Positions 1 to 64,000 of a stretch of DNA of 64,000 nt are shown one piece after another (position 1 is the first letter of the stretch; every line of letters begins with the position of its first letter). The position numbers and the translations under genes are program-made. The stretch is from Subtercola boreus (GTDB lineage: Bacteria; Actinomycetota; Actinomycetes; Actinomycetales; Microbacteriaceae), in contig NZ_VFOO01000001.1 in assembly GCF_006716115.1 (NCBI RefSeq), positions 2,480,001-2,544,000 of the forward strand, given 5' to 3'. The notes under the pieces were generated by a model. It had not been told where the DNA came from. It worked only from the letters and a program-made list of their open reading frames with translations, and ran no database searches.

Positions 1-204
1 AGACCAGACCAGGTAGGCAAACCCGGCGACGAGCGCCGCGAAGGCGAGCAGGATGAGCGCGGGCGAGACGATCTCGTCGGCGTTCAGCGCCGTCAACACC
101 CCCGCGGAGAGCACCGCGACGCAGCCGACGGCCACCACGAAGATGCGCGCAGTTATCCCGCTGAGCGGATCGATCTCCTGGGCAGTCCCGCCCGACACGC
201 TCAT
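1..204 (-). CDS. Membrane protein, N-terminal fragment (runs off the window)
   Basis: Only the first 68 codons lie in the window; the gene continues past position 1. The ATG overlaps the stop of the upstream sensor kinase gene as ATGA, so the two are probably translationally coupled. The visible protein has a short cytosolic start followed by two hydrophobic stretches, at about residues 21-41 and 48-67, typical of a small integral membrane protein. No family motif is visible. It could be a sensor subunit or an unrelated membrane protein cotranscribed with the kinase. Confidence 0.6.
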   Translation of the reverse strand, partial: MSVSGGTAQEIDPLSGITARIFVVAVGCVAVLSAGVLTALNADEIVSPALILLAFAALVAGFAYLVWS

Positions 205-1403
205 CCGTCGGCGCCGCAGCGCGCCCGGGGAACGCTCATCAGCACAGCCGTGCCGTGCCCGGGGGTCGACCAGACACGGACGGCGCCGTCGATGTTCTCG
301 ATCCGGCGGCGGATGGATGACGCGGGAGTCTCCGGCGCTCCGCCTCGTTCCTGCGGGGCGAAGCCGCGCCCGGCGTCGGAGACGACGACGATGATGTTCT
401 CGCTTCCCGAAGCGACGGCCAGTTCGGCGACCGCCGTACCGGCGAATCGGCTGACATTGCCGAGCACCCGTTCGGCAGCAGTGAGGAGTTCACTCCTCAC
501 GCGCGGGTCGAGTTCGAGCAGCAGGCGCGGCTTCCCGCTGACGACGACGCGGAGGCCGCGATGTGCCGCGGTTCGGATGACCGAATCCAGTCCGGTGGCC
601 TTCAGCGCCTCGCTGTCGCCTGCTCCCCGGTTCATCACCTCGTCGACGAGGAGGCCGGGGTGGGCCAGAGAGGCGATGTCCTTCGCGAGGAAGGCCCGGT
701 GCTCGTCGATGAGCGGACCGACCGGGGACAGCTCCAGGGCCTGCAGGTCGTTCAGGATGGTGTCGTGCAGCACCGCCGACGCCTCCGCGGCGACCCGGCT
801 CCGTTCGGTGAGGCGTTCCTCGACCGCGGCAGCCTCCCGCATGGTCCCGACGCCTCGCGTGGCGCGGGCCCGCCCGTACCAGAGCGTCGCGAGCAACAGC
901 ACGATGCCGACCCAGATCGAGATGGAGGGCAGATCGAACGCGAACACCAGCCCGTTCATCCGGGTCGCCACCTGCACGGCCACGGAGGCGAGCACAAATC
1001 CCATGGTCGAACGCGCCAGGCTCGACGGAAGCGAACGCCCGGCCACCCCGACGACCGTCATCCCGATCTTCGGCATCGTGAACACGATGGCGTCTGAACG
1101 CCAGTCCGGACCGACCTCGGCCGATATATAGAAGGTGAAGAGGAAGAGGCCGATCCCGGCCACCAGCATCAACCCGAAGACCGCCCAGGGGTTCGAGACG
1201 AGCAGTGCGCAGGCGACCCCGAGACCCGCGACAGCGAGACCCGCGAGCGCCAGGGGGACGCCCTCCTGGGAGATCATCACACCGAAGGCGATGACGAGCA
1301 CAAGCGTGGCCACCAGGAAAACGCCGCTGACCCAGATCGCGGCCCGGCCGAGGGCACGGCTCGTCGCAGCACCTTCGACATCGGTGGGCAGAACGAGAGA
1401 CAT
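201..1403 (-). CDS. NarL/DesK-type membrane sensor histidine kinase
   Basis: Predicted 400-residue sensor kinase. The first 175 residues hold about six hydrophobic segments and no obvious extracellular domain. The dimerisation helix has the HisKA_3-type H box HDTILNDLQAL with the phospho-accepting His near residue 213. The ATPase domain shows an N-box-like ERVLGNVSRFA, a G1 box DAGRGF and a G2 box GHGTAVL. Start chosen at 1403 because AAGGGA sits just upstream; the frame stays open to 1472. Kinases of this class pair with LuxR/NarL-type response regulators, and none is visible here. Its place at the edge of the EPS locus, with a CCCC-GAAT-GGGG palindrome about 30 bp upstream, suggests but does not prove a role in EPS control. 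Confidence 0.8.
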   Translation of the reverse strand: MSLVLPTDVEGAATSRALGRAAIWVSGVFLVATLVLVIAFGVMISQEGVPLALAGLAVAGLGVACALLVSNPWAVFGLMLVAGIGLFLFTFYISAEVGPDWRSDAIVFTMPKIGMTVVGVAGRSLPSSLARSTMGFVLASVAVQVATRMNGLVFAFDLPSISIWVGIVLLLATLWYGRARATRGVGTMREAAAVEERLTERSRVAAEASAVLHDTILNDLQALELSPVGPLIDEHRAFLAKDIASLAHPGLLVDEVMNRGAGDSEALKATGLDSVIRTAAHRGLRVVVSGKPRLLLELDPRVRSELLTAAERVLGNVSRFAGTAVAELAVASGSENIIVVVSDAGRGFAPQERGGAPETPASSIRRRIENIDGAVRVWSTPGHGTAVLMSVPRARCGADG

Positions 1404-1431
1404 CAGTTCCCTTCGGGCGCTTCGGCCGCAC

Positions 1432-1443
1432 CCCCGAATGGGG
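1432..1443. promoter_or_regulatory. Putative operator: CCCC-GAAT-GGGG palindrome
   Basis: A palindrome of four C, GAAT and four G lies between the divergent sensor kinase (start 1403) and PAP2 phosphatase (start 1508). It matches sites at 4388, 8808-8865 and 15642-15684, all intergenic within the EPS locus. Function as a regulator site is inferred from recurrence and position only. Confidence 0.4.
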
Positions 1444-1507
1444 CTGAAGACACTCGTGCTCATCATAGGCAATCCGATCAGCCGGGGCCAGCCGCTAGTG
1501 TGAGCGG

Positions 1508-2080
1508 ATGCCCTCCCTCCGCGCCCGCGAGATCGATGTCATCGAGACTGTGCAACACACCCGCGCGGCCAGCCTGCTGGTCGGACCGGCCAGGATCTAC
1601 AGTGCCTTCGGCGAGAACTCCGTGGGCTGGGTACTGCTCGGTGGTCTCGGTGCACTGCTGGACCCCGCCCGCTGGTGGCTGTGGCTGCTGGGAGCGCTGG
1701 CCGTCGTCGTCGCCCAGTTCGCCTCGACCGGCCTGAAGTACGTCGTGCGGAGGCCCCGCCCGGGGGTCGTCCCCGAGGCCGACGGCTCGTTCGTGCTCCG
1801 CGGTGCCGGCGGCTACCGGAAGGGTGCCGACGGTCCTGTCGCGGTCCACTCATCGGCGAAGAGCCGACTCAGCTTCCCGAGCTCGCACTCCACCTCGACC
1901 ACCGCGGCGGCCGTTGTCTTCTGCGCCCTTCTACCCGCGCTCTGGCCGCTGGGCGTATTCGCTGTGCTGGCGATGGGGTTCAGCCGGGTGCTGCTCGGTA
2001 TGCACTTCCCCACCGATGTGCTGGCCGGCTACGCGCTCGGCCTTCTCGTCGGTCTCGCGGCCGTCATCCTGGTGTACTGA
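1508..2080 (+). CDS. PAP2-family membrane phosphatase
   Basis: This 190-residue protein carries the three signature motifs of PAP2 phosphatases: K-X6-RP (K77 to P85, KYVVRRPRP), the PSGH-like PSSHS with His127, and SR-X5-H-X3-D (SRVLLGMHFPTD, residues 159-170). Several hydrophobic helices surround them, so it is an inner-membrane enzyme with a likely extracytoplasmic active site. PAP2 enzymes remove phosphate from lipid phosphates such as undecaprenyl pyrophosphate or phosphatidic acid. Next to an EPS locus, recycling of the undecaprenyl carrier is a reasonable guess. Its last 150 bp overlap the convergent tyrosine phosphatase gene. Confidence 0.87.
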   Translation: MPSLRAREIDVIETVQHTRAASLLVGPARIYSAFGENSVGWVLLGGLGALLDPARWWLWLLGALAVVVAQFASTGLKYVVRRPRPGVVPEADGSFVLRGAGGYRKGADGPVAVHSSAKSRLSFPSSHSTSTTAAAVVFCALLPALWPLGVFAVLAMGFSRVLLGMHFPTDVLAGYALGLLVGLAAVILVY

Positions 2081-3100
2081 CGCTCGGTGTTCGGCCTCCC
2101 GGAGTTCCTGCTCGTGGAGGGCCCGTGCCTCGCGGCGGGTCAGTGTCACCGGCGCCGTCGTGCTCTCTGACAGCGCCCGAAGCTGGCGACGGGTCAGCGC
2201 GACGGTGGATGCGACGGGCACCGGCTGCGCCTCAGACTCAACTGCAGGCGTTGGTTCCGGGTCGCGCACCGGTTCCGGCTCACGCACCCGCTCCCGCACC
2301 CGCATCCGAACTGGCTCCGGCTCGAGCACCTGCACCTGCACCTGCACTGGCTCCGGCTCAAGCACCGTCACCGTCACCGTCACCGGCTCAAGCACCTGCA
2401 CCGGCACCGTCACCGGCTCCGGCTCGAGGAACGCAGGCCAAGAGGATGCAGGGGACTCCTCCAGCGCGAGGTCTTCGGCTTCGGCCACAGGAACGTTCGC
2501 CCGGGCTTCAGGAAGAGCAGCCTCGAGCCAACCGGCCAGAGTCAGCACCGCCGCCTGGATCTCCCGCGCCACCCGCACATGAGTACCGGACGAACGCCTG
2601 AACGGATCGGGGATGTCGAGATCGGCCTCGTGGCGCGGAGGGGGCACGGCGCTCCGCTGTGCAAGCAGGTTCGCGAGGCCCCCCAGGGGGGAGTCCGAAC
2701 GGGCGGGGGATGCTCCGCTCTCTGAAGCGAGATGGTCGATCATCCGTTGGAGTTCGAGGAGGGTGACGGACTTCTTCGAAGCAGCCGGCAACATCCGGGC
2801 TGCGGAGGCTCGCTGGGCCAGCGTCATCGTCACCACGAGATCCGCCCCCGCGAGGTCCGCTTCAACGAGCTGGCTCGCCAGATGGGATGACGAGTCCCCG
2901 CCCAGCGCCTCGGACTGCTTCGCCGCCGGAGGATCCATCGGCTCGCCGACTCGCGCGTGGGTGCCTCGGCTGAGCACGGTCACTCTGCCACCGGCCGCAG
3001 CGCCCGTCAGCTCGTGCTCGAGAACCTGCGCGGCGAGCGGAGACCTGCAGATGTTCCCCGTGCAGATGAACAGGATGCTCAACGGCGAGAATTCGGTCAT
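1931..3100 (-). CDS. Low-molecular-weight protein tyrosine phosphatase with long C-terminal tail
   Basis: Residues 1-200 form an LMW-PTP domain: the P-loop CTGNICRS (catalytic Cys13, Arg19) and the late DPF motif are present. Wzb/YwqE-like enzymes of this type dephosphorylate the tyrosine kinase that controls polysaccharide chain length, and such a kinase is encoded at 4486. The rest is unusual: a low-complexity stretch of Glu-Pro-Val/Gln/Arg repeats (about residues 220-290), then two LTRR-x-x-RAL basic motifs near residues 302-330. The final 49 or so residues are antisense to the PAP2 gene and look like run-on sequence. Its ATG overlaps the stop of the upstream glycosyltransferase (ATGA), indicating coupling. 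A typical LMW-PTP is 150-200 residues, so this one is about twice as long. Confidence 0.82.
   Translation of the reverse strand: MTEFSPLSILFICTGNICRSPLAAQVLEHELTGAAAGGRVTVLSRGTHARVGEPMDPPAAKQSEALGGDSSSHLASQLVEADLAGADLVVTMTLAQRASAARMLPAASKKSVTLLELQRMIDHLASESGASPARSDSPLGGLANLLAQRSAVPPPRHEADLDIPDPFRRSSGTHVRVAREIQAAVLTLAGWLEAALPEARANVPVAEAEDLALEESPASSWPAFLEPEPVTVPVQVLEPVTVTVTVLEPEPVQVQVQVLEPEPVRMRVRERVREPEPVRDPEPTPAVESEAQPVPVASTVALTRRQLRALSESTTAPVTLTRREARALHEQELREAEHRASVHQDDGRETDEKAERVAGQHIGGEVHTEQHPAEPHRQHSEYAQRPERG
2250..2425 (-). repeat. Low-complexity Val/Pro/Glu/Gln-coding repeats inside the phosphatase gene
   Basis: The DNA consists of short near-repeats (runs of CACCTG, CACCGT and CCGGCTC on the + strand). 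On the minus strand they encode alternating blocks of Glu-Pro-Val-Thr-Val, Val-Gln-Val-Gln and Glu-Pro-Glu-Pro-Val. The block separates the catalytic domain from the basic tail and is likely to vary in length between strains by slippage. Confidence 0.75.
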
Positions 3101-4278
3101 GTAGAGATTATGACGCCACGCGCCTGTGTCTCGGAGGCCGTGTAGGCGGGCAGCCTGCCTCCATACAGTTCACACGAGTCGATTCCGAGGTGGATGTCAG
3201 ACCAGCGGGTCTCCCGCACCCGCAATGCCTCCTGATAGAACTGCTCGGCGAGACCTCTCTCCCCGATCAGCCGCTCGAGGCAGGCGATGGCCTCCTCGAC
3301 CGTGTCGACGAGGAATCCGGTGCGACCATTCTCGACGATGTCGACATTGCCGACGATGTTCGACGCAATGACCGGAATTCCGATCGACTGCGCCTCCATC
3401 ACAGCCAGAGGCATTCCCTCCCACAGGGTGAGAAAGAGGAGCACATCGGCTGTGGCCAGGGTCCTGAGAGCCTCCGGGTAGGTCAGCCAACCGGTCTTCT
3501 CGATGTTCGCCTCGGCCAGGTCGTCGTTGAATCCGTCGTTGTCGCCGTCACCGATCCAGACGAAGCGTGCCCGGCCACGGAAGTGCCGGGCGACCTCCGC
3601 GAACTTCCAGGGAGCCTTCTGGTACGCGATCCGGCCGACCATCGCGACCACGGGAAGGTGTTCCTCGGGATCGCACTCCCGAGGCGGCAGAGCATCGAGC
3701 GCCACCCCGTTGGAAATGACGAAGCACCGACTGGTCCTCAGCACCCGGGTGGCCACCTCCGCCTCGGAACGGCTCACGAGCACGAGCTGCGAGTGTCCGT
3801 ATCGGCCGAGGAGCTGCTCCACGATCCTGTACGCAGAGCGAACCGTCGGCGAGTAGTCGGTGCGGAGGAAAGAGAACCCGTGGGGCGAGTAGAACGACAC
3901 CGGACCGCGACGACGACCGAAGAGTGCCAGCCGGCCGAACGCTCCCCCCACAGACGAGTGGAAGTGGATGACGTCGGCCGTCCGCATGATGACTCCGCGC
4001 ACCGTCGACATGATCCAGAGACCGTGAGCCACCATCGAACGGCTACCCGAGGGCGCCTCGACCAGCGCGACCCGCGGGCCGAAGATCTCTTCGAGCTCCG
4101 CCAGTGGTGGAGTGTCGTCGCGGCGGGTGAAGTAGAGAGTGACGGACATCCCCTGCTCGGCCTGGCGCATCGTCAGCCGCGCGAGAGAGGTGACGACACC
4201 TCCGCCGAGACTCTCCGTGACATGAGCAACTGCAAGCGGTGAAGCCTTCACTCCGTCGAGTTTGAGGTGCAAGGCCAT
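3097..4278 (-). CDS. GT4-type glycosyltransferase
   Basis: This 393-residue GT-B fold glycosyltransferase (family 1/GT4) starts with the acceptor-side sequence HVTESLGGGVVTSLARL. Its C-terminal donor-binding half includes VAMVGRIAYQKAPWKF and EGMPLAVMEAQSIGIPVIAS, the E-X7-E-like motif that contacts the nucleotide sugar. It probably adds one sugar to the lipid-linked EPS repeat unit at the cytoplasmic face. The specific sugar cannot be read from sequence. It heads a two-gene unit with the tyrosine phosphatase (4-nt overlap) and diverges from the kinase gene across a 207-bp promoter region. Confidence 0.88.
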   Translation of the reverse strand: MALHLKLDGVKASPLAVAHVTESLGGGVVTSLARLTMRQAEQGMSVTLYFTRRDDTPPLAELEEIFGPRVALVEAPSGSRSMVAHGLWIMSTVRGVIMRTADVIHFHSSVGGAFGRLALFGRRRGPVSFYSPHGFSFLRTDYSPTVRSAYRIVEQLLGRYGHSQLVLVSRSEAEVATRVLRTSRCFVISNGVALDALPPRECDPEEHLPVVAMVGRIAYQKAPWKFAEVARHFRGRARFVWIGDGDNDGFNDDLAEANIEKTGWLTYPEALRTLATADVLLFLTLWEGMPLAVMEAQSIGIPVIASNIVGNVDIVENGRTGFLVDTVEEAIACLERLIGERGLAEQFYQEALRVRETRWSDIHLGIDSCELYGGRLPAYTASETQARGVIIST

Positions 4279-4387
4279 GAGCTACGCTCCCTGTCAGCAG
4301 ATGGACGATCGCGTTGTGACCGGCACCCCCCGAGAACGACGTTATCGGCAGCTTATGGACGGTCGTTCGGGTGCTGGCCGGGCCTAG

Positions 4388-4398
4388 CCCGAATGAGT
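4388..4398. promoter_or_regulatory. Putative operator: CCC-GAAT-GAGT site
   Basis: Within the 207-bp divergent promoter region between the glycosyltransferase and tyrosine kinase genes. The core CCCGAATGAGT is shared with 15674-15684 and is a degenerate form of the CCCC-GAAT-GGGG palindrome at 1432. Both the locus-wide recurrence and the promoter position point to a binding site. No protein can be named. Confidence 0.35.
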
Positions 4399-4485
4399 TA
4401 ATCAGTGCCTGTGTGCCGCTGGCGGGCTGGCGATTCTAGGACATACTGGTACAAATTCGAGGGGTTGCAAGGGAGGCGGAGACGC

Positions 4486-5985
4486 ATGCAGCTGCAAGAC
4501 ATACTGAGAGTGCTTCAGCGATCATGGATCCTCATCGTCGGACTGACCGTCCTCGGCCTGCTCGCCGCCGGAGCCGCACTCGCCGTCACCGCCCCGCAGT
4601 ACCAGTCGACGTCGAGGCTCTTCGTCTCCACCCAGGCCACGGACAACGCGTCGAACGCGCTTCAGGGCAGCACGTACACGCAGAACCGGATGATCTCGTA
4701 CTCCCACCTCGTCGTGCAGCCCATCGTGCTCGACCCGGTGATCGCCGCCCTCGGCCTCGACCTGACGGCCGACCAGCTGGCCTCCCACGTGAGTGCCGAC
4801 GTCATCACCGACAGCCTCATCCTCGAGGTGACCGTCACCGAACCCTCGGCCCAGCAGTCCGCCGACATCGCCAACGCCATCGCGACCCAGCTCGTCACCA
4901 CTATCACGACCCAGATCGAAGACCCGGGAGACGGCACCAAGCCTCTCATCGCCGTCAGCATCATCGCGGATGCCTCGGTCGCCACGAGCCCGACGAGCCC
5001 TCTTCCCTGGCTGTACCTTCTTGTCGGCGGGGTCGGTGGGCTGCTGCTCTCGGTCGGCCTCGCGTTCCTGATCGCCGGCTTCGACAACCGTGTGCGGAGC
5101 ATCGACGATCTCAAGCGCCTGACCGACCTGCCGGTTCTCGGGCACTTCCCGCGCCAGAACACCGCCCGCGAGAAGCCGCTCCTCCTCGCCGATGACATGA
5201 TGAGCCAGCGCGCGGAATCGTTCAGAGCACTGCGGACGAACCTGCAGTACTTCGATCTGGCCACCACCAACCAGGTGCTGCTCTTCACCTCGTCCATCCC
5301 CGGCGAAGGCAAGACGACGACCTCATTGAACCTCGCCATCACGCTGGCGCAGACCGGCAAGCGGGTCATCTACATCGAATGCGACCTCCGTCGCCCGAAG
5401 TCGGCGAAGTACCTCAACATCGAGGGCGCCGTCGGCCTCTCCGACGTGCTGGTCTCGCGAGTCGCGCTCGACGACGTGCTCCAGGCTGGCGTCGTCGAGA
5501 CGCTGACGATCCTTCCGGCGGGGTCGCTGCCCCCGAACCCCAGCGAACTGCTCGGTTCAGAACAGTTCGCATCCCTCCTGTCCTCGATGCGTCTTCTCTA
5601 CGACTACGTGATCCTCGATGCGCCACCGCTCCTCGCGGTCACCGATGCGGCCATCCTCAGCCGGGAGAGCGACGGGGTGATCGTCGTCGTGGGAACCTCG
5701 CTGGTGAATCGCCAGCAGGTCGAGACGAGCATCGACATCCTCACCCAGGTCGACGCACACGTGCTGGGCGTCGCCGCGAACTTCCTTCCTCGGCGCGGCG
5801 TGGACGCGTACTCCTACTACACCTACGGTTACGTCGCGCTCTCCGCCGTCAGGGATGCACGGGTCCCGGGTGCCGCCGATCGGTCGGATGACCCGTCTGC
5901 CGCTCCTGCCGATGACCGGATCAGTGACGTGGCCCACGCAACCCGCCGCGCCGCCACCTCCGCCGAGAGACTGACCCGCCGGTGA
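4486..5985 (+). CDS. Polysaccharide co-polymerase / tyrosine autokinase (Wzc-like BY-kinase)
   Basis: This 499-residue protein fuses a Wzz-type chain-length domain to a BY-kinase. Transmembrane helices lie at about 14-35 and 175-198, with the periplasm-type loop between them. The cytosolic kinase has Walker A IPGEGKTTTS (271-280), Walker A' IECDLRRPK (about 297-305) and Walker B VILDAPP. The C terminus carries a tyrosine cluster (YSYYTYGY), the usual autophosphorylation site. Start 4486 follows a GGGAGG ribosome-binding site; an in-frame extension to 4405 lacks one. Together with the phosphatase at 1931-3100 it forms the expected phosphorylation switch controlling EPS polymer length and export. 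The stop overlaps the GTG of the next gene. Confidence 0.92.
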   Translation: MQLQDILRVLQRSWILIVGLTVLGLLAAGAALAVTAPQYQSTSRLFVSTQATDNASNALQGSTYTQNRMISYSHLVVQPIVLDPVIAALGLDLTADQLASHVSADVITDSLILEVTVTEPSAQQSADIANAIATQLVTTITTQIEDPGDGTKPLIAVSIIADASVATSPTSPLPWLYLLVGGVGGLLLSVGLAFLIAGFDNRVRSIDDLKRLTDLPVLGHFPRQNTAREKPLLLADDMMSQRAESFRALRTNLQYFDLATTNQVLLFTSSIPGEGKTTTSLNLAITLAQTGKRVIYIECDLRRPKSAKYLNIEGAVGLSDVLVSRVALDDVLQAGVVETLTILPAGSLPPNPSELLGSEQFASLLSSMRLLYDYVILDAPPLLAVTDAAILSRESDGVIVVVGTSLVNRQQVETSIDILTQVDAHVLGVAANFLPRRGVDAYSYYTYGYVALSAVRDARVPGAADRSDDPSAAPADDRISDVAHATRRAATSAERLTRR

Positions 5986-6518
5986 GCCTGGCGCAGAAGT
6001 GGGACCAGCTGGGCGTGGCCGCCTACAACATCGTGCTCACGTTCATCCCGTCGCACACCGTGCGCCTCGGCGCCCTCCGGCTCTGGGGCGCGAAGATCGG
6101 CAGTGGAACCTCCATCTCGCGGGGGACGACGGTGTTCGACATCGACAAGCTCGTCATCGGCCGTGACTGCTCGATCGGGTTCCGCTGCCTGTTCGACGCC
6201 CGAGGTGGCATCACCCTGGGGGACAACGTCGTGCTGGCGAGCGACACCCAGCTGATCACCGGATCGCACGTCATCGACTCCGACGATTTCGCAGCGGAGT
6301 TCAAGCCGATCACCATCGACTCGTTCGCGTGGGTCGCCTCCCGGTCGACCGTGGTCTCGGGTGTCACGATCGGCCGCGGCGGCGTGGTCGGCGCCTGTTC
6401 TCTCGTGCGGGAGGACGTTCCGCCGATGGCCGTGGTGGCCGGCGTCCCCGCCAGGCAGCGCGGGGAACGCGCCTCCGCGCTGACCTACTCTGCCGCCTTC
6501 CGCCGGCTCTTCTACTGA
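5982..6518 (+). CDS. Hexapeptide-repeat acyltransferase (WcaF-like)
   Basis: This 178-residue left-handed beta-helix protein has hexapeptide repeats from about residue 35 to 160 (for example DCSIGFRCLFDARGGITLGD and GVTIGRGGVVGACSLV) and the typical closing PPMAVVAGVPARQRG. Such enzymes transfer acetyl or similar groups from CoA to sugar hydroxyls in polysaccharide repeat units. It starts at a GTG that overlaps the kinase stop codon (GTGA), so it is coupled to the kinase. Which sugar is decorated is unknown. Confidence 0.87.
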   Translation: MSLAQKWDQLGVAAYNIVLTFIPSHTVRLGALRLWGAKIGSGTSISRGTTVFDIDKLVIGRDCSIGFRCLFDARGGITLGDNVVLASDTQLITGSHVIDSDDFAAEFKPITIDSFAWVASRSTVVSGVTIGRGGVVGACSLVREDVPPMAVVAGVPARQRGERASALTYSAAFRRLFY

Positions 6519-6543
6519 CAGTGCGCCGCCTTCTCCCGACAGG

Positions 6544-7644
6544 ATGCTTGTGCCCGAAACTGCAGACATCTCCGGTGTGACCCTCGTCTACGTCGCTCCC
6601 CGCACCGGCACGAGCGGGGTGAGCGACTACGCCGACGACCTTCTGGCCATCGCCCGCGAACGGATGCTCCGGGTGGTCGAAGTACGCCACGGCGGCTCGG
6701 GCCAGGACGGTGTGCTCGACGTGCTGCGGGGGCGGCGAAGCATCCGGCGTGCCCTCTCGTCGGCGACCGGCCCCGTTGTGCTGCACACCGAGCAGAGCGG
6801 CGGTGTACTTCTCCCGTTCTGGGGGCTCCTCGGCATGAAGCGGGCCACCGTGCGGAGTTCCACCGTGCATGATGCGCCGCTCGGCGTCTGGCTGCCGTTC
6901 CGTACCCGGCTGGCGAGCCGGTCGAGGCTCGTCGTGCACGCCCTGCACTACCCGATCATGCCGCTCCTGGAGAGATTCGAACGCCGTGCCCTGCGACGGG
7001 TGGACCTGTTCGCCCTGACCGCCTCGGGCGCGGTGGAGACGGGCCGCATACTCGGCCACGACACGGTTCACCGCGGATTCCTCCCCGTACCTGAACGGCC
7101 GGAACTCCCCGCCCCCGTCGATCGCCCGCGGGCAGTCGGGCTCTTCGGGTACGTCTACCGCGGAAAGGGTTTCGACAGCCTCGTGCACCTGCGTTCGCGC
7201 CTCGATCCGGGCATCGCGATCCGGGTCGCCGGCCGGGGCACGGATGCCCTGCCTCCCGTCGACGGAGTGGACCTGCTCGGCGGAGTCGAGGGCGCTGACG
7301 AGGATGCGTTCTTCGCGAGCATCCAGATCATGATCGTGCCCTACGGCAAACGGAGTTCCTACGGGCCCGAGACGCACGTGGCGTCGAGCGCCATCGCGCG
7401 CGCGCTGGCCTATCAGACCCCGGTGGTCGCCCTGAAGTACCGCGGGATCGACGACGAGGCCCTGATCGTCGACGGCGACATCGACGACCTGGCCGACGCG
7501 GTCAGCGCACTGCTCGGTGACGAGTCCGCACTTCGGGAGCAGTCGACGCATGCGCGGGAACTGCGGGCGCGATTGACGACGGAGAATGCGTTCGAGCGAT
7601 ACGCCGAGGCGTGGCACGCGGCGATCTCCGGCGCGGCAGCCTGA
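6544..7644 (+). CDS. Glycosyltransferase, GT-B fold
   Basis: The 366-residue product has the features of a GT4-like transferase: an N-terminal VYVAPRTGTSGVSDYADDL loop and a C-terminal donor site around VGLFGYVYRGKGF and SSAIARALAYQTPVVALKYRG. It follows the acyltransferase after 25 bp and is probably cotranscribed with it. It is predicted to act on the cytoplasmic lipid-linked repeat unit. Its last 143 bp are antisense to the end of the convergent acyltransferase gene. The sugar specificity cannot be assigned. Confidence 0.82.
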   Translation: MLVPETADISGVTLVYVAPRTGTSGVSDYADDLLAIARERMLRVVEVRHGGSGQDGVLDVLRGRRSIRRALSSATGPVVLHTEQSGGVLLPFWGLLGMKRATVRSSTVHDAPLGVWLPFRTRLASRSRLVVHALHYPIMPLLERFERRALRRVDLFALTASGAVETGRILGHDTVHRGFLPVPERPELPAPVDRPRAVGLFGYVYRGKGFDSLVHLRSRLDPGIAIRVAGRGTDALPPVDGVDLLGGVEGADEDAFFASIQIMIVPYGKRSSYGPETHVASSAIARALAYQTPVVALKYRGIDDEALIVDGDIDDLADAVSALLGDESALREQSTHARELRARLTTENAFERYAEAWHAAISGAAA

Positions 7645-8731
7645 CGGCGCGGAGACCCCTGCGGGCGGGCTCTTCGACGATGTAGTAGGTTGCCGCACCG
7701 AGCCCGACGACACCGATGAGGAGTCCGGTGAGCACGGCGAGCCGAACGACGATCGAGCCCGCGGCGAGCGTCTCGATCGGAATCACCTTCACCGCGACCG
7801 TGAACAGCATGAAGTGCGTCATGTAGACAGAGAACGAGATCTTGCCGCCCCAGACGGGCACTCTGCCGGCCATGAACCGGCTGATCGGCCCCGTTCCCCC
7901 CGCGAGCCCGAGGAGGATGAGGAGCAGGAAGGGAAGGGCGAAGGCGGGGAACACGATGACCGTGTCCTGCGGCGCGAGGTAGGCGGCCACGACGACACCC
8001 ACCACACCGACGACGACCAGGAGGTCGAACTTCGGGCTCTGCTTCAGGGCACCCAGCGAACGCCAGAGCCAGTAGGCAAGGCAGCCCGCGAGGAAACCGA
8101 CGATGATGCGCAGCCAGATCAGCACGTAGCCCGCCCAGTAGACCCACGACTCCGCGCTGTTGACGACGAGCGGAATCGTGATCATGCCGACGGCGAGAAC
8201 CACCACGATCAGCCCGACCGTCACCGCCCGTGACCGGATGCGCCAGATCGCCCGGGCGATCAGAGGGAATGCCAGGTAGGCCGCAGCCTCCGCGCAGATC
8301 GACCACGCCGGATTGTTCAGAGCGAAGGCGGGAGGGATCGACTGCAGCATCAGCACATTCATCACCACGTTGAGCGGGGTGTACTGCCCGTTGGTGTTGA
8401 GATTGAGGCCGACGGCCGCCGCTCCGATCACCAGTGCGACGAAGACGATCACGGTGAACAGGTGCACGGGGTAGATCCGGGCGAAACGCAGGAAGAGGAA
8501 GCTGCGGACGGCGCCCGGTGCGGGCTTCCGCAGCTTGTCCATGTACGTGTACGAGATGATGAAGCCGCTCAGCATGAAGAAGAAGTCCACACCGAGGTTA
8601 CCGGCATTCAGCAGCGGGACGAACGGAGCGACATTCGGGAAGAGCGGTGTGAAGAGCTCGTACAGGTGGAACAGCACCACCCAGGCTGCGGCGAAAGCAC
8701 GCACGCCAGTCAGGCTTGCTATCACTCTCAC
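7502..8731 (-). CDS. Acyltransferase family 3 (membrane O-acyltransferase)
   Basis: This 409-residue protein begins with the AT3 motif ASLTGVRAFAAAWVVLFHLY (catalytic His region), followed by FFFMLSGFIISY, RFARIYPVHLF and about ten transmembrane helices. These proteins acylate sugars of exported polysaccharide or lipid. The start is a GTG at 8731 preceded by GGGGAG; although the frame remains open for about 1.7 kb upstream, that part is antisense to the flippase. The AT3 core ends near residue 358 (EEPARRG). The last 47 or so residues are Arg/Pro/Ala-rich and antisense to the glycosyltransferase, so they may be run-on. Confidence 0.88.
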   Translation of the reverse strand: MRVIASLTGVRAFAAAWVVLFHLYELFTPLFPNVAPFVPLLNAGNLGVDFFFMLSGFIISYTYMDKLRKPAPGAVRSFLFLRFARIYPVHLFTVIVFVALVIGAAAVGLNLNTNGQYTPLNVVMNVLMLQSIPPAFALNNPAWSICAEAAAYLAFPLIARAIWRIRSRAVTVGLIVVVLAVGMITIPLVVNSAESWVYWAGYVLIWLRIIVGFLAGCLAYWLWRSLGALKQSPKFDLLVVVGVVGVVVAAYLAPQDTVIVFPAFALPFLLLILLGLAGGTGPISRFMAGRVPVWGGKISFSVYMTHFMLFTVAVKVIPIETLAAGSIVVRLAVLTGLLIGVVGLGAATYYIVEEPARRGLRAVRLPRRRSPRATPRRIARTHSPSSIAPAVPAHASTAPEVRTRHRAVR

Positions 8732-8807
8732 GCCGTACTCCCCACTCACCCCCCGAGGTTCGGTAGACCCGAAGGCCACGCTAACCGGCAGGGGGCCTGT
8801 CCGAACG

Positions 8808-8865
8808 CCCCAGTAGGGGGTTCCCCTGTTGGGGTCTCCCCCGGAGGGGGGGTCACCCTTTTGGG
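8808..8865. promoter_or_regulatory. Array of four CCCC-N4-GGGG palindromes
   Basis: The 264-bp gap between the divergent acyltransferase (8731) and flippase (8996) genes holds four consecutive palindromes: CCCC-AGTA-GGGG (8808-8819), CCCC-TGTT-GGGG (8823-8834), CCCC-GGAG-GGGG (8839-8850) and CCC-TTTT-GGG (8856-8865). Centres are spaced 15, 16 and 16 bp apart, about one and a half helical turns. The spacer bases differ while the arms are kept, as expected for protein binding sites rather than simple repeats. Function is inferred. Confidence 0.5.
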
Positions 8866-8995
8866 TCAATTCCAGACCGGGCGGGACACCCTCTCCGGCT
8901 AGGATGATCGTCACCCTGCAGGTTCTCCGCCGCACCCGCATTCCCTGTGCGGTAGCCGGTTCAGAACCCGTCGCCCGACCCCGAAACGGATTGAG

Positions 8996-10273
8996 ATGCT
9001 CCGTCACTTCGCTGGCCTCGGCGCAGCAGGAAGCTGGATGATCGCCGGTCGCGGTGTGGGCTTCCTCTGGACCATCCTCCTGCTCAGCGCCCTCGGGCTC
9101 GGCGACTACGGCATCTACGCGACGGCCTGTGCGTTCGCGGCGATCATCTCGGCACCGCTCGAGAACGTGTTCGTCGTGCGGAGCGTTCGCGTCGACACCG
9201 CCGAGTACGAGCGCGAACGCTCCACCCGGTTGCTCCTCGGCGTGCTGCTGATCGTGGCGGGCGTCGTGCTCTACCCGTTCACCCTCACCCTCGCGTTCGC
9301 CCTGGTGTTCGCGGGCGGCGAGATGGTGTTCAACGCCTACAAGAGCCTCCCGCTCCGGAACGGCCAGCCCGCTGCGGTGATGAGACTGGATGCCCTGCGG
9401 CAGTTCAGCTCGATCGGTGCCGCGACGATCTACCTCTTTGCCGCGGGCGAGTCGGCCACGCTTCCGGTGGCCCTGGCGCTCTACCTGGCGCCGTACGCGG
9501 TCGTGCTCGTGCTGTCGGCGGTGCGCTGCTGGGGAACCCTGCCCGCTGTCCCGGGTGGGCTCCGCGAGAACGTGCTGCTGCTCGGCGATGCGTTCATCAT
9601 CAGCCTCTACCTGCAGGGCGACATTGTGCTGCTGGGCATCCTGAGCTCTGACGAGACCGTCGGGGCCTACTCGGTCGCGTCGCAGATCGCCCTGGCCCTC
9701 TCCGTTCTCGGCCAGCTGTACGCCCAGAGCTTCAACGTGCGGCTCCGCGAGAGCCACGGCGATCCTGCGGCCGGGCCCAGGCCGAAGTTCCTCCTCGGCC
9801 TCGCCGCGTTCTTCGCGCTCGGTTCGTTCGTCGTCGGTGTGCTGCTCATCCTGGTCGGCTGGCACAGCGAGATCGGGGTCGTCCTCCTCGTGATGAGTCT
9901 GTTCGCCGGCCTCCGCACCATCGACAACGCGTGGACGACGGTGCTCTACATCCAGCACCGCGACGGCCCGAGGATCGCCCACGCCGGAATCGCGCTCGCG
10001 CTGAAGTTCGCCGGCATCCTGCTGTTGATCCTCGCCGCCGGCTGGCCCGCCGCCCTCGCTGCCGCCGTTGCAGCCGTGCTGGCCGAGGCGTACCTCTGCC
10101 TCCTGTACACCAGACTCGTGCACCGTCCCCTGCCTCAGCGGGACACAATTGACGAAGGGGAGGCGATGAGCGTGGAACTGACGACCACTGACGAGCTGGC
10201 GCCCGACCTGGTGACTCCCGACGCCCTCGCCCGCGAGATCGAGTCGCCCGACAGCACGAAGGAACCCCGGTGA
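8996..10273 (+). CDS. Wzx-like polysaccharide flippase
   Basis: This 425-residue protein has about 12 hydrophobic segments and the overall pattern of the MATE/Wzx (polysaccharide transport) superfamily, starting RHFAGLGAAGSWMIAGRGVG. It is predicted to flip the undecaprenyl-linked EPS repeat unit across the membrane. A polar 45-residue acidic tail follows the last helix. It is the first gene of a four-gene run (flippase, glycosyltransferase, polymerase, acyltransferase) in which every junction overlaps by 1-4 nt, so it is an operon. The palindrome array at 8808-8865 lies 130 bp upstream. Confidence 0.82.
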   Translation: MLRHFAGLGAAGSWMIAGRGVGFLWTILLLSALGLGDYGIYATACAFAAIISAPLENVFVVRSVRVDTAEYERERSTRLLLGVLLIVAGVVLYPFTLTLAFALVFAGGEMVFNAYKSLPLRNGQPAAVMRLDALRQFSSIGAATIYLFAAGESATLPVALALYLAPYAVVLVLSAVRCWGTLPAVPGGLRENVLLLGDAFIISLYLQGDIVLLGILSSDETVGAYSVASQIALALSVLGQLYAQSFNVRLRESHGDPAAGPRPKFLLGLAAFFALGSFVVGVLLILVGWHSEIGVVLLVMSLFAGLRTIDNAWTTVLYIQHRDGPRIAHAGIALALKFAGILLLILAAGWPAALAAAVAAVLAEAYLCLLYTRLVHRPLPQRDTIDEGEAMSVELTTTDELAPDLVTPDALAREIESPDSTKEPR

Positions 10274-11358
10274 CACGCACTCTGGACTTCCTGCTCGCCA
10301 AAGACCCGGTGGTCGAACGCACCGGCGACATGACGATGGCGTCCCTCGTGATGGATCTCGCAGCCGAGGCCTACTCGGTGCGCTACATCTGCCTCGCGAA
10401 GACGTCCGGCAGCCGCGGCGCCAACACGCTGGTGGAGAAGCCGCAGGTGTCCGCACCCCGGCTCCTGCTGAAGTCGGCCCGTGAGCGCCGGAGTCTCGTG
10501 CACACCCGCTTCACCGTCCCCGGCATCACGAGCGCCATCGAGGCGAGCGACGCCGACACGTTCGTCGCCGACCACTCCTATATGGCCGAGCCGTTCGCCG
10601 CCTCATCGCGGGCCGGCGACGACCTGCGGGTGAACTCCGTCGTCTCCGAATCGTATGTCTGGAGCTCGTCGCACGGCGTCGTCGGGCGCGCCCAGAAGGC
10701 GGCGATCGAACGCGACCAGCTGCGGGTCGCACGGCTCGCCCGCTCGCTCGCGACCTACGACGCCGAGGAGGCCGTGGAGTACCGCGCCCAGGGCGTCTCG
10801 CACGCCCGCTGGCTCGAGCTGAGCCTCGAACCTGCCCCGAGCCACGACCACACCGGCAGCGCGCCCCGCCTCGCCTTCATGGGTGACCGCACGTGGGCCC
10901 CCAACCAGGAGGGCTACGAGCAGTTGCTTCAATGGTGGCCGCGCATCGCCCAGGGCATCCCGGATGCCGAACTGATCATCATCGGCAGACCGGCGAAGCT
11001 CCTGCCCCTGCCAGAGGGCGTGCGGGACCTCGGTTTCGTCGACGACCTCGACGCAGCGCTCAACTCGAGCCGCGCCATCCTCGCTCCCATCCGCACCGGA
11101 GGCGGTGTGCGGGTGAAGATCCTCGACGCGGCCAAACGGGGCATCCCGCTCGTGGCCACCCGCACCGCCATCGGATCGCTCGCTGAGATGTTCTCGCTCG
11201 AGGCGAGCGACACCGAAGACGCGTTCGTCGAGGCGGCCCGGCGCATGCTGCTCGACCCGGAGGCGTCCAGGCGCGAAGGGGCGCGTCTCTACCAGCAGAA
11301 CCGCGAACGCTGGGAGTCCCGGGTACCCCACACCGCCGTCGCCGAGTGGCTCGCCTGA
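10270..11358 (+). CDS. Glycosyltransferase, GT4-like
   Basis: This 362-residue product starts at a GTG overlapping the flippase stop (GTGA). The C-terminal half is a clear GT-B donor domain: RLAFMGDRTWAPNQEGYEQL, AELIIIGRP and GGGVRVKILDAAKRGIPLVA, where a Lys-x-x-(D/E) motif replaces the commoner E-X7-E. It most resembles glycosyltransferases of the Glyco_trans_1_4 group. It is probably the third sugar transferase of the EPS repeat unit. No initiating phosphoglycosyltransferase is seen in the window, so that step must be encoded elsewhere. Confidence 0.82.
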   Translation: MTRTLDFLLAKDPVVERTGDMTMASLVMDLAAEAYSVRYICLAKTSGSRGANTLVEKPQVSAPRLLLKSARERRSLVHTRFTVPGITSAIEASDADTFVADHSYMAEPFAASSRAGDDLRVNSVVSESYVWSSSHGVVGRAQKAAIERDQLRVARLARSLATYDAEEAVEYRAQGVSHARWLELSLEPAPSHDHTGSAPRLAFMGDRTWAPNQEGYEQLLQWWPRIAQGIPDAELIIIGRPAKLLPLPEGVRDLGFVDDLDAALNSSRAILAPIRTGGGVRVKILDAAKRGIPLVATRTAIGSLAEMFSLEASDTEDAFVEAARRMLLDPEASRREGARLYQQNRERWESRVPHTAVAEWLA

Positions 11359-12788
11359 TGCGCCGGCGCATCCTCGTCATCGCCGCCATGCTGGCCGGGG
11401 CCGTCATCCTGTTCCTCGCCCTCCGCCAGGGCACGTTCATCTCTATCGCTGTCGGGCTCGTGGTCATGGCGCTTCCGATCGTGGTGCTCCTGGGCATCCG
11501 TCGACCCACCGTGTACGGCTGGGCCTTCGGTATCGTCCTCGGCCTGGCCCCGTTCGCCACCCTCCCCGGCACCGGGACCCAACTCGTCTTCTTCCTCGCG
11601 CTGGCCTTCATCATCGTCGCGATCGTGCACGCCGGGGAGCGGGAACGCGGCCCCCGCACGTCGACCATCGGCATCTGGATGGGCCTCACCATCGCCGCCT
11701 GCCTCATCTCGATGATCGCCACCTTCACCGGGGCAGAGTCTCTGAACCAGTGGGCCCGGTGGGCGCTGGCCTCCGTGCTCGTCTGCTTCGGGGTCTGGAT
11801 GTCGCCCACCCTCCGCCTCGCCCTCAGCCGCGCCTTCGTGGTCGGTGCCTGCGGCGGTGCGGTGCTGTCGATCGTCCTGAGCGTCGTCGACAAGACCGGC
11901 GCCTTCGTGCAGGGTCTCACCGTCATCGGCTACGGCGGTGCCGGCAGCCCGATCGTGCGCACCGTGGAGGTGAGCGGTTCCCTGTCGGTGCGGGCCACGG
12001 GGCTCTACACCGACCCGAACACCGCCGGCCTCTTCTTCTTCATGGCGCTCGCTGTCGCCGCATACGTCTTCGCCGGCCGGCTGCGCGTGCTGGCGATGAT
12101 CGTGCTGGTCGTCGGCATCGCCGCCACCCTCAGCCGTTCGGCGATCATCTCGGTGATCTTCGCGGTCGTCATCATTCTGCTCATCCAGAACCAGTCGGCC
12201 GTGCGGCGGCTCATCATCGGTATCGTCAGCGCGGTGGCCATCGGCTTCCTCGCCCTGACCCCGAGCATCGCCGGGCGGATCACCGGTTCGTTCAGCAATT
12301 CCGACAAGGGCGCCCTCGACCGCATCGCCGCCTTCCAGAACTATCCGGGGCAGCTCGAGGGCCACTGGATCTTCGGCCGCGGCTGGGCGTTGCGGGAGTT
12401 CGTCGACTCGTCGTACGGCTACCTCGTCAACCATGTGGCGAACACGCCGCTCCTCGTGGTGTACCGGGGCGGGATCTTCGCGGGCCTCGCCTTCCTGGCG
12501 CTGCTCATCGTCGGCCTGGCGGTGGCCGTGCGGGGCCTCCGATCGACGGAGATCGGCTTCGGCATGATGGGGGCCGCGTTCTTCGGTCTCGTGCTCATCG
12601 CCTTCCAACTCGACTTCCCTGTGGTCACCGTTCCTCCGCTCACCATGGCCTTCTCGATCCTCCTGATGAACCTGGGAGTCGCCGGTCGGGAATCGCCGGG
12701 CGTGCCGCCGGGCATCCATTCGCCGTCTGCGGCACGCACACGCACCCGCACACGCACACCTCAGCGACAGGGGGCCCTCACCTCATGA
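11358..12788 (+). CDS. O-antigen polymerase/ligase-like protein (Wzy)
   Basis: This 476-residue membrane protein has about 11 transmembrane segments and the signature region LYTDPNTAGLFFFMALAV ... ATLSRSAIISVIF found in Wzy polymerases and O-antigen ligases. Wzy enzymes join lipid-linked repeat units on the outer face of the membrane. The ATG at 11358 overlaps the previous stop (TGATG); a GTG at 11346 in the same frame is less likely. The C-terminal end is Thr/Arg-rich. Its stop overlaps the start of the acyltransferase. Confidence 0.85.
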   Translation: MRRRILVIAAMLAGAVILFLALRQGTFISIAVGLVVMALPIVVLLGIRRPTVYGWAFGIVLGLAPFATLPGTGTQLVFFLALAFIIVAIVHAGERERGPRTSTIGIWMGLTIAACLISMIATFTGAESLNQWARWALASVLVCFGVWMSPTLRLALSRAFVVGACGGAVLSIVLSVVDKTGAFVQGLTVIGYGGAGSPIVRTVEVSGSLSVRATGLYTDPNTAGLFFFMALAVAAYVFAGRLRVLAMIVLVVGIAATLSRSAIISVIFAVVIILLIQNQSAVRRLIIGIVSAVAIGFLALTPSIAGRITGSFSNSDKGALDRIAAFQNYPGQLEGHWIFGRGWALREFVDSSYGYLVNHVANTPLLVVYRGGIFAGLAFLALLIVGLAVAVRGLRSTEIGFGMMGAAFFGLVLIAFQLDFPVVTVPPLTMAFSILLMNLGVAGRESPGVPPGIHSPSAARTRTRTRTPQRQGALTS

Positions 12789-14053
12789 GCGAACAACGAC
12801 TGATGCCCGAGGGCAGCACGCTGCCCAGACGCTTCATCGGCCTCGACGGCCTGCGCGGCGTGCTCGCGATCTGCGTCGTCCTCGTGCACGCCACCGCCCA
12901 GTTCAACCCCCAGGTACTGAACACCCTGCACATCGAGATCCTCGGCCAGGCGATCGTGGTCTTCTTCGTGCTGTCGGGCGTGCTGATCTACTGGCCGTTC
13001 CTGAACGCGATCCTGGATGGCCGGCCGCTGCCCTCGATCGGCAGGTACGCACGGGCGCGGGTCTTCCGGGTCTATCCGGCCTACGTCGTCGCATTTTTCG
13101 TCGCGAACTTCGCCCTCGGAGCCGTCTTCGTACTGAACGCGATGACGACGGTGCACTCGGGCAACGACAACGGCACAGGCACCATCACAAACCCCTGGTC
13201 GGTACTCGCGCACATCACCCTGGTCCAGAACTTCATCCCGGGCGAGCTGCAGACCGGGCTGAGCGCGTCATGGACGCTGACGAGCGAGCTCACCTTCTAC
13301 CTGCTGCTGCCGTTCCTCTGCATCGGAGCGGCCAGCCTCGCCCGCCGACTGAAGATCAACCGCGTGCTCGCCGTCGCCCTGCCCGGAATCGTGCTGATCG
13401 TGATCGGCGTCTCGTCGCACATCATCTCTGCGCTCTGGCTCCACCAGAGCGGCATCTCGCTGCTCGACTCGGAGTGGGGACCGACCTGGCAGGCGGTCTT
13501 CACGCGCAGCTTCTTCAGCTGGGCCGACAACTTCGGCTGGGGAATGCTGGTCGGCGTCGCCGTGTCGGTCTGGTACCGCCGCGGAGGTTTCCGGTTCGGC
13601 CGGCTCTCCGTGCGCACGGTGGCCTGGATCCTCATCCCCGTCGGCCTCGTCACCTCGGGCGTCAGCTTCCTCCGCTTCCCCTCGTTCATCGGAATCTTCT
13701 TCGCGATCTTCAGCGCCGGGCTCGTGCTGCTGCTGATGATCCCTATGAAGAACGGCAAGATCTGGGCGCTCTCGCGCATCCTCGACAACCGGGTGCTGTT
13801 CTGGCTCGGAACCATCTCGCTCAGCCTCTATGTCTGGCACTTCCCGGTGATCATCGTGCTCTACCGGCTCGGCTGGATCGCGGGTGACGACTGGCTCGGG
13901 TGGGCCTGGAACACGGTGCTCGTCTTCGCCGTAGCCGTCGCCATCGCCTCGCTCAGCTACCGGTTCGTCGAACTGCCGGCCATCCGCTCGCTCCGCACGA
14001 AGAAGAAGCCTGCCAGCAGCGATCGGGCGGCTGTCAATACCTCGTCACGGTGA
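12785..14053 (+). CDS. Acyltransferase family 3 (membrane O-acyltransferase)
   Basis: This 422-residue AT3 enzyme starts with RFIGLDGLRGVLAICVVLVH, containing the conserved His of the family, then VVFFVLSGVLIYWPF and RARVFRVYPAYVV, with about ten transmembrane helices. It closes with LSLYVWHFPVIIV and FVELPAIRS, standard AT3 C-terminal motifs. The ATG overlaps the polymerase stop (ATGA). This is the second AT3 gene of the locus, so the polysaccharide probably carries more than one acyl group. It ends with a 20-bp convergent overlap with the glycoside hydrolase gene. Confidence 0.9.
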   Translation: MSEQRLMPEGSTLPRRFIGLDGLRGVLAICVVLVHATAQFNPQVLNTLHIEILGQAIVVFFVLSGVLIYWPFLNAILDGRPLPSIGRYARARVFRVYPAYVVAFFVANFALGAVFVLNAMTTVHSGNDNGTGTITNPWSVLAHITLVQNFIPGELQTGLSASWTLTSELTFYLLLPFLCIGAASLARRLKINRVLAVALPGIVLIVIGVSSHIISALWLHQSGISLLDSEWGPTWQAVFTRSFFSWADNFGWGMLVGVAVSVWYRRGGFRFGRLSVRTVAWILIPVGLVTSGVSFLRFPSFIGIFFAIFSAGLVLLLMIPMKNGKIWALSRILDNRVLFWLGTISLSLYVWHFPVIIVLYRLGWIAGDDWLGWAWNTVLVFAVAVAIASLSYRFVELPAIRSLRTKKKPASSDRAAVNTSSR

Positions 14054-15584
14054 CGACTCCGGTCGTGGCCGACCAGACGATTCGACCGTGCACGAAGTCG
14101 TTCGCCCGGCTCCCGTCGGAGGCGAAAGTGTACTCGTCGGTCTTCGCCGCCCCGAGAGCCGACGTCCATTTGGCAAGGATGACGCCTGCGACGGCGTGCG
14201 CCCCCGTGGCAGCCGTGTAGAAGATGCGGAACCCACCTGCCCTGTCGTAGTCCTGGTAGGTGTTGGCGAAGGCGCTCTTCGGCACGAAGTGGTAGAGCCG
14301 GGCCAGCGTCGCAACAGCCGGTGGCGAGCTGAACCAGCCGTTCGGAGTCTGGTAGCGACTGCCGTTCTCGCATTCCTGTACAGCTCCGGTTCCCATCGCG
14401 TAACTGACCGACACGACGGCACCGAGTGCAGGATCGGCATTGTTCTTGAAGGCCGTTCCGCGGGTGCTGAGCGGAAGGCCAGACGCCTGGAGCCGTTTCA
14501 CGGTCGCCAACGACTTCTTCGCGACGAACGTCGACGAGACCACACCGTAGGTCTCGTTCGAGTTGTCGGTGACCGTGAAGATGTGGAACGGCCCGGCGTA
14601 CGAGACCTCGCCCCACTGCACGAGAGAGTTGTTGATCAGGGCGGCCTGCATCGTCTCCGAGACTCCGCCCGAGCCGGTCGGGGCGCCGTACTCGGTGATC
14701 CAGATCTTCTTCGACCCGTCACCGTTGGCCTTCATGACGGCGTGCAGTTCGATCATCCGTCGGGCCGGGGTGTTGTCCCAGAGAGTCGCGGCCGACAGCG
14801 AGTGCGTGTAGTCGTAGGGGTGGAAGGAGAAGGCGTCGAACGATCCCGCGACGCCTTCCGCATACATGGCGGTGATGAACCGGATCGGGTTCATCTGGCC
14901 GTCGACGTCGGCGGCCGGGCCGAGCGCTCCAGCGATGACCGTCGCAGCCGGATCCGCGGCCTTGATCGCGGGGTAGGCCGCCTTCACCATCGTGGCGTAG
15001 AAGGTGGGATCGGGGTCGGGTGCGAAATAGTCCCGGGCGTTCGGTTCGTTCCAGATCTCGTAGGCCGGGATCCTGCCCTTGTAACGCTTCGCCACTGCGC
15101 CGGCGAAGGTGGCGTAGAGCGCCGCCGTCTTCGGTCGCATCGTGCCGCCCGCGTTGCCGCCGTTCAGTGACGCCCAGGGCGGGCAGGTGGTGATGATGGC
15201 AAGGATCTTGAGGCTCCGCGCCCTCGCCTCCGTGACCGCATAGTCGAAGATGCCCCAGCTGAACGTCGTCGCGGTGGGCTGGGCGAGCACCCACATGATG
15301 TCGAAGCGAACGAGGGTTCCGCCGGACGAGACGATCGTGTCGAGGGTCTTCGCGATGTTCGCGCGGGTCTCGAAGAGGAGGGAGGAACCGGTCGAGTAGC
15401 CCACAGGGAAGGGCGCAGAGCGCGCGACGGCCGCATGCACTCCGGCAGCTGCGGGCGCCGCACCGGACCGGGCGGGGAGCGTGGCAGCGACCGCCGTGCC
15501 GCCGACAGCGGCCTGTGCCGCCACGACGGCCGTGCCCGCCGCCGCGCCCGCAAGGAGTTGCCTGCGTGACAGGTGGGGTGACAT
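14034..15584 (-). CDS. Tat-exported glycoside hydrolase (GH39/GH5-like, clan A)
   Basis: Predicted 516-residue secreted enzyme. The N terminus is a twin-arginine signal (SRRQLLAG at residues 6-13, followed by an Ala-rich hydrophobic stretch, cleavage near residue 33). The catalytic TIM barrel spans about 55-400, with YEIWNEPN giving the acid/base Glu180 and WITEYGAP giving the nucleophile Glu298, spaced as in clan GH-A. Residues 400-516 form a separate beta-rich domain of unknown type. Start 15584 gives a proper signal peptide; the open frame to 15737 does not. Sitting at the end of the EPS locus, it may trim or release the polysaccharide; the substrate is not known. The acid/base and nucleophile positions fit GH39-, GH5- or GH30-like enzymes. 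Confidence 0.85.
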   Translation of the reverse strand: MSPHLSRRQLLAGAAAGTAVVAAQAAVGGTAVAATLPARSGAAPAAAGVHAAVARSAPFPVGYSTGSSLLFETRANIAKTLDTIVSSGGTLVRFDIMWVLAQPTATTFSWGIFDYAVTEARARSLKILAIITTCPPWASLNGGNAGGTMRPKTAALYATFAGAVAKRYKGRIPAYEIWNEPNARDYFAPDPDPTFYATMVKAAYPAIKAADPAATVIAGALGPAADVDGQMNPIRFITAMYAEGVAGSFDAFSFHPYDYTHSLSAATLWDNTPARRMIELHAVMKANGDGSKKIWITEYGAPTGSGGVSETMQAALINNSLVQWGEVSYAGPFHIFTVTDNSNETYGVVSSTFVAKKSLATVKRLQASGLPLSTRGTAFKNNADPALGAVVSVSYAMGTGAVQECENGSRYQTPNGWFSSPPAVATLARLYHFVPKSAFANTYQDYDRAGGFRIFYTAATGAHAVAGVILAKWTSALGAAKTDEYTFASDGSRANDFVHGRIVWSATTGVVTVTRY

Positions 15585-15627
15585 CCCGGTACCCCCCGTC
15601 GATCGACGACCGGTCGCTCTGACCGTC

Positions 15628-15867
15628 TCAGCGGAGGGTAACCCATTTGGGGGAACTGCCCTGGCCGGCGACCCCCGAATGAGTGAACCGGGCGCGACTC
15701 GCGCATCCCTTCGACAGGACCCCGGGCATCCGGTCACGGTGCGTACGGCCCTCCTCGAGGTCGGCGCGGTGAATCATCCGACCGAGGCAGAGAGCGACCG
15801 CGATCGACACCGCAGGCCAGAGCAGGAAGCCGGCGACAATGACGGCGGGGAGAAGGGAAGGAGGCAT
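15628..15867 (-). CDS. Possible small membrane protein (doubtful)
   Basis: A 79-codon frame with one convincing N-terminal transmembrane segment (residues 4-30, PSLLPAVIVAGFLLWPAVSI) followed by a basic tail. The ribosome-binding site is weak. Its second half overlaps the CCC-N4-GGG sites in front of the glycoside hydrolase, which argues that at least the 3' part is not coding. It may be a real short membrane protein whose natural stop was lost, or a chance frame. Confidence 0.35.
   Translation of the reverse strand: MPPSLLPAVIVAGFLLWPAVSIAVALCLGRMIHRADLEEGRTHRDRMPGVLSKGCASRARFTHSGVAGQGSSPKWVTLR
15642..15684. promoter_or_regulatory. Two CCC-N4-GGG-type sites upstream of the glycoside hydrolase
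   Basis: CCC-ATTT-GGGG (15642-15652) and CCCC-GAAT-GAGT (15673-15684) lie 58-100 bp upstream of the hydrolase start. The two centres are 32 bp apart, exactly twice the spacing of the 8808-8865 array. The first aligns with 8852-8873 at 17 of 22 positions. Regulatory function is inferred. Confidence 0.42.
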
Positions 15868-15893
15868 GACAGAAGATCATACCTGAGAAAACC

Positions 15894-17048
<1,155 letters not shown>

Positions 17049-17079
17049 TCACACCGGGCCGGGCGTCAGCGGGTGGGCG

Positions 17080-18387
<1,308 letters not shown>

Positions 18388-18463
18388 AGGGGGGCTCCCG
18401 ACATCACGGTGAAAGGCGACTCCCCATTCTAGTTGTTCGAGCCGAGCCCCCGAGGAGGCCTCC

Positions 18464-18898
18464 GTGTCCGGAGCCGCACCCATCGTCCGCAACATCGCAG
18501 ACCTGCCCGGGTACCTGATCAGCACAGGAGACACCGTCGTACTCGCCGAGCTGGCCGGGCCTGCGCAGGGCAGCTCGGCCAGTGTGTTCCTCGAGATCTG
18601 GGAGCCGGGCGGGGCGCAGCCGCTGAACTCGCACGCCGACTCCGCCGAAACCTTCATCGTGCTCGCCGGAACCGGGGCAGCCCACTCGGACGACGCGGTC
18701 CTCCCCCTCGGCCCCGGCGACGTGCTGACGCTGCAGCCCGGCTCGGAACACCGGATCGTGAACACCTCGGCGACGGAGAAGCTCTACACCATCACCATCA
18801 TGGCTTCGGATGGCGGATTCGCCTCGCTCGTCACCGGGGGCACCCGGGTTCCGCTCACCGCGGCCGACCTCGGAGCGCTGGTCTCCGCTCTGGCGTGA
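18464..18898 (+). CDS. Cupin-domain protein
   Basis: This 144-residue single-domain cupin has motif 1 around [15 protein letters not shown] and motif 2 around [16 protein letters not shown], with two His and one Glu available for metal binding. The GTG start is preceded by GAGGAG. It diverges from lysC across a 76-bp promoter region. Stand-alone cupins have many roles (metal-dependent enzymes, sugar or ligand binding), so no reaction can be assigned. Confidence 0.8.
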
Positions 18899-18976
18899 TC
18901 GGGGCTCCGGCGTGATCGGGGCTCTGGGTTGATCGGGGCACTGGCTTAATCGAGGATTGCTCAGTAGCATGGCGGC

Positions 18977-20629
18977 ATGTCTGAATCGCGTCATGTCTCG
19001 CCCCGCCCGGCTCTTGCAGTCGCGGCCCTCGCCTGCTCCGCCCTCCTGGTGGCTGGTGGTGTCTCGCCGCTCAGCGCATCGGCGTTCTCGAGCTCGTTCA
19101 CGGTGGTGGGCGGGGTTCCCGGCGCCCTGGCGGTCGATTCCACGACCCACAGGGTGTTCGCCGCAGACCAGTCGTCGAACGTCATCTCCATCTTCGACGG
19201 CAGCCTCGACGAGCAGCCCGTCACCCGGGTGGAGGTCGGCCTGCACCCTGTCGCGATAGCGATCGACGAATCCCAGCGCCAGATCTTCGTCGCCGACTCG
19301 GACTCGGGAACGGTGTCGAGATTCGACGCAGACGATCCGGATCCTGCGGCCGCCGTGGCCGTCACGGTCGATCATCCGTCGGCCCTCGCCGTCGACCCGG
19401 TGAATCACATCGTCTACGTGACCAGCTCCACGACGAACCGCGTCTACTCCTTCCTGGCTTCCCCCGATGCCGTGTCGCCGGCGCTCCGCAGCGTTCCGGT
19501 GGGCCAGGAGCCGTCAGGAGTCGCCGTGGATGCCGCAGCCCAGGTCGTCGCGGTGACGAACTCGCGCGACAACACCGTCTCCGTCTTCGCGGCGCGCACG
19601 GCGGCCGACGACACCGGCACTCCCGATCCGGTGCCGACCACCGTTCCCGTCGGTGCGTCTCCGTCGGGAGTGGCGATCGACTCCTCCAGCCACACCGCCG
19701 TCGTCGCGAACCTCCGCGACAACACCGCCTCACGTTTCGACGTCACCGCGTCATCCCCCGCTGTCGACACCGTGGGCGTCGGCCGGGCACCGCTGTCGGT
19801 CGCGATCGACTCGGGAACCCACTACGCGTTCGTCGGCAATTCGCTCGGCATGACGGTCTCCCAGTTCGCCGTGTCCGCCGCCGTGCCCCCGGTGATGGAC
19901 GTGCCGCTTGGCAAGGCTCCACGGGGCGTGGCGATCGACGAGAGTCTCGGCAAGGTGTACGCCTCGAATCCCCTGAACGAAACGGTCTCGGGCCGCGCTC
20001 CGGTGACACCGGAGGCTCCCTGGATCTTTGCCGACTCCCTGCATGCCGCAACGGTCGGCGTCTGGTACACCCACGTCTTCGAAGCACGGGGAACGCCGGC
20101 CCCGACTCTCAGCCTCCGCGGTTCCCTGCCCGCCGGGCTGTCGTTCGACGCCGCGACAGGGCAACTCTCCGGCACGCCCACCGTCGAGGATTCTCAGTCG
20201 GTGACGCTGGTCGCGCACAACCTCGCAGGCCCCGATGCAACCAGCACGTTCCGGTTGGTCGTCACTCTGCCTGCGCCGACGCTTGCTCCGGCAGGGCCGC
20301 TCAGGTCGGCGAAAGTCGGTACCGCGTACAGCTACCGGCTCACCCCGACGGGGAGCGCTCCGTCGACCTGCGCGGTCAGCTCCGGAACACTTCCGGCCGG
20401 AATCACCCTCAGCGCCTCCACCTGTGCGCTGTCCGGCAAACCGTCTGCCGCAGGCTCCTTCGACTTCGGTGTCACCGCGCGCAATTCCGGGGGAACGGCG
20501 GCGGCGAGCTACCAGATCATCGTCGCACCGGCCGGCGGAGGCACGGGTTGCACAGACGGGCTTGGCGGCGCTGGCGGGTCTGGCAGGTCTGGCGATGTTG
20601 GCGGCAGCGAGATCAGGCCGGGCTGCTGA
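18977..20629 (+). CDS. Secreted YVTN/NHL-type beta-propeller protein with Ig-like domains
   Basis: Residues 1-35 form a Sec signal peptide. About seven 45-50-residue repeats with AVDPVNHIVYV/AIDSSSHTAVVAN-like motifs (residues 40-335) make a beta-propeller. Two putative Ig domains follow (from about 345 and 430). The readable frame ends in a Gly-rich tail. In the neighbouring frame the same DNA encodes A-Q-T-G, an 18-residue hydrophobic stretch and Arg, the layout of a sortase signal. This suggests a single-base deletion near 20540-20560 that detached the cell-wall anchor. The role is unknown; such proteins often bind ligands at the cell surface. Confidence 0.75.
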   Translation: MSESRHVSPRPALAVAALACSALLVAGGVSPLSASAFSSSFTVVGGVPGALAVDSTTHRVFAADQSSNVISIFDGSLDEQPVTRVEVGLHPVAIAIDESQRQIFVADSDSGTVSRFDADDPDPAAAVAVTVDHPSALAVDPVNHIVYVTSSTTNRVYSFLASPDAVSPALRSVPVGQEPSGVAVDAAAQVVAVTNSRDNTVSVFAARTAADDTGTPDPVPTTVPVGASPSGVAIDSSSHTAVVANLRDNTASRFDVTASSPAVDTVGVGRAPLSVAIDSGTHYAFVGNSLGMTVSQFAVSAAVPPVMDVPLGKAPRGVAIDESLGKVYASNPLNETVSGRAPVTPEAPWIFADSLHAATVGVWYTHVFEARGTPAPTLSLRGSLPAGLSFDAATGQLSGTPTVEDSQSVTLVAHNLAGPDATSTFRLVVTLPAPTLAPAGPLRSAKVGTAYSYRLTPTGSAPSTCAVSSGTLPAGITLSASTCALSGKPSAAGSFDFGVTARNSGGTAAASYQIIVAPAGGGTGCTDGLGGAGGSGRSGDVGGSEIRPGC

Positions 20630-20637
20630 ACCGGGCG

Positions 20638-22353
20638 TCAGGCTCGGGGGGTCGCAAGCCCGATCAGGGCCTGGTCGGCCCCACGGGCGCCGATCAGGCA
20701 GAGGCCCACGGGGAGAGTGCCGACACGGCCGAAGGGCAGCGTCAGGGCGGGTAGCCCTGACAGCGAGGCGAGGCAGGTCAGTCGAAGCGTCGCGCCGCGC
20801 ACCCGGTCGATCTCGGCAGGTGAGGCGTCACGTTCCGGTGCCGGACCCGATGTCGACGGGAGCGCCAGGGCCGAGCCGGGTGGCACGAGCTGCTCCAGGC
20901 GGACGGTTGCGCGCGCAAGCACCAGCCTGGCATCCAGAGCCTGGTTGTCGGTGAGGCCGCTGGCGACCCGGAAACGCTCGGAGATCGCAGGGTCGAGCGC
21001 ACCCGGGTTCGCTTCGACGAAGGAGCGGTCGGAAACCCAGGCTTCGAACTGCTGCACCAGACGGAACGCATCGAACCACACCTCGAGTTCGGCCGGGTCT
21101 ATCGCCGAGGAAGTCTGCACGACCGGGGTGCCCGACGCCAGGGAGAGAGCACGCAGGCCGGCCTCGAAGCTCGCCTGCGTGTCGGCGTCTGCGAGTGCGA
21201 CGAGCGAAGGATCGACGATCAGGGTCGAGATCGCGGCCGGCGGTGCTGCCGAGTCTGAACGTGCCGCGTCTGCACTGTTGCCGGGCGCGGTGCTTCCGGT
21301 CGAGAGGATCGCCCGGGCACCGGCGGCCAGCGTCGGAAGGTCCCTCGCCAGCAGACCGACGGTGTCGAAGCTCGGCGCGAGTGGCACGAGTCCTTCTCGG
21401 GAGACCGCGTCGTGGGTCGTGCGCAGCCCGAAGAGTCCCGTGTACGAGCCCGGCACCCGGATCGAGCCGGCCGTGTCGGTGCCGAGCCCGAGGTCTGCCA
21501 GGCCGAGCGCCACTGCCGAAGCCGGGCCGCTCGTCGAACCCCCCGGAATGCGGCCGGGGGCGGCCGGGTTCGGCGGGGTGCCGTAGTGCACGTTCGTGCC
21601 CGCGATCGAGAAGGCGAGTTCGTCGGTCTGGGCGAGACCGGTGATCTCCGCACCCTCAGCGAGCAGCGCTGCAACCGCCGGCGATGTCGTGGTCTCCGCG
21701 CTTTTCCCCGCGAGGAACGTCGGGTTGCCGGCGCCGATCCTCTCCCCCGCAATGGCGAAGAGGTCTTTGACGGCGACGCGAACCCCGGCAAGGGAGCCGA
21801 CACGGCCGGTGCCGTCGGGGTGGGCCTGAGCATCAGGGTGGGCCACAGCGTCCGGGTGTGCCACAGCATCCGGGTGTGCCACAGACTCGACCAGGGGGCG
21901 GCGGGCCTCGGGCGTGGCCCAGATCGCACGTTCCTCGGCGGCAGTCAGTTTCGGCGCGCTGAACTGGAGGCCCGGCACTGTCGAGACGTGTGCGACGGTG
22001 ACCTCCCAGAGCCCCTCGACACGCTGCCAGAGCTGCGTCTGGACTCCGGTGCCCCGGTCACCACGGATCGTCTCCGCGATGATCACCGCCGCGTCGGCGG
22101 AGATCGGGCGGAGGTGCACCCGGCGGAGGTGCCGGAGGGGAACCGGGGGGCGGGCGGCCCGGAAGGAGGCGATGGCGTCGTGCCCGACAAGAGCCGACCC
22201 GGCTTCGCTCCGAACGGTTGTGCCGCCGCGGGCGAACAGCTCGTCGAGTTCGGCGACGTCGTTCGTCATCAGCGCGCGTTCGTACCGCCAGAACGCGGCG
22301 AGCAGGTTCGGGTCACCGAGCCAGGCGGGGGCTGCCGAGTGTGCGTCATCCAT
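20638..22353 (-). CDS. AtzH-like domain fused to an amidase-signature hydrolase
   Basis: The 571-residue product has two parts. Residues 10-135 look like an AtzH-like (DUF3225) domain of the SnoaL/NTF2 type. Residues 190-571 are an amidase-signature enzyme: Lys196 in VAVKDLFA, the Ser-rich GGSTSG loop at 271-276, and nucleophile Ser297 in GTDTAGSIRVP. Between them is a linker of four AHPDAV-type repeats. AtzH accompanies the carboxybiuret hydrolase AtzE in cyanuric acid degradation; here both are in one chain. The substrate is an unknown amide. Start 22353 gives a complete AtzH domain. The C terminus ends 9 bp from the convergent propeller gene. Confidence 0.82.
   Translation of the reverse strand: MDDAHSAAPAWLGDPNLLAAFWRYERALMTNDVAELDELFARGGTTVRSEAGSALVGHDAIASFRAARPPVPLRHLRRVHLRPISADAAVIIAETIRGDRGTGVQTQLWQRVEGLWEVTVAHVSTVPGLQFSAPKLTAAEERAIWATPEARRPLVESVAHPDAVAHPDAVAHPDAQAHPDGTGRVGSLAGVRVAVKDLFAIAGERIGAGNPTFLAGKSAETTTSPAVAALLAEGAEITGLAQTDELAFSIAGTNVHYGTPPNPAAPGRIPGGSTSGPASAVALGLADLGLGTDTAGSIRVPGSYTGLFGLRTTHDAVSREGLVPLAPSFDTVGLLARDLPTLAAGARAILSTGSTAPGNSADAARSDSAAPPAAISTLIVDPSLVALADADTQASFEAGLRALSLASGTPVVQTSSAIDPAELEVWFDAFRLVQQFEAWVSDRSFVEANPGALDPAISERFRVASGLTDNQALDARLVLARATVRLEQLVPPGSALALPSTSGPAPERDASPAEIDRVRGATLRLTCLASLSGLPALTLPFGRVGTLPVGLCLIGARGADQALIGLATPRA
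21814..21879 (-). repeat. 18-bp tandem repeats encoding AHPDAV
   Basis: Four tandem units (three of 18 bp plus a shorter last one) encode AHPDAV, AHPDAV, AHPDAQ and AHPDG in the linker of the amidase fusion. The in-frame unit length means copy changes would alter linker length without breaking the gene. Confidence 0.8.
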
Positions 22354-22456
22354 TGTGTGTCCCGTCTCGTCTGGGCGGTCATCGCGGTCTGGGCGATCAT
22401 CCCCGTGCGGGCGACCGCCGGCGGTCTGCCCGGGAACCGGCGGACGCCACCGCACG

Positions 22457-23056
22457 CTACTGCTCGACCAACCGGCGGCCCTCGAACGCGCGGCCGAGGG
22501 TGACCTCGTCGGCGTATTCGAGGTCGCCACCGACCGGCAGCCCGGAGGCGAGCCGCGTTACACGGATCTCCAGAGTGGTCAGCAGCCGTGACAGGTAGGT
22601 CGCCGTCGCCTCGCCTTCGAGGTTGGGGTCGGTCGCGATGATGACCTCCTCGACCGTGGCGTCGGCGAGGCGCCGCATCAACTCGCGGATGCGCAGGTTG
22701 TCGGGCCCGATCCCGTCAATCGGACTGATGGCACCGCCCAGCACGTGGTAGAGCCCCCTGAACTCCCGGGTGCGTTCGATCGCGACAACATCTTTGGCTT
22801 CCTCGACCACGCAGATGACGTTCTGCGAACGTCTCGGGTCCCGGCAGATCGCACAGGTGTCCTGCTCGGAGACGTTGCCGCAGATCGAGCAGAAGTGCAC
22901 CTTGTCGCGCACCTCGATGAGCACCTCAGCCAGCCGGGTCACGTCGAACGACTCGGTCTGCAGAATGTGGAAGGCGATGCGCTGCGCCGACTTCGGCCCG
23001 ATCCCGGGCAGCCGGCCGAGCTCATCGATCAGTTCCTGGATGATTCCCTCGTACAC
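22457..23056 (-). CDS. recR: Recombination mediator protein RecR
   Basis: This 199-residue protein matches RecR throughout: the helix-hairpin-helix [20 protein letters not shown], the four-cysteine zinc motif CSIC...CAIC and the Toprim domain ([27 protein letters not shown]). RecR works with RecO/RecF to load RecA at gaps. It starts with GTG 3 bp after the dnaX stop, so the two form an operon, as is common in bacteria. Confidence 0.97.
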
Positions 23057-23059
23057 GGG

Positions 23060-25801
23060 CTACCCCTCCCGCTCGGGTGACCGGCGCGGCGCGACCGGTC
23101 GTTCCTCGATGAAGCTCGCGCCGAGGATCTCTCGCACGACCGCCTCGCCGTAACGCTGCTTCTCACCGAACTGCGGCACAGGGCGATCGGATGTCGCAGC
23201 CCTGGCCGCCCGGGGCGAAGCGGTCTGCGGCTCGGTCCTCTGCGGCGACGTCGCAGACGGGACTCCCGCCCGGGAGGACGACGGGATCGTGTTCTGGCGC
23301 GGGGGCCCTGACGGCGACCCGAAGCTGTCGTCGGAGGGCCCGGCGGGCAATGGGATGTCGTCGTCGGCCCCGGCCCACGAAACGGTCGGGTCGAAGTCGG
23401 GGACGGCTCCTTCGGGAATGTCCTCCGGGATCTCGGACATCGGGATGTCGACGACCACCGTCGCCGCCCGCACCGGCTCCCTCGACTCCGGCTCTGAACG
23501 TCCCTGCCCCGTGCGTACCGGTTCGTCGCTCTCCGGGCTCGAGACAGGGATGGCGACGACGGGCCAGGACGTCGCCGACACTGCGGGCGTCGGCACTGCG
23601 GGCGTCGATGAGGCCTGTGCCCGTGAAGCGCCTTGGGCTGGTGGAGCGGCTTGCGCCGCTGATGGGGCCTGCGCTGTCGGAGAGGTCTGCGCAGGAGAGG
23701 CGGTCTGCGCAGGTGAGGGGGTCTGTGCAGGTAAGGCGGTCTGCGCAGGCGTCTGGCGCGGTCTGTCCGCGAGTGCCGGTGCCGGTGCGCCGGTGGCCGG
23801 GGTCGGCGCGGCCGCGCGCGCCGGGGGCGCCGCGACTGTGCCGCGTTGCGCGGCCTGCGCTTCGGGCGAGGCGGGATTCGTCGCATCCACACGGGCGATG
23901 AACTTCACGCGGAGACCCAGCACGTCGACGATGGCCTGCCGCAGCACCTCACTCACGCCCTGGCCCGGCACCTGCTGCTGGCGGAAGTTGTCGACGTCGT
24001 TCTGGCTGGGGAAGGTGAGGGTCAGAACGTCGCCCTCCAGTGCACGGATCGAACCGGTGTAGACGATCATCCACGCCGACCGCTTCGCCTTCTCGACGGT
24101 TTCGAGGATCTGCGGCCACGAGTCCCGGAGTTGCGCGAAGGTGACCGGCGTCGCTTCAGACGATGGCCTGGAAGCATCCGCCGGTCCGGTCGGCTCGGTC
24201 GGCTCGGGCATCGATGGTGCGACCGTGCTCGACGCCCGGTCCGGCTCGGAGGACTCCTGGGCACGTGTCGGCACCACGGAAGCCGCCGCGCCGGAAGCAG
24301 GTGCGCCGGAATTCGCCGCACCGTCACCCGTCTGCGCGAACGAGCCCGACGGCCGGTCGATGCTGTACGCGCGCTCGGGCGGCGACGTGGATGACCGGGT
24401 CTCGCTCGAGGCGCCGGACAGCGACCCCGCAGCAGCGGGCGATCCCGCACCGGACGGCGATCCCCCACCGGATGGGGCTCCCGTGCCAGACGGACTCTCC
24501 AGAGCGCCTGCCTGGGCGGCCGAGGTGCCCCCGGCGACGGCTCCGCGCGCGGACCCACCGGCAGCCGCCGGCCTCACGCCCTCGATCGCACCGCCGCCGA
24601 CGCCGCTGCCAACACCGCCAGCGACACCGCTGTCAACACCGACGCGACGTTCAAGACGCTCGACCCGCGCCAGTGCCCCGCGCGCCGTATCGTCGCTCGC
24701 GGGCACGAGAACCCGCGCGATCATCAGTTCGAGGTGCAGGCGCGGTGAGGTGGCTCCGGTCATCTCGGTGAGCGCGGCGTTCACGATGTCTGCCGTGCGG
24801 GAGAGCTCCGCCGAGCCGAAGAGGGCCGCCTGCTGCTGCATCTGCAGGATGTCGTCGCTCGGCATTCCGCGGAGAACCGCGGCGGCACCTTCGGCCGACC
24901 GGGTCGCCGAGACGATGATCACGTCGCGCAGGCGCTCGAGCAGGTCTTCGACGAACCGGCGCGGATCCTGCCCCGTCTGGATGACGCGGTCCACGGCGCC
25001 GAACGCACCCTCGGAATCGTGGGCTCCGAGGGCGTCGATCACCTCGCCGAGCAGGGAGGCGTGGGTGTAGCCGAGCAGCGCCACCGCTCGCTCGTACTCG
25101 ATGTGGTTGCTCTCGGAACCGGCGATCAGCTGGTCGAGCAGCGACAGCGTGTCGCGGGCCGAACCGCCGCCGGCCCGCACCACGAGCGGCAGAACGCCCG
25201 GGGCAGCCGTGATGCCCTCGATCTCGCAGAGAGCCTGCACGTATTCCAGCAGTTGCGCCGGCGGGATCAGCCGGAAGGGGTAGTGGTGCGTGCGCGACCG
25301 GATGGTGCCGATGACCTTGTCGGGCTCGGTCGTCGCGAAGATGAACTTGATGTGCTCCGGCGGCTCCTCCACGATCTTGAGCAGCGCGTTGAACCCCTGC
25401 GGCGTCACCATGTGCGCCTCGTCGAGGATGAAGATCTTGTAGCGGTCGCGTGCGGGAGCGAAGACGGCTCGCTCACGGAGGTCTCTCGCGTCGTCGACGC
25501 CGTTGTGGCTCGCCGCGTCGATCTCGACGACATCGAGCGAACCCGATCCGTCGCGTGAGAGCTCGACGCAGCTCGGGCAGACACCGCACGGAGTGTCGGT
25601 GGGGCCCTCTGCGCAGTTCAGGCAGCGGGCGAGGATGCGCGCCGACGTGGTCTTGCCGCACCCCCGGGGGCCGCTGAAGAGGTATGCATGGTTCACCCTG
25701 TTCGTGCGCAGCGCCGTCATCAACGGCTCCGTGACCTGCGACTGGCCGATCATCTCGCCGAACGTCTCAGGCCTGTAGCGGCGGTAAAGGGCTGTGACCA
25801 T
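23060..25801 (-). CDS. dnaX: DNA polymerase III subunit gamma/tau
   Basis: The clamp-loader ATPase of 913 residues. It begins VTALYRRYRPETFGEMIGQ, with Walker A GPRGCGKTT, a zinc knuckle CLNCAEG...CGVCPSC, the DEAH motif in ILDEAHM and the sensor-1 region FIFATTEPDK. Domains I-III end near residue 360. A low-complexity Ala/Gly/Ser/Pro linker and a tau-like domain follow (about 480-600, FAQLRDSWPQILETVEKAKR). Then comes a second very long linker rich in PAQT/SAAQ repeats and a short conserved C terminus. Start 25801 fits the family start. The total is longer than typical E. coli DnaX (643) because of the linkers. Confidence 0.96.
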   Translation of the reverse strand: MVTALYRRYRPETFGEMIGQSQVTEPLMTALRTNRVNHAYLFSGPRGCGKTTSARILARCLNCAEGPTDTPCGVCPSCVELSRDGSGSLDVVEIDAASHNGVDDARDLRERAVFAPARDRYKIFILDEAHMVTPQGFNALLKIVEEPPEHIKFIFATTEPDKVIGTIRSRTHHYPFRLIPPAQLLEYVQALCEIEGITAAPGVLPLVVRAGGGSARDTLSLLDQLIAGSESNHIEYERAVALLGYTHASLLGEVIDALGAHDSEGAFGAVDRVIQTGQDPRRFVEDLLERLRDVIIVSATRSAEGAAAVLRGMPSDDILQMQQQAALFGSAELSRTADIVNAALTEMTGATSPRLHLELMIARVLVPASDDTARGALARVERLERRVGVDSGVAGGVGSGVGGGAIEGVRPAAAGGSARGAVAGGTSAAQAGALESPSGTGAPSGGGSPSGAGSPAAAGSLSGASSETRSSTSPPERAYSIDRPSGSFAQTGDGAANSGAPASGAAASVVPTRAQESSEPDRASSTVAPSMPEPTEPTGPADASRPSSEATPVTFAQLRDSWPQILETVEKAKRSAWMIVYTGSIRALEGDVLTLTFPSQNDVDNFRQQQVPGQGVSEVLRQAIVDVLGLRVKFIARVDATNPASPEAQAAQRGTVAAPPARAAAPTPATGAPAPALADRPRQTPAQTALPAQTPSPAQTASPAQTSPTAQAPSAAQAAPPAQGASRAQASSTPAVPTPAVSATSWPVVAIPVSSPESDEPVRTGQGRSEPESREPVRAATVVVDIPMSEIPEDIPEGAVPDFDPTVSWAGADDDIPLPAGPSDDSFGSPSGPPRQNTIPSSSRAGVPSATSPQRTEPQTASPRAARAATSDRPVPQFGEKQRYGEAVVREILGASFIEERPVAPRRSPEREG

Positions 25802-25919
25802 GGCACCAATCGTATCCGCCAGCACCGACACTCAGGCCCCCGTCGCCGAACCTGTGGAGAGCTCGCACCAGGGCTCTGCCTGTGGATGAGCGGACAGGCC
25901 GATCTCCTACACTCGAACG

Positions 25920-26357
25920 ATGCAGCTCCGCCCTTTCGACACGTCCGACACCGACTCCGTGATCGCCCTGTGGCAGTCTTCGGGTCTGGTTCGCCCGTGG
26001 AACGACCCGCACAAGGACATCGCCCGGAAGCTGACCGTGCAACCCGACCTGTTCATCGTCGGCGTCGACGACAGAACTGGCGAGGCCACGGCCGGAGCCA
26101 TCGTCGCCGCCATGATGGTCGGCTTCGACGGGCACCGCGGCTGGGTCAACTACCTCGCTGTCGCACCCGAGCACCGCGGCCACGGACACGGCCGCACCCT
26201 CATGGCCGAGGCCGAACGCCTGCTCATCGCGCTGGGTTGCCCGAAACTGAACCTGCAGGTGCGGGCGGGCAACGAGAACGTGCTCGCCTTCTACGAGGCT
26301 CTCGGCTACGAACCCGACCACACGGTCAGCCTCGGCAAACGGCTCATCGCCGACTGA
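25920..26357 (+). CDS. GNAT N-acetyltransferase, YpeA-like
   Basis: This 145-residue single-domain GNAT protein has the acetyl-CoA binding motif A VAPEHRGHGHGRTLMAEAE and the closing NVLAFYEALGYEPD. It resembles the YpeA family of acetyltransferases, whose substrate is unknown. It diverges from dnaX with a 118-bp gap and ends 63 bp from the convergent ackA. No binding partner is indicated by the context. Confidence 0.87.
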   Translation: MQLRPFDTSDTDSVIALWQSSGLVRPWNDPHKDIARKLTVQPDLFIVGVDDRTGEATAGAIVAAMMVGFDGHRGWVNYLAVAPEHRGHGHGRTLMAEAERLLIALGCPKLNLQVRAGNENVLAFYEALGYEPDHTVSLGKRLIAD

Positions 26358-26420
26358 CGCCAGCCGAGGCATCCGGATGACCGGCTGACCCCGCGCCGGC
26401 CGCCGGGATGCCCGGACAGG

Positions 26421-27650
26421 TCAGATCACGGACAGGCACTGCCGAGCGATCTCCAGCTCCTCGTTCGTCGGCACCACCAGCACCGCGACGGCGGAGTCGT
26501 CGCTCGAGATGAGGCGGGCACCGCGCTCCGGGGACGCATTCCGCTCGGGGTCGATGCGGATTCCGAGGCGTTCGAGCCCGGCGAGCGCCCGACCGCGCAC
26601 AGCGACGCTGTTCTCCCCCACTCCGGCGGTGAAGACGATCGCGTCCGCTCCCCCCAGAACGGCGAGGTAGGAGCCCACGTAGTGCTTCAGCCGGTGGAGG
26701 TACACGTCGAGGGCGAGGGCGGCCGCCGCGTCGCCGGCGTCCGCGGCCTCCACGACATCGCGCATGTCGCCCCGGCCGCTCAGCCCGACCAGGCCGCTCC
26801 GACGGTTCAGCAGCGCGTCGAGTTCATCGAACCCGAGACCTGCCTTCCGGTGCAGGTGGATGAGCACCGCGGGGTCGAGGTCTCCCGACCGGGTGCCCAT
26901 CACCAGCCCTTCCAGCGGAGTGAGCCCCATCGATGTGTCGACCGAACGGCCACCGTCGACGGCGCAGGCCGACGCTCCGTTGCCGAGGTGCAGCACGATC
27001 GTCTTCAGCTCATCGAGCGGCCGACCGAGGAACTCGGCCGTGCGGCCGGAGACGTACTTGTGCGATGTGCCGTGGAAGCCGTACCGGCGTACCCGGTTCT
27101 TCTCTGCGAGCTGCGCGTCGATGGCATAGGTGAAGGCCGCCGGCGGCAGGGTCGCGTGGAACGCCGTGTCGAACACCGCGACGTGCGGCACGGCGGGGAA
27201 CGCCTGCTGCGCCGCCGTGATGCCGTCGAGGTTCGCCGGATTGTGGAGCGGGGCCAGCTCGGCGAGGTCTTCGATGTTGATCTTCACGAGGTCGGTGACC
27301 ACGGTGGGCTCGAAGAATCGTTTGCCGCCGTGCACGACCCGGTGGCCGACAACGACCGGCGGATTCTCGGCCAGCGACGGGCCGTGTGCTTCGAAGGCGT
27401 CGATCATCACGCGGAAGGCTGCGGCGTGGTCGGCGACCGGCTCCGTTCCGCGGAAGGTCTCGTCATCGCCCCGAACCTCCGCCGCGCCGGGCACACTGAC
27501 CACGCCGGCCGCCACCGTGTGCTTCACCGAGCCCGTGGCCTCGCCGATCCGCTCGATCAGCCCTGTGGCCAGTACCGTCTCGCCGGTCATCTCGATGAGT
27601 TGGTACTTCAGCGACGACGACCCGCTGTTGACGACCAGGACGGCGCTCAC
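26421..27650 (-). CDS. ackA: Acetate kinase
   Basis: The 409-residue enzyme interconverts acetyl phosphate + ADP and acetate + ATP. It shows the N-terminal VLVVNSGSSSLKYQL, the catalytic-site HRVVHGG, FDTAFHATLP, RYGFHGTSHKYVS and HLGNGASACA motifs of the ASKHA-fold acetokinases. The GTG start overlaps the stop of pta (GTGA), so the pair is cotranscribed and coupled in the order pta-ackA. Confidence 0.97.
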   Translation of the reverse strand: MSAVLVVNSGSSSLKYQLIEMTGETVLATGLIERIGEATGSVKHTVAAGVVSVPGAAEVRGDDETFRGTEPVADHAAAFRVMIDAFEAHGPSLAENPPVVVGHRVVHGGKRFFEPTVVTDLVKINIEDLAELAPLHNPANLDGITAAQQAFPAVPHVAVFDTAFHATLPPAAFTYAIDAQLAEKNRVRRYGFHGTSHKYVSGRTAEFLGRPLDELKTIVLHLGNGASACAVDGGRSVDTSMGLTPLEGLVMGTRSGDLDPAVLIHLHRKAGLGFDELDALLNRRSGLVGLSGRGDMRDVVEAADAGDAAAALALDVYLHRLKHYVGSYLAVLGGADAIVFTAGVGENSVAVRGRALAGLERLGIRIDPERNASPERGARLISSDDSAVAVLVVPTNEELEIARQCLSVI

Positions 27651-29839
27651 TGCTGCACCTGCGCCGACACGACCACAGGCTCGGAGACTGTCGCCGCCTG
27701 GATGGCAGTGATGGCGATCGTGTTGACGATGTCCTGCACGAGGGCTCCCCGGGAGAGGTCGTTGATCGGTTTGTTGAGGCCCTGGAGAACAGGACCGACG
27801 GCTATCGCGCCAGCACTCCGCTGCACGGCCTTGTAAGTGTTGTTCCCCGTGTTGAGGTCGGGGAAGATGAAGACCGTCGCGCGGCCCGCGACGTCGGAGT
27901 CGGGCATCTTCGCAGCCGCCACCGCCGCGTCAGCCGCAGCGTCGTACTGGATCGGGCCCTCGACGAGCAGGTCGGGTCGCCGCGCCCGCACGAATTCTGT
28001 CGCCTCCCGCACCTTCTCGACGTCGGCTCCCGAGCCCGAGACGCCCGTCGAATAGGAGAGCATGGCCACCCGGGGTTCGATACCGAACTGAACGGCCGTC
28101 TCCGACGACGAGATGGCGATGTCGGCCAGCTGGGTCGATGTGGGGTCGGGAATCACCGCGCAGTCCCCGTAGACGAGCACCCTGTCGGCCAGTGCCATCA
28201 AAAAGACGCTCGACACCACCGACACCTCGGGCCGGGTCTTGATGATCTCGAAGGCCGGCCGGATGGTGTGGGCTGTCGTGTGCGCGGCACCCGACACCAT
28301 CCCGTCGGCCAAGCCGAGATGCACCATCATCGTGCCGAAGTACGACACGTCGGTCACCGTGTCCCTGGCCATGTCGAGCGTGATTCCACGGTGCGCCCGG
28401 ATGATCGCGTACTTCTCGGCGAACAGCTCCCGCAGCTCCGGGTCGAAGGGGCTCACGATGGCCGCCTCGTCGAGGCTGAAGCCGAGGGAGGTGGCACGGG
28501 AGCGGATCTCCTCCTCCTCCCCCAGGATCGTGAGCCGGGCGATGCCCCGCGTCAACACCGTCGCAGCGGCACGGAGCACCCGGTCATCCGTTCCCTCGGG
28601 CAGCACGATGTGCTTCTGAGCCGAGCGGGCACGGTCGATGAGCCCGTACTCGAACATCAGCGGGGTGATGGCCGTCGAGGTACTCACGTCGAGCAGTTCG
28701 AGCAGCTTCTCGCCGTCGACGTACTGCTCGAAGAGGGCGAGCGCGCTGTCGTACTTGCGCTGTGAATCGGCGGCGAGCCGCCCCCGGGTCGACGTGATGC
28801 GCACAGCGGTGTCGTAGGTGCCGAGCGGTGTGCTGATGATCGGCAGCGACGCTTCGAGGCCGTCGATCAACCGCTCGATCGGCTCCGGGAGGTCGAAGCC
28901 ACCGTTCAGGATGATCCCGGACAGGCTCGGGAACGTGGCAGACGCATTGGCCATCAGGGCGGCCAGCAGCACCTCGGTACGGTCGCCGGGAATCACCACG
29001 ACGGCGCCCTCCATGAGGCGGGGCAGCACGTTCACCATCGACATGCCGGCCACCACGACGCCGAGCGCCTCGCGACCGAGCAGCCGGGGATCGCCCTTGA
29101 TCATCACCCCGCCGGTCGACTCGACGAGGTTCGCCATGCTCGGCGCCACGAGGAGACGGTCTTCGGGGATCGACCAGATCGGCACGCGCGACCGACGCAC
29201 GTCGACCGAGGTGGGAATTGCCAGCGCCGAGAGCGCGGCCGAGGCGGCGCGCCCAATCGAGTCGCGGATCTTCTCGAGGTTCTCGGGGTCGCTGCGGTTC
29301 GCCACGATGCCGAGAAGTGTTGCGTGGGCGGCCTTCAGCTCCACCAGTGCGAGCTCGGTGATCTGGCGCATGTCGTCGGGCGTACGGGCGTCGGAGTGCC
29401 CGAGCAGCTCGGTGGCACCCTGGCCCGCCCGGCCACCGAGAACCAGCAGCACCGGTGCCCCGAGGTTCGCGGCGATACGGGCGTTGAACGACAGCTCCGA
29501 GGGACTGCCGACATCGGTGTAGTCGGAACCGAGGATCACGACGGAGTCGCACAGCCTCTCGACGGACTTGTACCGTTCGACGATGCGGGACAGCGCGGCA
29601 TCCGCATCACTGTGCACCTCCTCGTAGGAGACGCCGATCGCGTCGTCGTAGTCGAGATCGACCCCGTTGCGGGCCAGGAGCATCTCGAGCACGTAGTCGC
29701 GTTCGCTCACCGACCGAGCGATCGGGCGGAACACACCCACCCGGCCGACGGTGCGCCCCAGAATGTCGAGGACACCGAGCGCAATCGTCGATTTGCCCGA
29801 ATGACCTTCGGCGGAAGTGATGTAGATACTGCGGGCCAC
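27647..29839 (-). CDS. pta: Phosphate acetyltransferase (long form with DRTGG domain)
   Basis: The 730-residue enzyme makes acetyl phosphate from acetyl-CoA. The N-terminal third is the P-loop-like domain (ITSAEGHSGKSTIALGVLD) of long Pta proteins, followed by the DRTGG region (residues about 210-330). The C-terminal catalytic PTA/PTB domain contains HIVLPEGTDDRVLRAA, ATDFVRAR-like ATEFVRARRPDLLVEGPIQY and FPDLNTGNNTYKAVQR. The GTG start at 29839 follows AAGGAG. With ackA it forms the acetate/acetyl-phosphate pathway. Confidence 0.96.
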   Translation of the reverse strand: MARSIYITSAEGHSGKSTIALGVLDILGRTVGRVGVFRPIARSVSERDYVLEMLLARNGVDLDYDDAIGVSYEEVHSDADAALSRIVERYKSVERLCDSVVILGSDYTDVGSPSELSFNARIAANLGAPVLLVLGGRAGQGATELLGHSDARTPDDMRQITELALVELKAAHATLLGIVANRSDPENLEKIRDSIGRAASAALSALAIPTSVDVRRSRVPIWSIPEDRLLVAPSMANLVESTGGVMIKGDPRLLGREALGVVVAGMSMVNVLPRLMEGAVVVIPGDRTEVLLAALMANASATFPSLSGIILNGGFDLPEPIERLIDGLEASLPIISTPLGTYDTAVRITSTRGRLAADSQRKYDSALALFEQYVDGEKLLELLDVSTSTAITPLMFEYGLIDRARSAQKHIVLPEGTDDRVLRAAATVLTRGIARLTILGEEEEIRSRATSLGFSLDEAAIVSPFDPELRELFAEKYAIIRAHRGITLDMARDTVTDVSYFGTMMVHLGLADGMVSGAAHTTAHTIRPAFEIIKTRPEVSVVSSVFLMALADRVLVYGDCAVIPDPTSTQLADIAISSSETAVQFGIEPRVAMLSYSTGVSGSGADVEKVREATEFVRARRPDLLVEGPIQYDAAADAAVAAAKMPDSDVAGRATVFIFPDLNTGNNTYKAVQRSAGAIAVGPVLQGLNKPINDLSRGALVQDIVNTIAITAIQAATVSEPVVVSAQVQQ

Positions 29840-29976
29840 GGTTCTCCTTGCGGTTCCGGCGAACCCGCGGTGCAGGTCTGCCGGATCCAGCCTAGGGAGC
29901 CCGGCCTGAGCGCGCACCCCCTGTGTACTGATCGTCAGCAGTCTGTCGGCTGTGAGCGAGAGGAGCGTGAGTGCAC

Positions 29977-30072
29977 AAAAAAAGGACCCCCCGCGCACCC
30001 GCCAGAGCCTGGTTACCCTTGCTGCATTTCTGCCCTGGGGGAGTTGGCCTGGATGGCGCCACGCGGGGAGCC
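29977..30072 (-). ncRNA. ffs: Signal recognition particle RNA, small bacterial type, with terminator
   Basis: On the minus strand the apical domain reads CCCAGGGCAGAAATGCAGCA followed by AGGG, the conserved symmetric/asymmetric loop and tetraloop region that binds Ffh. Its ends pair as CCCCGCG with CGCGGGG, giving a single long hairpin of about 89 nt (29984-30072). Seven T residues follow (29977-29983), acting as terminator. The RNA partners Ffh in membrane protein targeting. Location near tRNA-Ser and dnaX is typical of actinobacteria. End positions are approximate. Confidence 0.85.
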
Positions 30073-30193
30073 GGGCATCAGTTTAGCCGACGGGAGGCGA
30101 ACCGCGAAGCCGAGCGGGACGCCGGCTGCGAAGCCGCCGGGATCAGGGCCCGGTGAGTTGGCAGATCGGGCTTGGGGGGCGTTGGATGGAAGC

Positions 30194-30847
30194 ATGAGAA
30201 TCGCAATCGCCGGCGGCCACGGAGCTATCGCACTCCACCTCGAGAAAATCCTCTCCGACCAGGGACACGACGCCGTCGCGATCATCCGGAACGCGGAGCA
30301 CGCCAGCGACGTGCTCGCGGCCGGCGGCATCCCGGTACTCATCGACCTCGAGAAGGTGGATGCCCGCACCCTCGCCCTCGACCTCACGGGTGTCGATGCG
30401 GTGGTCTTCGCAGCGGGCGCGGGGCCGGGGTCGACGGCAGAGCGCAAGAACACCGTCGACCGTGACGGCGCGATCCTCCTGGCTGACGCTGCGGAAGCGG
30501 CGGGCATCCACCGCTACGTCCTGGTCTCCTCGATGGGAGCAGACGACTTCGACCCCGCGTCGGACGACATCTTCCAGATCTACCTTGCCGCGAAGTCGGC
30601 CGCCGACGCGAACGTGCGGGAACGCGCCCTCGACTGGACAATCATCCGCCCCGGAGGCCTGACCGACGAACCGGGCACGGGCCAGGTCACGCTCGCCGAG
30701 AGCACAGGCCGTGGAACGATCCCTCGCCAGGATGTCGCGGCCCTCGTCGCGGCTGCGCTGCTCGACGGCATCGCGATCGGCGCACAGTTCGAGGCCATCA
30801 GCGGAGACACTTCCATCCCGGAGGCGCTGGCGGCGGTTCGCTACTGA
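30194..30847 (+). CDS. NAD(P)-binding oxidoreductase/epimerase, atypical SDR (YwnB/SDR_a5-like)
   Basis: This 217-residue Rossmann protein starts MRIAIAGGHGAIALHLEKIL, a GXXGXXX nucleotide-binding loop, with a RYVLVSSMGAD strand and TIIRPGGLTDEPGTG. It lacks a canonical YXXXK pair in the usual position, as do atypical SDRs of the NAD(P)H-binding (NmrA/flavin reductase-like) type. The reaction cannot be stated. It is read toward the tRNA-Ser gene. Confidence 0.85.
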   Translation: MRIAIAGGHGAIALHLEKILSDQGHDAVAIIRNAEHASDVLAAGGIPVLIDLEKVDARTLALDLTGVDAVVFAAGAGPGSTAERKNTVDRDGAILLADAAEAAGIHRYVLVSSMGADDFDPASDDIFQIYLAAKSAADANVRERALDWTIIRPGGLTDEPGTGQVTLAESTGRGTIPRQDVAALVAAALLDGIAIGAQFEAISGDTSIPEALAAVRY

Positions 30848-30916
30848 TGCGAGCGTCCGGCAGGAATGCCGTAAGATGCTCTTTGGCCGTTTCTGCACGA
30901 GGGAGACGGTTCGCCA

Positions 30917-31004
30917 GGAGAATTCGCCTAGTGGCCTATGGCGCACGCTTGGAAAGCGTGTTGAGTGAAAGCTCTCGGGGGTTCGAATCCCCCATTCTCC
31001 GCCA
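30917..31004 (+). tRNA. tRNA-Ser (anticodon GGA)
   Basis: An 88-nt cloverleaf: the acceptor arms GGAGAAT and ATTCTCC pair, discriminator G and an encoded CCA follow, and GGTTCGAATCC forms the T arm. The anticodon loop CTTGGAAAG gives GGA, reading UCC/UCU. The long variable arm (TTGAGTGAAAGCTCTC) is the class II shape of serine tRNA. Confidence 0.95.
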
Positions 31005-31051
31005 GATTGAGCCGCGTGGTCCCTCCCGGGACACGCTCGGCGGTACACACG

Positions 31052-31488
31052 GTGACTGAGCAGGGGTCACCCGACGAGACAGCGCATGCGATGCGGCGCT
31101 GGAAACGTTTTGCGATCGCCGAAGTGGCTTTCGGATGTCTCGGATTTGCGCTCGCGATCGTGCTGGTCTCGGTCGCCTTCGCCGCGCCGGGTCGGGCGTC
31201 GAAGGCGTACCGTCCGCAGCCGGACCTTCCGTCGACGCCAATCTCGACGACCTCGTCTACCAGTCCGCCCTCGACGACTTCCTCACGTTCGGCGAGAACG
31301 TCGGAGCCTTCGTCTCGGTCAGGATCCTCTCAGGCACCGATCCGGACGGCAACACTCACCTCACCGCTGCCCGGGCTCTCACGCAGACAGGTACCGGAGT
31401 CTCCTTCGACCTGCGCTGTGCGCCGCAGGTCGACAGCGGCGAGTACCAATACACGGTGGTGGCCGGAGTGAATGTCGTCCTCAGTTGA
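31052..31488 (+). pseudogene. Frameshifted gene for a small membrane-anchored protein
   Basis: Reading from the GTG at 31052 gives a short cytosolic start (MTEQGSPDETAHAMRRW) and a transmembrane helix (residues about 22-46). Further on, the protein-like sequence continues in another frame: VDANLDDLVYQSALDDFLTF up to the stop at 31488. The switch lies between about 31195 and 31235. Joined, the two parts would make a protein of about 145 residues with one helix and an outside domain. Its 3' end is duplicated at 33017-33145. Either a real frameshift mutation or a sequencing error; no family is recognised. Confidence 0.6.
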
Positions 31489-31497
31489 CGCCGACGA

Positions 31498-31707
31498 CTA
31501 CCCGAGTTCGTTCTCGGTGATCGTGTCGGAGTGCAGCGCGATCCAGAGTTCGGCGGCATGCTTGTCGGCCGCCGTGTGAAGTTCCGTGCCGGTGAGGCTC
31601 TCGACGATGAATGGTCGGTCTCCGTGACCGTTCTCCTGACGGATGTTGGCGACGTGTACGTCGCCGATCCAGATTTCTTCTGCGTCTTTGCCCGTGTTGT
31701 CAGCCAT
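31498..31707 (-). CDS. Small conserved-type hypothetical protein
   Basis: A 69-residue soluble protein (starting MADNTGKDAEEIWIGDVHVA) with alternating strand-like and helix segments and no signal peptide. No family is recognised. That it is a real gene is supported by its duplication: a broken copy lies at 33148-33258, in which the ATG has changed to AAG and the 3' half is deleted. It ends 10 bp from the stop of the convergent frameshifted gene. Confidence 0.65.
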   Translation of the reverse strand: MADNTGKDAEEIWIGDVHVANIRQENGHGDRPFIVESLTGTELHTAADKHAAELWIALHSDTITENELG

Positions 31708-31769
31708 GTCTTCACGCTACAGGTTCCGGCCGGCGATGTCTGGTCGGCGACCGGAACCGTCAGCGATCC

Positions 31770-32870
31770 CTACAGGTTGTTCGCGCGGCGTCGACGTGTC
31801 ACAGCCAGGCCGGCCAGGGCGCCGAATCCGAGCAGCCCGACGATCGCACCCAGACCGACGATTCCGGCGACGGGCGCTCCCGTCTCAGCCAGCGATCCCG
31901 TTCCGGTCCCGGGCCGCGGTGCGACGACCGCCGCAGTCGACGTCGTGGTGCCGGTCACCGTGGGAAGAGGTGTGACCGTGGCTCCAGGCGTTGCCGGCGG
32001 GGTGGCGGGCGGCGAGGTCGGAGTGACTGCGGCAGCGGAGCCGGACAGAGGCACCACCACCGTGATGGCGCTCGTCTCGACTGAGCCCGAAAGCGCGAAC
32101 CCGGAAACTCTCGCGCTGCCCGTGACGGAGCCCGCGGCGAGCGGAGTGTAGGTGAGTTCGAACGCAGCGGTCACTCCCGGATTGGTGACCGCGCCGGCGG
32201 TCCCGAAGGAGGAGGCCGTGACCTTCACGCCCGGCAGCGGATTGCCGGCCGAGTCGACGATGGTGATGTTGTCTGTCGAGAAACGGATCGGCAGCACCCC
32301 GTCGACAGTCAGGGTGACGTCTTTCGTGGCGAAGCTGCCGACGCTGACGGTCCCGAAGTCGGCCGAGGTGCCACCACCCGAGGTCGTCGCCGTGAAATGG
32401 GCGGGGTCGGTCGCGATCGATGTTCCCTTGAAAGTGATCGACAGGTTCTTCGTGGTGTTGTCGGCCTGATCGGTCACCACCAGCGTCACCGGAACAGTGG
32501 AAACCGTTCCGACCGCGGGCACGGTGTAGTTCACCTTGAACGTGCCATGTCCGTTCTTCGGTATGACCGTCAGCGCGGAGAAGCTCCCGGCGGTCACGGT
32601 GAACGGGCCGGTCAGGGCAGTCAGGGGCGCGGGGTCGATCGCAATCGAATCGTCACCGCCGTTCTGGATGTCGAACTCCTTGATCTGCACCGTACCCGCT
32701 TTCGCGAAACCGAAATCCGGGTTACCCGACGCGAAGAACACGTCGAACGCGGCAGCGTTGGCGGGGGCAGCAGTCACACCGCCGACGAAGGCGAAAGACC
32801 CGAGCACCGCGAGAGTGGCGAGGGCCCGTCGGCCGAGACCGGACAGAGGTGTGGGGGCGCGTAGGGTCAT
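31770..32870 (-). CDS. Cell-wall-anchored surface protein 1 (LAETG sorting signal)
   Basis: The 366-residue protein has a Sec signal peptide (cleavage near residue 38, APANA-A), two beta-sandwich-like domains (about 40-140 and 145-270) and a Pro/Thr-rich spacer (280-325). It ends with a sortase signal: LAETG at 327-331, a hydrophobic stretch and RRRR. LAXTG motifs are recognised by class E sortases in high-GC Gram-positives. The middle domain resembles choice-of-anchor/abnormal-spindle-like folds used in adhesins. It is a paralogue of the protein at 33268-34404: the last two-thirds are nearly identical and the N-terminal domain has diverged. Function unknown. Confidence 0.85.
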   Translation of the reverse strand: MTLRAPTPLSGLGRRALATLAVLGSFAFVGGVTAAPANAAAFDVFFASGNPDFGFAKAGTVQIKEFDIQNGGDDSIAIDPAPLTALTGPFTVTAGSFSALTVIPKNGHGTFKVNYTVPAVGTVSTVPVTLVVTDQADNTTKNLSITFKGTSIATDPAHFTATTSGGGTSADFGTVSVGSFATKDVTLTVDGVLPIRFSTDNITIVDSAGNPLPGVKVTASSFGTAGAVTNPGVTAAFELTYTPLAAGSVTGSARVSGFALSGSVETSAITVVVPLSGSAAAVTPTSPPATPPATPGATVTPLPTVTGTTTSTAAVVAPRPGTGTGSLAETGAPVAGIVGLGAIVGLLGFGALAGLAVTRRRRANNL

Positions 32871-32907
32871 CGTTTCTCAGCTCTCGTGAAAGTAGTGATT
32901 TACCCTC

Positions 32908-32936
32908 AGGATAGTCATAAAGCGAAGAAAACTCAA
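32908..32936 (-). promoter_or_regulatory. Promoter of surface protein 1
   Basis: On the minus strand TTGAGT (-35, 32936-32931) is followed after 17 bp by TATCCT (-10, 32913-32908), about 38 bp upstream of the start codon. The same arrangement is kept in front of the paralogue. Confidence 0.6.
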
Positions 32937-32945
32937 ACCACATGG

Positions 32946-33008
32946 TCAGACCGCGCGGTCCTCCAGCCCCCAGGGCTGGCCATAGCCGCCCTCCTCGACC
33001 GGCAGCGC
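32946..33008 (-). pseudogene. 3' fragment of the saccharopine dehydrogenase-like gene
   Basis: These 63 nt match the last 21 codons (stop included) of the gene at 34485-35759 with a single base difference. The match ends abruptly at 33008 inside the codon run for the Leu-Pro-Val-Glu-Glu region. It is a leftover from the tandem duplication and cannot encode a functional product. Confidence 0.88.
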
Positions 33009-33016
33009 ACGCCCAA

Positions 33017-33145
33017 CCCACCGTTGCCCGGGCCCACACGCTGACAAATGCCGGAATCTCCTTCGACCCGCGCCGTGCGCCGCAGGTCGAAGGAGGCGAG
33101 TGTTACCACACGGTGGTGGCCGGAGTGAACGTCGTCCTCAGCTGA
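33017..33145 (+). pseudogene. 3' fragment of the frameshifted membrane protein gene
   Basis: The last 40 or so codons of the gene at 31052-31488 are repeated here, ending in the same C terminus (TVVAGVNVVLS, then stop). No start codon or upstream region is attached; a longer open frame upstream is only the complement of the dehydrogenase fragment. This piece marks the left edge of duplication copy 2. Confidence 0.85.
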
Positions 33146-33147
33146 CA

Positions 33148-33258
33148 CCGCATCCCGGTTGGGCTTCGGTCTCCGTGACCGTTTTTCTGGCGGATGTTGG
33201 CGACGTGAACATCGCCGATCCAGATCTCTTCTGCGTCTTTGCCCGTGTTGTCAACCTT
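33148..33258 (-). pseudogene. Broken copy of the 69-residue protein gene
   Basis: Aligns with the first half of the gene at 31498-31707 (VDNTGKDAEEIWIGDVHVAN on the minus strand). The initiator ATG is AAG and the next codon GCT is GTT, so the normal start is lost. The 3' half is deleted, joining the fragment to unrelated sequence near 33165. Confidence 0.8.
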
Positions 33259-33267
33259 GTCTGCACC

Positions 33268-34404
33268 CTACGCGTTGTTCGCTCGGCGTCGACGTGTCAC
33301 GGTCAGGCCGGCCAGGGCCCCGAACCCGAGCAGCCCGACCATCGCGCCCAGACCGACGATTCCGGCGACGGGCGCTCCCGTCTCAGCCAGCGATCCCGTT
33401 CCGGTCCCGGGTCGCGGCGCGACGACCGCCGCGGTCGACGCCGTGGTGCCGGTCACCGTGGGAAGAGGTGTGACGGTCGCACCGGGGCTAGCGGGCGCGG
33501 TCGTGGGTGGCGTGGTCGGGGTGATTGCGGCCGCGGAGCCGGACAGAGGCACGACGACCGTGATGGCGCTCGTCTCGACCGAGCCCGAAACCGCGGACTC
33601 GGAAACTCTGGCGCTGCCCGTCGAAACCGCGAACCCGGAAACTCTCGCACTGCCCGTGAAGGAGCCCGCGGCGAGCGGACTGTAGGTGAGTTCGAACGCA
33701 GCCGTTACTCCCGGATTGGTGACCGCACCGGCGGTCCCGAAGGAGGAGGCCGTGACCTTCACGCTCGGCAGCGGATTGCCGGCCGAGTCGACGATGGTGA
33801 TGTTGTCTGTCGAGAAACGGATCGGCAGCACCCCGTCGACTGTCAGGGTGACATCTTTCGCGGCGAAGCTCCCGACGCTGACAGTCCCGAAGTCAGCCGA
33901 GGTTCCGCCACCCGAGGTCGTCGCCGTGAAATGGGCGGGGTCAGTCGCAGTGGGGGTTCCCTTGAACCGGAGGGTGAGCAGCCGCATATCTCCGGTCACC
34001 TGGTCCGTCGCGAAGAGAACGACAGGGACATCTGACGGCATTCCGACGGCCGGCACCGTGTAAGTCACCGTGAAGGTCGCATGACCGGTGGGTGCAATGA
34101 CGGTGGTGTTGGTGAACGAAATGGCTGATGCGGCGAAAGGGGCCGACAGGGTCCGCAGAGTGGGCGCCTCGATCGTGATGTCATCGTCTCCGGAATTGAG
34201 CAGTGCAAAAGTCCTTGTCTGCACAGTTCCTGTTTTTTGGAATCCGAAATCGGGGTCGCCTGACGAAACTACGAAGTCTAACGGAACAGCGTTGGCGGGG
34301 GCAGCAGTCACGCCGCCGACGAAGGCGAAAGCCCCGAGCACGGCGAGAGCGCCGAGGGCCCGTCGGCCGAAACCGGACAAAGAGGTGTGGGCGCGCAGGG
34401 TCAT
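33268..34404 (-). CDS. Cell-wall-anchored surface protein 2 (LAETG sorting signal)
   Basis: The 378-residue paralogue of surface protein 1 has the same layout: signal peptide, divergent N-terminal beta domain (about 39-145), nearly identical second beta domain, Thr/Pro spacer, LAETG at 339-343, hydrophobic helix and RRRR. It differs by a 12-residue internal duplication (two SARVSE/GSARVSG-type units) coming from a 36-bp tandem repeat at about 33593-33665. Divergence concentrated in the outermost domain, with a conserved stalk and anchor, suggests selection on what the tip binds. Ligand unknown. Confidence 0.85.
   Translation of the reverse strand: MTLRAHTSLSGFGRRALGALAVLGAFAFVGGVTAAPANAVPLDFVVSSGDPDFGFQKTGTVQTRTFALLNSGDDDITIEAPTLRTLSAPFAASAISFTNTTVIAPTGHATFTVTYTVPAVGMPSDVPVVLFATDQVTGDMRLLTLRFKGTPTATDPAHFTATTSGGGTSADFGTVSVGSFAAKDVTLTVDGVLPIRFSTDNITIVDSAGNPLPSVKVTASSFGTAGAVTNPGVTAAFELTYSPLAAGSFTGSARVSGFAVSTGSARVSESAVSGSVETSAITVVVPLSGSAAAITPTTPPTTAPASPGATVTPLPTVTGTTASTAAVVAPRPGTGTGSLAETGAPVAGIVGLGAMVGLLGFGALAGLTVTRRRRANNA
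33593..33665 (-). repeat. 36-bp tandem repeat within surface protein 2
   Basis: Two adjacent 36-bp units starting GAAACCGCG and ending CTGCCCGT occur here, against one unit in the paralogous gene. The length is a multiple of three, so the reading frame is kept. Confidence 0.75.
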
Positions 34405-34440
34405 CGTTTCTCAGCTCTCGTAGAGGTAGTGATCACCCTC

Positions 34441-34469
34441 AGATTAGCCAATAGTCGATAAAAACTCAA
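34441..34469 (-). promoter_or_regulatory. Promoter of surface protein 2
   Basis: TTGAGT (34469-34464) and TAATCT (34446-34441) on the minus strand, spaced by 17 bp, just downstream of the dehydrogenase stop. It is the counterpart of the promoter at 32908-32936, and the -10 is nearer consensus here. Confidence 0.6.
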
Positions 34470-34484
34470 ACATGACCGCACGGG

Positions 34485-35759
34485 TCAGACCGCGCGGTCC
34501 TCCAGCCCCCAGGGCTGGCCGTAGCCGCCCTCCTCGACCGGCAGCGCCATCAGCTCGAGGAACGGCAGCGCGTCGAACGCCTCCGGGCCGAGCACGCCCA
34601 CCCCGCCCCACACCCCGAGCGACAGCAGCTCCAGCGCGATCACGGGGTTCAGCGCCGTCTGCCAGACGACGCACTGGGACTCGTATTCGCGCATCGTCCA
34701 CTCATTGTCGGCCACGTGGTAGAGGTACACCTCCCGCGGGAACCCGTCGAGCCCCGTACCGGTGACCCAGACTCCCGCGCAGGTCTTGCCGGTCATCCGG
34801 GGACCGAGCGTTGCAGGGTCGGGCAGCCCGGCCGCCACGACGTCGCGTGGTGCAACTGCCACAGGGCCGGCAGCCGACCGCACCGTCAGCGGCGCGGTCT
34901 TGTCGAGGCCGAGCTGGTGCAGCGTCTTCAGGATGGAGATGAACTCGTTGCCGAGCCCGTACTTGAAGGTCACCCGCTTCGCGTCGACCCAGCGCGGCAT
35001 CAGCAGCACCTCTTCGTGCTCCACGTTCACGCACTCGACGGGCCCGATGCCGTCGGGGAAGTCGAAGACCTCCGGTTCACTGAACGGCGCGGTCGTGAAC
35101 CAGCCACGCTCCTTCTCCCACACCACGGGCGGGTTCAGGCACTCCTCGATGGTCGTCCAGATGCTGAACGAGGGCGCGAAGATCTCGGCTCCCGACTCGT
35201 CGCGCACAACGAGGTTGGCCCCGTCGCGGGTGCCGAGTTCGTCGATCTCACTGAACAGGTGGTCCGCGGCGTAGCGGGCGAACACATCGGAGAGCCCGGG
35301 CTCGACCCCCATGCCGACGAGCGCGAGCGTGCCCGCCTTCTCCCAGTCGGCGGCCTGGGCGAACTGGTCGTCGCCGAGCTTGATCCCGGTCTCCTCGTGG
35401 GGGTTGGTGGGATGCGGCTCGGAGAGGCTCATCGCCATGTCGAGGTAGTTGGCGCCGGCCGCGAGAGCCCCGGCGAAGATGGTGGGCACGAAGCGCGGCT
35501 CGACAGCGTTCATGACGTGGGTCGCGCCGTGCCGCCGTGCGACCTCCTCGACGCTTGCGGCGTCGGAGGCATCGATCCGGTCGGCGAGGAACCGGCGGGC
35601 GACCTCCGGGCCGTGCTTCGCCTGGATCCACGACACCGTGGACTCCGCCCTCGTGAGGTCGTAGTCCGTCACCACCACAACGTCGAAGAAGGTGCGGCGG
35701 GCCGCGATCTTCGCAATCGAATCCCCGACACCACCGGCACCCACGAGCAGAATCTTCAT
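34485..35759 (-). CDS. Saccharopine dehydrogenase family protein
   Basis: The 424-residue protein has an N-terminal Rossmann fold (MKILLVGAGGVGDSIAKIAA) and the family's middle region (NYLDMAMSLSEP, GMGVEPGLSDVFARYAADH). This family includes saccharopine and carboxynorspermidine dehydrogenases, which join or split amino acid or polyamine units with NAD(P)H. The closest characterised type is lysine-9-like saccharopine dehydrogenase, but the substrate cannot be fixed from sequence. The last 21 codons were copied into the duplication at 32946-33008. Confidence 0.9.
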   Translation of the reverse strand: MKILLVGAGGVGDSIAKIAARRTFFDVVVVTDYDLTRAESTVSWIQAKHGPEVARRFLADRIDASDAASVEEVARRHGATHVMNAVEPRFVPTIFAGALAAGANYLDMAMSLSEPHPTNPHEETGIKLGDDQFAQAADWEKAGTLALVGMGVEPGLSDVFARYAADHLFSEIDELGTRDGANLVVRDESGAEIFAPSFSIWTTIEECLNPPVVWEKERGWFTTAPFSEPEVFDFPDGIGPVECVNVEHEEVLLMPRWVDAKRVTFKYGLGNEFISILKTLHQLGLDKTAPLTVRSAAGPVAVAPRDVVAAGLPDPATLGPRMTGKTCAGVWVTGTGLDGFPREVYLYHVADNEWTMREYESQCVVWQTALNPVIALELLSLGVWGGVGVLGPEAFDALPFLELMALPVEEGGYGQPWGLEDRAV

Positions 35760-35804
35760 GGCGAGAGACTACCGCGAGCGGTGGATGCTCGGCAGCACCC
35801 CGCG

Positions 35805-36998
35805 TCAGAACACGGTGCCCGCGGGGTCGGCCAGCAGGTCGGCGAACACCAGTTCCGCCGCGCCCGTGGTCAGCAACCTCGACCGCAGCTGCGCGCGTTC
35901 GAGGCGAACCGGTTCGGCAAGCCCCGCGACCGAGGCTGCGTCGACGGAGGCGCGAAGCCGCGAAGGATCGGCCTCGTACAGCGACCCGAGGAATCCGCCC
36001 AGGATGATCGACTCCGGATTGAACACGCTGACGAAGGTGCCGATGGCGAGCGCCAGCACGTCGAGTTGGCGCTCGATCTCGGGGCGGGCATCCGGAACCG
36101 CGGCGATCAGCGCATCGACCTCGTCGAGCCCGGCCGTCTCACGCCCCAGCACTTCCAGCAGACGCCCGAGGTTGACCTCGGTCTCCAGGCAGCCGCGCTT
36201 GCCGCAGTGGCACCGGATGCCCGAGCTGTTCACCAGCGTGTGGCCGAGTTCTGCGGCGTACCCCTGGCGGCCGCGGAGCATCACTCCGCCCGCGAGAACC
36301 CCTCCCCCGATGCCGCTCGCACTGCCGTTGAGGTAGACGAGGTCCTGCACGCCGCGGCCGGCGCCGAAGAGGCTCTCGGCGACGGTCGCGAGCGCAGCGT
36401 CGTTGGCCACCGTGGCGGGGAGGCCGAGCGCGTCGGCGAACGGCCGGGCGACCGGTTCGTCCCGCCAGCCGAGGTGCGGGGCGAGCGCGACGACGCCTTC
36501 CCGGGAGTCGACGAGCCCGGGCACGGCGATCCCGACGCCCACCACCCGGTAGCCCGCGAGCTCGTCACGCAGACCGTCGAGCACCTCCTGCACGATCCGG
36601 ATGCTCGCCCCGACCGTCGGTACGGCATCCGTCTCCCGGCGGACGAGATGGTGGAGCACACCGCCGAGCCCTACGACACCGACCGTGACCGCGTCGATGT
36701 CGGGGTTGACGGTGATCGCGACGACATTCGCGTTCGCGTTCACGATCGGGCTAGGCCGGCCCACCCGACCGGAGTCGGCCGGCTCCGTCTCGAAGGCGAG
36801 ACCGAGCTCGGTGAGCTCGACGACGAGGGCGCCCGTGGTCGACCTGTTCAGGGCGGAGAGACCGGTGAGCTGCGCCCTGGCCTGGGGGCCGCCGTGGTGC
36901 AGGAAGGTCAGGATGGTCGAGAGGTTGTGGCGGCGGGTCTGGTCATTGCTGTTGCCGACGCCGGCGGACAGGCGCCGCGGTGTGTTCGCGAGAACCAC
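35805..36998 (-). CDS. ROK-family transcriptional regulator, likely xylose repressor XylR
   Basis: The 397-residue protein has an N-terminal winged helix (about residues 15-75, RRHNLSTILTFLHHGGPQARAQL) and a ROK sugar-binding domain with the zinc motif CHCGKRGCLE and the VGVGIAVPGLVDSREG signature. GTG at 36998 follows GGGAGG and is preferred over the frame opening at 37094. It diverges from xylA across a 153-bp region carrying a palindrome over the xylA promoter, so control of xylAB by a xylose-type inducer is well supported by context, though the inducer is inferred. Confidence 0.88.
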   Translation of the reverse strand: MVLANTPRRLSAGVGNSNDQTRRHNLSTILTFLHHGGPQARAQLTGLSALNRSTTGALVVELTELGLAFETEPADSGRVGRPSPIVNANANVVAITVNPDIDAVTVGVVGLGGVLHHLVRRETDAVPTVGASIRIVQEVLDGLRDELAGYRVVGVGIAVPGLVDSREGVVALAPHLGWRDEPVARPFADALGLPATVANDAALATVAESLFGAGRGVQDLVYLNGSASGIGGGVLAGGVMLRGRQGYAAELGHTLVNSSGIRCHCGKRGCLETEVNLGRLLEVLGRETAGLDEVDALIAAVPDARPEIERQLDVLALAIGTFVSVFNPESIILGGFLGSLYEADPSRLRASVDAASVAGLAEPVRLERAQLRSRLLTTGAAELVFADLLADPAGTVF

Positions 36999-37042
36999 GT
37001 GACCTCCCGGGATCGATGTCAGGAAAACAGTGTGCCAGCCCT

Positions 37043-37098
37043 TTGACAGAAGCCCTGCATCCGCAATATGTTGTCCGTGGTAACTTTTTATCACGGAC
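37043..37098 (+). promoter_or_regulatory. xylA promoter with XylR-type operator
   Basis: A perfect -35 TTGACA (37043-37048) is followed 18 bp later by TATGTT (37067-37072). A perfect 7-bp inverted repeat, GTCCGTG (37073-37079) and CACGGAC (37092-37098), separated by an AT-rich 12-bp spacer, lies directly on the expected transcription start. Binding there would block the promoter. It is the expected target of the divergently encoded ROK regulator. Confidence 0.72.
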
Positions 37099-37151
37099 GT
37101 CGACCGAACACCACGTCCGCCTCACCAACGATGCTGACTGGAGCACCCCTT

Positions 37152-38342
37152 ATGTCCCTGACGCCCACCCGCGCTGACAAATTCTCTTTCGGACTCTGGA
37201 CGATCGGCTACAACGGCTCCGACCCCTTCGGCGGCCCGACCCGGTCACACCTCGACGTCGTCGAGGCCGTCGAGCGCCTGAGTGAGCTCGGCGCCTACGG
37301 GCTCACGTTCCACGACGACGACCTGTTCGACTTCGGCTCGACCGACGCCGAGCGCCAGACCCAGATCGACCGATTGAAGGGCGCTCTCGCGAGCACCGGG
37401 CTCGAAGTGCCGATGGTCACCACGAACCTGTTCAGCGCGCCGGTCTTCAAAGACGGCGGTTTCACCTCGAACGACCGGGCCGTGCGCCGGTTCGCGCTCC
37501 GCAAGGTTTTGCGCAACCTCGACCTCGCCGCAGAGCTCGGCGCGAAGACGTTCGTCATGTGGGGCGGCCGTGAGGGCGCCGAGTACGACGCTGCGAAAGA
37601 CATCCGCTCGGCGCTGGAACGTTACCGCGAGGCGGTGAACCTGCTGGGCGACTACGTCACCGACAAGGGCTACGACATCCGGTTCGCGATCGAGCCGAAG
37701 CCGAACGAGCCCCGCGGCGACATCCTGCTGCCGACGGTCGGCCACGCGATGGCGTTCATCCAGACCCTCGAGCGCCCCGAGCTCGTCGGCGTGAACCCCG
37801 AAGTCGGTCACGAGCAGATGGCCGGCCTGAACTTCGCCGCCGGCATCGCGCAGGCGCTCTACCAGGGCAAGCTCTTCCACATCGACCTCAACGGCCAGCG
37901 CGGCATCAAGTACGACCAGGACCTGGTGTTCGGCCACGGCGACCTCTACAACGCGTTCGCCCTGGTCGACCTGCTCGAGAACGGCTCGCCCGAAGGCGGC
38001 CCGGTCTACGACGGACCCCGCCACTTCGACTACAAGCCGTCGCGTACCGAAGACATCACGGGCGTCTGGGACTCGGCTGCGGCGAACATGCGCACCTACC
38101 TCCTGCTCAAGGAGCGGGCTGCGGCGTTCCGCGCCGACCCCGAGGTGCAGGAGGCCCTGGCCGCGTCCCGCGTGCCGGAACTGGCCGAGCCCACCCTCAA
38201 CCCGGGTGAGACCTACACCGACCTCCTCGCCGACCGCAGCGCCTACGAGGACTTCGACCCGACGCCGTACTTCGACGGTAAGGGCTTCGGCTTCGTGCGC
38301 CTCAACCAGCTGGCGCTCGAGCACCTCACCGGCGCGCGCTGA
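37152..38342 (+). CDS. xylA: Xylose isomerase
   Basis: The 396-residue enzyme converts D-xylose to D-xylulose. Metal- and substrate-binding motifs of class I (actinobacterial-type) xylose isomerases are present: LTFHDDDL (catalytic His), [27 protein letters not shown] (metal-binding Glu), [29 protein letters not shown] and HFDYKPSR. Length matches the short class I group. The ATG at 37152 fits the family start. It is followed by xylB after 2 bp, making a xylAB operon. Confidence 0.97.
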
Positions 38343-38344
38343 CC

Positions 38345-39955
38345 ATGACGCTGGTCGCCGGGGTCGACTCGTCGACCCAGAGCTGCAAGATCGTCATCCG
38401 GGATGCCGAGACGGGCGCGTTCGTCCGAAGTGGGCGCGCCTCGCACCCCGACGGCACAGAGGTCGACCCGGCCGCGTGGTGGAACGCCCTTCTGGCGGCG
38501 ATCCGTGACGCGGGCGGACTCGACGATGTCGCCGCGATCTCGATCGGCGGCCAGCAGCACGGCATGGTCGTTCTGGATGCCCGGGGCCGCGTCATCCGCG
38601 ACGCCCTGCTCTGGAACGACACCCGGAGCGCCCAAGCCGCGATCGACCTGCTCGCCGAGGTCGGGGCCGATGGCCCCGACGGGTACGCCGCGCGCGTCGG
38701 CGCACTGCCGGTGGCCTCGTTCACCGCCACGAAACTGCGCTGGCTCCGCGATGCCGAACCCGCGAACGCGGAGCGCGTCGCCGCGGTCGCCCTGCCTCAC
38801 GACTGGCTCACCTGGCGCCTGCTCGGCTACGGGCCGGCCGACGAGAGCCCGCTGGGCCCGGAGTTGGATGCCCTCGCCACCGATCGCTCGGATGCGAGCG
38901 GCACCTCGTACTGGAGCCCGGCGGCGGAAGCCTACGACCTCGACCTCTTCGAGCGGGCCCTCGGCCGTCCCGGGGTCGAGGCGGTCGGGGTGGCGGAGGC
39001 CGAGCTCGAGGAAGAACTGACCGAGGTGGTCGGTGAGGGCGGAACCAACTCCGACGCCGGCGATCCCGCACCCGGCGCGCCGGTCATCCTCCCTCGCGTC
39101 GTACCGACGGGACACATCGTCGGCACCACTGTGGCGCACGGCGGCGACGGGGCTTACGCCGACCCCGGGCATCCGGATACCACCGGGATCACGGGATCGA
39201 TCCCCGCGGGCATCCTCGTGGGTGCGGGCATGGGCGACAACGCGGGTGCCGCACTCGGGCTCGACGCCCGGCCCGGCGACGTCGTGATCAGCATCGGAAC
39301 CTCCGGCACCGCCTTCGCCGTCACCGATCATCCGGTCGCCGACCTGACCGGAACCGTGGCCGGCTTCGCCGATGCCGCCGGCGGTTACCTGCCGATCGTC
39401 GTGACACTGAACGCTGCACGGATCCTGTCTTCGATCAGCGAACTGCTGAGCGTCGACTACGACGAATTCGCCCGCCTCGCGCTGGCGGCGGCACCCGGGG
39501 CAGGAGGCGCCGTTCTCGTTCCCTACTTCGAAGGAGAGCGCACCCCCAACCTCCCCCACGCCACCGCCACGCTGGCCGGTCTCACGATCGCGTCGGCCAG
39601 TAGGGAGAACCTGGCGCGAGCCGCGATCGAAGGCATGCTCTGCGGTCTGGCCGACGGTGTCGGGGCGATCCGTTCACTGGGAGTCGAGACCGAGCGGCTG
39701 CTGCTTGTGGGCGGCGCGGCGCAGAACGCTGCCGTGCAGACGGTCGCGGCGCAGGTCTTCGACGTGCCGGTGTCGGTTCCGACACCGGGCGAGTACGTGG
39801 CCGACGGTGCCGCGCGCCAGGCCGCGTGGACGCTCACCGGTTCGCGGCCCACGTGGCCCGTGACCTTTGTCGCGGAACTCGCCGTCGACACTGTGCCGCA
39901 GATCAGTGAGCAGTACCGCCGGGCGCAGGCCCTCGGTTCGACCCCGCGCGCCTGA
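38345..39955 (+). CDS. xylB: Xylulokinase
   Basis: The 536-residue FGGY kinase phosphorylates D-xylulose for entry to the pentose phosphate pathway. Visible motifs are the N-terminal [23 protein letters not shown] and LLWNDTRSA, and the C-terminal [21 protein letters not shown] segment rich in Gly, Asp and Pro (about residues 225-275, [20 protein letters not shown]) appears longer than in many xylulokinases. It follows xylA by 2 bp and is under the same promoter. Confidence 0.93.
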
Positions 39956-39975
39956 CACGGGCGGCGGCGGCCGCG

Positions 39976-40030
39976 GTGCCGCCGCCGGGCCGTGGTGCCG
40001 CCGCCGGGCCGTGGTGCCGCCGCCGGGTTG
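39976..40030. repeat. 19-bp GC-rich tandem repeat
   Basis: Nearly three perfect units of GTGCCGCCGCCGGGCCGTG at 39976-39994, 39995-40013 and a partial at 40014-40030, in the 222-bp gap after xylB. The gap otherwise shows no gene. It may fold into a terminator-like structure, but no T run follows. Confidence 0.7.
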
Positions 40031-40176
40031 GTGCGCAGCACTACGGCGGCGGCCGCGGTGCCGGGCCCCGGCGTCCACCCGTCGCCCTCCTCCCGCTCAC
40101 CGAGCGTTCACCCCCGCGACACGCCTCGCTGTGACGATCGGATGCCCGCAGCATCCATCGACCGAAGAGGCCCCCC

Positions 40177-41538
40177 GTGACCCTGACCACCCGCGCCCGC
40201 CTCACGGGCACCCTGCTCTGCTCGGCCCTCGCCATCGCCCTCGTCGGCGCGGGCGCTCTCCCCGCGTCGGCTGCGACCCCCGTCTCCGACGGCGCGTACT
40301 ACCTCTACGACTCCGGCACCGAGACCCGCTTCCCCGCGGGACACGTTGCGCTCTGGGACGACGACCTCGTCGCCTCCCCGAGCAGCCGCGACCCGCGCGC
40401 CCATTTCACCTGCGCCGCCGACGCCGAGAGCGTGCAGACGTTCATCAGTCCGGTCGGCACCGAGCGCACCCGGGCATCCTGGATCGCCTACGCCGACAGC
40501 GCCTTCTTCTTCGGCACCAAGGACGTGCTCGAACCGTCCGCGAATCTCGGCGCGCAAGTCCTGGGCTCTGCCGGCCAGGCCCGGGCCCGGGGTGGCGACT
40601 ACAGCGTCGGACTGGCGTGCCTGAAGTTCAACGGCGTGCAGTTCGCGAGCGCAGGCCTCTGGTTCACGACAGTGCACGTCACCGCCGGCAGCGGTTCGTG
40701 GACCGCCGACCAGGCCCCCGACCCGCTCCTCCTCACCTCCCGGAACCCCACCGTCACCGGCTCGGCGGTTGTCGGCCAGACCCTCACGGGCAAGTCCGGC
40801 TCTTGGGGGCCCGCGCCCGTCACGCTCAGCTACCAGTGGAACCGCAACGACATTCCGATCACCGGCGCGACCAGCACCACCTACAAACTGGTGTCCGCCG
40901 ATCTCGGCCGCGCCGTCTCCCTGACGGTTCGTGGCACGAAGTCGGGCTACGAAACCGCCACCACCACCAGCACAGCCACGAGCCCGGTGCTCGACCGGCT
41001 GACCGCGACGGCCACACCCACTATCGCCGGCACCACCACGGTGGGCTCGACCCTCACCGCCAAGACGGGCACCTGGTCGCCGTCACCCGTGACGTTCGCG
41101 TACCAGTGGAACCGCAACGGAGTGAAGATCTCCGGCGCGACGAAGTCGACTTACCTGCTCACCGCGGCGGATGCCCAGGCCGCCCTCACCGTCACGGTCA
41201 CCGGCTCGAAGGCGGGGTACGGCTCCGTCGCGAAGACGAGTGCACCGACGGCCACCGTCGCCAAGGGCTCCCTCACGACGACCGTTCCGACGATCTCGGG
41301 TACGGCGAAGGTGGGCACGGTGCTGGCCGCAAAGCGAGGAACGTGGGGTCCCACGCCCATCACGTTCACCTACACCTGGAAGCGTTCCGGCACGGCGATC
41401 GCCGGCGCGACCGGTGCGACCTACACCCCGGTCGCCGCTGACGCCGGCAAGACCCTGATAGTGACCGTGACCGGCACCAAGTCGGGCTACGTCAGTGCGT
41501 CGAAGCAGAGCGCGGGCGTGATCGTTCTCGCGAAGTAG
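40177..41538 (+). CDS. Secreted protein with three Ig-like repeats
   Basis: The 453-residue protein has a Sec signal peptide (cleavage near residue 33, ASA-A) and a unique N-terminal domain (35-180) containing an Asp/Ser-rich start and two cysteines. Three repeats of about 85 residues follow (from about 187, 275, 368), each with VGxTLTxKxGxWxPxP and a YxWxRxGxxIxGAT motif, the pattern of bacterial Ig-like (Flg_new/Big) stalks. There is no sortase signal, so it is free or held non-covalently. The N-terminal domain is of unknown function. Confidence 0.82.
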   Translation: MTLTTRARLTGTLLCSALAIALVGAGALPASAATPVSDGAYYLYDSGTETRFPAGHVALWDDDLVASPSSRDPRAHFTCAADAESVQTFISPVGTERTRASWIAYADSAFFFGTKDVLEPSANLGAQVLGSAGQARARGGDYSVGLACLKFNGVQFASAGLWFTTVHVTAGSGSWTADQAPDPLLLTSRNPTVTGSAVVGQTLTGKSGSWGPAPVTLSYQWNRNDIPITGATSTTYKLVSADLGRAVSLTVRGTKSGYETATTTSTATSPVLDRLTATATPTIAGTTTVGSTLTAKTGTWSPSPVTFAYQWNRNGVKISGATKSTYLLTAADAQAALTVTVTGSKAGYGSVAKTSAPTATVAKGSLTTTVPTISGTAKVGTVLAAKRGTWGPTPITFTYTWKRSGTAIAGATGATYTPVAADAGKTLIVTVTGTKSGYVSASKQSAGVIVLAK

Positions 41539-41565
41539 GCCGCGGGTCCCGCCGCGGCCGGCCGA

Positions 41566-42414
41566 TCACGCTCCGGTGGCGGCGGGCCTCTCGGTGTTCG
41601 ACCACGCCGACCACGAGCCCGGGAAGACGCGCGGCTCGAAGCCCGCGATCGTCAGCGCGACCGCGTCGGCGGCGGCCGTGACACCCGATCCGCAGTACAC
41701 GCCCACCGGGGCATCCGCCTCGGCACCGACCGCCTCGAACCGCGCGCGGAGTTCCGCCGGGCCGAGGAACCGCCCATCGGGGCCGACATTTCCGGTTGCC
41801 GGAGCGTTGCGTGCCCCCGGGATGTGGCCGGCGCGCGGGTCGATGGGCTCGACCTCGCCGCGGAAGCGCTCGGGAGCCCGCGCATCGAGCAGCACTCCGT
41901 TCTGGCCGAGATCGGCTGCGGCGTCGATGTCGAGCCACGGGAGGGCGCCGTATTCGAGCGTCACGCCGCCGGGTTCGGCCGGCTGCGGTTCGCCGGATTC
42001 GAGCGCGAATCCCGCATCGACCCACGCACGGAGCGCCCCGTCGAGAAGGCGCACATCGGTGAGTCCGGCACTCTTCAGCAGCCACCACGCGCGGGCCGAC
42101 GACAGATTGCTCAGGTCGTCATAGACCACGACGGTGTCTCCGTCATCGATCCCCCATGAACGTGCGGCGCTCTGCAGGTCGTCGATGACCGGCACCGGAT
42201 GCCGGCCCTCCGCCTTATCGCCGTGCCGCGCCAATTCGGTGTCGAGGTCGACGTAGCGCGCTCCCGGTATGTGGCCCTCGAGGTAGAGCGGATGCCCGGG
42301 CGGGCCTCCGAGCTTCCAGCGCACGTCGAGCACCCGCACCCGGTCGCCGCCCTCGCCCGCAAGGAGCGCAGCCAGCTCGTGCGGGTCGACCAGCACGCCG
42401 TCGGAGGCCGTCAC
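41566..42414 (-). CDS. Two-domain sulfurtransferase (rhodanese/mercaptopyruvate type)
   Basis: The 282-residue protein has two rhodanese domains. The N-terminal one (VRVLDVRWKLGG, EGHIPGARYVDLD) is inactive in form. The C-terminal one has the catalytic loop VYCGSGVTA with the persulfide-forming Cys near residue 240. The CGSGVT loop is found in 3-mercaptopyruvate and thiosulfate sulfurtransferases. The GTG start overlaps the stop of the glycerate kinase gene, so it is cotranscribed. The sulfur donor is not certain. Confidence 0.9.
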   Translation of the reverse strand: MTASDGVLVDPHELAALLAGEGGDRVRVLDVRWKLGGPPGHPLYLEGHIPGARYVDLDTELARHGDKAEGRHPVPVIDDLQSAARSWGIDDGDTVVVYDDLSNLSSARAWWLLKSAGLTDVRLLDGALRAWVDAGFALESGEPQPAEPGGVTLEYGALPWLDIDAAADLGQNGVLLDARAPERFRGEVEPIDPRAGHIPGARNAPATGNVGPDGRFLGPAELRARFEAVGAEADAPVGVYCGSGVTAAADAVALTIAGFEPRVFPGSWSAWSNTERPAATGA

Positions 42415-43583
42415 GACGTCGACGTCGACGTCTTCGCGCCGCCGTTCGCCAAAGCCCGCCCGGCAGCCCAGAGAAACGACACCGGATTCTCCATTGCAGC
42501 CCCCGGGCTCCCGGCGAGCTCACTGAGCGAGACCGAGGCCGCGAACTCCTCCGGATCGGCCTCGATACTGCCCGCGACCAGCAGCGGAAACGTCCCATGC
42601 TTCTCGGCGAGCCCGACGACGAACGACGGCACCTTCCCTGCGGCGGACTGGCTGTCGAACCGCCCCTCGCCCGTGATGACCACATCGGCCTCACGGATCT
42701 GCCGCTCCAGGCCGACAGCCGTCGCCACCGTCTCAGCTCCGCTCCGAATGACCGCTCCCCAGAGCGCCAGGCCGTACCCTGTTCCACCGGCGGCACCGGA
42801 GCCGGGTGCCTCGGGGTCGGCCAGGCGAGCGGCCTCCCTCGGCCGCGTGGTCACCGCCGTCTGCCCGACGATTCGGACCAGCCCGGCGAGCGACCGGTCG
42901 AGTGCGGCGACCTGGTGCATGTCCGCACCCTTCTGCGGGCCGAAGACCGCTGCGGCGCCGTCCACCGCGAGCAGGGGGTTGGTCACATCGGTGATGATCT
43001 CAGCGCCACCCTCGGGCAGCGCCCGCAGACCGCTGAAGTCGACGGTGACGAGGTCCGCGAGCCCCGCGCCGCCCGGCAGGATCGGGTTGCCCTGTGGGTC
43101 GAGGAACCGGGCGCCCAGGGCGGTCAGCGCGCCGACTCCGCCATCCGTGGAGGCGCTTCCGCCGATGGCGAGCAACAGCTTCTCGACGCCGTGGTCGAGC
43201 GCGGCGACGATGGCCTCGCCGAAACCGGAGGTCTGGGCATCCATCGGAGCAAGCGTCGACAGCAGCGTGATGCCGCTCGTGTTCGCGAGCTCGACAACGC
43301 CCGTTGTGCCGATGCTCTCCTCGCCGGGGATCAGCAGCCATTCGGCCTCGACCGGTTCACCGACGGGGCCGGTGACGGTGATCGGCATGCGCTTCGAGCC
43401 GGGAATGGCCAGCGCCAGCGCATCGATGGTGCCTTCGCCGCCGTCCGCCATCGGTGCCAGCACCACGGTGTCGCCCGGGCGAGCCTCGCTCCAGCCCCCA
43501 CCGATCGCCGAGGCGACCTCGACCGCGGTCGCGCTTCCCTTGAACGAGTCGGGCGCGACGACAACCTGCAGCGTGGGGCTCAT
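42411..43583 (-). CDS. Glycerate kinase (GarK/GlxK family)
   Basis: The 390-residue enzyme phosphorylates glycerate, feeding it into lower glycolysis. The family start VVVAPDSFKGSATAVEVA is present, with LAPMADGGEGTIDAL, LLAIGGSASTDGGVGALTAL and VVITGEGRFDSQSAAGKVP. ATG at 43583 gives the family N terminus; the open frame to 43634 does not add homologous sequence. It is the first gene of a pair with the sulfurtransferase, an arrangement without an obvious metabolic link. Confidence 0.93.
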   Translation of the reverse strand: MSPTLQVVVAPDSFKGSATAVEVASAIGGGWSEARPGDTVVLAPMADGGEGTIDALALAIPGSKRMPITVTGPVGEPVEAEWLLIPGEESIGTTGVVELANTSGITLLSTLAPMDAQTSGFGEAIVAALDHGVEKLLLAIGGSASTDGGVGALTALGARFLDPQGNPILPGGAGLADLVTVDFSGLRALPEGGAEIITDVTNPLLAVDGAAAVFGPQKGADMHQVAALDRSLAGLVRIVGQTAVTTRPREAARLADPEAPGSGAAGGTGYGLALWGAVIRSGAETVATAVGLERQIREADVVITGEGRFDSQSAAGKVPSFVVGLAEKHGTFPLLVAGSIEADPEEFAASVSLSELAGSPGAAMENPVSFLWAAGRALANGGAKTSTSTS

Positions 43584-43864
43584 GTTCCCATCCTGCCCCA
43601 CCCGGGCTCCCCGCCCCCAGCTTCGCCCGCGCACATTTCACGCGGAGCGCCCCACCACGTCACATCCCGGCGCGCTCCGAGTCCCGGCGACGCACTACAT
43701 TCGGCGCAGCGCGCCTCCCGTCGACGCACGCCACCCGTCGCCGCACGAGTCCAGGCAACGCACTCCACCCGTCGCCGCACGCGTCCAGATGTGGCGCGCC
43801 CAGCCAGCCATCATCGACGCTGCGCTGCAGCAGCGGCGGCGCAGCCAAAAAACACAGTCCCCTT
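43584..43864. other. Non-coding gap with degenerate direct repeats
   Basis: This 281-bp interval between the starts/ends of glycerate kinase and nrdF holds no supported gene. A 24-bp direct repeat (CCACCCGTCGCCGCACG...) occurs at 43731-43754 and 43765-43788 with one mismatch, and a weaker related unit lies near 43670. The function is unknown. Confidence 0.6.
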
Positions 43865-44884
<1,020 letters not shown>

Positions 44885-44919
44885 TCATTACAAACGAAAG
44901 GCGAACGGATGCTCGAACC

Positions 44920-47067
44920 TCACAAAGTGCAGCTGACACAGCCCTCTACCTCGGTGCCCTCCAGCGCCATCTGGCGCAGGCGGATGTAGTAGATCGTCTT
45001 GATGCCCTTGCGCCAGGCGTAGATCTGCGCCTTGTTGATGTCGCGGGTGGTGGCGGTGTCGCGGAAGAACAGCGTGAGCGAGAGACCCTGGTCGACGTGC
45101 TGCGTCGCGGCGGCGTACGTGTCGATGACCTTCTCGGCACCGATCTCGTAGGCGTCCTGGTAGTACTCCAGGTTGTCGTTCGTCAGGAACGGCGCGGGGT
45201 AGTAGACCCGGCCGATCTTGCCTTCCTTACGGATCTCGATCTTCGACGCGATCGGGTGGATGGATGCCGTCGAGTTGTTGATGTACGAGATCGAGCCGGT
45301 CGGGGGTACCGCCTGCAGGTTCTGGTTGTAGATGCCGTGCTCCATGACCGATGCCCGAAGCTCGGCCCAGTCGGCCTGCGTCGGGATGTGGATCGACGCG
45401 TTGTCGAACAGCGAAGCGACCTTGACGGTCGACGGGGTCCACGAGGCATCCGTGTACTTGTCGAAGAAGGAACCCGATGCGTAGGTCGAGTCGGCGAAAC
45501 CGTCGAACACCTCGCCACGCTCGATCGCGATGCGGTTGGAAGCCCGCAGCGCGTGGAACAGCACCGTGTAGAAGTAGATGTTCGTGAAGTCGATGCCCTC
45601 TTCAGAGCCGTAGAAGACGCGCTCACGAGCGAGGTAGCCGTGCAGGTTCATCTGCCCGAGGCCGATGGCGTGCGACCGGTCGTTGCCCGACTCGATCGAG
45701 CGCACCGAGGTGATGTGGCTCTGGTTCGACACCGAGGTCAGGCCGCGGATGGCCGTCTCGACGGTGAGGCCGAAGTCGGGCGAGTCCATGGTCAGCGCGA
45801 TGTTCAGCGACCCCAGGTTGCAGGAGATGTCCTTGCCGATGTTGTCGTATGACAGGTCTTCGTTGTAGGTCGTCGGCGTGTTGACCTGCAGGATCTCCGA
45901 GCAGAGGTTCGACATGTTGATGCGACCCTTGATCGGGTTCGCCTTGTTCACGGTGTCTTCGTACATGATGTACGGGTAACCGGACTCGAACTGGATCTCG
46001 GCAAGTGTCTGGAAGAACTCGCGCGCCTTGATCTTGGTCTTGTGGATGCGCGGGTCGTCGACCATCGCACGGTACTCCTCAGACACCGAGATGTCGCCGA
46101 AGGGTACGCCGTAGACGCGCTCGACGTCGTAGGGCGAGAACAGGTACATGTCCTCGTCGTTCTTGGCGAGTTCGAACGTGATGTCGGGCACCACGACGCC
46201 GAGCGAGAGCGTCTTGATGCGGATCTTCTCGTCCGCGTTCTCCCGCTTCGTGTCGAGGAAGCGCATGATGTCGGGGTGGTGAGCCGAGAGGTACACCGCA
46301 CCCGCACCCTGGCGGGCACCGAGCTGGTTGGCGTAGCTGAAGGAGTCTTCGAGCAGCTTCATGACGGGGATGATGCCCGACGACTGGTTCTCGATCTGCT
46401 TGATGGGCGCACCCGATTCACGGATGTTCGACAGCAGCAGCGCGACACCGCCGCCGCGCTTGGAGAGCTGCAGCGACGAGTTGATGGCGCGGGAGATCGA
46501 CTCCATGTTGTCTTCGATGCGCAGCAGGAAGCACGAGACGAGCTCCCCGCGCTGGGCCTTGCCCGTGTTGAGGAACGTCGGTGTCGCCGGCTGGAACCGG
46601 CCGCCGATGATCTCCTCGACGAGGTTGATCGCAAGCGCCTCGTCACCGTCGGCGAGGCCGAGGGCGGTCATGACCACGCGGTCCTCGAAACGCTCGAGGT
46701 AGCGCTTGCCGTCGAACGTCTTCAGCGTGTACGAGGTGTAGTACTTGAATGCACCGAGGAACGTCTCGAAACGGAACTTCTTCGAGTAGGCGAGGTCGTT
46801 GAGCTTCTGGATGAACTCGAACGAGTAGCTCTCGATGAGGGCACCCTCGTAGTACTCCTTCTCGACCAGGTAGTCGAGGCGCTCACGCAGGTTGTGGAAG
46901 AAGACGGTGTTCTGGTTGACATGCTGCAGGAAGTACTGCTTCGCCGCCTCTTTGTCTTTGTCGAACTGGATGTTGCCGTCGGTGTCGTAGAGGTTCAGCA
47001 TCGCGTTCAGCGAGTGGTAGTCGAGCCCCGTCGCCGCACTCGGCGCCTCGATCAGTGTGCTTTCCAA
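44920..47067 (-). CDS. nrdE: Class Ib ribonucleotide reductase, alpha subunit
   Basis: The 715-residue catalytic subunit reduces ribonucleoside diphosphates. It has the radical-transfer and active-site motifs [26 protein letters not shown] (catalytic Cys), and the C-terminal redox pair CVSC (residues about 711-714), which is re-reduced by NrdH. It lacks the N-terminal ATP-cone domain, as usual for NrdE. The start is a TTG at 47067 overlapping the nrdI gene by 16 bp with GGAAG upstream; an alternative start could lie slightly downstream. Confidence 0.97.
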
Positions 47068-47453
47068 AATTCTTCCAATCCTGTTGTGACGGCCTCGACA
47101 TCGTCGGGCGTACCGAATACTTCAAAGCGGTAGAGGGCGGGCACTTTGCACTTCGCAGCGATGATGTCGCCGGCGAGGCCATAGCCTTCCCCGAAATTCG
47201 TGTTGCCTGCAGCGATCACGCCTCTGATCAACGACCTGTTGTGCGCATCGTTCAGAAAGTGGATGACTTGCTTGGGTACTGCTCCCCCGGATGTTCCGCC
47301 GCCGTACGTCGGCAGCACGAGAACGTAGGGCTCGTCGACCCGGAGCGCCGGATCTTTTGCATAGAGAGGGATTCGGTGAGCGGGTTTCCCCAGCCGCTCA
47401 ATGAATCGGTGGGTGTTGCCTGAGACGCTCGAGAAATAGACGAGGTCTGCCAT
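47052..47453 (-). CDS. nrdI: NrdI flavodoxin
   Basis: The 133-residue flavodoxin-like protein supplies the oxidant that activates the manganese centre of NrdF. It shows the FMN-binding [16 protein letters not shown], then [10 protein letters not shown] and the 50s-loop region [14 protein letters not shown] at 47453 fits the family start. It lies between nrdH and nrdE, overlapping nrdE by 16 bp. Confidence 0.95.
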
Positions 47454-47463
47454 AGGAAACGGG

Positions 47464-47697
47464 TCAGGCCACGCGCGCAGCGAGTTCGGCGATCTTGTCG
47501 GGGCGGAATCCCGACCAGTGGTCGTCGTCGGTGATGACGACGGGAGCCTGGAGGTACCCCAGTTCCTTGACGGCTGCGAGCGCCTTCTCATCGACCGACA
47601 CGTCGAAGATCTCGTACTCGAGACCCTTGTTCTCGAGGGCGCGGTAGGTGGCGGTGCACTGGACGCAGGAGGGCTTCGTGTAGACCGTGATTGCCAT
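47464..47697 (-). CDS. nrdH: Glutaredoxin-like NrdH-redoxin
   Basis: The 77-residue thioredoxin-fold protein starts [20 protein letters not shown], where CVQC is the redox site, and has [19 protein letters not shown] at its end. It delivers electrons from thioredoxin reductase to NrdE. ATG at 47697 is the family start. It is the first gene of nrdHIEF and so lies next to the NrdR and DnaA sites. Confidence 0.95.
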
Positions 47698-47737
47698 GGG
47701 GAGCGCCTTTCTCTTCAAACTCTGTGGTCGGGAGTAC

Positions 47738-47789
47738 AACACTACATCTAGTTGTCAGCTTCAGAACAGACCCCTAGATGAAGTAGTTA
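47738..47789. promoter_or_regulatory. Pair of NrdR-box-like sites
   Basis: ACACTACATCTAGTTGT at about 47739-47755 matches the NrdR box pattern ACAC-WATATATW-GTGT in outline. An inverted variant CTAGATGAAGTAGTTA lies at about 47774-47789. Tandem boxes with this spacing upstream of nrd genes are the known binding sites of the ATP-cone repressor NrdR. Confidence 0.6.
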
Positions 47790-47800
47790 CACGCGTGTAA

Positions 47801-47809
47801 TTATCCACA
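47801..47809. promoter_or_regulatory. DnaA box TTATCCACA, upstream of nrdH
   Basis: A perfect DnaA box (TTATCCACA) about 105 bp upstream of nrdH. A second perfect box in opposite orientation is at 47890-47898. DnaA is known to regulate nrd genes in E. coli; the same is inferred here. Confidence 0.6.
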
Positions 47810-47889
47810 GGTTGTGCGGAGTTTCCACACCTTCTCAACACCCTGAGTGCACAGGCCATTCCGCGGATTCAGGCCTGTCGCGAGCGTTC

Positions 47890-47898
47890 TGTGGATAA
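47890..47898. promoter_or_regulatory. DnaA box TGTGGATAA (inverted)
   Basis: Perfect complement of TTATCCACA, 81 bp from the first box, in the gap between nrdH and the MFS transporter gene. The gap has no dnaA or dnaN neighbour, so it is not a replication origin. Confidence 0.6.
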
Positions 47899-47972
47899 CC
47901 GCGACCCGTTGGTCTGAGGATAACTTCGACCACCGACATCCGAGCCGCCCGGCGTGTCGCGGCCAGCCCCGA

Positions 47973-49358
47973 TCAGGAGCGTGCGCGACCGCTCACAGCG
48001 AGCGCCACAAGCGCGAGAACGGCAGCCAGCAGAAAGCACTCGGTGAACGAGAATGCGCTGACAGCTCCCGCCGTGGCGAAGATCGCCGCCGTCAGAGCGA
48101 GCGACGACGCGGCACCGATCGAGTCGGAGATCGCCAGCGCCGAAGAGTTGAAACCCTGGCTCGTGACGCTCGAGAGTCGCAGCATGGCCACCGAGAGCCG
48201 AGGGTACATCGCGCCCATGCCCGCCCCCGCGAACAGCCAGCCCACGATCGCCAGCACCGGGGAGAGAGCGAAGACCGAACACGCGAGCACCACAGCCAGA
48301 GCGAACAGCACCAGCAGGATGCCCGCCCGGATGCTCGAAACATCGCTGATGCGATCGGAGTACCTGCCCTGCAACCAGGATGCCCCAGCCCACGAGAGCC
48401 CCGCGAACGACAGCGCGAGCCCCGCCAGAGCCGGTGTCAGCTGATACTGGCTCGTGAAGAAATAGGGCAGGTACGTCTCCGCCGCGAAGTACGCCCCCGA
48501 CACGAGTCCACGCAGCAGGATGACCGTCGGGAGTCCCCGGCGAGCCAGCAGGGCGCCCGGAGGGAGCAGCGTGCGGAGCGAGACGACGGCGACCACGATC
48601 GCGGCCAGCGCGAGCATCCAGACGACCGTGCCATTCAGTCGGTCGGCGAGCTGCCCCGACAGGCTGGCAACCAGCACCGCGCCTGCCGCCACGACCGACC
48701 AGACGATGCGCGAGAGCTTCCACGGTTCGCCGGTGGTCACCGCCTCGAAGCCGCGCATGACCGGAACGACCATCCCCATCGCAAGGACCACCAGCACCAC
48801 CACGCCGAGGAACACCCAGCGCCACCCCACGGTCTCTGCCACCAGACCGGCGACGAGCGGCCCGACGAGGGAGGGAATGACCCAGGCGGCGGCGAACGCG
48901 GCGAAGACCTTGGGGTGCAGCCGCTCGGGGAACACCCGGGCGACCAGCACGAACAGCGCGACCGTGAGCCCGCCGCCGCCGAGCCCGGAGACCAGCCTGC
49001 CGAAAACGAGGAGCTCCATGTTCGTCGCGAGCCCGGCGACCAGCAGCCCGCCGGCGAAGAAGATCACCGAGGCGAAGAGTGGGCGACGGGGGCCGGTGCG
49101 GTCCGACCAGTTTCCGGCCACGACCATGCCCACGACACCGACGGCGAGCGGGCCGGAGAACGCCAGCGCGTAGAGCGATCCCCCGTCGAACTCGGCGCTG
49201 ATCGTCGGCATCACGGTCGTGACGGCGAGCGCCTCGAACGCCGAGAGCAGGATCATCGCGAGCATCCCGACGGTCACCCAGCGATACGGTCGCCCGAGGA
49301 TGCCCGCACCCGAGTCGCTCGGCCGGGCATCCTGACCCGTCGCTGACCCTGTGCTCAC
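47973..49358 (-). CDS. MFS transporter, drug-efflux type
   Basis: The 461-residue protein has about 12-14 transmembrane segments. The first half carries motif A GNWSDRTGPRRPLF between helices 2 and 3, and motif C-like GLGGGGLTVALFV. It resembles the DHA2/EmrB-like drug:proton antiporters. GTG at 49358 starts the first cytosolic segment; the open frame to 49535 is antisense to the cyclase gene. It ends convergent to nothing in particular, about 75 bp from the second DnaA box. The substrate is unknown. Confidence 0.85.
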   Translation of the reverse strand: MSTGSATGQDARPSDSGAGILGRPYRWVTVGMLAMILLSAFEALAVTTVMPTISAEFDGGSLYALAFSGPLAVGVVGMVVAGNWSDRTGPRRPLFASVIFFAGGLLVAGLATNMELLVFGRLVSGLGGGGLTVALFVLVARVFPERLHPKVFAAFAAAWVIPSLVGPLVAGLVAETVGWRWVFLGVVVLVVLAMGMVVPVMRGFEAVTTGEPWKLSRIVWSVVAAGAVLVASLSGQLADRLNGTVVWMLALAAIVVAVVSLRTLLPPGALLARRGLPTVILLRGLVSGAYFAAETYLPYFFTSQYQLTPALAGLALSFAGLSWAGASWLQGRYSDRISDVSSIRAGILLVLFALAVVLACSVFALSPVLAIVGWLFAGAGMGAMYPRLSVAMLRLSSVTSQGFNSSALAISDSIGAASSLALTAAIFATAGAVSAFSFTECFLLAAVLALVALAVSGRARS

Positions 49359-49389
49359 TTCACAAGAGTACGTCGAGCGACCGACAGGC

Positions 49390-50118
49390 TCAGCGTGCGG
49401 CGTCGACCGTCGCGAACGCCCGCACCGGGAACGTGCCGAACCCGGCCACCTTCGGCGGAACCGCCGTGAAGCGGGCCCCGCGGAACGGCAGCGAGCCGAG
49501 GTTCGTGAGGTGCTCGACGACGTGGATGCCCGCATCCAGCAGCAGCGTGTGCGCGGGACGCTCGCCGCCCGATTCGGTGTCGTCGATGTTGAGCGAGTCG
49601 ATTCCGACCAGCGCGACCTCGCGTTCGACCAGCAGGCGCGCGCCGTCCTCTGTCAGGAACGGCGCCCCGCTGGCGTAGGACGGGGTGCCGAACAGCGCGT
49701 CCCAGCCCGTCGAGAGAAGCACGGCAGCGCCGCGCAGGTCTTCGGAGCCGAACGCGTCGGCGGTGATGCCACGGCCGTCGAAACCCGGTTCGGACTGGTC
49801 TTCGGGCGAGGGCCCGTCGGTCTCGTCGCCAGCAATCCCGGGAAATGAGAACACAACCGCGGGCAGCTCGGCGAGGGTCTCGAGGCTGAGGGTCGAGAGA
49901 TCGCCGCCGTCGGCGTACCGGTGGAACGGGCTGTCGAGGTAGGTGCCCGTGTTGCCGATCATCGTGATGATGTCCATTGCGAACTCGGTGCCGGGCGCGT
50001 ACATCGTCTTCGAGCGCTCACGGGTGAGGTGCGGGGTGAACACCGGCGCCGGCAGGCCGGGGTAGGTGACGAGACCCTCGGTGATCGTGTGGCTGAGGTC
50101 GACGAAACGGCGGCTCAT
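49390..50118 (-). CDS. Cyclase-family (kynurenine formamidase-like) protein with altered metal motif
   Basis: The 242-residue protein has the cyclase (PF04199-type) fold: VDLSHTITEGLVTYPG at the start, LLSTGWDALFG, and VALVGIDSLNIDD further on. The family's metal motif is HxGTHxDxPxH; here it reads NTGTYLDSPFH, with the first two His replaced by Asn and Tyr and only Asp and the last His kept. Metal binding or catalysis may differ from kynurenine formamidase. The C-terminal part carries another His (EHLTNLGSLPFRG). The gene lies upstream of the MFS transporter with a 31-bp gap and may be cotranscribed. Confidence 0.82.
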   Translation of the reverse strand: MSRRFVDLSHTITEGLVTYPGLPAPVFTPHLTRERSKTMYAPGTEFAMDIITMIGNTGTYLDSPFHRYADGGDLSTLSLETLAELPAVVFSFPGIAGDETDGPSPEDQSEPGFDGRGITADAFGSEDLRGAAVLLSTGWDALFGTPSYASGAPFLTEDGARLLVEREVALVGIDSLNIDDTESGGERPAHTLLLDAGIHVVEHLTNLGSLPFRGARFTAVPPKVAGFGTFPVRAFATVDAAR

Positions 50119-50285
50119 GCGGGGCCTTCCTTGTTGGCGGGGGCGTCGTCCCGGCACGGCTCGCTGAAGGCCACGCGGGATGCGACATGACCAGAATGGC
50201 ACGCCGGCCGCAATCGCGGGAATGGCAGAGATGACATGCTGTGGATGATTCCTGCCACTCTTCTCGCAGCCGGTAGAGTCGAGGC

Positions 50286-51221
50286 GTGACCGACGACGCT
50301 CCCTCTCCGCTCGCCAACGTCGCCGACATCGGCGGCAGCCACATCACCGCCGCTGTCGTCGGGATGTCCGGCGGCACCGCCCGTGTGATCAGCTCGGCCG
50401 GAGCCGACACCGACCCGCACGGGGCGGGCGACGAGATCCTCGACCTGTGGGCGTCCGCATGCCTCGCCGCCGTCGCCGGAGCAGGCTCGGAATCAGGCGC
50501 GCGCGCCGATGCGACCTGGGCGATCGCCATGCCCGACCCCTTCGACTACGAACGCGGAACAGGCACCTTCGACAACGTCGGAAAGTTCGAGAACCTCTCG
50601 GGGGTCGACATCCGCGGCGAGCTCGCAGCGCGTCTCGGCGCCGAACCCTCGGCCGTGCGATTCCTGCACGACGCAAGCGCGTACGGCATCGGCGAGTGGA
50701 TGTTCGGGGCGGCCTCCGGCCACGATCGCGCCGTCTGCATCACCCTCGGCACCGGCGTCGGCAGCACCTTCCTCGACCACGGCACCCCCGTCAAGCACCG
50801 TGCAGACGTGCCGACGAACGGCACGGTGCACCTGCTCGAGGTCGACGGTGGACCGCTGGAGGACACCGTCTCCACCCGCGCGATCGTCGCCGCGTTCGCC
50901 CGGTCGACCGGCGAAACGACGACCGTCAAGGACATAGCCGGGCGCGTGCGCTCCGGCGACACGGCGGCCGCGGCGGTGCTCGGCCACGCCTCGAACGCCC
51001 TGGGGCGCTGCCTCGGCCCCTGGCTGGCCGCCTTCGAGGCGACCGTCATGGTCGCGGGCGGCTCCATCTCACGCTCCTGGGACCTGTTCGAGCCCGGCTT
51101 CCGCGCCGGCGTCGCCGAGGCCGACCCCGCCTACGCCCGCACGCTGGAGCTCGCCGCGTCGCGGCTGCTCGACGAGGCCCCCCTGCTCGGCGCGGCGGCC
51201 TGGCTCACCCGCCCCGCCTGA
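50286..51221 (+). CDS. ROK-family sugar kinase
   Basis: The 311-residue protein has the ROK/hexokinase fold phosphate motif VADIGGSHITAAVV at its N terminus, AIAMPDPFDYERGTG, the catalytic loop FLHDASAYGIGEWMFGAA (Asp) and CITLGTGVGSTFL. There is no DNA-binding domain. The usual ROK cysteine-rich zinc motif CxCGxxGCxE is missing, so it belongs to the atypical group of ROK kinases. The substrate is likely a hexose or amino sugar. The start is GTG at 50286. Confidence 0.85.
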   Translation: MTDDAPSPLANVADIGGSHITAAVVGMSGGTARVISSAGADTDPHGAGDEILDLWASACLAAVAGAGSESGARADATWAIAMPDPFDYERGTGTFDNVGKFENLSGVDIRGELAARLGAEPSAVRFLHDASAYGIGEWMFGAASGHDRAVCITLGTGVGSTFLDHGTPVKHRADVPTNGTVHLLEVDGGPLEDTVSTRAIVAAFARSTGETTTVKDIAGRVRSGDTAAAAVLGHASNALGRCLGPWLAAFEATVMVAGGSISRSWDLFEPGFRAGVAEADPAYARTLELAASRLLDEAPLLGAAAWLTRPA

Positions 51222-51623
51222 CCCCCGCCCGCCGCGCCCGCCCCGCCCGCCGCCCGCCCGCCTGCGCCACCCGCCTCCCCTGTCGGCTGACTCCACGCGC
51301 GGCGGCGTCCACCCGCGCCGCGCGCCACCCGCGCCGGGTACCCCGCCGCGCGCCACCCCTCACGCCACCCGCCGCCCCCCGCGGCTCACCTCCGTTCGCG
51401 CCCCGTTTTGTCGCTTCCGCGGCTGCGCGCGCACGCGCGGATGCGACAAAGGGGCGCGGATGCGGATCCGTGCTGGCGCGCGAGGGGCGACCCGGGGGCG
51501 CGCAAGGGGGACGGGCCGGGGCGCCAGGGGACGGCGCGGCGCGCGGGGTGCGAGCGCGCGCGGGGGTTGCCTGACGCCGCCGCCCGCCCTACCGTGGAGT
51601 ACCCCCCACAAAGGAGACACACC
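51222..51623. other. GC-rich gap with long inverted repeat
   Basis: The 402-bp gap between the ROK kinase and the small acidic protein holds C/G-rich low-complexity sequence with repeated CGCGCCACCC. A near-perfect inverted repeat (51398-51421 and 51436-51457, 22-24 bp arms, 14-nt loop) is present. I see no coding region I would support. A ribosome-binding AAGGAG for the next gene lies at its end. Confidence 0.6.
51398..51457. terminator. Long GC-rich inverted repeat, possible terminator of the ROK kinase gene
   Basis: Left arm GCGCCCCGTTTTGTCGCTTC and right arm GAtGCGACAAAGGGGCGC pair over about 22 bp with few mismatches around a 14-nt loop. No T run follows on either strand, so a terminator role is uncertain. 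Confidence 0.4.
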
Positions 51624-51878
51624 ATGGGCGACATCCCCGGCTTCCTCGCAAGCGAGTTCCCCGACGACGCACGCCACGTGCCCGGCCAGGAGGCCTTCAC
51701 GGCGCGGAAGCAGGCCGAGGAGGAAGAGGAACAGGCCGCCGACGGCACCGCCGATCCGGTCGACGAGAAGCAGATCTTCTACAAGCAGGACGAGTCGCAC
51801 CTCGAGGACGAGGCCTCCGACACCGAGTCCACCGGCCGGAACGCCGACGAGTCGACCTACGGCGAAGCCGACCTCTGA
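51624..51878 (+). CDS. Small acidic hypothetical protein
   Basis: An 84-residue highly acidic protein (Asp/Glu-rich, e.g. AEEEEEQAAD and SHLEDEASDTES), probably disordered, with an N-terminal GDIPGFLASEFPDDARHVPG motif. Start ATG is preceded by AAGGAG at the right spacing. It resembles conserved short proteins of actinobacteria but no function can be given. It ends 94 bp from the convergent metB-like gene. Confidence 0.68.
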   Translation: MGDIPGFLASEFPDDARHVPGQEAFTARKQAEEEEEQAADGTADPVDEKQIFYKQDESHLEDEASDTESTGRNADESTYGEADL

Positions 51879-51971
51879 GCATCAGCCCCCGCCAGGTGAC
51901 GATCTGTCTCTGCGACGACGAGGTGCCGGGCAGAACTGCCGGGCGCCCGGCTTACCCAGGCGCCCGCGACC

Positions 51972-53126
51972 TCAGCGCCGGGGCAGTGCCCGGTCGAGGT
52001 CGTCGATCAGGTCATCCACGTTCTCGATGCCGACGGACAGCCGGATGATGTTGTCGGGCACTTCGAGCGCGGTTCCCTTGACCGAGGCGTGCGTCATCTC
52101 GCTCGGGTAGCCGATCAGCGATTCGACCCCGCCGAGCGACTCGGCGAGCTGGAAGACCTTCGTCGACTCGGCGAACTTGCGCGCCGCCTTCGGGCCCGCC
52201 TTCAGCCCGAGCGAGATCATGCCGCCGAAGCCCGACATCTGGGTCTTCGCGAGCTCGTGGCCCGGGTGGGACTCGAGGCCCGGGTAGTAGATGCGGTCGA
52301 GGGCCGGATGCCCGACCAGGTGTTCGGCGATGGCCTGCGCATTGGCACTGTGCCTGTCCATCCGCACCGCGAGCGTCTTGATTCCGCGCACCGTCAGCCA
52401 GGCATCCATCGGCCCTGACACGGCTCCGGCGGCGAACTGCTGGAAGCCGACCTTCGACGCCAGCTCCGCGTCGTTCAGCACCACGGCTCCGCCCAGCACG
52501 TCGGAGTGGCCGCCGAGGTACTTCGTGGTCGAATGCACGACCACATCGGCTGCGAGGGAGAGCGGCTTCTGCAGGTACGGCGAGGCGAAGGTGTTGTCGA
52601 CCACGACGATCGCGCCGGCTGCGTGGCCGATCTCGGCGAGCTCACCGATGTCGCTGATCTTCATCAGCGGGTTGCTCGGCGTCTCGAGCCAGAGGATCTT
52701 CGTCTTTCCGGGCACCACCGCCTTCTGCACGGCGTGAAGGTCCATCATCTCGACGGTGTCGTTCAGGATGCCCGACTTCGAGTGGATCTTGTCGATCAGT
52801 CGGTGCGTTCCCCCGTAGACGTCGTTGCCGAGCACCACGTGGTCACCGGGTTCGAGCGCCGCCCTCAGCAGGGCATCCTCGGCAGCAAGGCCGGACGAGA
52901 ACGAGAAGGCGTGCTTTCCGCCTTCGAGCGCAGCGAGCAGAGTCTCCAGCGACGTGCGCGTGGGATTGCCGCCGCGGGCGTACTCGTAGCCGCCGCGGAA
53001 GCCGCCGATCCCGTCCTGCACGAACGTGGATGTCTGGTAGATCGGCGGGATGATGGACCCGGTACTGGGGTCGAACTCCTGCCCGGCGTGGATGGCGGTG
53101 GTCTCGAAGTGCTGTTTGCGTGGCAT
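51972..53126 (-). CDS. metB: Cystathionine gamma-synthase / gamma-lyase (Cys/Met metabolism PLP enzyme)
   Basis: The 384-residue PLP enzyme has the lysine that binds PLP in VVHSTTKYLGGHSDVLGG, the YEYARGGNPTR substrate loop, SSGLAAEDALL and ETPSNPLMKISD. It makes or cleaves cystathionine; gamma-synthase and gamma-lyase activities cannot be separated by eye. The cystathionine beta-synthase gene lies 93 bp upstream, so the two form a transsulfuration operon connecting homocysteine and cysteine. If it acts as a lyase it completes reverse transsulfuration. Confidence 0.9.
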   Translation of the reverse strand: MPRKQHFETTAIHAGQEFDPSTGSIIPPIYQTSTFVQDGIGGFRGGYEYARGGNPTRTSLETLLAALEGGKHAFSFSSGLAAEDALLRAALEPGDHVVLGNDVYGGTHRLIDKIHSKSGILNDTVEMMDLHAVQKAVVPGKTKILWLETPSNPLMKISDIGELAEIGHAAGAIVVVDNTFASPYLQKPLSLAADVVVHSTTKYLGGHSDVLGGAVVLNDAELASKVGFQQFAAGAVSGPMDAWLTVRGIKTLAVRMDRHSANAQAIAEHLVGHPALDRIYYPGLESHPGHELAKTQMSGFGGMISLGLKAGPKAARKFAESTKVFQLAESLGGVESLIGYPSEMTHASVKGTALEVPDNIIRLSVGIENVDDLIDDLDRALPRR

Positions 53127-53219
53127 GCGGTTCCTAACGCTCGATGGAGCGCGATTATTCGGCGGGGCTCAGGGTTCGGTCAGGCTCGGGTGGTGGCCCG
53201 GCTCGGTCGGCGGTCGCTT

Positions 53220-54584
53220 TCAGGCACTCAGGAAGGTGAGCAGGTCCTGGCGGGTGATCACGGCGACCGGCTTTCCCTCATCCGTCACCATGAGGGCCGG
53301 CGCCGAGCCGAGGAACTGGCGCGCCGAGGCGACGGACTCGTTGATGCCGATCAGCGGGAACGACGCGCCCTGGAAGGTACCGACCTTGTCGCCCATCGAC
53401 GCCTTGCCGCTGAAGAGGTGCTCGAGCAGCGCCTCCTCGTTCAGGGAACCGACGACCTCGCCCATCACAACGGGTGGTTCGGCGCTCAGCACCGGCATCT
53501 GCGAAACCCCGTAGGTCTTCATGATCTCGATGGCGTCGTGCACGGTGTCGGACGGATGCGCGTGCACGAGCGCGGGCAGGGAGCCGTCTTTCGCGCCGAT
53601 CAGGTCGCGCACGGTGCTCTCGCTCGACTCGTCGGTGAACCCGTAGGAGCGCATCCACTTGTCGTTGAAGATCTTGCCGAGGTAGCCCCGGCCGCCGTCG
53701 GGCAGCAGCACGACGACCACCGCGTCAGCGGGCAGGTCGCGGGCCGCCTTGAGCGCGACGGAGACCGCCAGCCCGCTCGACCCGCCGACGAGCAGGCCCT
53801 CTTCGCGCGCGAGGCGGCGGGTCAGCTCGAACGACTCGGCGTCGCTGGAGGCGATGATCGTGTCCACGACGCTCGGGTCGTAGGCGGTCGGCCAGAAGTC
53901 CTCGCCGACACCCTCGGTGAGGTAGGGCCGGCCGGTGCCGCCCGAGTAGACCGAACCCTCGGGGTCGGCGCCGATGATCTGCACGCGGCCGCCTGAGACC
54001 TCCTTGAGATACTTTCCGACTCCGCTGATGGTCCCGCCGGTTCCGACGCCCGCGACAAAGTGTGTCACGGCGCCTTCCGTGTCGCGCCAGATCTCGGGAC
54101 CCGTGGTCTCGTAGTGGCTCAGCGGACCATTCGGGTTGGAGTACTGGTTCGGCTTGAACGCGCCGGGGATCTCACGCGCCAGCCGGTCGCTCACCGAGTA
54201 GTAGGACTCGGGGTCTTCGGGCGCGACAGCCGTCGGCGTGACGACGATCTCGGCGCCGTAGGCCAGGAGAACGTTGCGCTTGTCTTCGCCCACCTTGTCG
54301 GGCAGCACGAAGACGCAGCGGTACCCGCGCTGCTGCGCGACGAGCGCCAGGCCGATTCCGGTGTTGCCGGAGGTGGGCTCCACGATGGTTCCGCCGGGCT
54401 TCAGGAGCCCCTCGCGTTCGGCCGCATCGATGATGCGTGTGGCGATGCGGTCTTTCGACGAACCGCCGGGGTTCAGATATTCGACCTTCGCGAGCACCGT
54501 TGCCGCGATGCCGTCTGTGACCTTGTTGAGGCGCACCAGCGGCGTGTTTCCGACCAGGTCGAGGACTGTCTCTGCGTATTTCAC
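53220..54584 (-). CDS. Cystathionine beta-synthase with CBS domains
   Basis: The 454-residue protein has an N-terminal PLP fold II domain: TPLVRLNKVTDG, the PLP lysine in NPGGSSKDRIA, SGNTGIGLALVAQQRGY and GTGGTISGVGKYLK. The C-terminal CBS domain pair (about 330-454, LVHAHPSDTVHDAIEIMKTY and LMVTDEGKPVAVITRQDLL) is the regulatory part found in cystathionine beta-synthases. It condenses serine and homocysteine. It is read first in the pair with the cystathionine lyase/synthase gene. Confidence 0.92.
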   Translation of the reverse strand: MKYAETVLDLVGNTPLVRLNKVTDGIAATVLAKVEYLNPGGSSKDRIATRIIDAAEREGLLKPGGTIVEPTSGNTGIGLALVAQQRGYRCVFVLPDKVGEDKRNVLLAYGAEIVVTPTAVAPEDPESYYSVSDRLAREIPGAFKPNQYSNPNGPLSHYETTGPEIWRDTEGAVTHFVAGVGTGGTISGVGKYLKEVSGGRVQIIGADPEGSVYSGGTGRPYLTEGVGEDFWPTAYDPSVVDTIIASSDAESFELTRRLAREEGLLVGGSSGLAVSVALKAARDLPADAVVVVLLPDGGRGYLGKIFNDKWMRSYGFTDESSESTVRDLIGAKDGSLPALVHAHPSDTVHDAIEIMKTYGVSQMPVLSAEPPVVMGEVVGSLNEEALLEHLFSGKASMGDKVGTFQGASFPLIGINESVASARQFLGSAPALMVTDEGKPVAVITRQDLLTFLSA

Positions 54585-54649
54585 CCGTTCAACCTACCAG
54601 CGCCGTCTGACCTGTTACCGGGCCCTGTTCCTCGCCCCCCGCACCGCGC

Positions 54650-56521
54650 TCAGAACGACCCCGCCGAGACCTGCTCGCTGTACAGGTTCGAGTAGGCGCC
54701 GCCCCGGGCCAGGAGGTCGGCGTGCGTGCCGTGCTCCACGATCACCCCGTCTTCGACAACGAAGATGACGTCGGCCTTCACGACGGTCGACAGCCGGTGC
54801 GCGATGGCGATCGTCGTGCGGCCCCGAGAGGCCGTGTCGAGGGCGTTCTGCACCACCCGTTCCGAGATGGAGTCGAGGGCGCTGGTCGCCTCGTCGAGGA
54901 TGAGCACGGCCGGGTTCTTCAGCAGAACGCGCGCGATCGCGATGCGCTGCTTCTCCCCGCCCGACAACCGGTAGCCCCGCTCGCCGACCATCGTCTCGTA
55001 GCCGTCGTCGAAACTCATGATGCGGTCGTGGATGTTCGCCAGCACCGCCGCGGCCTCCAACTCCTGCTGGGTGGCCGTGGGCTTCGCGTACCGGAGGTTC
55101 TCGGCGATCGTCGCATGGAAGAGGTAGGTCTCCTGGCTCACGATGCCGAGATGCGCGATCAGGGACTCCTGCGTCAGGTCGCGCACGTCGGTGCCGTCGA
55201 AGAGCACCCGCCCTGCGGTCGCCTCGTAGAACCGCGGGATGAGGTAGGACACGGTGGTCTTCCCCGCCCCCGACGGGCCGACGAAGGCCGCGAACTGCCC
55301 GGGCCGGATGTCGAAGGAGACGCCGCCGAGCGTCGGCCGCGACTCGGGCGAGGCGTCGGCGTACCGGAAGACGACATCGTCGAACTGCACGCGCCCTGCC
55401 ACGCGGGCGTCGGGAAGCGCGAGCGCGCCGGGCCGGTCGGCGATGGAGGGCTTCAGGTCGAGGTATTCGAAGATGCGCGCGAACAGCGCACCGGAGGTCT
55501 GCAGGTCGAGCGCGACCCGCAGCAGCCCCAGCAGCGGGAACAGCAGCCGCGCCTGCACCGTCGTGAAGGCGACGATCGTTCCCGCCGTGATGTCGGTGGC
55601 CCCGTTCCCGAGCAGGAAGCCGGCGGCGAGGTACACGATGGCCGGGATGCTCGAGAGGAAGATGCTCACCATCGCGAAGAACCACTGGCCGCTCATCTGC
55701 TGGCGCACCTGCAGGAAGACCTGGTTGTCGTTCTCGGCCGAGTACCGCCCGATCTCGGCCTGCTGCTGGTTGAAGCTCTTCGCCAGCAGGATGCCGGAGA
55801 CGCTCAGCGTCTCCTGGGTGATCGCCGTCATGTCGCTCAGCGACTCCTGCGTCTTGGTGGCGATGCGGGCCCGCACCTGGCCCACCCGTCGCTGAGCGAT
55901 GACGAGGATCGGCATCAGCACGACCGCGATGATCGTCAGCTGCCAGTTGAGCAGGATCAGTGCGACGAACGCGGCGATGACGGTCACGGTGTTGCCGAGC
56001 ACGCTCGAGATGGTGTTGGTGAGAACGGCAGCGACACCGCCCACATCGTTCTGCAGGCGCGACTGGATGACACCGGTCTTGGTCTTGGTGAAGAAGCTCA
56101 GCTCCATACGCTGCAGGTGGGTGAAGAGCCGCACCCGCATCGAACCCATCACCCGGTTGCCGACCGTCGCCGTGAGGTAGGCCTGCCAGACCCCGATCAG
56201 GCTCGTTGCGACGTAGAGCACGATCATCAGCCCGACGATCTCGGCGAGTACGGGCACGTTCGGGCCCGAACCCGGCGGGAAGAGACCGCGGTCGAACGCC
56301 TGCTGAGTGAGGAGCGGCGGGATCACAGAGAGGGCGGCGGACACCAGCACGAGGATGACCGTCAGGATGATCGGCCGCCGGTAGGGCCGGAACAGGTCCA
56401 CGATGCGCCCGAACAGGTTCTCGACCTTCGGCGCGTCGGCGTTGCGAGCGCGCTGCGCGTCGGCATCACCGCCACCCATCATCGGGCGACCGCCCCCACC
56501 TCGTGCTCCTACACCGCTCAT
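54650..56521 (-). CDS. ABC transporter, fused permease and ATPase (exporter half-transporter)
   Basis: The 623-residue half-transporter has a six-helix permease domain (residues about 45-330, with the coupling-helix region SRLQNDVGGVAAVL) and a nucleotide-binding domain. Motifs are Walker A GPSGAGKTT, Q-loop SQETYLFHATI, signature LSGGEKQRIAIAR, Walker B VLILDEATSALD and the H-loop AHRLSTV. It likely homodimerises to export a lipid or drug. The N-terminal tail is Gly/Met/Arg-rich. ATG at 56521; the open frame to 56827 is antisense to other genes. Confidence 0.92.
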   Translation of the reverse strand: MSGVGARGGGGRPMMGGGDADAQRARNADAPKVENLFGRIVDLFRPYRRPIILTVILVLVSAALSVIPPLLTQQAFDRGLFPPGSGPNVPVLAEIVGLMIVLYVATSLIGVWQAYLTATVGNRVMGSMRVRLFTHLQRMELSFFTKTKTGVIQSRLQNDVGGVAAVLTNTISSVLGNTVTVIAAFVALILLNWQLTIIAVVLMPILVIAQRRVGQVRARIATKTQESLSDMTAITQETLSVSGILLAKSFNQQQAEIGRYSAENDNQVFLQVRQQMSGQWFFAMVSIFLSSIPAIVYLAAGFLLGNGATDITAGTIVAFTTVQARLLFPLLGLLRVALDLQTSGALFARIFEYLDLKPSIADRPGALALPDARVAGRVQFDDVVFRYADASPESRPTLGGVSFDIRPGQFAAFVGPSGAGKTTVSYLIPRFYEATAGRVLFDGTDVRDLTQESLIAHLGIVSQETYLFHATIAENLRYAKPTATQQELEAAAVLANIHDRIMSFDDGYETMVGERGYRLSGGEKQRIAIARVLLKNPAVLILDEATSALDSISERVVQNALDTASRGRTTIAIAHRLSTVVKADVIFVVEDGVIVEHGTHADLLARGGAYSNLYSEQVSAGSF

Positions 56522-56616
56522 GTTCCCACTGTACGTGCGCGGAAAACACGAAAGCCCCCACCCGCACAAGCTGTGCAGAAAGGGGCCGACGTGTCCGTTG
56601 TGGAGGAGAGGGCGGA

Positions 56617-57597
56617 TCAGCCCTTCGTCGCTCCCGCCAGCAGGCCGCGCACGAAGAAGCGCTGCAGGGCGAAGAACACGATGAGCGGAACCAGGATGGA
56701 AATGAACGCCCCGGCTGTGAGCAGCTCCCACGACTGCCCGAACGAACCCGAAAGGTCCTGCAGCGCCTTGGTGATCGGCAGGTTGCCTCCCGAGGTGAAG
56801 ATGGTCGCCACCAGCAGGTCGTTCCACACCCAGAGGAACTGGAAGATCGCGAACGAGGCGATGGCCGGCATGGCCAGCGGCACGATCATCCGGAAGAAGA
56901 CCTGGCCGTGGCCGGCACCGTCGACGCGGGCGGCTTCGATGACCTCAGACGGAATCTCCGAGATGAAGTTGTGCAGGAGGAAGATCGCGAGGGGCAGGGC
57001 GAAGATCGCGTGCGCGATCCACACCTTCGCGAAGCTGTCGGGCACACCGTTCAGGTTGAGGCCCGGCAGCACGTAGAAACCGCCGATCTTCACTCCGTCG
57101 GAGAACAGCGTCAACAGGGGCACGAGTGCCATCTGGATAGGGACGATCTGCAGCGCGAAAACGCCGATGAAGATCGCGTTCTTGAACTTGAAGTCGATCC
57201 ACGCGAACGCGTAGGCCGCCAGACTCGCCACGATGATCGGGATGATCGTGGCCGGCAGGGTGATCACCAGCGAGTTCAGGAACGCCTGCCCGAGAGACAG
57301 GGCGTTGCCCGCACCGATCGCCGCCGCATAGTTGTCGAGAGTGAACGCCGGGTTGGTGAAGATCGTCCACCAGCCGGAGGTCTTGATGTCGGCGCCCGGG
57401 CGGAACGAGGAGATGAACAGGCCGAGGGTCGGGATGGTCCAGACGATCGCGATGATGAGCGCTGCAGTCGTCGCGCCCCGCGACGTCATCCGCTTCTTCG
57501 CCCGGCGGCTGGTCGTCTCGATGACGGCTTCGCCGCGGGCCAGCTGGCGACTGGTCGACTTGTCGAACGGAATATCAATCGGAGCTACGGCGCTCAT
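56617..57597 (-). CDS. Sugar ABC transporter permease, MalG type
   Basis: The 326-residue protein has six transmembrane helices and the EAA loop EVIEAARVDGAGHGQVFFRM, where it contacts the ATPase. It belongs to the MalG/UgpE/ThuG group of carbohydrate importers. It pairs with the MalF-type permease (4-bp ATGA overlap) and the solute-binding protein upstream. No ATPase gene is in the operon, so a shared MsmK-like ATPase elsewhere would be needed. Confidence 0.93.
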   Translation of the reverse strand: MSAVAPIDIPFDKSTSRQLARGEAVIETTSRRAKKRMTSRGATTAALIIAIVWTIPTLGLFISSFRPGADIKTSGWWTIFTNPAFTLDNYAAAIGAGNALSLGQAFLNSLVITLPATIIPIIVASLAAYAFAWIDFKFKNAIFIGVFALQIVPIQMALVPLLTLFSDGVKIGGFYVLPGLNLNGVPDSFAKVWIAHAIFALPLAIFLLHNFISEIPSEVIEAARVDGAGHGQVFFRMIVPLAMPAIASFAIFQFLWVWNDLLVATIFTSGGNLPITKALQDLSGSFGQSWELLTAGAFISILVPLIVFFALQRFFVRGLLAGATKG

Positions 57598-58736
57598 CGG
57601 ATCTCCCTCTGGTTCTTGATCTGGCGTGCATTGAACACGATGATCGGCAGTACGAGCAGGAACAGCACGACGGCGAGAGCCGAGCTGTAGCCGTCGCGGC
57701 TGCCGAGCTGGAACTGGCGCACCATCTCGAAGCCGAGCACGGTGGTGTCATTGCGGCCACCGGTCATGGCGCTCACGATGTCGTAGACCTTGAGCGATGC
57801 GATCGAGATCGTGGTCAGCACGACGATGAGCGATGAGCGGATGCCCGGGACCGTCACGTTGATGAAGGCCTGCCAGGCGTTGGTGCCGTCGATCGATGCA
57901 GCCTCGTTCTGTTCCTGCGGAACACCCTTGATCGCAGCGGAGAGAACGACCATCGCGAATCCGGTCTGGGTCCAGATGAGCACGACGACGAGGAACAGCG
58001 TGTTCCACGGCTGGGCGCCCAGCCAGTCGACGGGCTGGCCTCCGAACCAGATGACGATCTGGTTGAGCAGACCGATCTGCGAGTCGCCCTGGCGCACGTC
58101 GTAGAAGAAACGGAAGATGATCGACGCGCCGACGAACGAGATCGCCATCGGCATGAACACGAGCACCTTGAAGAACTTCTCGCCGCGGCTCTTGTCGATG
58201 AAGTAGGCGTAGGCGAGACCGAAGATCGTCGAGGCGATCGGCGCGATCAGCACCCAGACGATCGTGTTCAGGAAGGCCGTGAGCCCGTCTGCGCTGGAGA
58301 ACAGCCAGGCGAAGTTGTTCAAGCCGACGAATGAGGTTCCATCGTTGCTCATGAAGGCAGCGCCAGCCGTCTTGATCGTCGGATACACGAGCCCGATGAT
58401 CAGCAGGATGAACGCGGGAGCCATGAACGCGATGAGCTGGAAGAGGTAGCCCGCGCCCTGGCGCGATCGGTAGTCGATCAGGAAGAAGACCCCGCCGAGA
58501 ACGGCGGCGACTGCCGCGATCCAGATTGCCGAGTTGTAGATGCCGAAGAAGACGAGCGCACCGAACGGCACGAGCACGCAGACGGCGAGACGGATGATCG
58601 TATAGCGGAGGCCACGTCGCGGCGCTATCTCGACCAGGAAGAGCACGATCGCGATGACCGCGAGGAAGGCGAGGATGATGATGGGGATCTGGGCGAGAGG
58701 CGGCAGCCCTGCCAGCCACCGGAAGAAACCGGACAT
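57594..58736 (-). CDS. Sugar ABC transporter permease, MalF type
   Basis: The 380-residue protein has eight or nine predicted helices; the extra N-terminal helices (1-105, including GFFRWLAGLPPLAQIPIIIL) are longer than in a minimal MalF. The EAA loop is EQNEAASIDGTNAWQAFINV. With MalG-type protein it forms the membrane channel of an oligosaccharide or monosaccharide importer. The ATG overlap with the downstream gene indicates coupling. It is separated from the solute-binding gene by a hairpin. Confidence 0.92.
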   Translation of the reverse strand: MSGFFRWLAGLPPLAQIPIIILAFLAVIAIVLFLVEIAPRRGLRYTIIRLAVCVLVPFGALVFFGIYNSAIWIAAVAAVLGGVFFLIDYRSRQGAGYLFQLIAFMAPAFILLIIGLVYPTIKTAGAAFMSNDGTSFVGLNNFAWLFSSADGLTAFLNTIVWVLIAPIASTIFGLAYAYFIDKSRGEKFFKVLVFMPMAISFVGASIIFRFFYDVRQGDSQIGLLNQIVIWFGGQPVDWLGAQPWNTLFLVVVLIWTQTGFAMVVLSAAIKGVPQEQNEAASIDGTNAWQAFINVTVPGIRSSLIVVLTTISIASLKVYDIVSAMTGGRNDTTVLGFEMVRQFQLGSRDGYSSALAVVLFLLVLPIIVFNARQIKNQREIR

Positions 58737-58772
58737 GCGAACCCTTTCAGGAATGGGGACGGATCGAGGGGG

Positions 58773-58818
58773 AGCAAGAGGGCCACGCCGACGGTGTTGT
58801 CGACGTGACCCTCTTGCT
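58773..58818 (-). terminator. Hairpin between solute-binding and permease genes
   Basis: AGCAAGAGGG...CGAC pairs with GTCG...CCCTCTTGCT over a 20-bp stem with two mismatches. A hairpin at this place commonly protects or partly terminates the abundant solute-binding protein mRNA, lowering permease expression. There is no strong T run. Confidence 0.7.
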
Positions 58819-58831
58819 GAACCGGGGTGAC

Positions 58832-60190
58832 CTAGGAGGTGTATCCGGCCTGGATCTCAGTCAGCACGTCATCCGTGCTCTTACCGTCGATCCAGTCGAC
58901 CATGCCCTTCCAGAAGCTGTCCGATCCGACGGCCTTCGGCATGAGGTCGGAGGCGTCGAAGCGGAACGTGGTGGCCGGGTCCTGGAGGATCTGGATCGAG
59001 GCCTTCAGGATGTCGCTCGAAGCGTTGGCCGGGTCGAGACCCTTGTTGGCGCTGATCACACCGCCGAGCTTGACACGGCTGTTCGCCCAGTCGGAGCTCG
59101 CGAGGTACTCCTGCACCTTCTGGGTGTCTGCGTCGTTCGAGAACGCGCCGACCATCTCGCCACCACCGGTGACCGCTTCGCCCTTGGAGGCGTCGACGGG
59201 CGGGGTGAGGAAGGCCCAGACGTCACCGTCGGGAGCGACCGTCGCGGTGTTGCCCGCGGCGTTCTTCACGCCGGTGATGAAGCCGTCGAAGAACGAGGCC
59301 TGGTGGGTCATCGCGCAGGTGCCGTTCGCCACGGGAGTGGCGACGTCACCGAATGCGGTGGAGTTGATCGACTTGACGTCGCCGTAGCCGGCGTTCACGA
59401 GGGTCGGGTCGAGGAGGATCTTGCCGACCTCGTCGAACGCGCTCTTGATGGCCGGGTCGGTGAACTTGGTGTCGCCCTTGACCCAGCTGTCGTAGACGTC
59501 GGTGCCGCCCTGGCGGAGCACGAGGTCTTCGATCCAGTCGGTGCCCGGCCAGCCGGAGGCGTCGCCCGAGTTGAAGCCAGCGCAGAACGAGGGCTGCCCG
59601 GTCTTCTGCTGGATGGTCTTGGCGAGGGCGACGAGGTCGTCGTAGGTCTTCGGAACCGTGACACCCCACTCGGCGAACTTCGCCGGCGAGTACCAGATGT
59701 AGCCCTTCACGCTGGCCATCAGCGGAGCTGCGTACTGCGTGCCGTCGACAGCGCCGTAGTTGGCCCAGTCCTCGGACCAGTTCTTCTTGATGATCGCCGT
59801 CAGCGAGTCGGTCGCCTTCTGCACCTTGCCCGACTTGATGGTGTCGTCGAGCAGGCCGGGCTGCGGGAAGATGGCCAGGTCGGGCAGGTCGTTGCCCTGT
59901 ACCTTGATGCCGATGTTCTTCTCGAAGTCCTTGTCACCGGTGTAGTTGATGGTGATGTTGTTGGCCTTCTCCCAGTCGGCCCACGAGGCCTGGAGCTTGG
60001 TGGCCTCGTCGCCGACGATGGTGCCGGTGATGTTCACGACGCCGTCGGCGGTGCCGACGACAGCTGCTGTCGACGCTCCACCGGCATTCGGGTCGTTGGG
60101 GTCGCTCGACGAGCAACCCGTGAGCGCCAGTCCGGTGACGGCCAGGACGGCGAGCGGGATGGTGACCCGACGGTTCAGGGCAAGCCTCAT
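58832..60190 (-). CDS. Sugar-binding lipoprotein (extracellular solute-binding protein family 1)
   Basis: The 452-residue lipoprotein has a signal peptide ending in the lipobox LALTGCSSS (lipidated Cys at about 25). The mature domain has the family 1 binding fold with tryptophan-rich sugar contacts (WYSPAKFAEWGV, SGWPGTDWIEDL). It resembles alpha-glucoside/trehalose binding proteins (AglE/ThuE type), but the sugar cannot be fixed. It heads the operon and is preceded by a LacI-type operator. Confidence 0.92.
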   Translation of the reverse strand: MRLALNRRVTIPLAVLAVTGLALTGCSSSDPNDPNAGGASTAAVVGTADGVVNITGTIVGDEATKLQASWADWEKANNITINYTGDKDFEKNIGIKVQGNDLPDLAIFPQPGLLDDTIKSGKVQKATDSLTAIIKKNWSEDWANYGAVDGTQYAAPLMASVKGYIWYSPAKFAEWGVTVPKTYDDLVALAKTIQQKTGQPSFCAGFNSGDASGWPGTDWIEDLVLRQGGTDVYDSWVKGDTKFTDPAIKSAFDEVGKILLDPTLVNAGYGDVKSINSTAFGDVATPVANGTCAMTHQASFFDGFITGVKNAAGNTATVAPDGDVWAFLTPPVDASKGEAVTGGGEMVGAFSNDADTQKVQEYLASSDWANSRVKLGGVISANKGLDPANASSDILKASIQILQDPATTFRFDASDLMPKAVGSDSFWKGMVDWIDGKSTDDVLTEIQAGYTS

Positions 60191-60244
60191 TTTTTCTCCT
60201 CATTGAGTGCTGTGACGGCACGTACTGTTCTCGCGACGAGACAT

Positions 60245-60258
60245 AGCAAGCGCTTCCA
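60245..60258. promoter_or_regulatory. LacI-family operator
   Basis: TGGAAGCGCTTGCT (as read on the minus strand) matches the TGNAANCGNTTNCA consensus of LacI-type repressors. It lies 55 bp upstream of the solute-binding gene. The regulator gene is outside the window. Confidence 0.7.
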
Positions 60259-60378
60259 GTGACAAACACTAGGCGGCGCAATCGCTCGAGGCAAGCTGGT
60301 GGAGAGGATTCTTCACCGCAGTTGCACAATCGTTATGAGAACTCTGCCACAAAAATGAGAGCGCGACCATCCGCATGA

Positions 60379-60416
60379 ACAAAGGGCACCCCGGCCGAAG
60401 CCGGAATGCCCTTTGT
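60379..60416 (-). terminator. Terminator of rplL
   Basis: ACAAAGGGCA...CCGGC pairs with GCCGG...TGCCCTTTGT around a four-base CGAA (TTCG on the transcript) loop, just downstream of the rplL stop. It has a strong stem and probably ends the rplJ-rplL transcript. Confidence 0.8.
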
Positions 60417-60434
60417 GTAAAGCCTGAACGAGAG

Positions 60435-60818
60435 TTACTTGAGGGTAACCGTCGCCCCGGCAGCCTTCAGCTGCTCCACTGCCTTGTCGGCAGCTTCCTT
60501 GTTGACGCCTTCGAGAACCGGCTTCGGTGCACCGTCGACGAGAGCCTTCGCCTCACCGAGGCCGAGGCTGGTGATCGAACGCACCTCCTTGATGACCTGG
60601 ATCTTCTTCTCGCCGGCCGACTCGAGGATGACGTCGAACGACGTCTTCTCCTCGACCTCTTCGGCGGGGGCGGCGGGGCCAGCGGCACCGGCAGCGGCGA
60701 CGGGGGCCGCAGCGGTGACCTCGAAGACCTCTTCGAACTTCTTCACGAACTCGCTGAGCTCAATGAGCGTGAGCTCCTTGAAGGCGTCGATGAGCTCGTC
60801 GTTTGACAGCTTTGCCAT
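60435..60818 (-). CDS. rplL: 50S ribosomal protein L7/L12
   Basis: The 127-residue stalk protein has the N-terminal dimerisation helix ([20 protein letters not shown]), an Ala/Pro/Gly-rich hinge (about 38-52) and the conserved C-terminal domain ([39 protein letters not shown]) that recruits GTPase factors to the ribosome. It lies 3 bp after the rplJ stop. Confidence 0.98.
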
Positions 60819-60821
60819 TGT

Positions 60822-61340
60822 TTACTCTCCTTGTGTAGATACTTTTTCGCGCAGTGCCTCGACCGTGCGAACGGCCTTCGACATCGGCGCGGTGAACAGG
60901 TAGGCGGCACCGAACAGCGAAGCCTTGGCGGCACCGGCGAACTTCGCCAGCAGCACCTCCCGGCTTTCGAGGTCGGCGAGCTTGTTGACCTCTTCGGCGG
61001 TCAGCGGGTTACCGTCGAAGTAACCGCCCTTCACCGTCAGAAGAGGGTTTGCCTTGGCAAAGTCGCGCAGAGCCTTTGCGACGCTCACGGGGTCACCGTG
61101 AACGAAAGCGAGTGCGGAAGGACCAACCAGCTCGTCGTCAAACGAACTGATACCGGCCTTGTTGGCCGCAATCTTGGTCAGCGTGTTCTTTACCACGGCG
61201 TAGGTGGCGTGCTCACTGATGGAACGACGCAGGCTTGTCAGCTGCGCAACAGTGAGACCGCGGTACTCAGTAAGCAGTACGGCCGTCGAGCTCTCAAACA
61301 GGTCTGAGAGTTCGGCAACCGTGGCTTCTTTGTTCGCCAT
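60822..61340 (-). CDS. rplJ: 50S ribosomal protein L10
   Basis: The 172-residue protein that anchors L7/L12 dimers to the ribosome. It starts [20 protein letters not shown] and carries the RNA-binding [19 protein letters not shown] and [13 protein letters not shown] segments. ATG at 61340 is the family start; the open frame beyond runs through the leader. Expression is probably controlled by the leader upstream. Confidence 0.97.
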
Positions 61341-61560
61341 GGCGCTCCTTGTGGATACTAATACTGCAAAAATTTGCTGGCAGCCCCGGAAAAACCCACA
61401 AAAAAAGCTCCGGCACAGGAGTGCGGAGCTGGAAACCCGGGACGAATCACGGGTTGAACTTCGAACACCTGCGCGGGCTTCGCGTGAGCGAAACTTCGAT
61501 CGATGCATTCCCACGAGTGGGCGCACACCGATGACCAGCGGTCTTTGGCTTCGACAACAG
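61341..61560 (-). promoter_or_regulatory. Ribosomal protein L10 leader with internal terminator hairpin
   Basis: A non-coding 220-nt leader precedes rplJ. Near its 3' half, AGCTCCG...CGGAGCT (61406-61430) forms a hairpin followed by seven T on the minus strand (61400-61406), a complete intrinsic terminator. L10-L12 complexes are known to bind such leaders; a terminator here means excess protein could stop transcription. Further stems upstream (CCCGGG...CCCGTGATTCGTCCCGGG-like and GCCCACTCGTGGGAATGC) are probably the binding structure. Confidence 0.7.
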
Positions 61561-61562
61561 TA

Positions 61563-62279
61563 TCACAGGCGGGTCGGCTTGCCGAACACCGTGTCCACGC
61601 CAGGCGAGAAGAGCACCGAGTCCGGCGGCCGGTTCGCGACGCCCGGCAGGCCCGCGCGAGTGAGGAGGGTGTCGGAGAAGTCGAGAAGTTCAGCCTCCTG
61701 GAGCGCCCACGGCTGATGCCGGTTCGGCATGTACAGGGTCTGGCCGAGGTGACGCGAGAACAGCGCCCACCGGGCGGTGAGGAAGTCGGCCAGGGCATCC
61801 GGATGCTCGATCCTCGCCCCGGGGCGCACCGACACCGCCGAATCCACCTCACCCCTGGGCGTGGTGTGCCGCCTCGACGTGTAGACGAGTGTGCCAGCCG
61901 TCTTCCGCACGCGCATGTGCGACCAGACGTAGGGGATGCCGAAGGCCACCCGGGCACCCAGGACGGCTGCCAGACGCTCGGCTTCGAGCGAGAGGAACAC
62001 GACACCCGGACGCCCCTCGGCGTCTTTCGCGTACAGCCGCACGTTCGTCTCGTGGAAGGTTCCGACGTAGGGCGCCGCCGGGGACGGCCCGAACCGCGTG
62101 TTGCGAAGGGTGAAGGGTACGAGGCCCACCCAGGAACTGCCGTCGAACTCGTCGGGCACGACGCCCGGCGGCATCAGTGACGCCGCGTCGGCGGTCGAGA
62201 TGCGCCAGTGCAGGAACGTGACGTTCCGCCACTGCTGGCTGAGGATGGGCTTTGGGATCTGGTGCGGAGAAAAACTCAC
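61563..62279 (-). CDS. DUF2071 family protein (YqjF-like)
   Basis: The 238-residue protein has the DUF2071 pattern: WRNVTFLHWRIS near the start, GSSWVGLVPFTLRNTRFG, HETNVRLYAKD, GVVFLSLEAERLAAV and YVWSHMRVRKT. GTG at 62279 is preceded by GGGGGA and gives the family N terminus. The function of DUF2071 is unknown; the fold resembles acetoacetate decarboxylase-like barrels. It is separated from the DUF1684 gene by 53 bp. Confidence 0.85.
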   Translation of the reverse strand: MSFSPHQIPKPILSQQWRNVTFLHWRISTADAASLMPPGVVPDEFDGSSWVGLVPFTLRNTRFGPSPAAPYVGTFHETNVRLYAKDAEGRPGVVFLSLEAERLAAVLGARVAFGIPYVWSHMRVRKTAGTLVYTSRRHTTPRGEVDSAVSVRPGARIEHPDALADFLTARWALFSRHLGQTLYMPNRHQPWALQEAELLDFSDTLLTRAGLPGVANRPPDSVLFSPGVDTVFGKPTRL

Positions 62280-62332
62280 TCCCCCATCGTCGCACCTCTG
62301 GCTGGGCGTCGGGCGCGCTGGCACGTCCGACC

Positions 62333-63187
62333 TCAGTGCAGGAGGCCGCCCGAAGCGTTCAGAACGTTCTTCTCCCCCGCCTCGACCGGCACCGTGAAAC
62401 GGTTCTCCAGCGGCGGCATCGGGCAGTTGAAGTGGTACGAGAACGCGCAGGGCGGAAGGTACGCGCGGTTGAAGTCGAGCGTCACTGTGCCCGGTCCGCT
62501 GCCGTCGGGGCGAGCATCCGGAACCAGCTTCATGAAGCGCCCCACGCCGTAGGTCGTGTCGCCGCTGGTCGCGTCGCTGTAGACCAGCAGCAGATTCCCG
62601 TTGTCTTCGAACGCTGTGAGCGAGAAGTCGACACCGTCTTTTGTGAAAGTGATCTCGGCTGGAACCACTCGTTCGCGAGTCACGCCGTGGTCCTTCAGAT
62701 GCTCGACGCCGATGGCCCGGCCACCCTCGATCGGCGTGAAGGCCGCTTCGATCACCCAGTCGGGGTCGAAAGCGAAGGCGTCGATGCTGCCGAAGTCACG
62801 GTTGCCCTCCGACTCGGCATCCCACACCCGGAGGGCGTAGGTGCCCTCCTCGCTCGCGATCACGAAGCCCGTCACCGTGTCGCTGAAACGCACATCGGAT
62901 GCCCGTTCCGAATCCTGGCCCCGCACGACGACGCTCCCGTCGACGAGTGAGCCGTCGACCAGGATGCCGTCCGCCGCCGTCGCCTCGAGCCGGAGCCCGG
63001 ACTCACCGGCGGGCAGCGGGAACCAGAGGCCGGGAACGCCGAACGCCCGCTGACCCTCGGCGGGGTCACCGAGGATCCACTCAGTGTTCACGAGCGCGAG
63101 ATTGCCCTGCGGGCCGGTGACGAACCGGCGCCGGGCCTCCCGGTACGTCTCGAGTCGGGCGGCGGCATCCTGGATCACATCGGTCAT
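62333..63187 (-). CDS. DUF1684 domain protein
   Basis: The 284-residue protein matches DUF1684: DFNRAYLPPCAFSYHFNCPM near the C terminus is the most conserved motif, with FGVPGLWFPLPAG-like sequence in the N-terminal half. Its molecular function is unknown. It lies between the DUF2071 gene and the truncated sensor kinase, all on the minus strand, and may be cotranscribed with the DUF2071 gene. Confidence 0.85.
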   Translation of the reverse strand: MTDVIQDAAARLETYREARRRFVTGPQGNLALVNTEWILGDPAEGQRAFGVPGLWFPLPAGESGLRLEATAADGILVDGSLVDGSVVVRGQDSERASDVRFSDTVTGFVIASEEGTYALRVWDAESEGNRDFGSIDAFAFDPDWVIEAAFTPIEGGRAIGVEHLKDHGVTRERVVPAEITFTKDGVDFSLTAFEDNGNLLLVYSDATSGDTTYGVGRFMKLVPDARPDGSGPGTVTLDFNRAYLPPCAFSYHFNCPMPPLENRFTVPVEAGEKNVLNASGGLLH

Positions 63188-63215
63188 GGACTGCTCAACC
63201 GAGCCGCGCGCGCAT

Positions 63216-64000
63216 TTATGCCGGGGTGCCGGCGGATGCCGGCGGCAGGTCCGGAAGCGCGGCCTGCCCGGGCGGCGGCAGAGCCGACCCTGCCTGCCCG
63301 GTCGGCACTCCGGCCACCGGCAGCAGAATGCGGAACGCCGTGCGGCCGGGCGCGCTCTCGACCGTCACCGAGCCGCCGTGCGCCTCCGCCACCGCGTAGA
63401 CGATGGCCAGGCCGAGGCCGGTGCTGCCCGCGTGCCGCGAGCGCGACACGTCGCCCCGCACGAAACGCTCGAACAGGGTCGGCATCAGCGACGGGTCGAT
63501 CCCGGGCCCGTCATCAGTCACGCTGATGACCGCGAACGCACGGCCGTCGACCGTGATCGACTCGAGCCCCGCTGTCACATGGGTGCCCGGCGGGGTGTGC
63601 ACCCTCGCGTTCGCCAGCAGGTTCGCCGTGATCTGGTAGATCCGGGGGCCGTCGCCGACGATCTCGAGCGGCTCCTCCGGAAGGTCTAGGATCCAGTCGT
63701 GGTCCCGTCCGGCCACGTGCGCGTCGCTCACCGCGTCGACGAGGGTGAGCGTCAGGTCGACGGTCTCATGCGCAATGTCGGGGCGGGAGTCGAGGCGCGC
63801 CAGCAGCAGCAGGTCTTCGACGAGGCTCGTCATGCGCTTCGCCTCGGACTCGATGCGGCCGAGCGAGTGCGTCACGTCGTCGGGAAGGTCATGGCTTCCG
63901 CGGCGGGTCAGCTCGGCGTAGCCCCTGATCGACGCCAGCGGTGTGCGGAGTTCGTGGCTGGCATCGGCGACGAACTGCCGCACTTTGTCCTCGCTCTGCT
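63216..64000 (-). CDS. Sensor histidine kinase, C-terminal part (runs off the window)
   Basis: Only the C-terminal 260 or so residues lie in the window. The H box is FVADASHELRTPLASIRGYAEL (phospho-accepting His), the ATPase domain has N box QITANLLANARVHTP, G1 SVTDDGPGIDPS, F box LFERFVRGD and G2 GSTGLGLAIVYAVAEAHGG. This is an OmpR/EnvZ-type kinase. The C-terminal end is Pro/Ala-rich. The sensor region and partner regulator are beyond position 64000. Confidence 0.93.
   Translation of the reverse strand, partial: QSEDKVRQFVADASHELRTPLASIRGYAELTRRGSHDLPDDVTHSLGRIESEAKRMTSLVEDLLLLARLDSRPDIAHETVDLTLTLVDAVSDAHVAGRDHDWILDLPEEPLEIVGDGPRIYQITANLLANARVHTPPGTHVTAGLESITVDGRAFAVISVTDDGPGIDPSLMPTLFERFVRGDVSRSRHAGSTGLGLAIVYAVAEAHGGSVTVESAPGRTAFRILLPVAGVPTGQAGSALPPPGQAALPDLPPASAGTPA

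Follow-up and report, generated by a model that had tools for sequence, protein, structure and literature searches.

The EPS genes of Subtercola boreus probably share an 18-bp operator, GTnACCC-N4-GGGTnAC, which is A/T-rich at its dyad; a dimeric response regulator of the NarL/FixJ type (GerE-HTH) would bind it. The palindrome lies before several EPS genes and is kept in related species; therefore, it is most likely the landing site of one regulatory protein. Direct observation covers the motif, how well it is conserved, how rarely it occurs in the scanned stretches and how far it lies from -10-like boxes. An array of short palindromes, described in a first-pass annotation of the window (the whole 64,000-nt stretch analysed), led to this operator. 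It is real but ordinary in kind, and the consensus and the list of members needed correction. Features are listed in Table 1; the -10-like boxes were all picked by eye, and every promoter distance given below rests on them.

Table 1. Genes, palindromes and promoter boxes of the EPS locus (window coordinates).
Feature	Position	Strand	Remarks
HPK7-like sensor kinase	201..1403	-	HATPase_c E=0.0039, below cut-off
Weak palindrome before kinase gene	1432..1443	.	~+18 of inferred kinase transcript; score 5.5, rank 33
Predicted operator before wzz/BY-kinase gene	4384..4401	.	~-61; held-out rank 4
Inferred wzz -10 box, CATACT	4442..4447	+	by eye
Wzz-type chain-length regulator with tyrosine autokinase	4486..5985	+	Pfam Wzz, AAA_31; TIGR01007
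Acyltransferase, divergent from flippase across array	7502..8728	-	Pfam Acyl_transf_3 5.7e-22
Array copies 1-3, CCCC-N4-GGGG, 15-bp period	8808..8850	.	possible auxiliary or separate sites
Predicted operator, array copy 4, GTCACCCTTTTGGGTCAA	8852..8869	.	~-51 to inferred flippase start; held-out rank 1; one of 5 exact genome copies
Inferred flippase -10 box, TAGGAT	8900..8905	+	by eye
Polysaccharide flippase-like membrane protein	8996..10273	+	
GH5-type glycosidase with LGFP repeats	14034..15587	-	Pfam LGFP and Cellulase (search run on 14034-15626)
Inferred GH5 -10 box, TACCCT	15635..15640	-	by eye
GH5 proximal predicted operator	15638..15655	.	overlaps inferred -10, centre ~-18; held-out rank 2
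GH5 distal predicted operator	15670..15687	.	32 bp from proximal, ~-50; held-out rank 4

Palindromes in the EPS Locus

The four palindromes reported in the first-pass annotation are present between the divergent acyltransferase and flippase genes. Three fit CCCC-N4-GGGG (8808-8819, 8823-8834, and 8838-8849, with 8839-8850 also fitting), the fourth is CCC-TTTT-GGG (8856-8865), and the centre-to-centre steps are 15, 15-16, and 16-17 bp. The related sites it listed were also found: CCCCGAATGGGG at 1432-1443, CCCGAATGAG at 4388, and, near 15642-15684 upstream of the GH5 gene, a pair of 18-mers (15638 and 15670) with 32-bp spacing. Further exact CCCC-N4-GGGG matches in the window, at 1754 and 2679/2680, were absent from its list.

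As a bare pattern, CCCC-N4-GGGG is only mildly enriched in the window, since 8 exact matches compare with 3.33 ± 1.86 in shuffles and 2 of 100 shuffles reach 8. Across the whole genome it is not enriched (97 forward matches versus 105 for the mirror control). The annotation had staked its operator on the pattern exceeding the rate expected from base composition; genome-wide, the bare pattern falls by this test, but the cluster does not, the 8808 array being the sole place in the genome with tandem CCCC-N4-GGGG pairs (two overlapping matches; control 0). The control-level frequency of the bare pattern is what an accident of base composition would give. Even so, it is very improbable that the sites are such accidents, hairpins, or terminators: the held-out ranking, conservation, and promoter position described below all oppose this, the third base of the wzz-paralogue sites varies without pairing (by eye), and the array stands between divergent genes. 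The observation that the spacer changes while the arms are kept stands for T-n-A-C-C-C and its mirror, but the fourth C/G is not conserved and the dyad is A/T.

Matrix ranking was applied to 63,983 window positions, each site group being left out of the matrix in turn (ranks in Table 1), and the GH5 sites still ranked 2 and 4 with both GH5 groups held out. A matrix built from just five wzz-family sites, all in other Subtercola genomes, placed 8852, 15638, 15670, and 4384 at ranks 1, 2, 4, and 18 of 63,983 positions, and at 1, 2, 4, and 14 among the 642 window positions fitting CCC-N4-GGG with at most one mismatch. Together with conservation between species, both rankings give good support to the shared EPS operator that the annotation proposed. 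Its statement that no clear copies lie beyond the EPS locus is borne out in the remainder of the window (no matches at a matrix score of at least 13 in 47.5 kb), but not genome-wide. The 4.2-Mb genome has five exact copies of TNACCCN4GGGTNA, located in a divergent kinase/regulator promoter, in a permease promoter, at a wzz paralogue, at the flippase, and in coding DNA; those outside the window include 140311, 576787, and the coding copy at 3933554.

Judged by sequence, one of the four array copies, copy 4, is a clear member of the conserved operator class. Copies 1-3 score -2.1, -0.7, and -2.3 in register and at best -0.5, 6.2 (copy 2, rank 25), and -2.3 within 3 bp, and they are regarded as putative auxiliary or separate sites. 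The 1432 palindrome fits the matrix poorly, and its membership appears doubtful. A GH5 paralogue (1384529-1386154; 55% identical) has CTCCCCCTAACGGGGGAT upstream (matrix score 10.5, locus L032) and is a possible further regulon member.

Conservation and Promoter Position

Alignment with relatives had been proposed in the annotation as a check. The wzz and GH5 sites are retained in both other species having this locus, and the flippase site (copy 4) in one. Identical columns number 26/32 in the GH5 sites versus 39/121 outside (p = 6e-7), 13/16 versus 112/189 for the wzz site (p = 0.07), and 11/16 versus 94/251 for flippase copy 4 (p = 0.014). For the kinase (1432) region, the values are 13/16 versus 43/88 in three species (p = 0.015), and the site has a 5-nt spacer in the S. 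boreus comparison genome. Array copies 1-3 are not conserved relative to that genome (14/40 versus 91/227, p = 0.78), where the ORF listed before the flippase has the flippase's orientation.

Spacing to the inferred promoters is also kept. Copy 4 lies 39 nt from the inferred flippase -10 box both here and in the S. boreus comparison genome, and the GH5 pair has the same 32-bp spacing and the same 38 nt from the distal site to the inferred -10 in three species. Relative to inferred starts, site centres are at -51 for the flippase (two species), -50 for GH5 distal and -18 for GH5 proximal (three species each), and -61/-72/-61 for wzz in three species, where the S. boreus comparison genome has its site 11 bp farther from the inferred -10, about one helical turn. 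Kinase site centres are at +18/+19.5/+18 in three species, and five wzz-paralogue sites are at +14 to +16. GTAAC/T-N6-GAAAC-like boxes, which we take to resemble MtrA/GlnR-like sites, were seen by eye upstream in wzz-paralogue promoters (L041-L044, L047, L048, L053, L054, L062).

The flippase, wzz, and GH5 distal positions would suit activation on one helix face, and we infer that the regulator bound there (approximately -51, -61 or -72, and -50) activates. The GH5 proximal, kinase, and wzz-paralogue positions would suit repression; at two of these, GH5 proximal (-18) and the wzz paralogues (approximately +14 to +16), the regulator may repress or tune. Within the array, copy 4 would be the true operator, with copies 1-3 probably acting as weaker accessory sites. 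These may serve the divergent acyltransferase; its inferred -10 at 8778-8783 and the centre of copy 1 (~-42) are separated by about 30 bp, counted by eye.

Copies 1-3 could instead be a separate tandem CCCC-N4-GGGG element of another factor, used at surface and secreted-protein promoters in the family, which is possible but doubtful. Comparable arrays are present in other Microbacteriaceae. Twelve loci were inspected, and at six the array lies upstream of a membrane, secreted, or polysaccharide gene. Arrays are found about 70 bp before DUF2510 genes that are 35% identical in two genera (G340 and G220; L214, L221), between a Zn-peptidase gene, which the array precedes, and a sugar transferase gene (G226), and ahead of genes whose large products have surface or enzyme domains (G113, G065 on C5, and G218 at C108:1367542). 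The other six arrays do not precede such a gene: one G218 array and its G166 counterpart come after the end of a gene, one G159 array is downstream of rpsO, and the remaining loci are near unremarkable genes. The arrays are modestly enriched relative to the mirror control (20 versus 11 of 199 genomes, with three G/C-run-rich genomes in both), and in a wider scan (14 of 398 genomes) most matches were near-identical units and L203 was clearly coding.

Candidate Regulators

On present sequence grounds, the likeliest binder of the EPS operator is a NarL/LuxR-type regulator, because the palindrome resembles the BldM Group I operator and an exact copy, GTCACCCATCCGGGTGAC, is flanked by the divergent genes of a kinase and a NarL-type (GerE-HTH) response regulator, in the regulator's own promoter. 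The annotation had suggested a LuxR/NarL-type partner of the kinase at 201-1403. The type remains likeliest, but the partner was not found: the search around this kinase covered the GerE/LuxR family, and none of the genome's 23 GerE/LuxR matches adjoins it, the nearest (2451174) being about 29 kb away. This LuxR-type gene (- strand) is divergent from another wzz gene (2451919, + strand), and GerE and wzz matches are similarly near each other in genomes G010 and G011.

Two paralogues would be the likeliest binders: the regulator at genome position 140344, whose divergent promoter carries the exact copy, or the one at 829870. Of 26 homologues, 6 have CCC-N4-GGG in the 130 bp upstream of the regulator gene, among them all four at 76% identity or above (own copy counted). 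The 140344-type regulator was not found in three genomes having sites; the 829870-type paralogue is present there. The EPS kinase (best NCBIfam match MacS, E = 1.8e-8, below cut-off) is 32% identical over 235 aa (E = 8e-20) to the kinase whose gene diverges from that of the 140344 regulator, and it may feed its signal into the 140344/829870 family.

Another NarL-type regulator, at 3986503-3987171 (G000:C1) and divergent from a GlsB-like membrane protein gene, is an unlikely binder in place of this family. CACCCCTAGGGGTG is found upstream of 3986503-type regulators in 12 of 15 loci examined (L161, L225-L239), but with the EPS matrix the regulator's own palindrome reaches a score of just 3.9, and it is similar to the CsoR-site core. 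The 3986503-type regulator of the S. boreus comparison genome (L231) has a kinase-like gene and a further regulator gene at distances of up to about 1-2 kb. The type may therefore not be an orphan in every genome.

CsoR-type metal-sensor operators, the alternative raised in the annotation, are likewise GC-rich palindromes of similar appearance, and the genome has three CsoR-family genes. One of these three showed an upstream site, TATACCCCTAGGGGGTAT before gene C2:139699, but this likely CsoR site has a different layout (CCCC-TA-GGGG core, TATA flanks) and scores 0.1 with the EPS matrix. The EPS locus has no CsoR match, Pfam searches of 20 ORFs gave no copper family, and a CsoR operator here is extremely unlikely.

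Relation to Known Systems

NarL heptamer sites (TACYYMT) are likewise inverted repeats for a GerE-HTH dimer, but their spacing and arms differ from those of the EPS palindrome. Corynebacterium RamA is a LuxR-type binder with sites of C4-5/G4-6 runs 4-5 nt apart; by description these resemble the array (C-run, short spacer, G-run), but RamA targets differ. BldM is a NarL-type response regulator, and Subtercola is a non-sporulating genus of Micrococcales.

Passages of one paper give the BldM Group I operator of Streptomyces as a 16-bp palindrome, TCACcCgnncGgGTGA, with TCACCC/GGGTGA-type arms and an N4 centre, and BldM as an atypical response regulator (PMC4125116). By comparison, the dyad here is A/T-rich and the targets are EPS genes. 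Compared with the arms in those passages, the 140311 site matches both exactly, the 8853 site departs at a single arm base (GTCA for GTGA), and the wzz and GH5 sites have at least two mismatched arm positions. According to passages of a review, WhiI is found almost only in developmentally complex actinomycetes and BldM has a similar distribution; the same passages suggest that BldM is absent from simple actinobacteria (PMC4255298).

Among the literature matches listed, none named a regulator of this sort for Microbacteriaceae exopolysaccharide. The resemblance would tie an operator type of Streptomyces development to matrix genes. It is a speculative and rather improbable joint reading that in non-sporulating Microbacteriaceae the extracellular matrix is under the control of a BldM-like operator and of NarL-type regulators, and that 15-bp-period CCCC-N4-GGGG arrays are a family-wide cooperative element at surface/matrix promoters; if true, it would suggest that BldM-type cell-surface control predates Streptomyces development. 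For work on exopolysaccharide control in Microbacteriaceae, the analysis provides a testable operator, target sites in ranked order, and a few candidate regulators.
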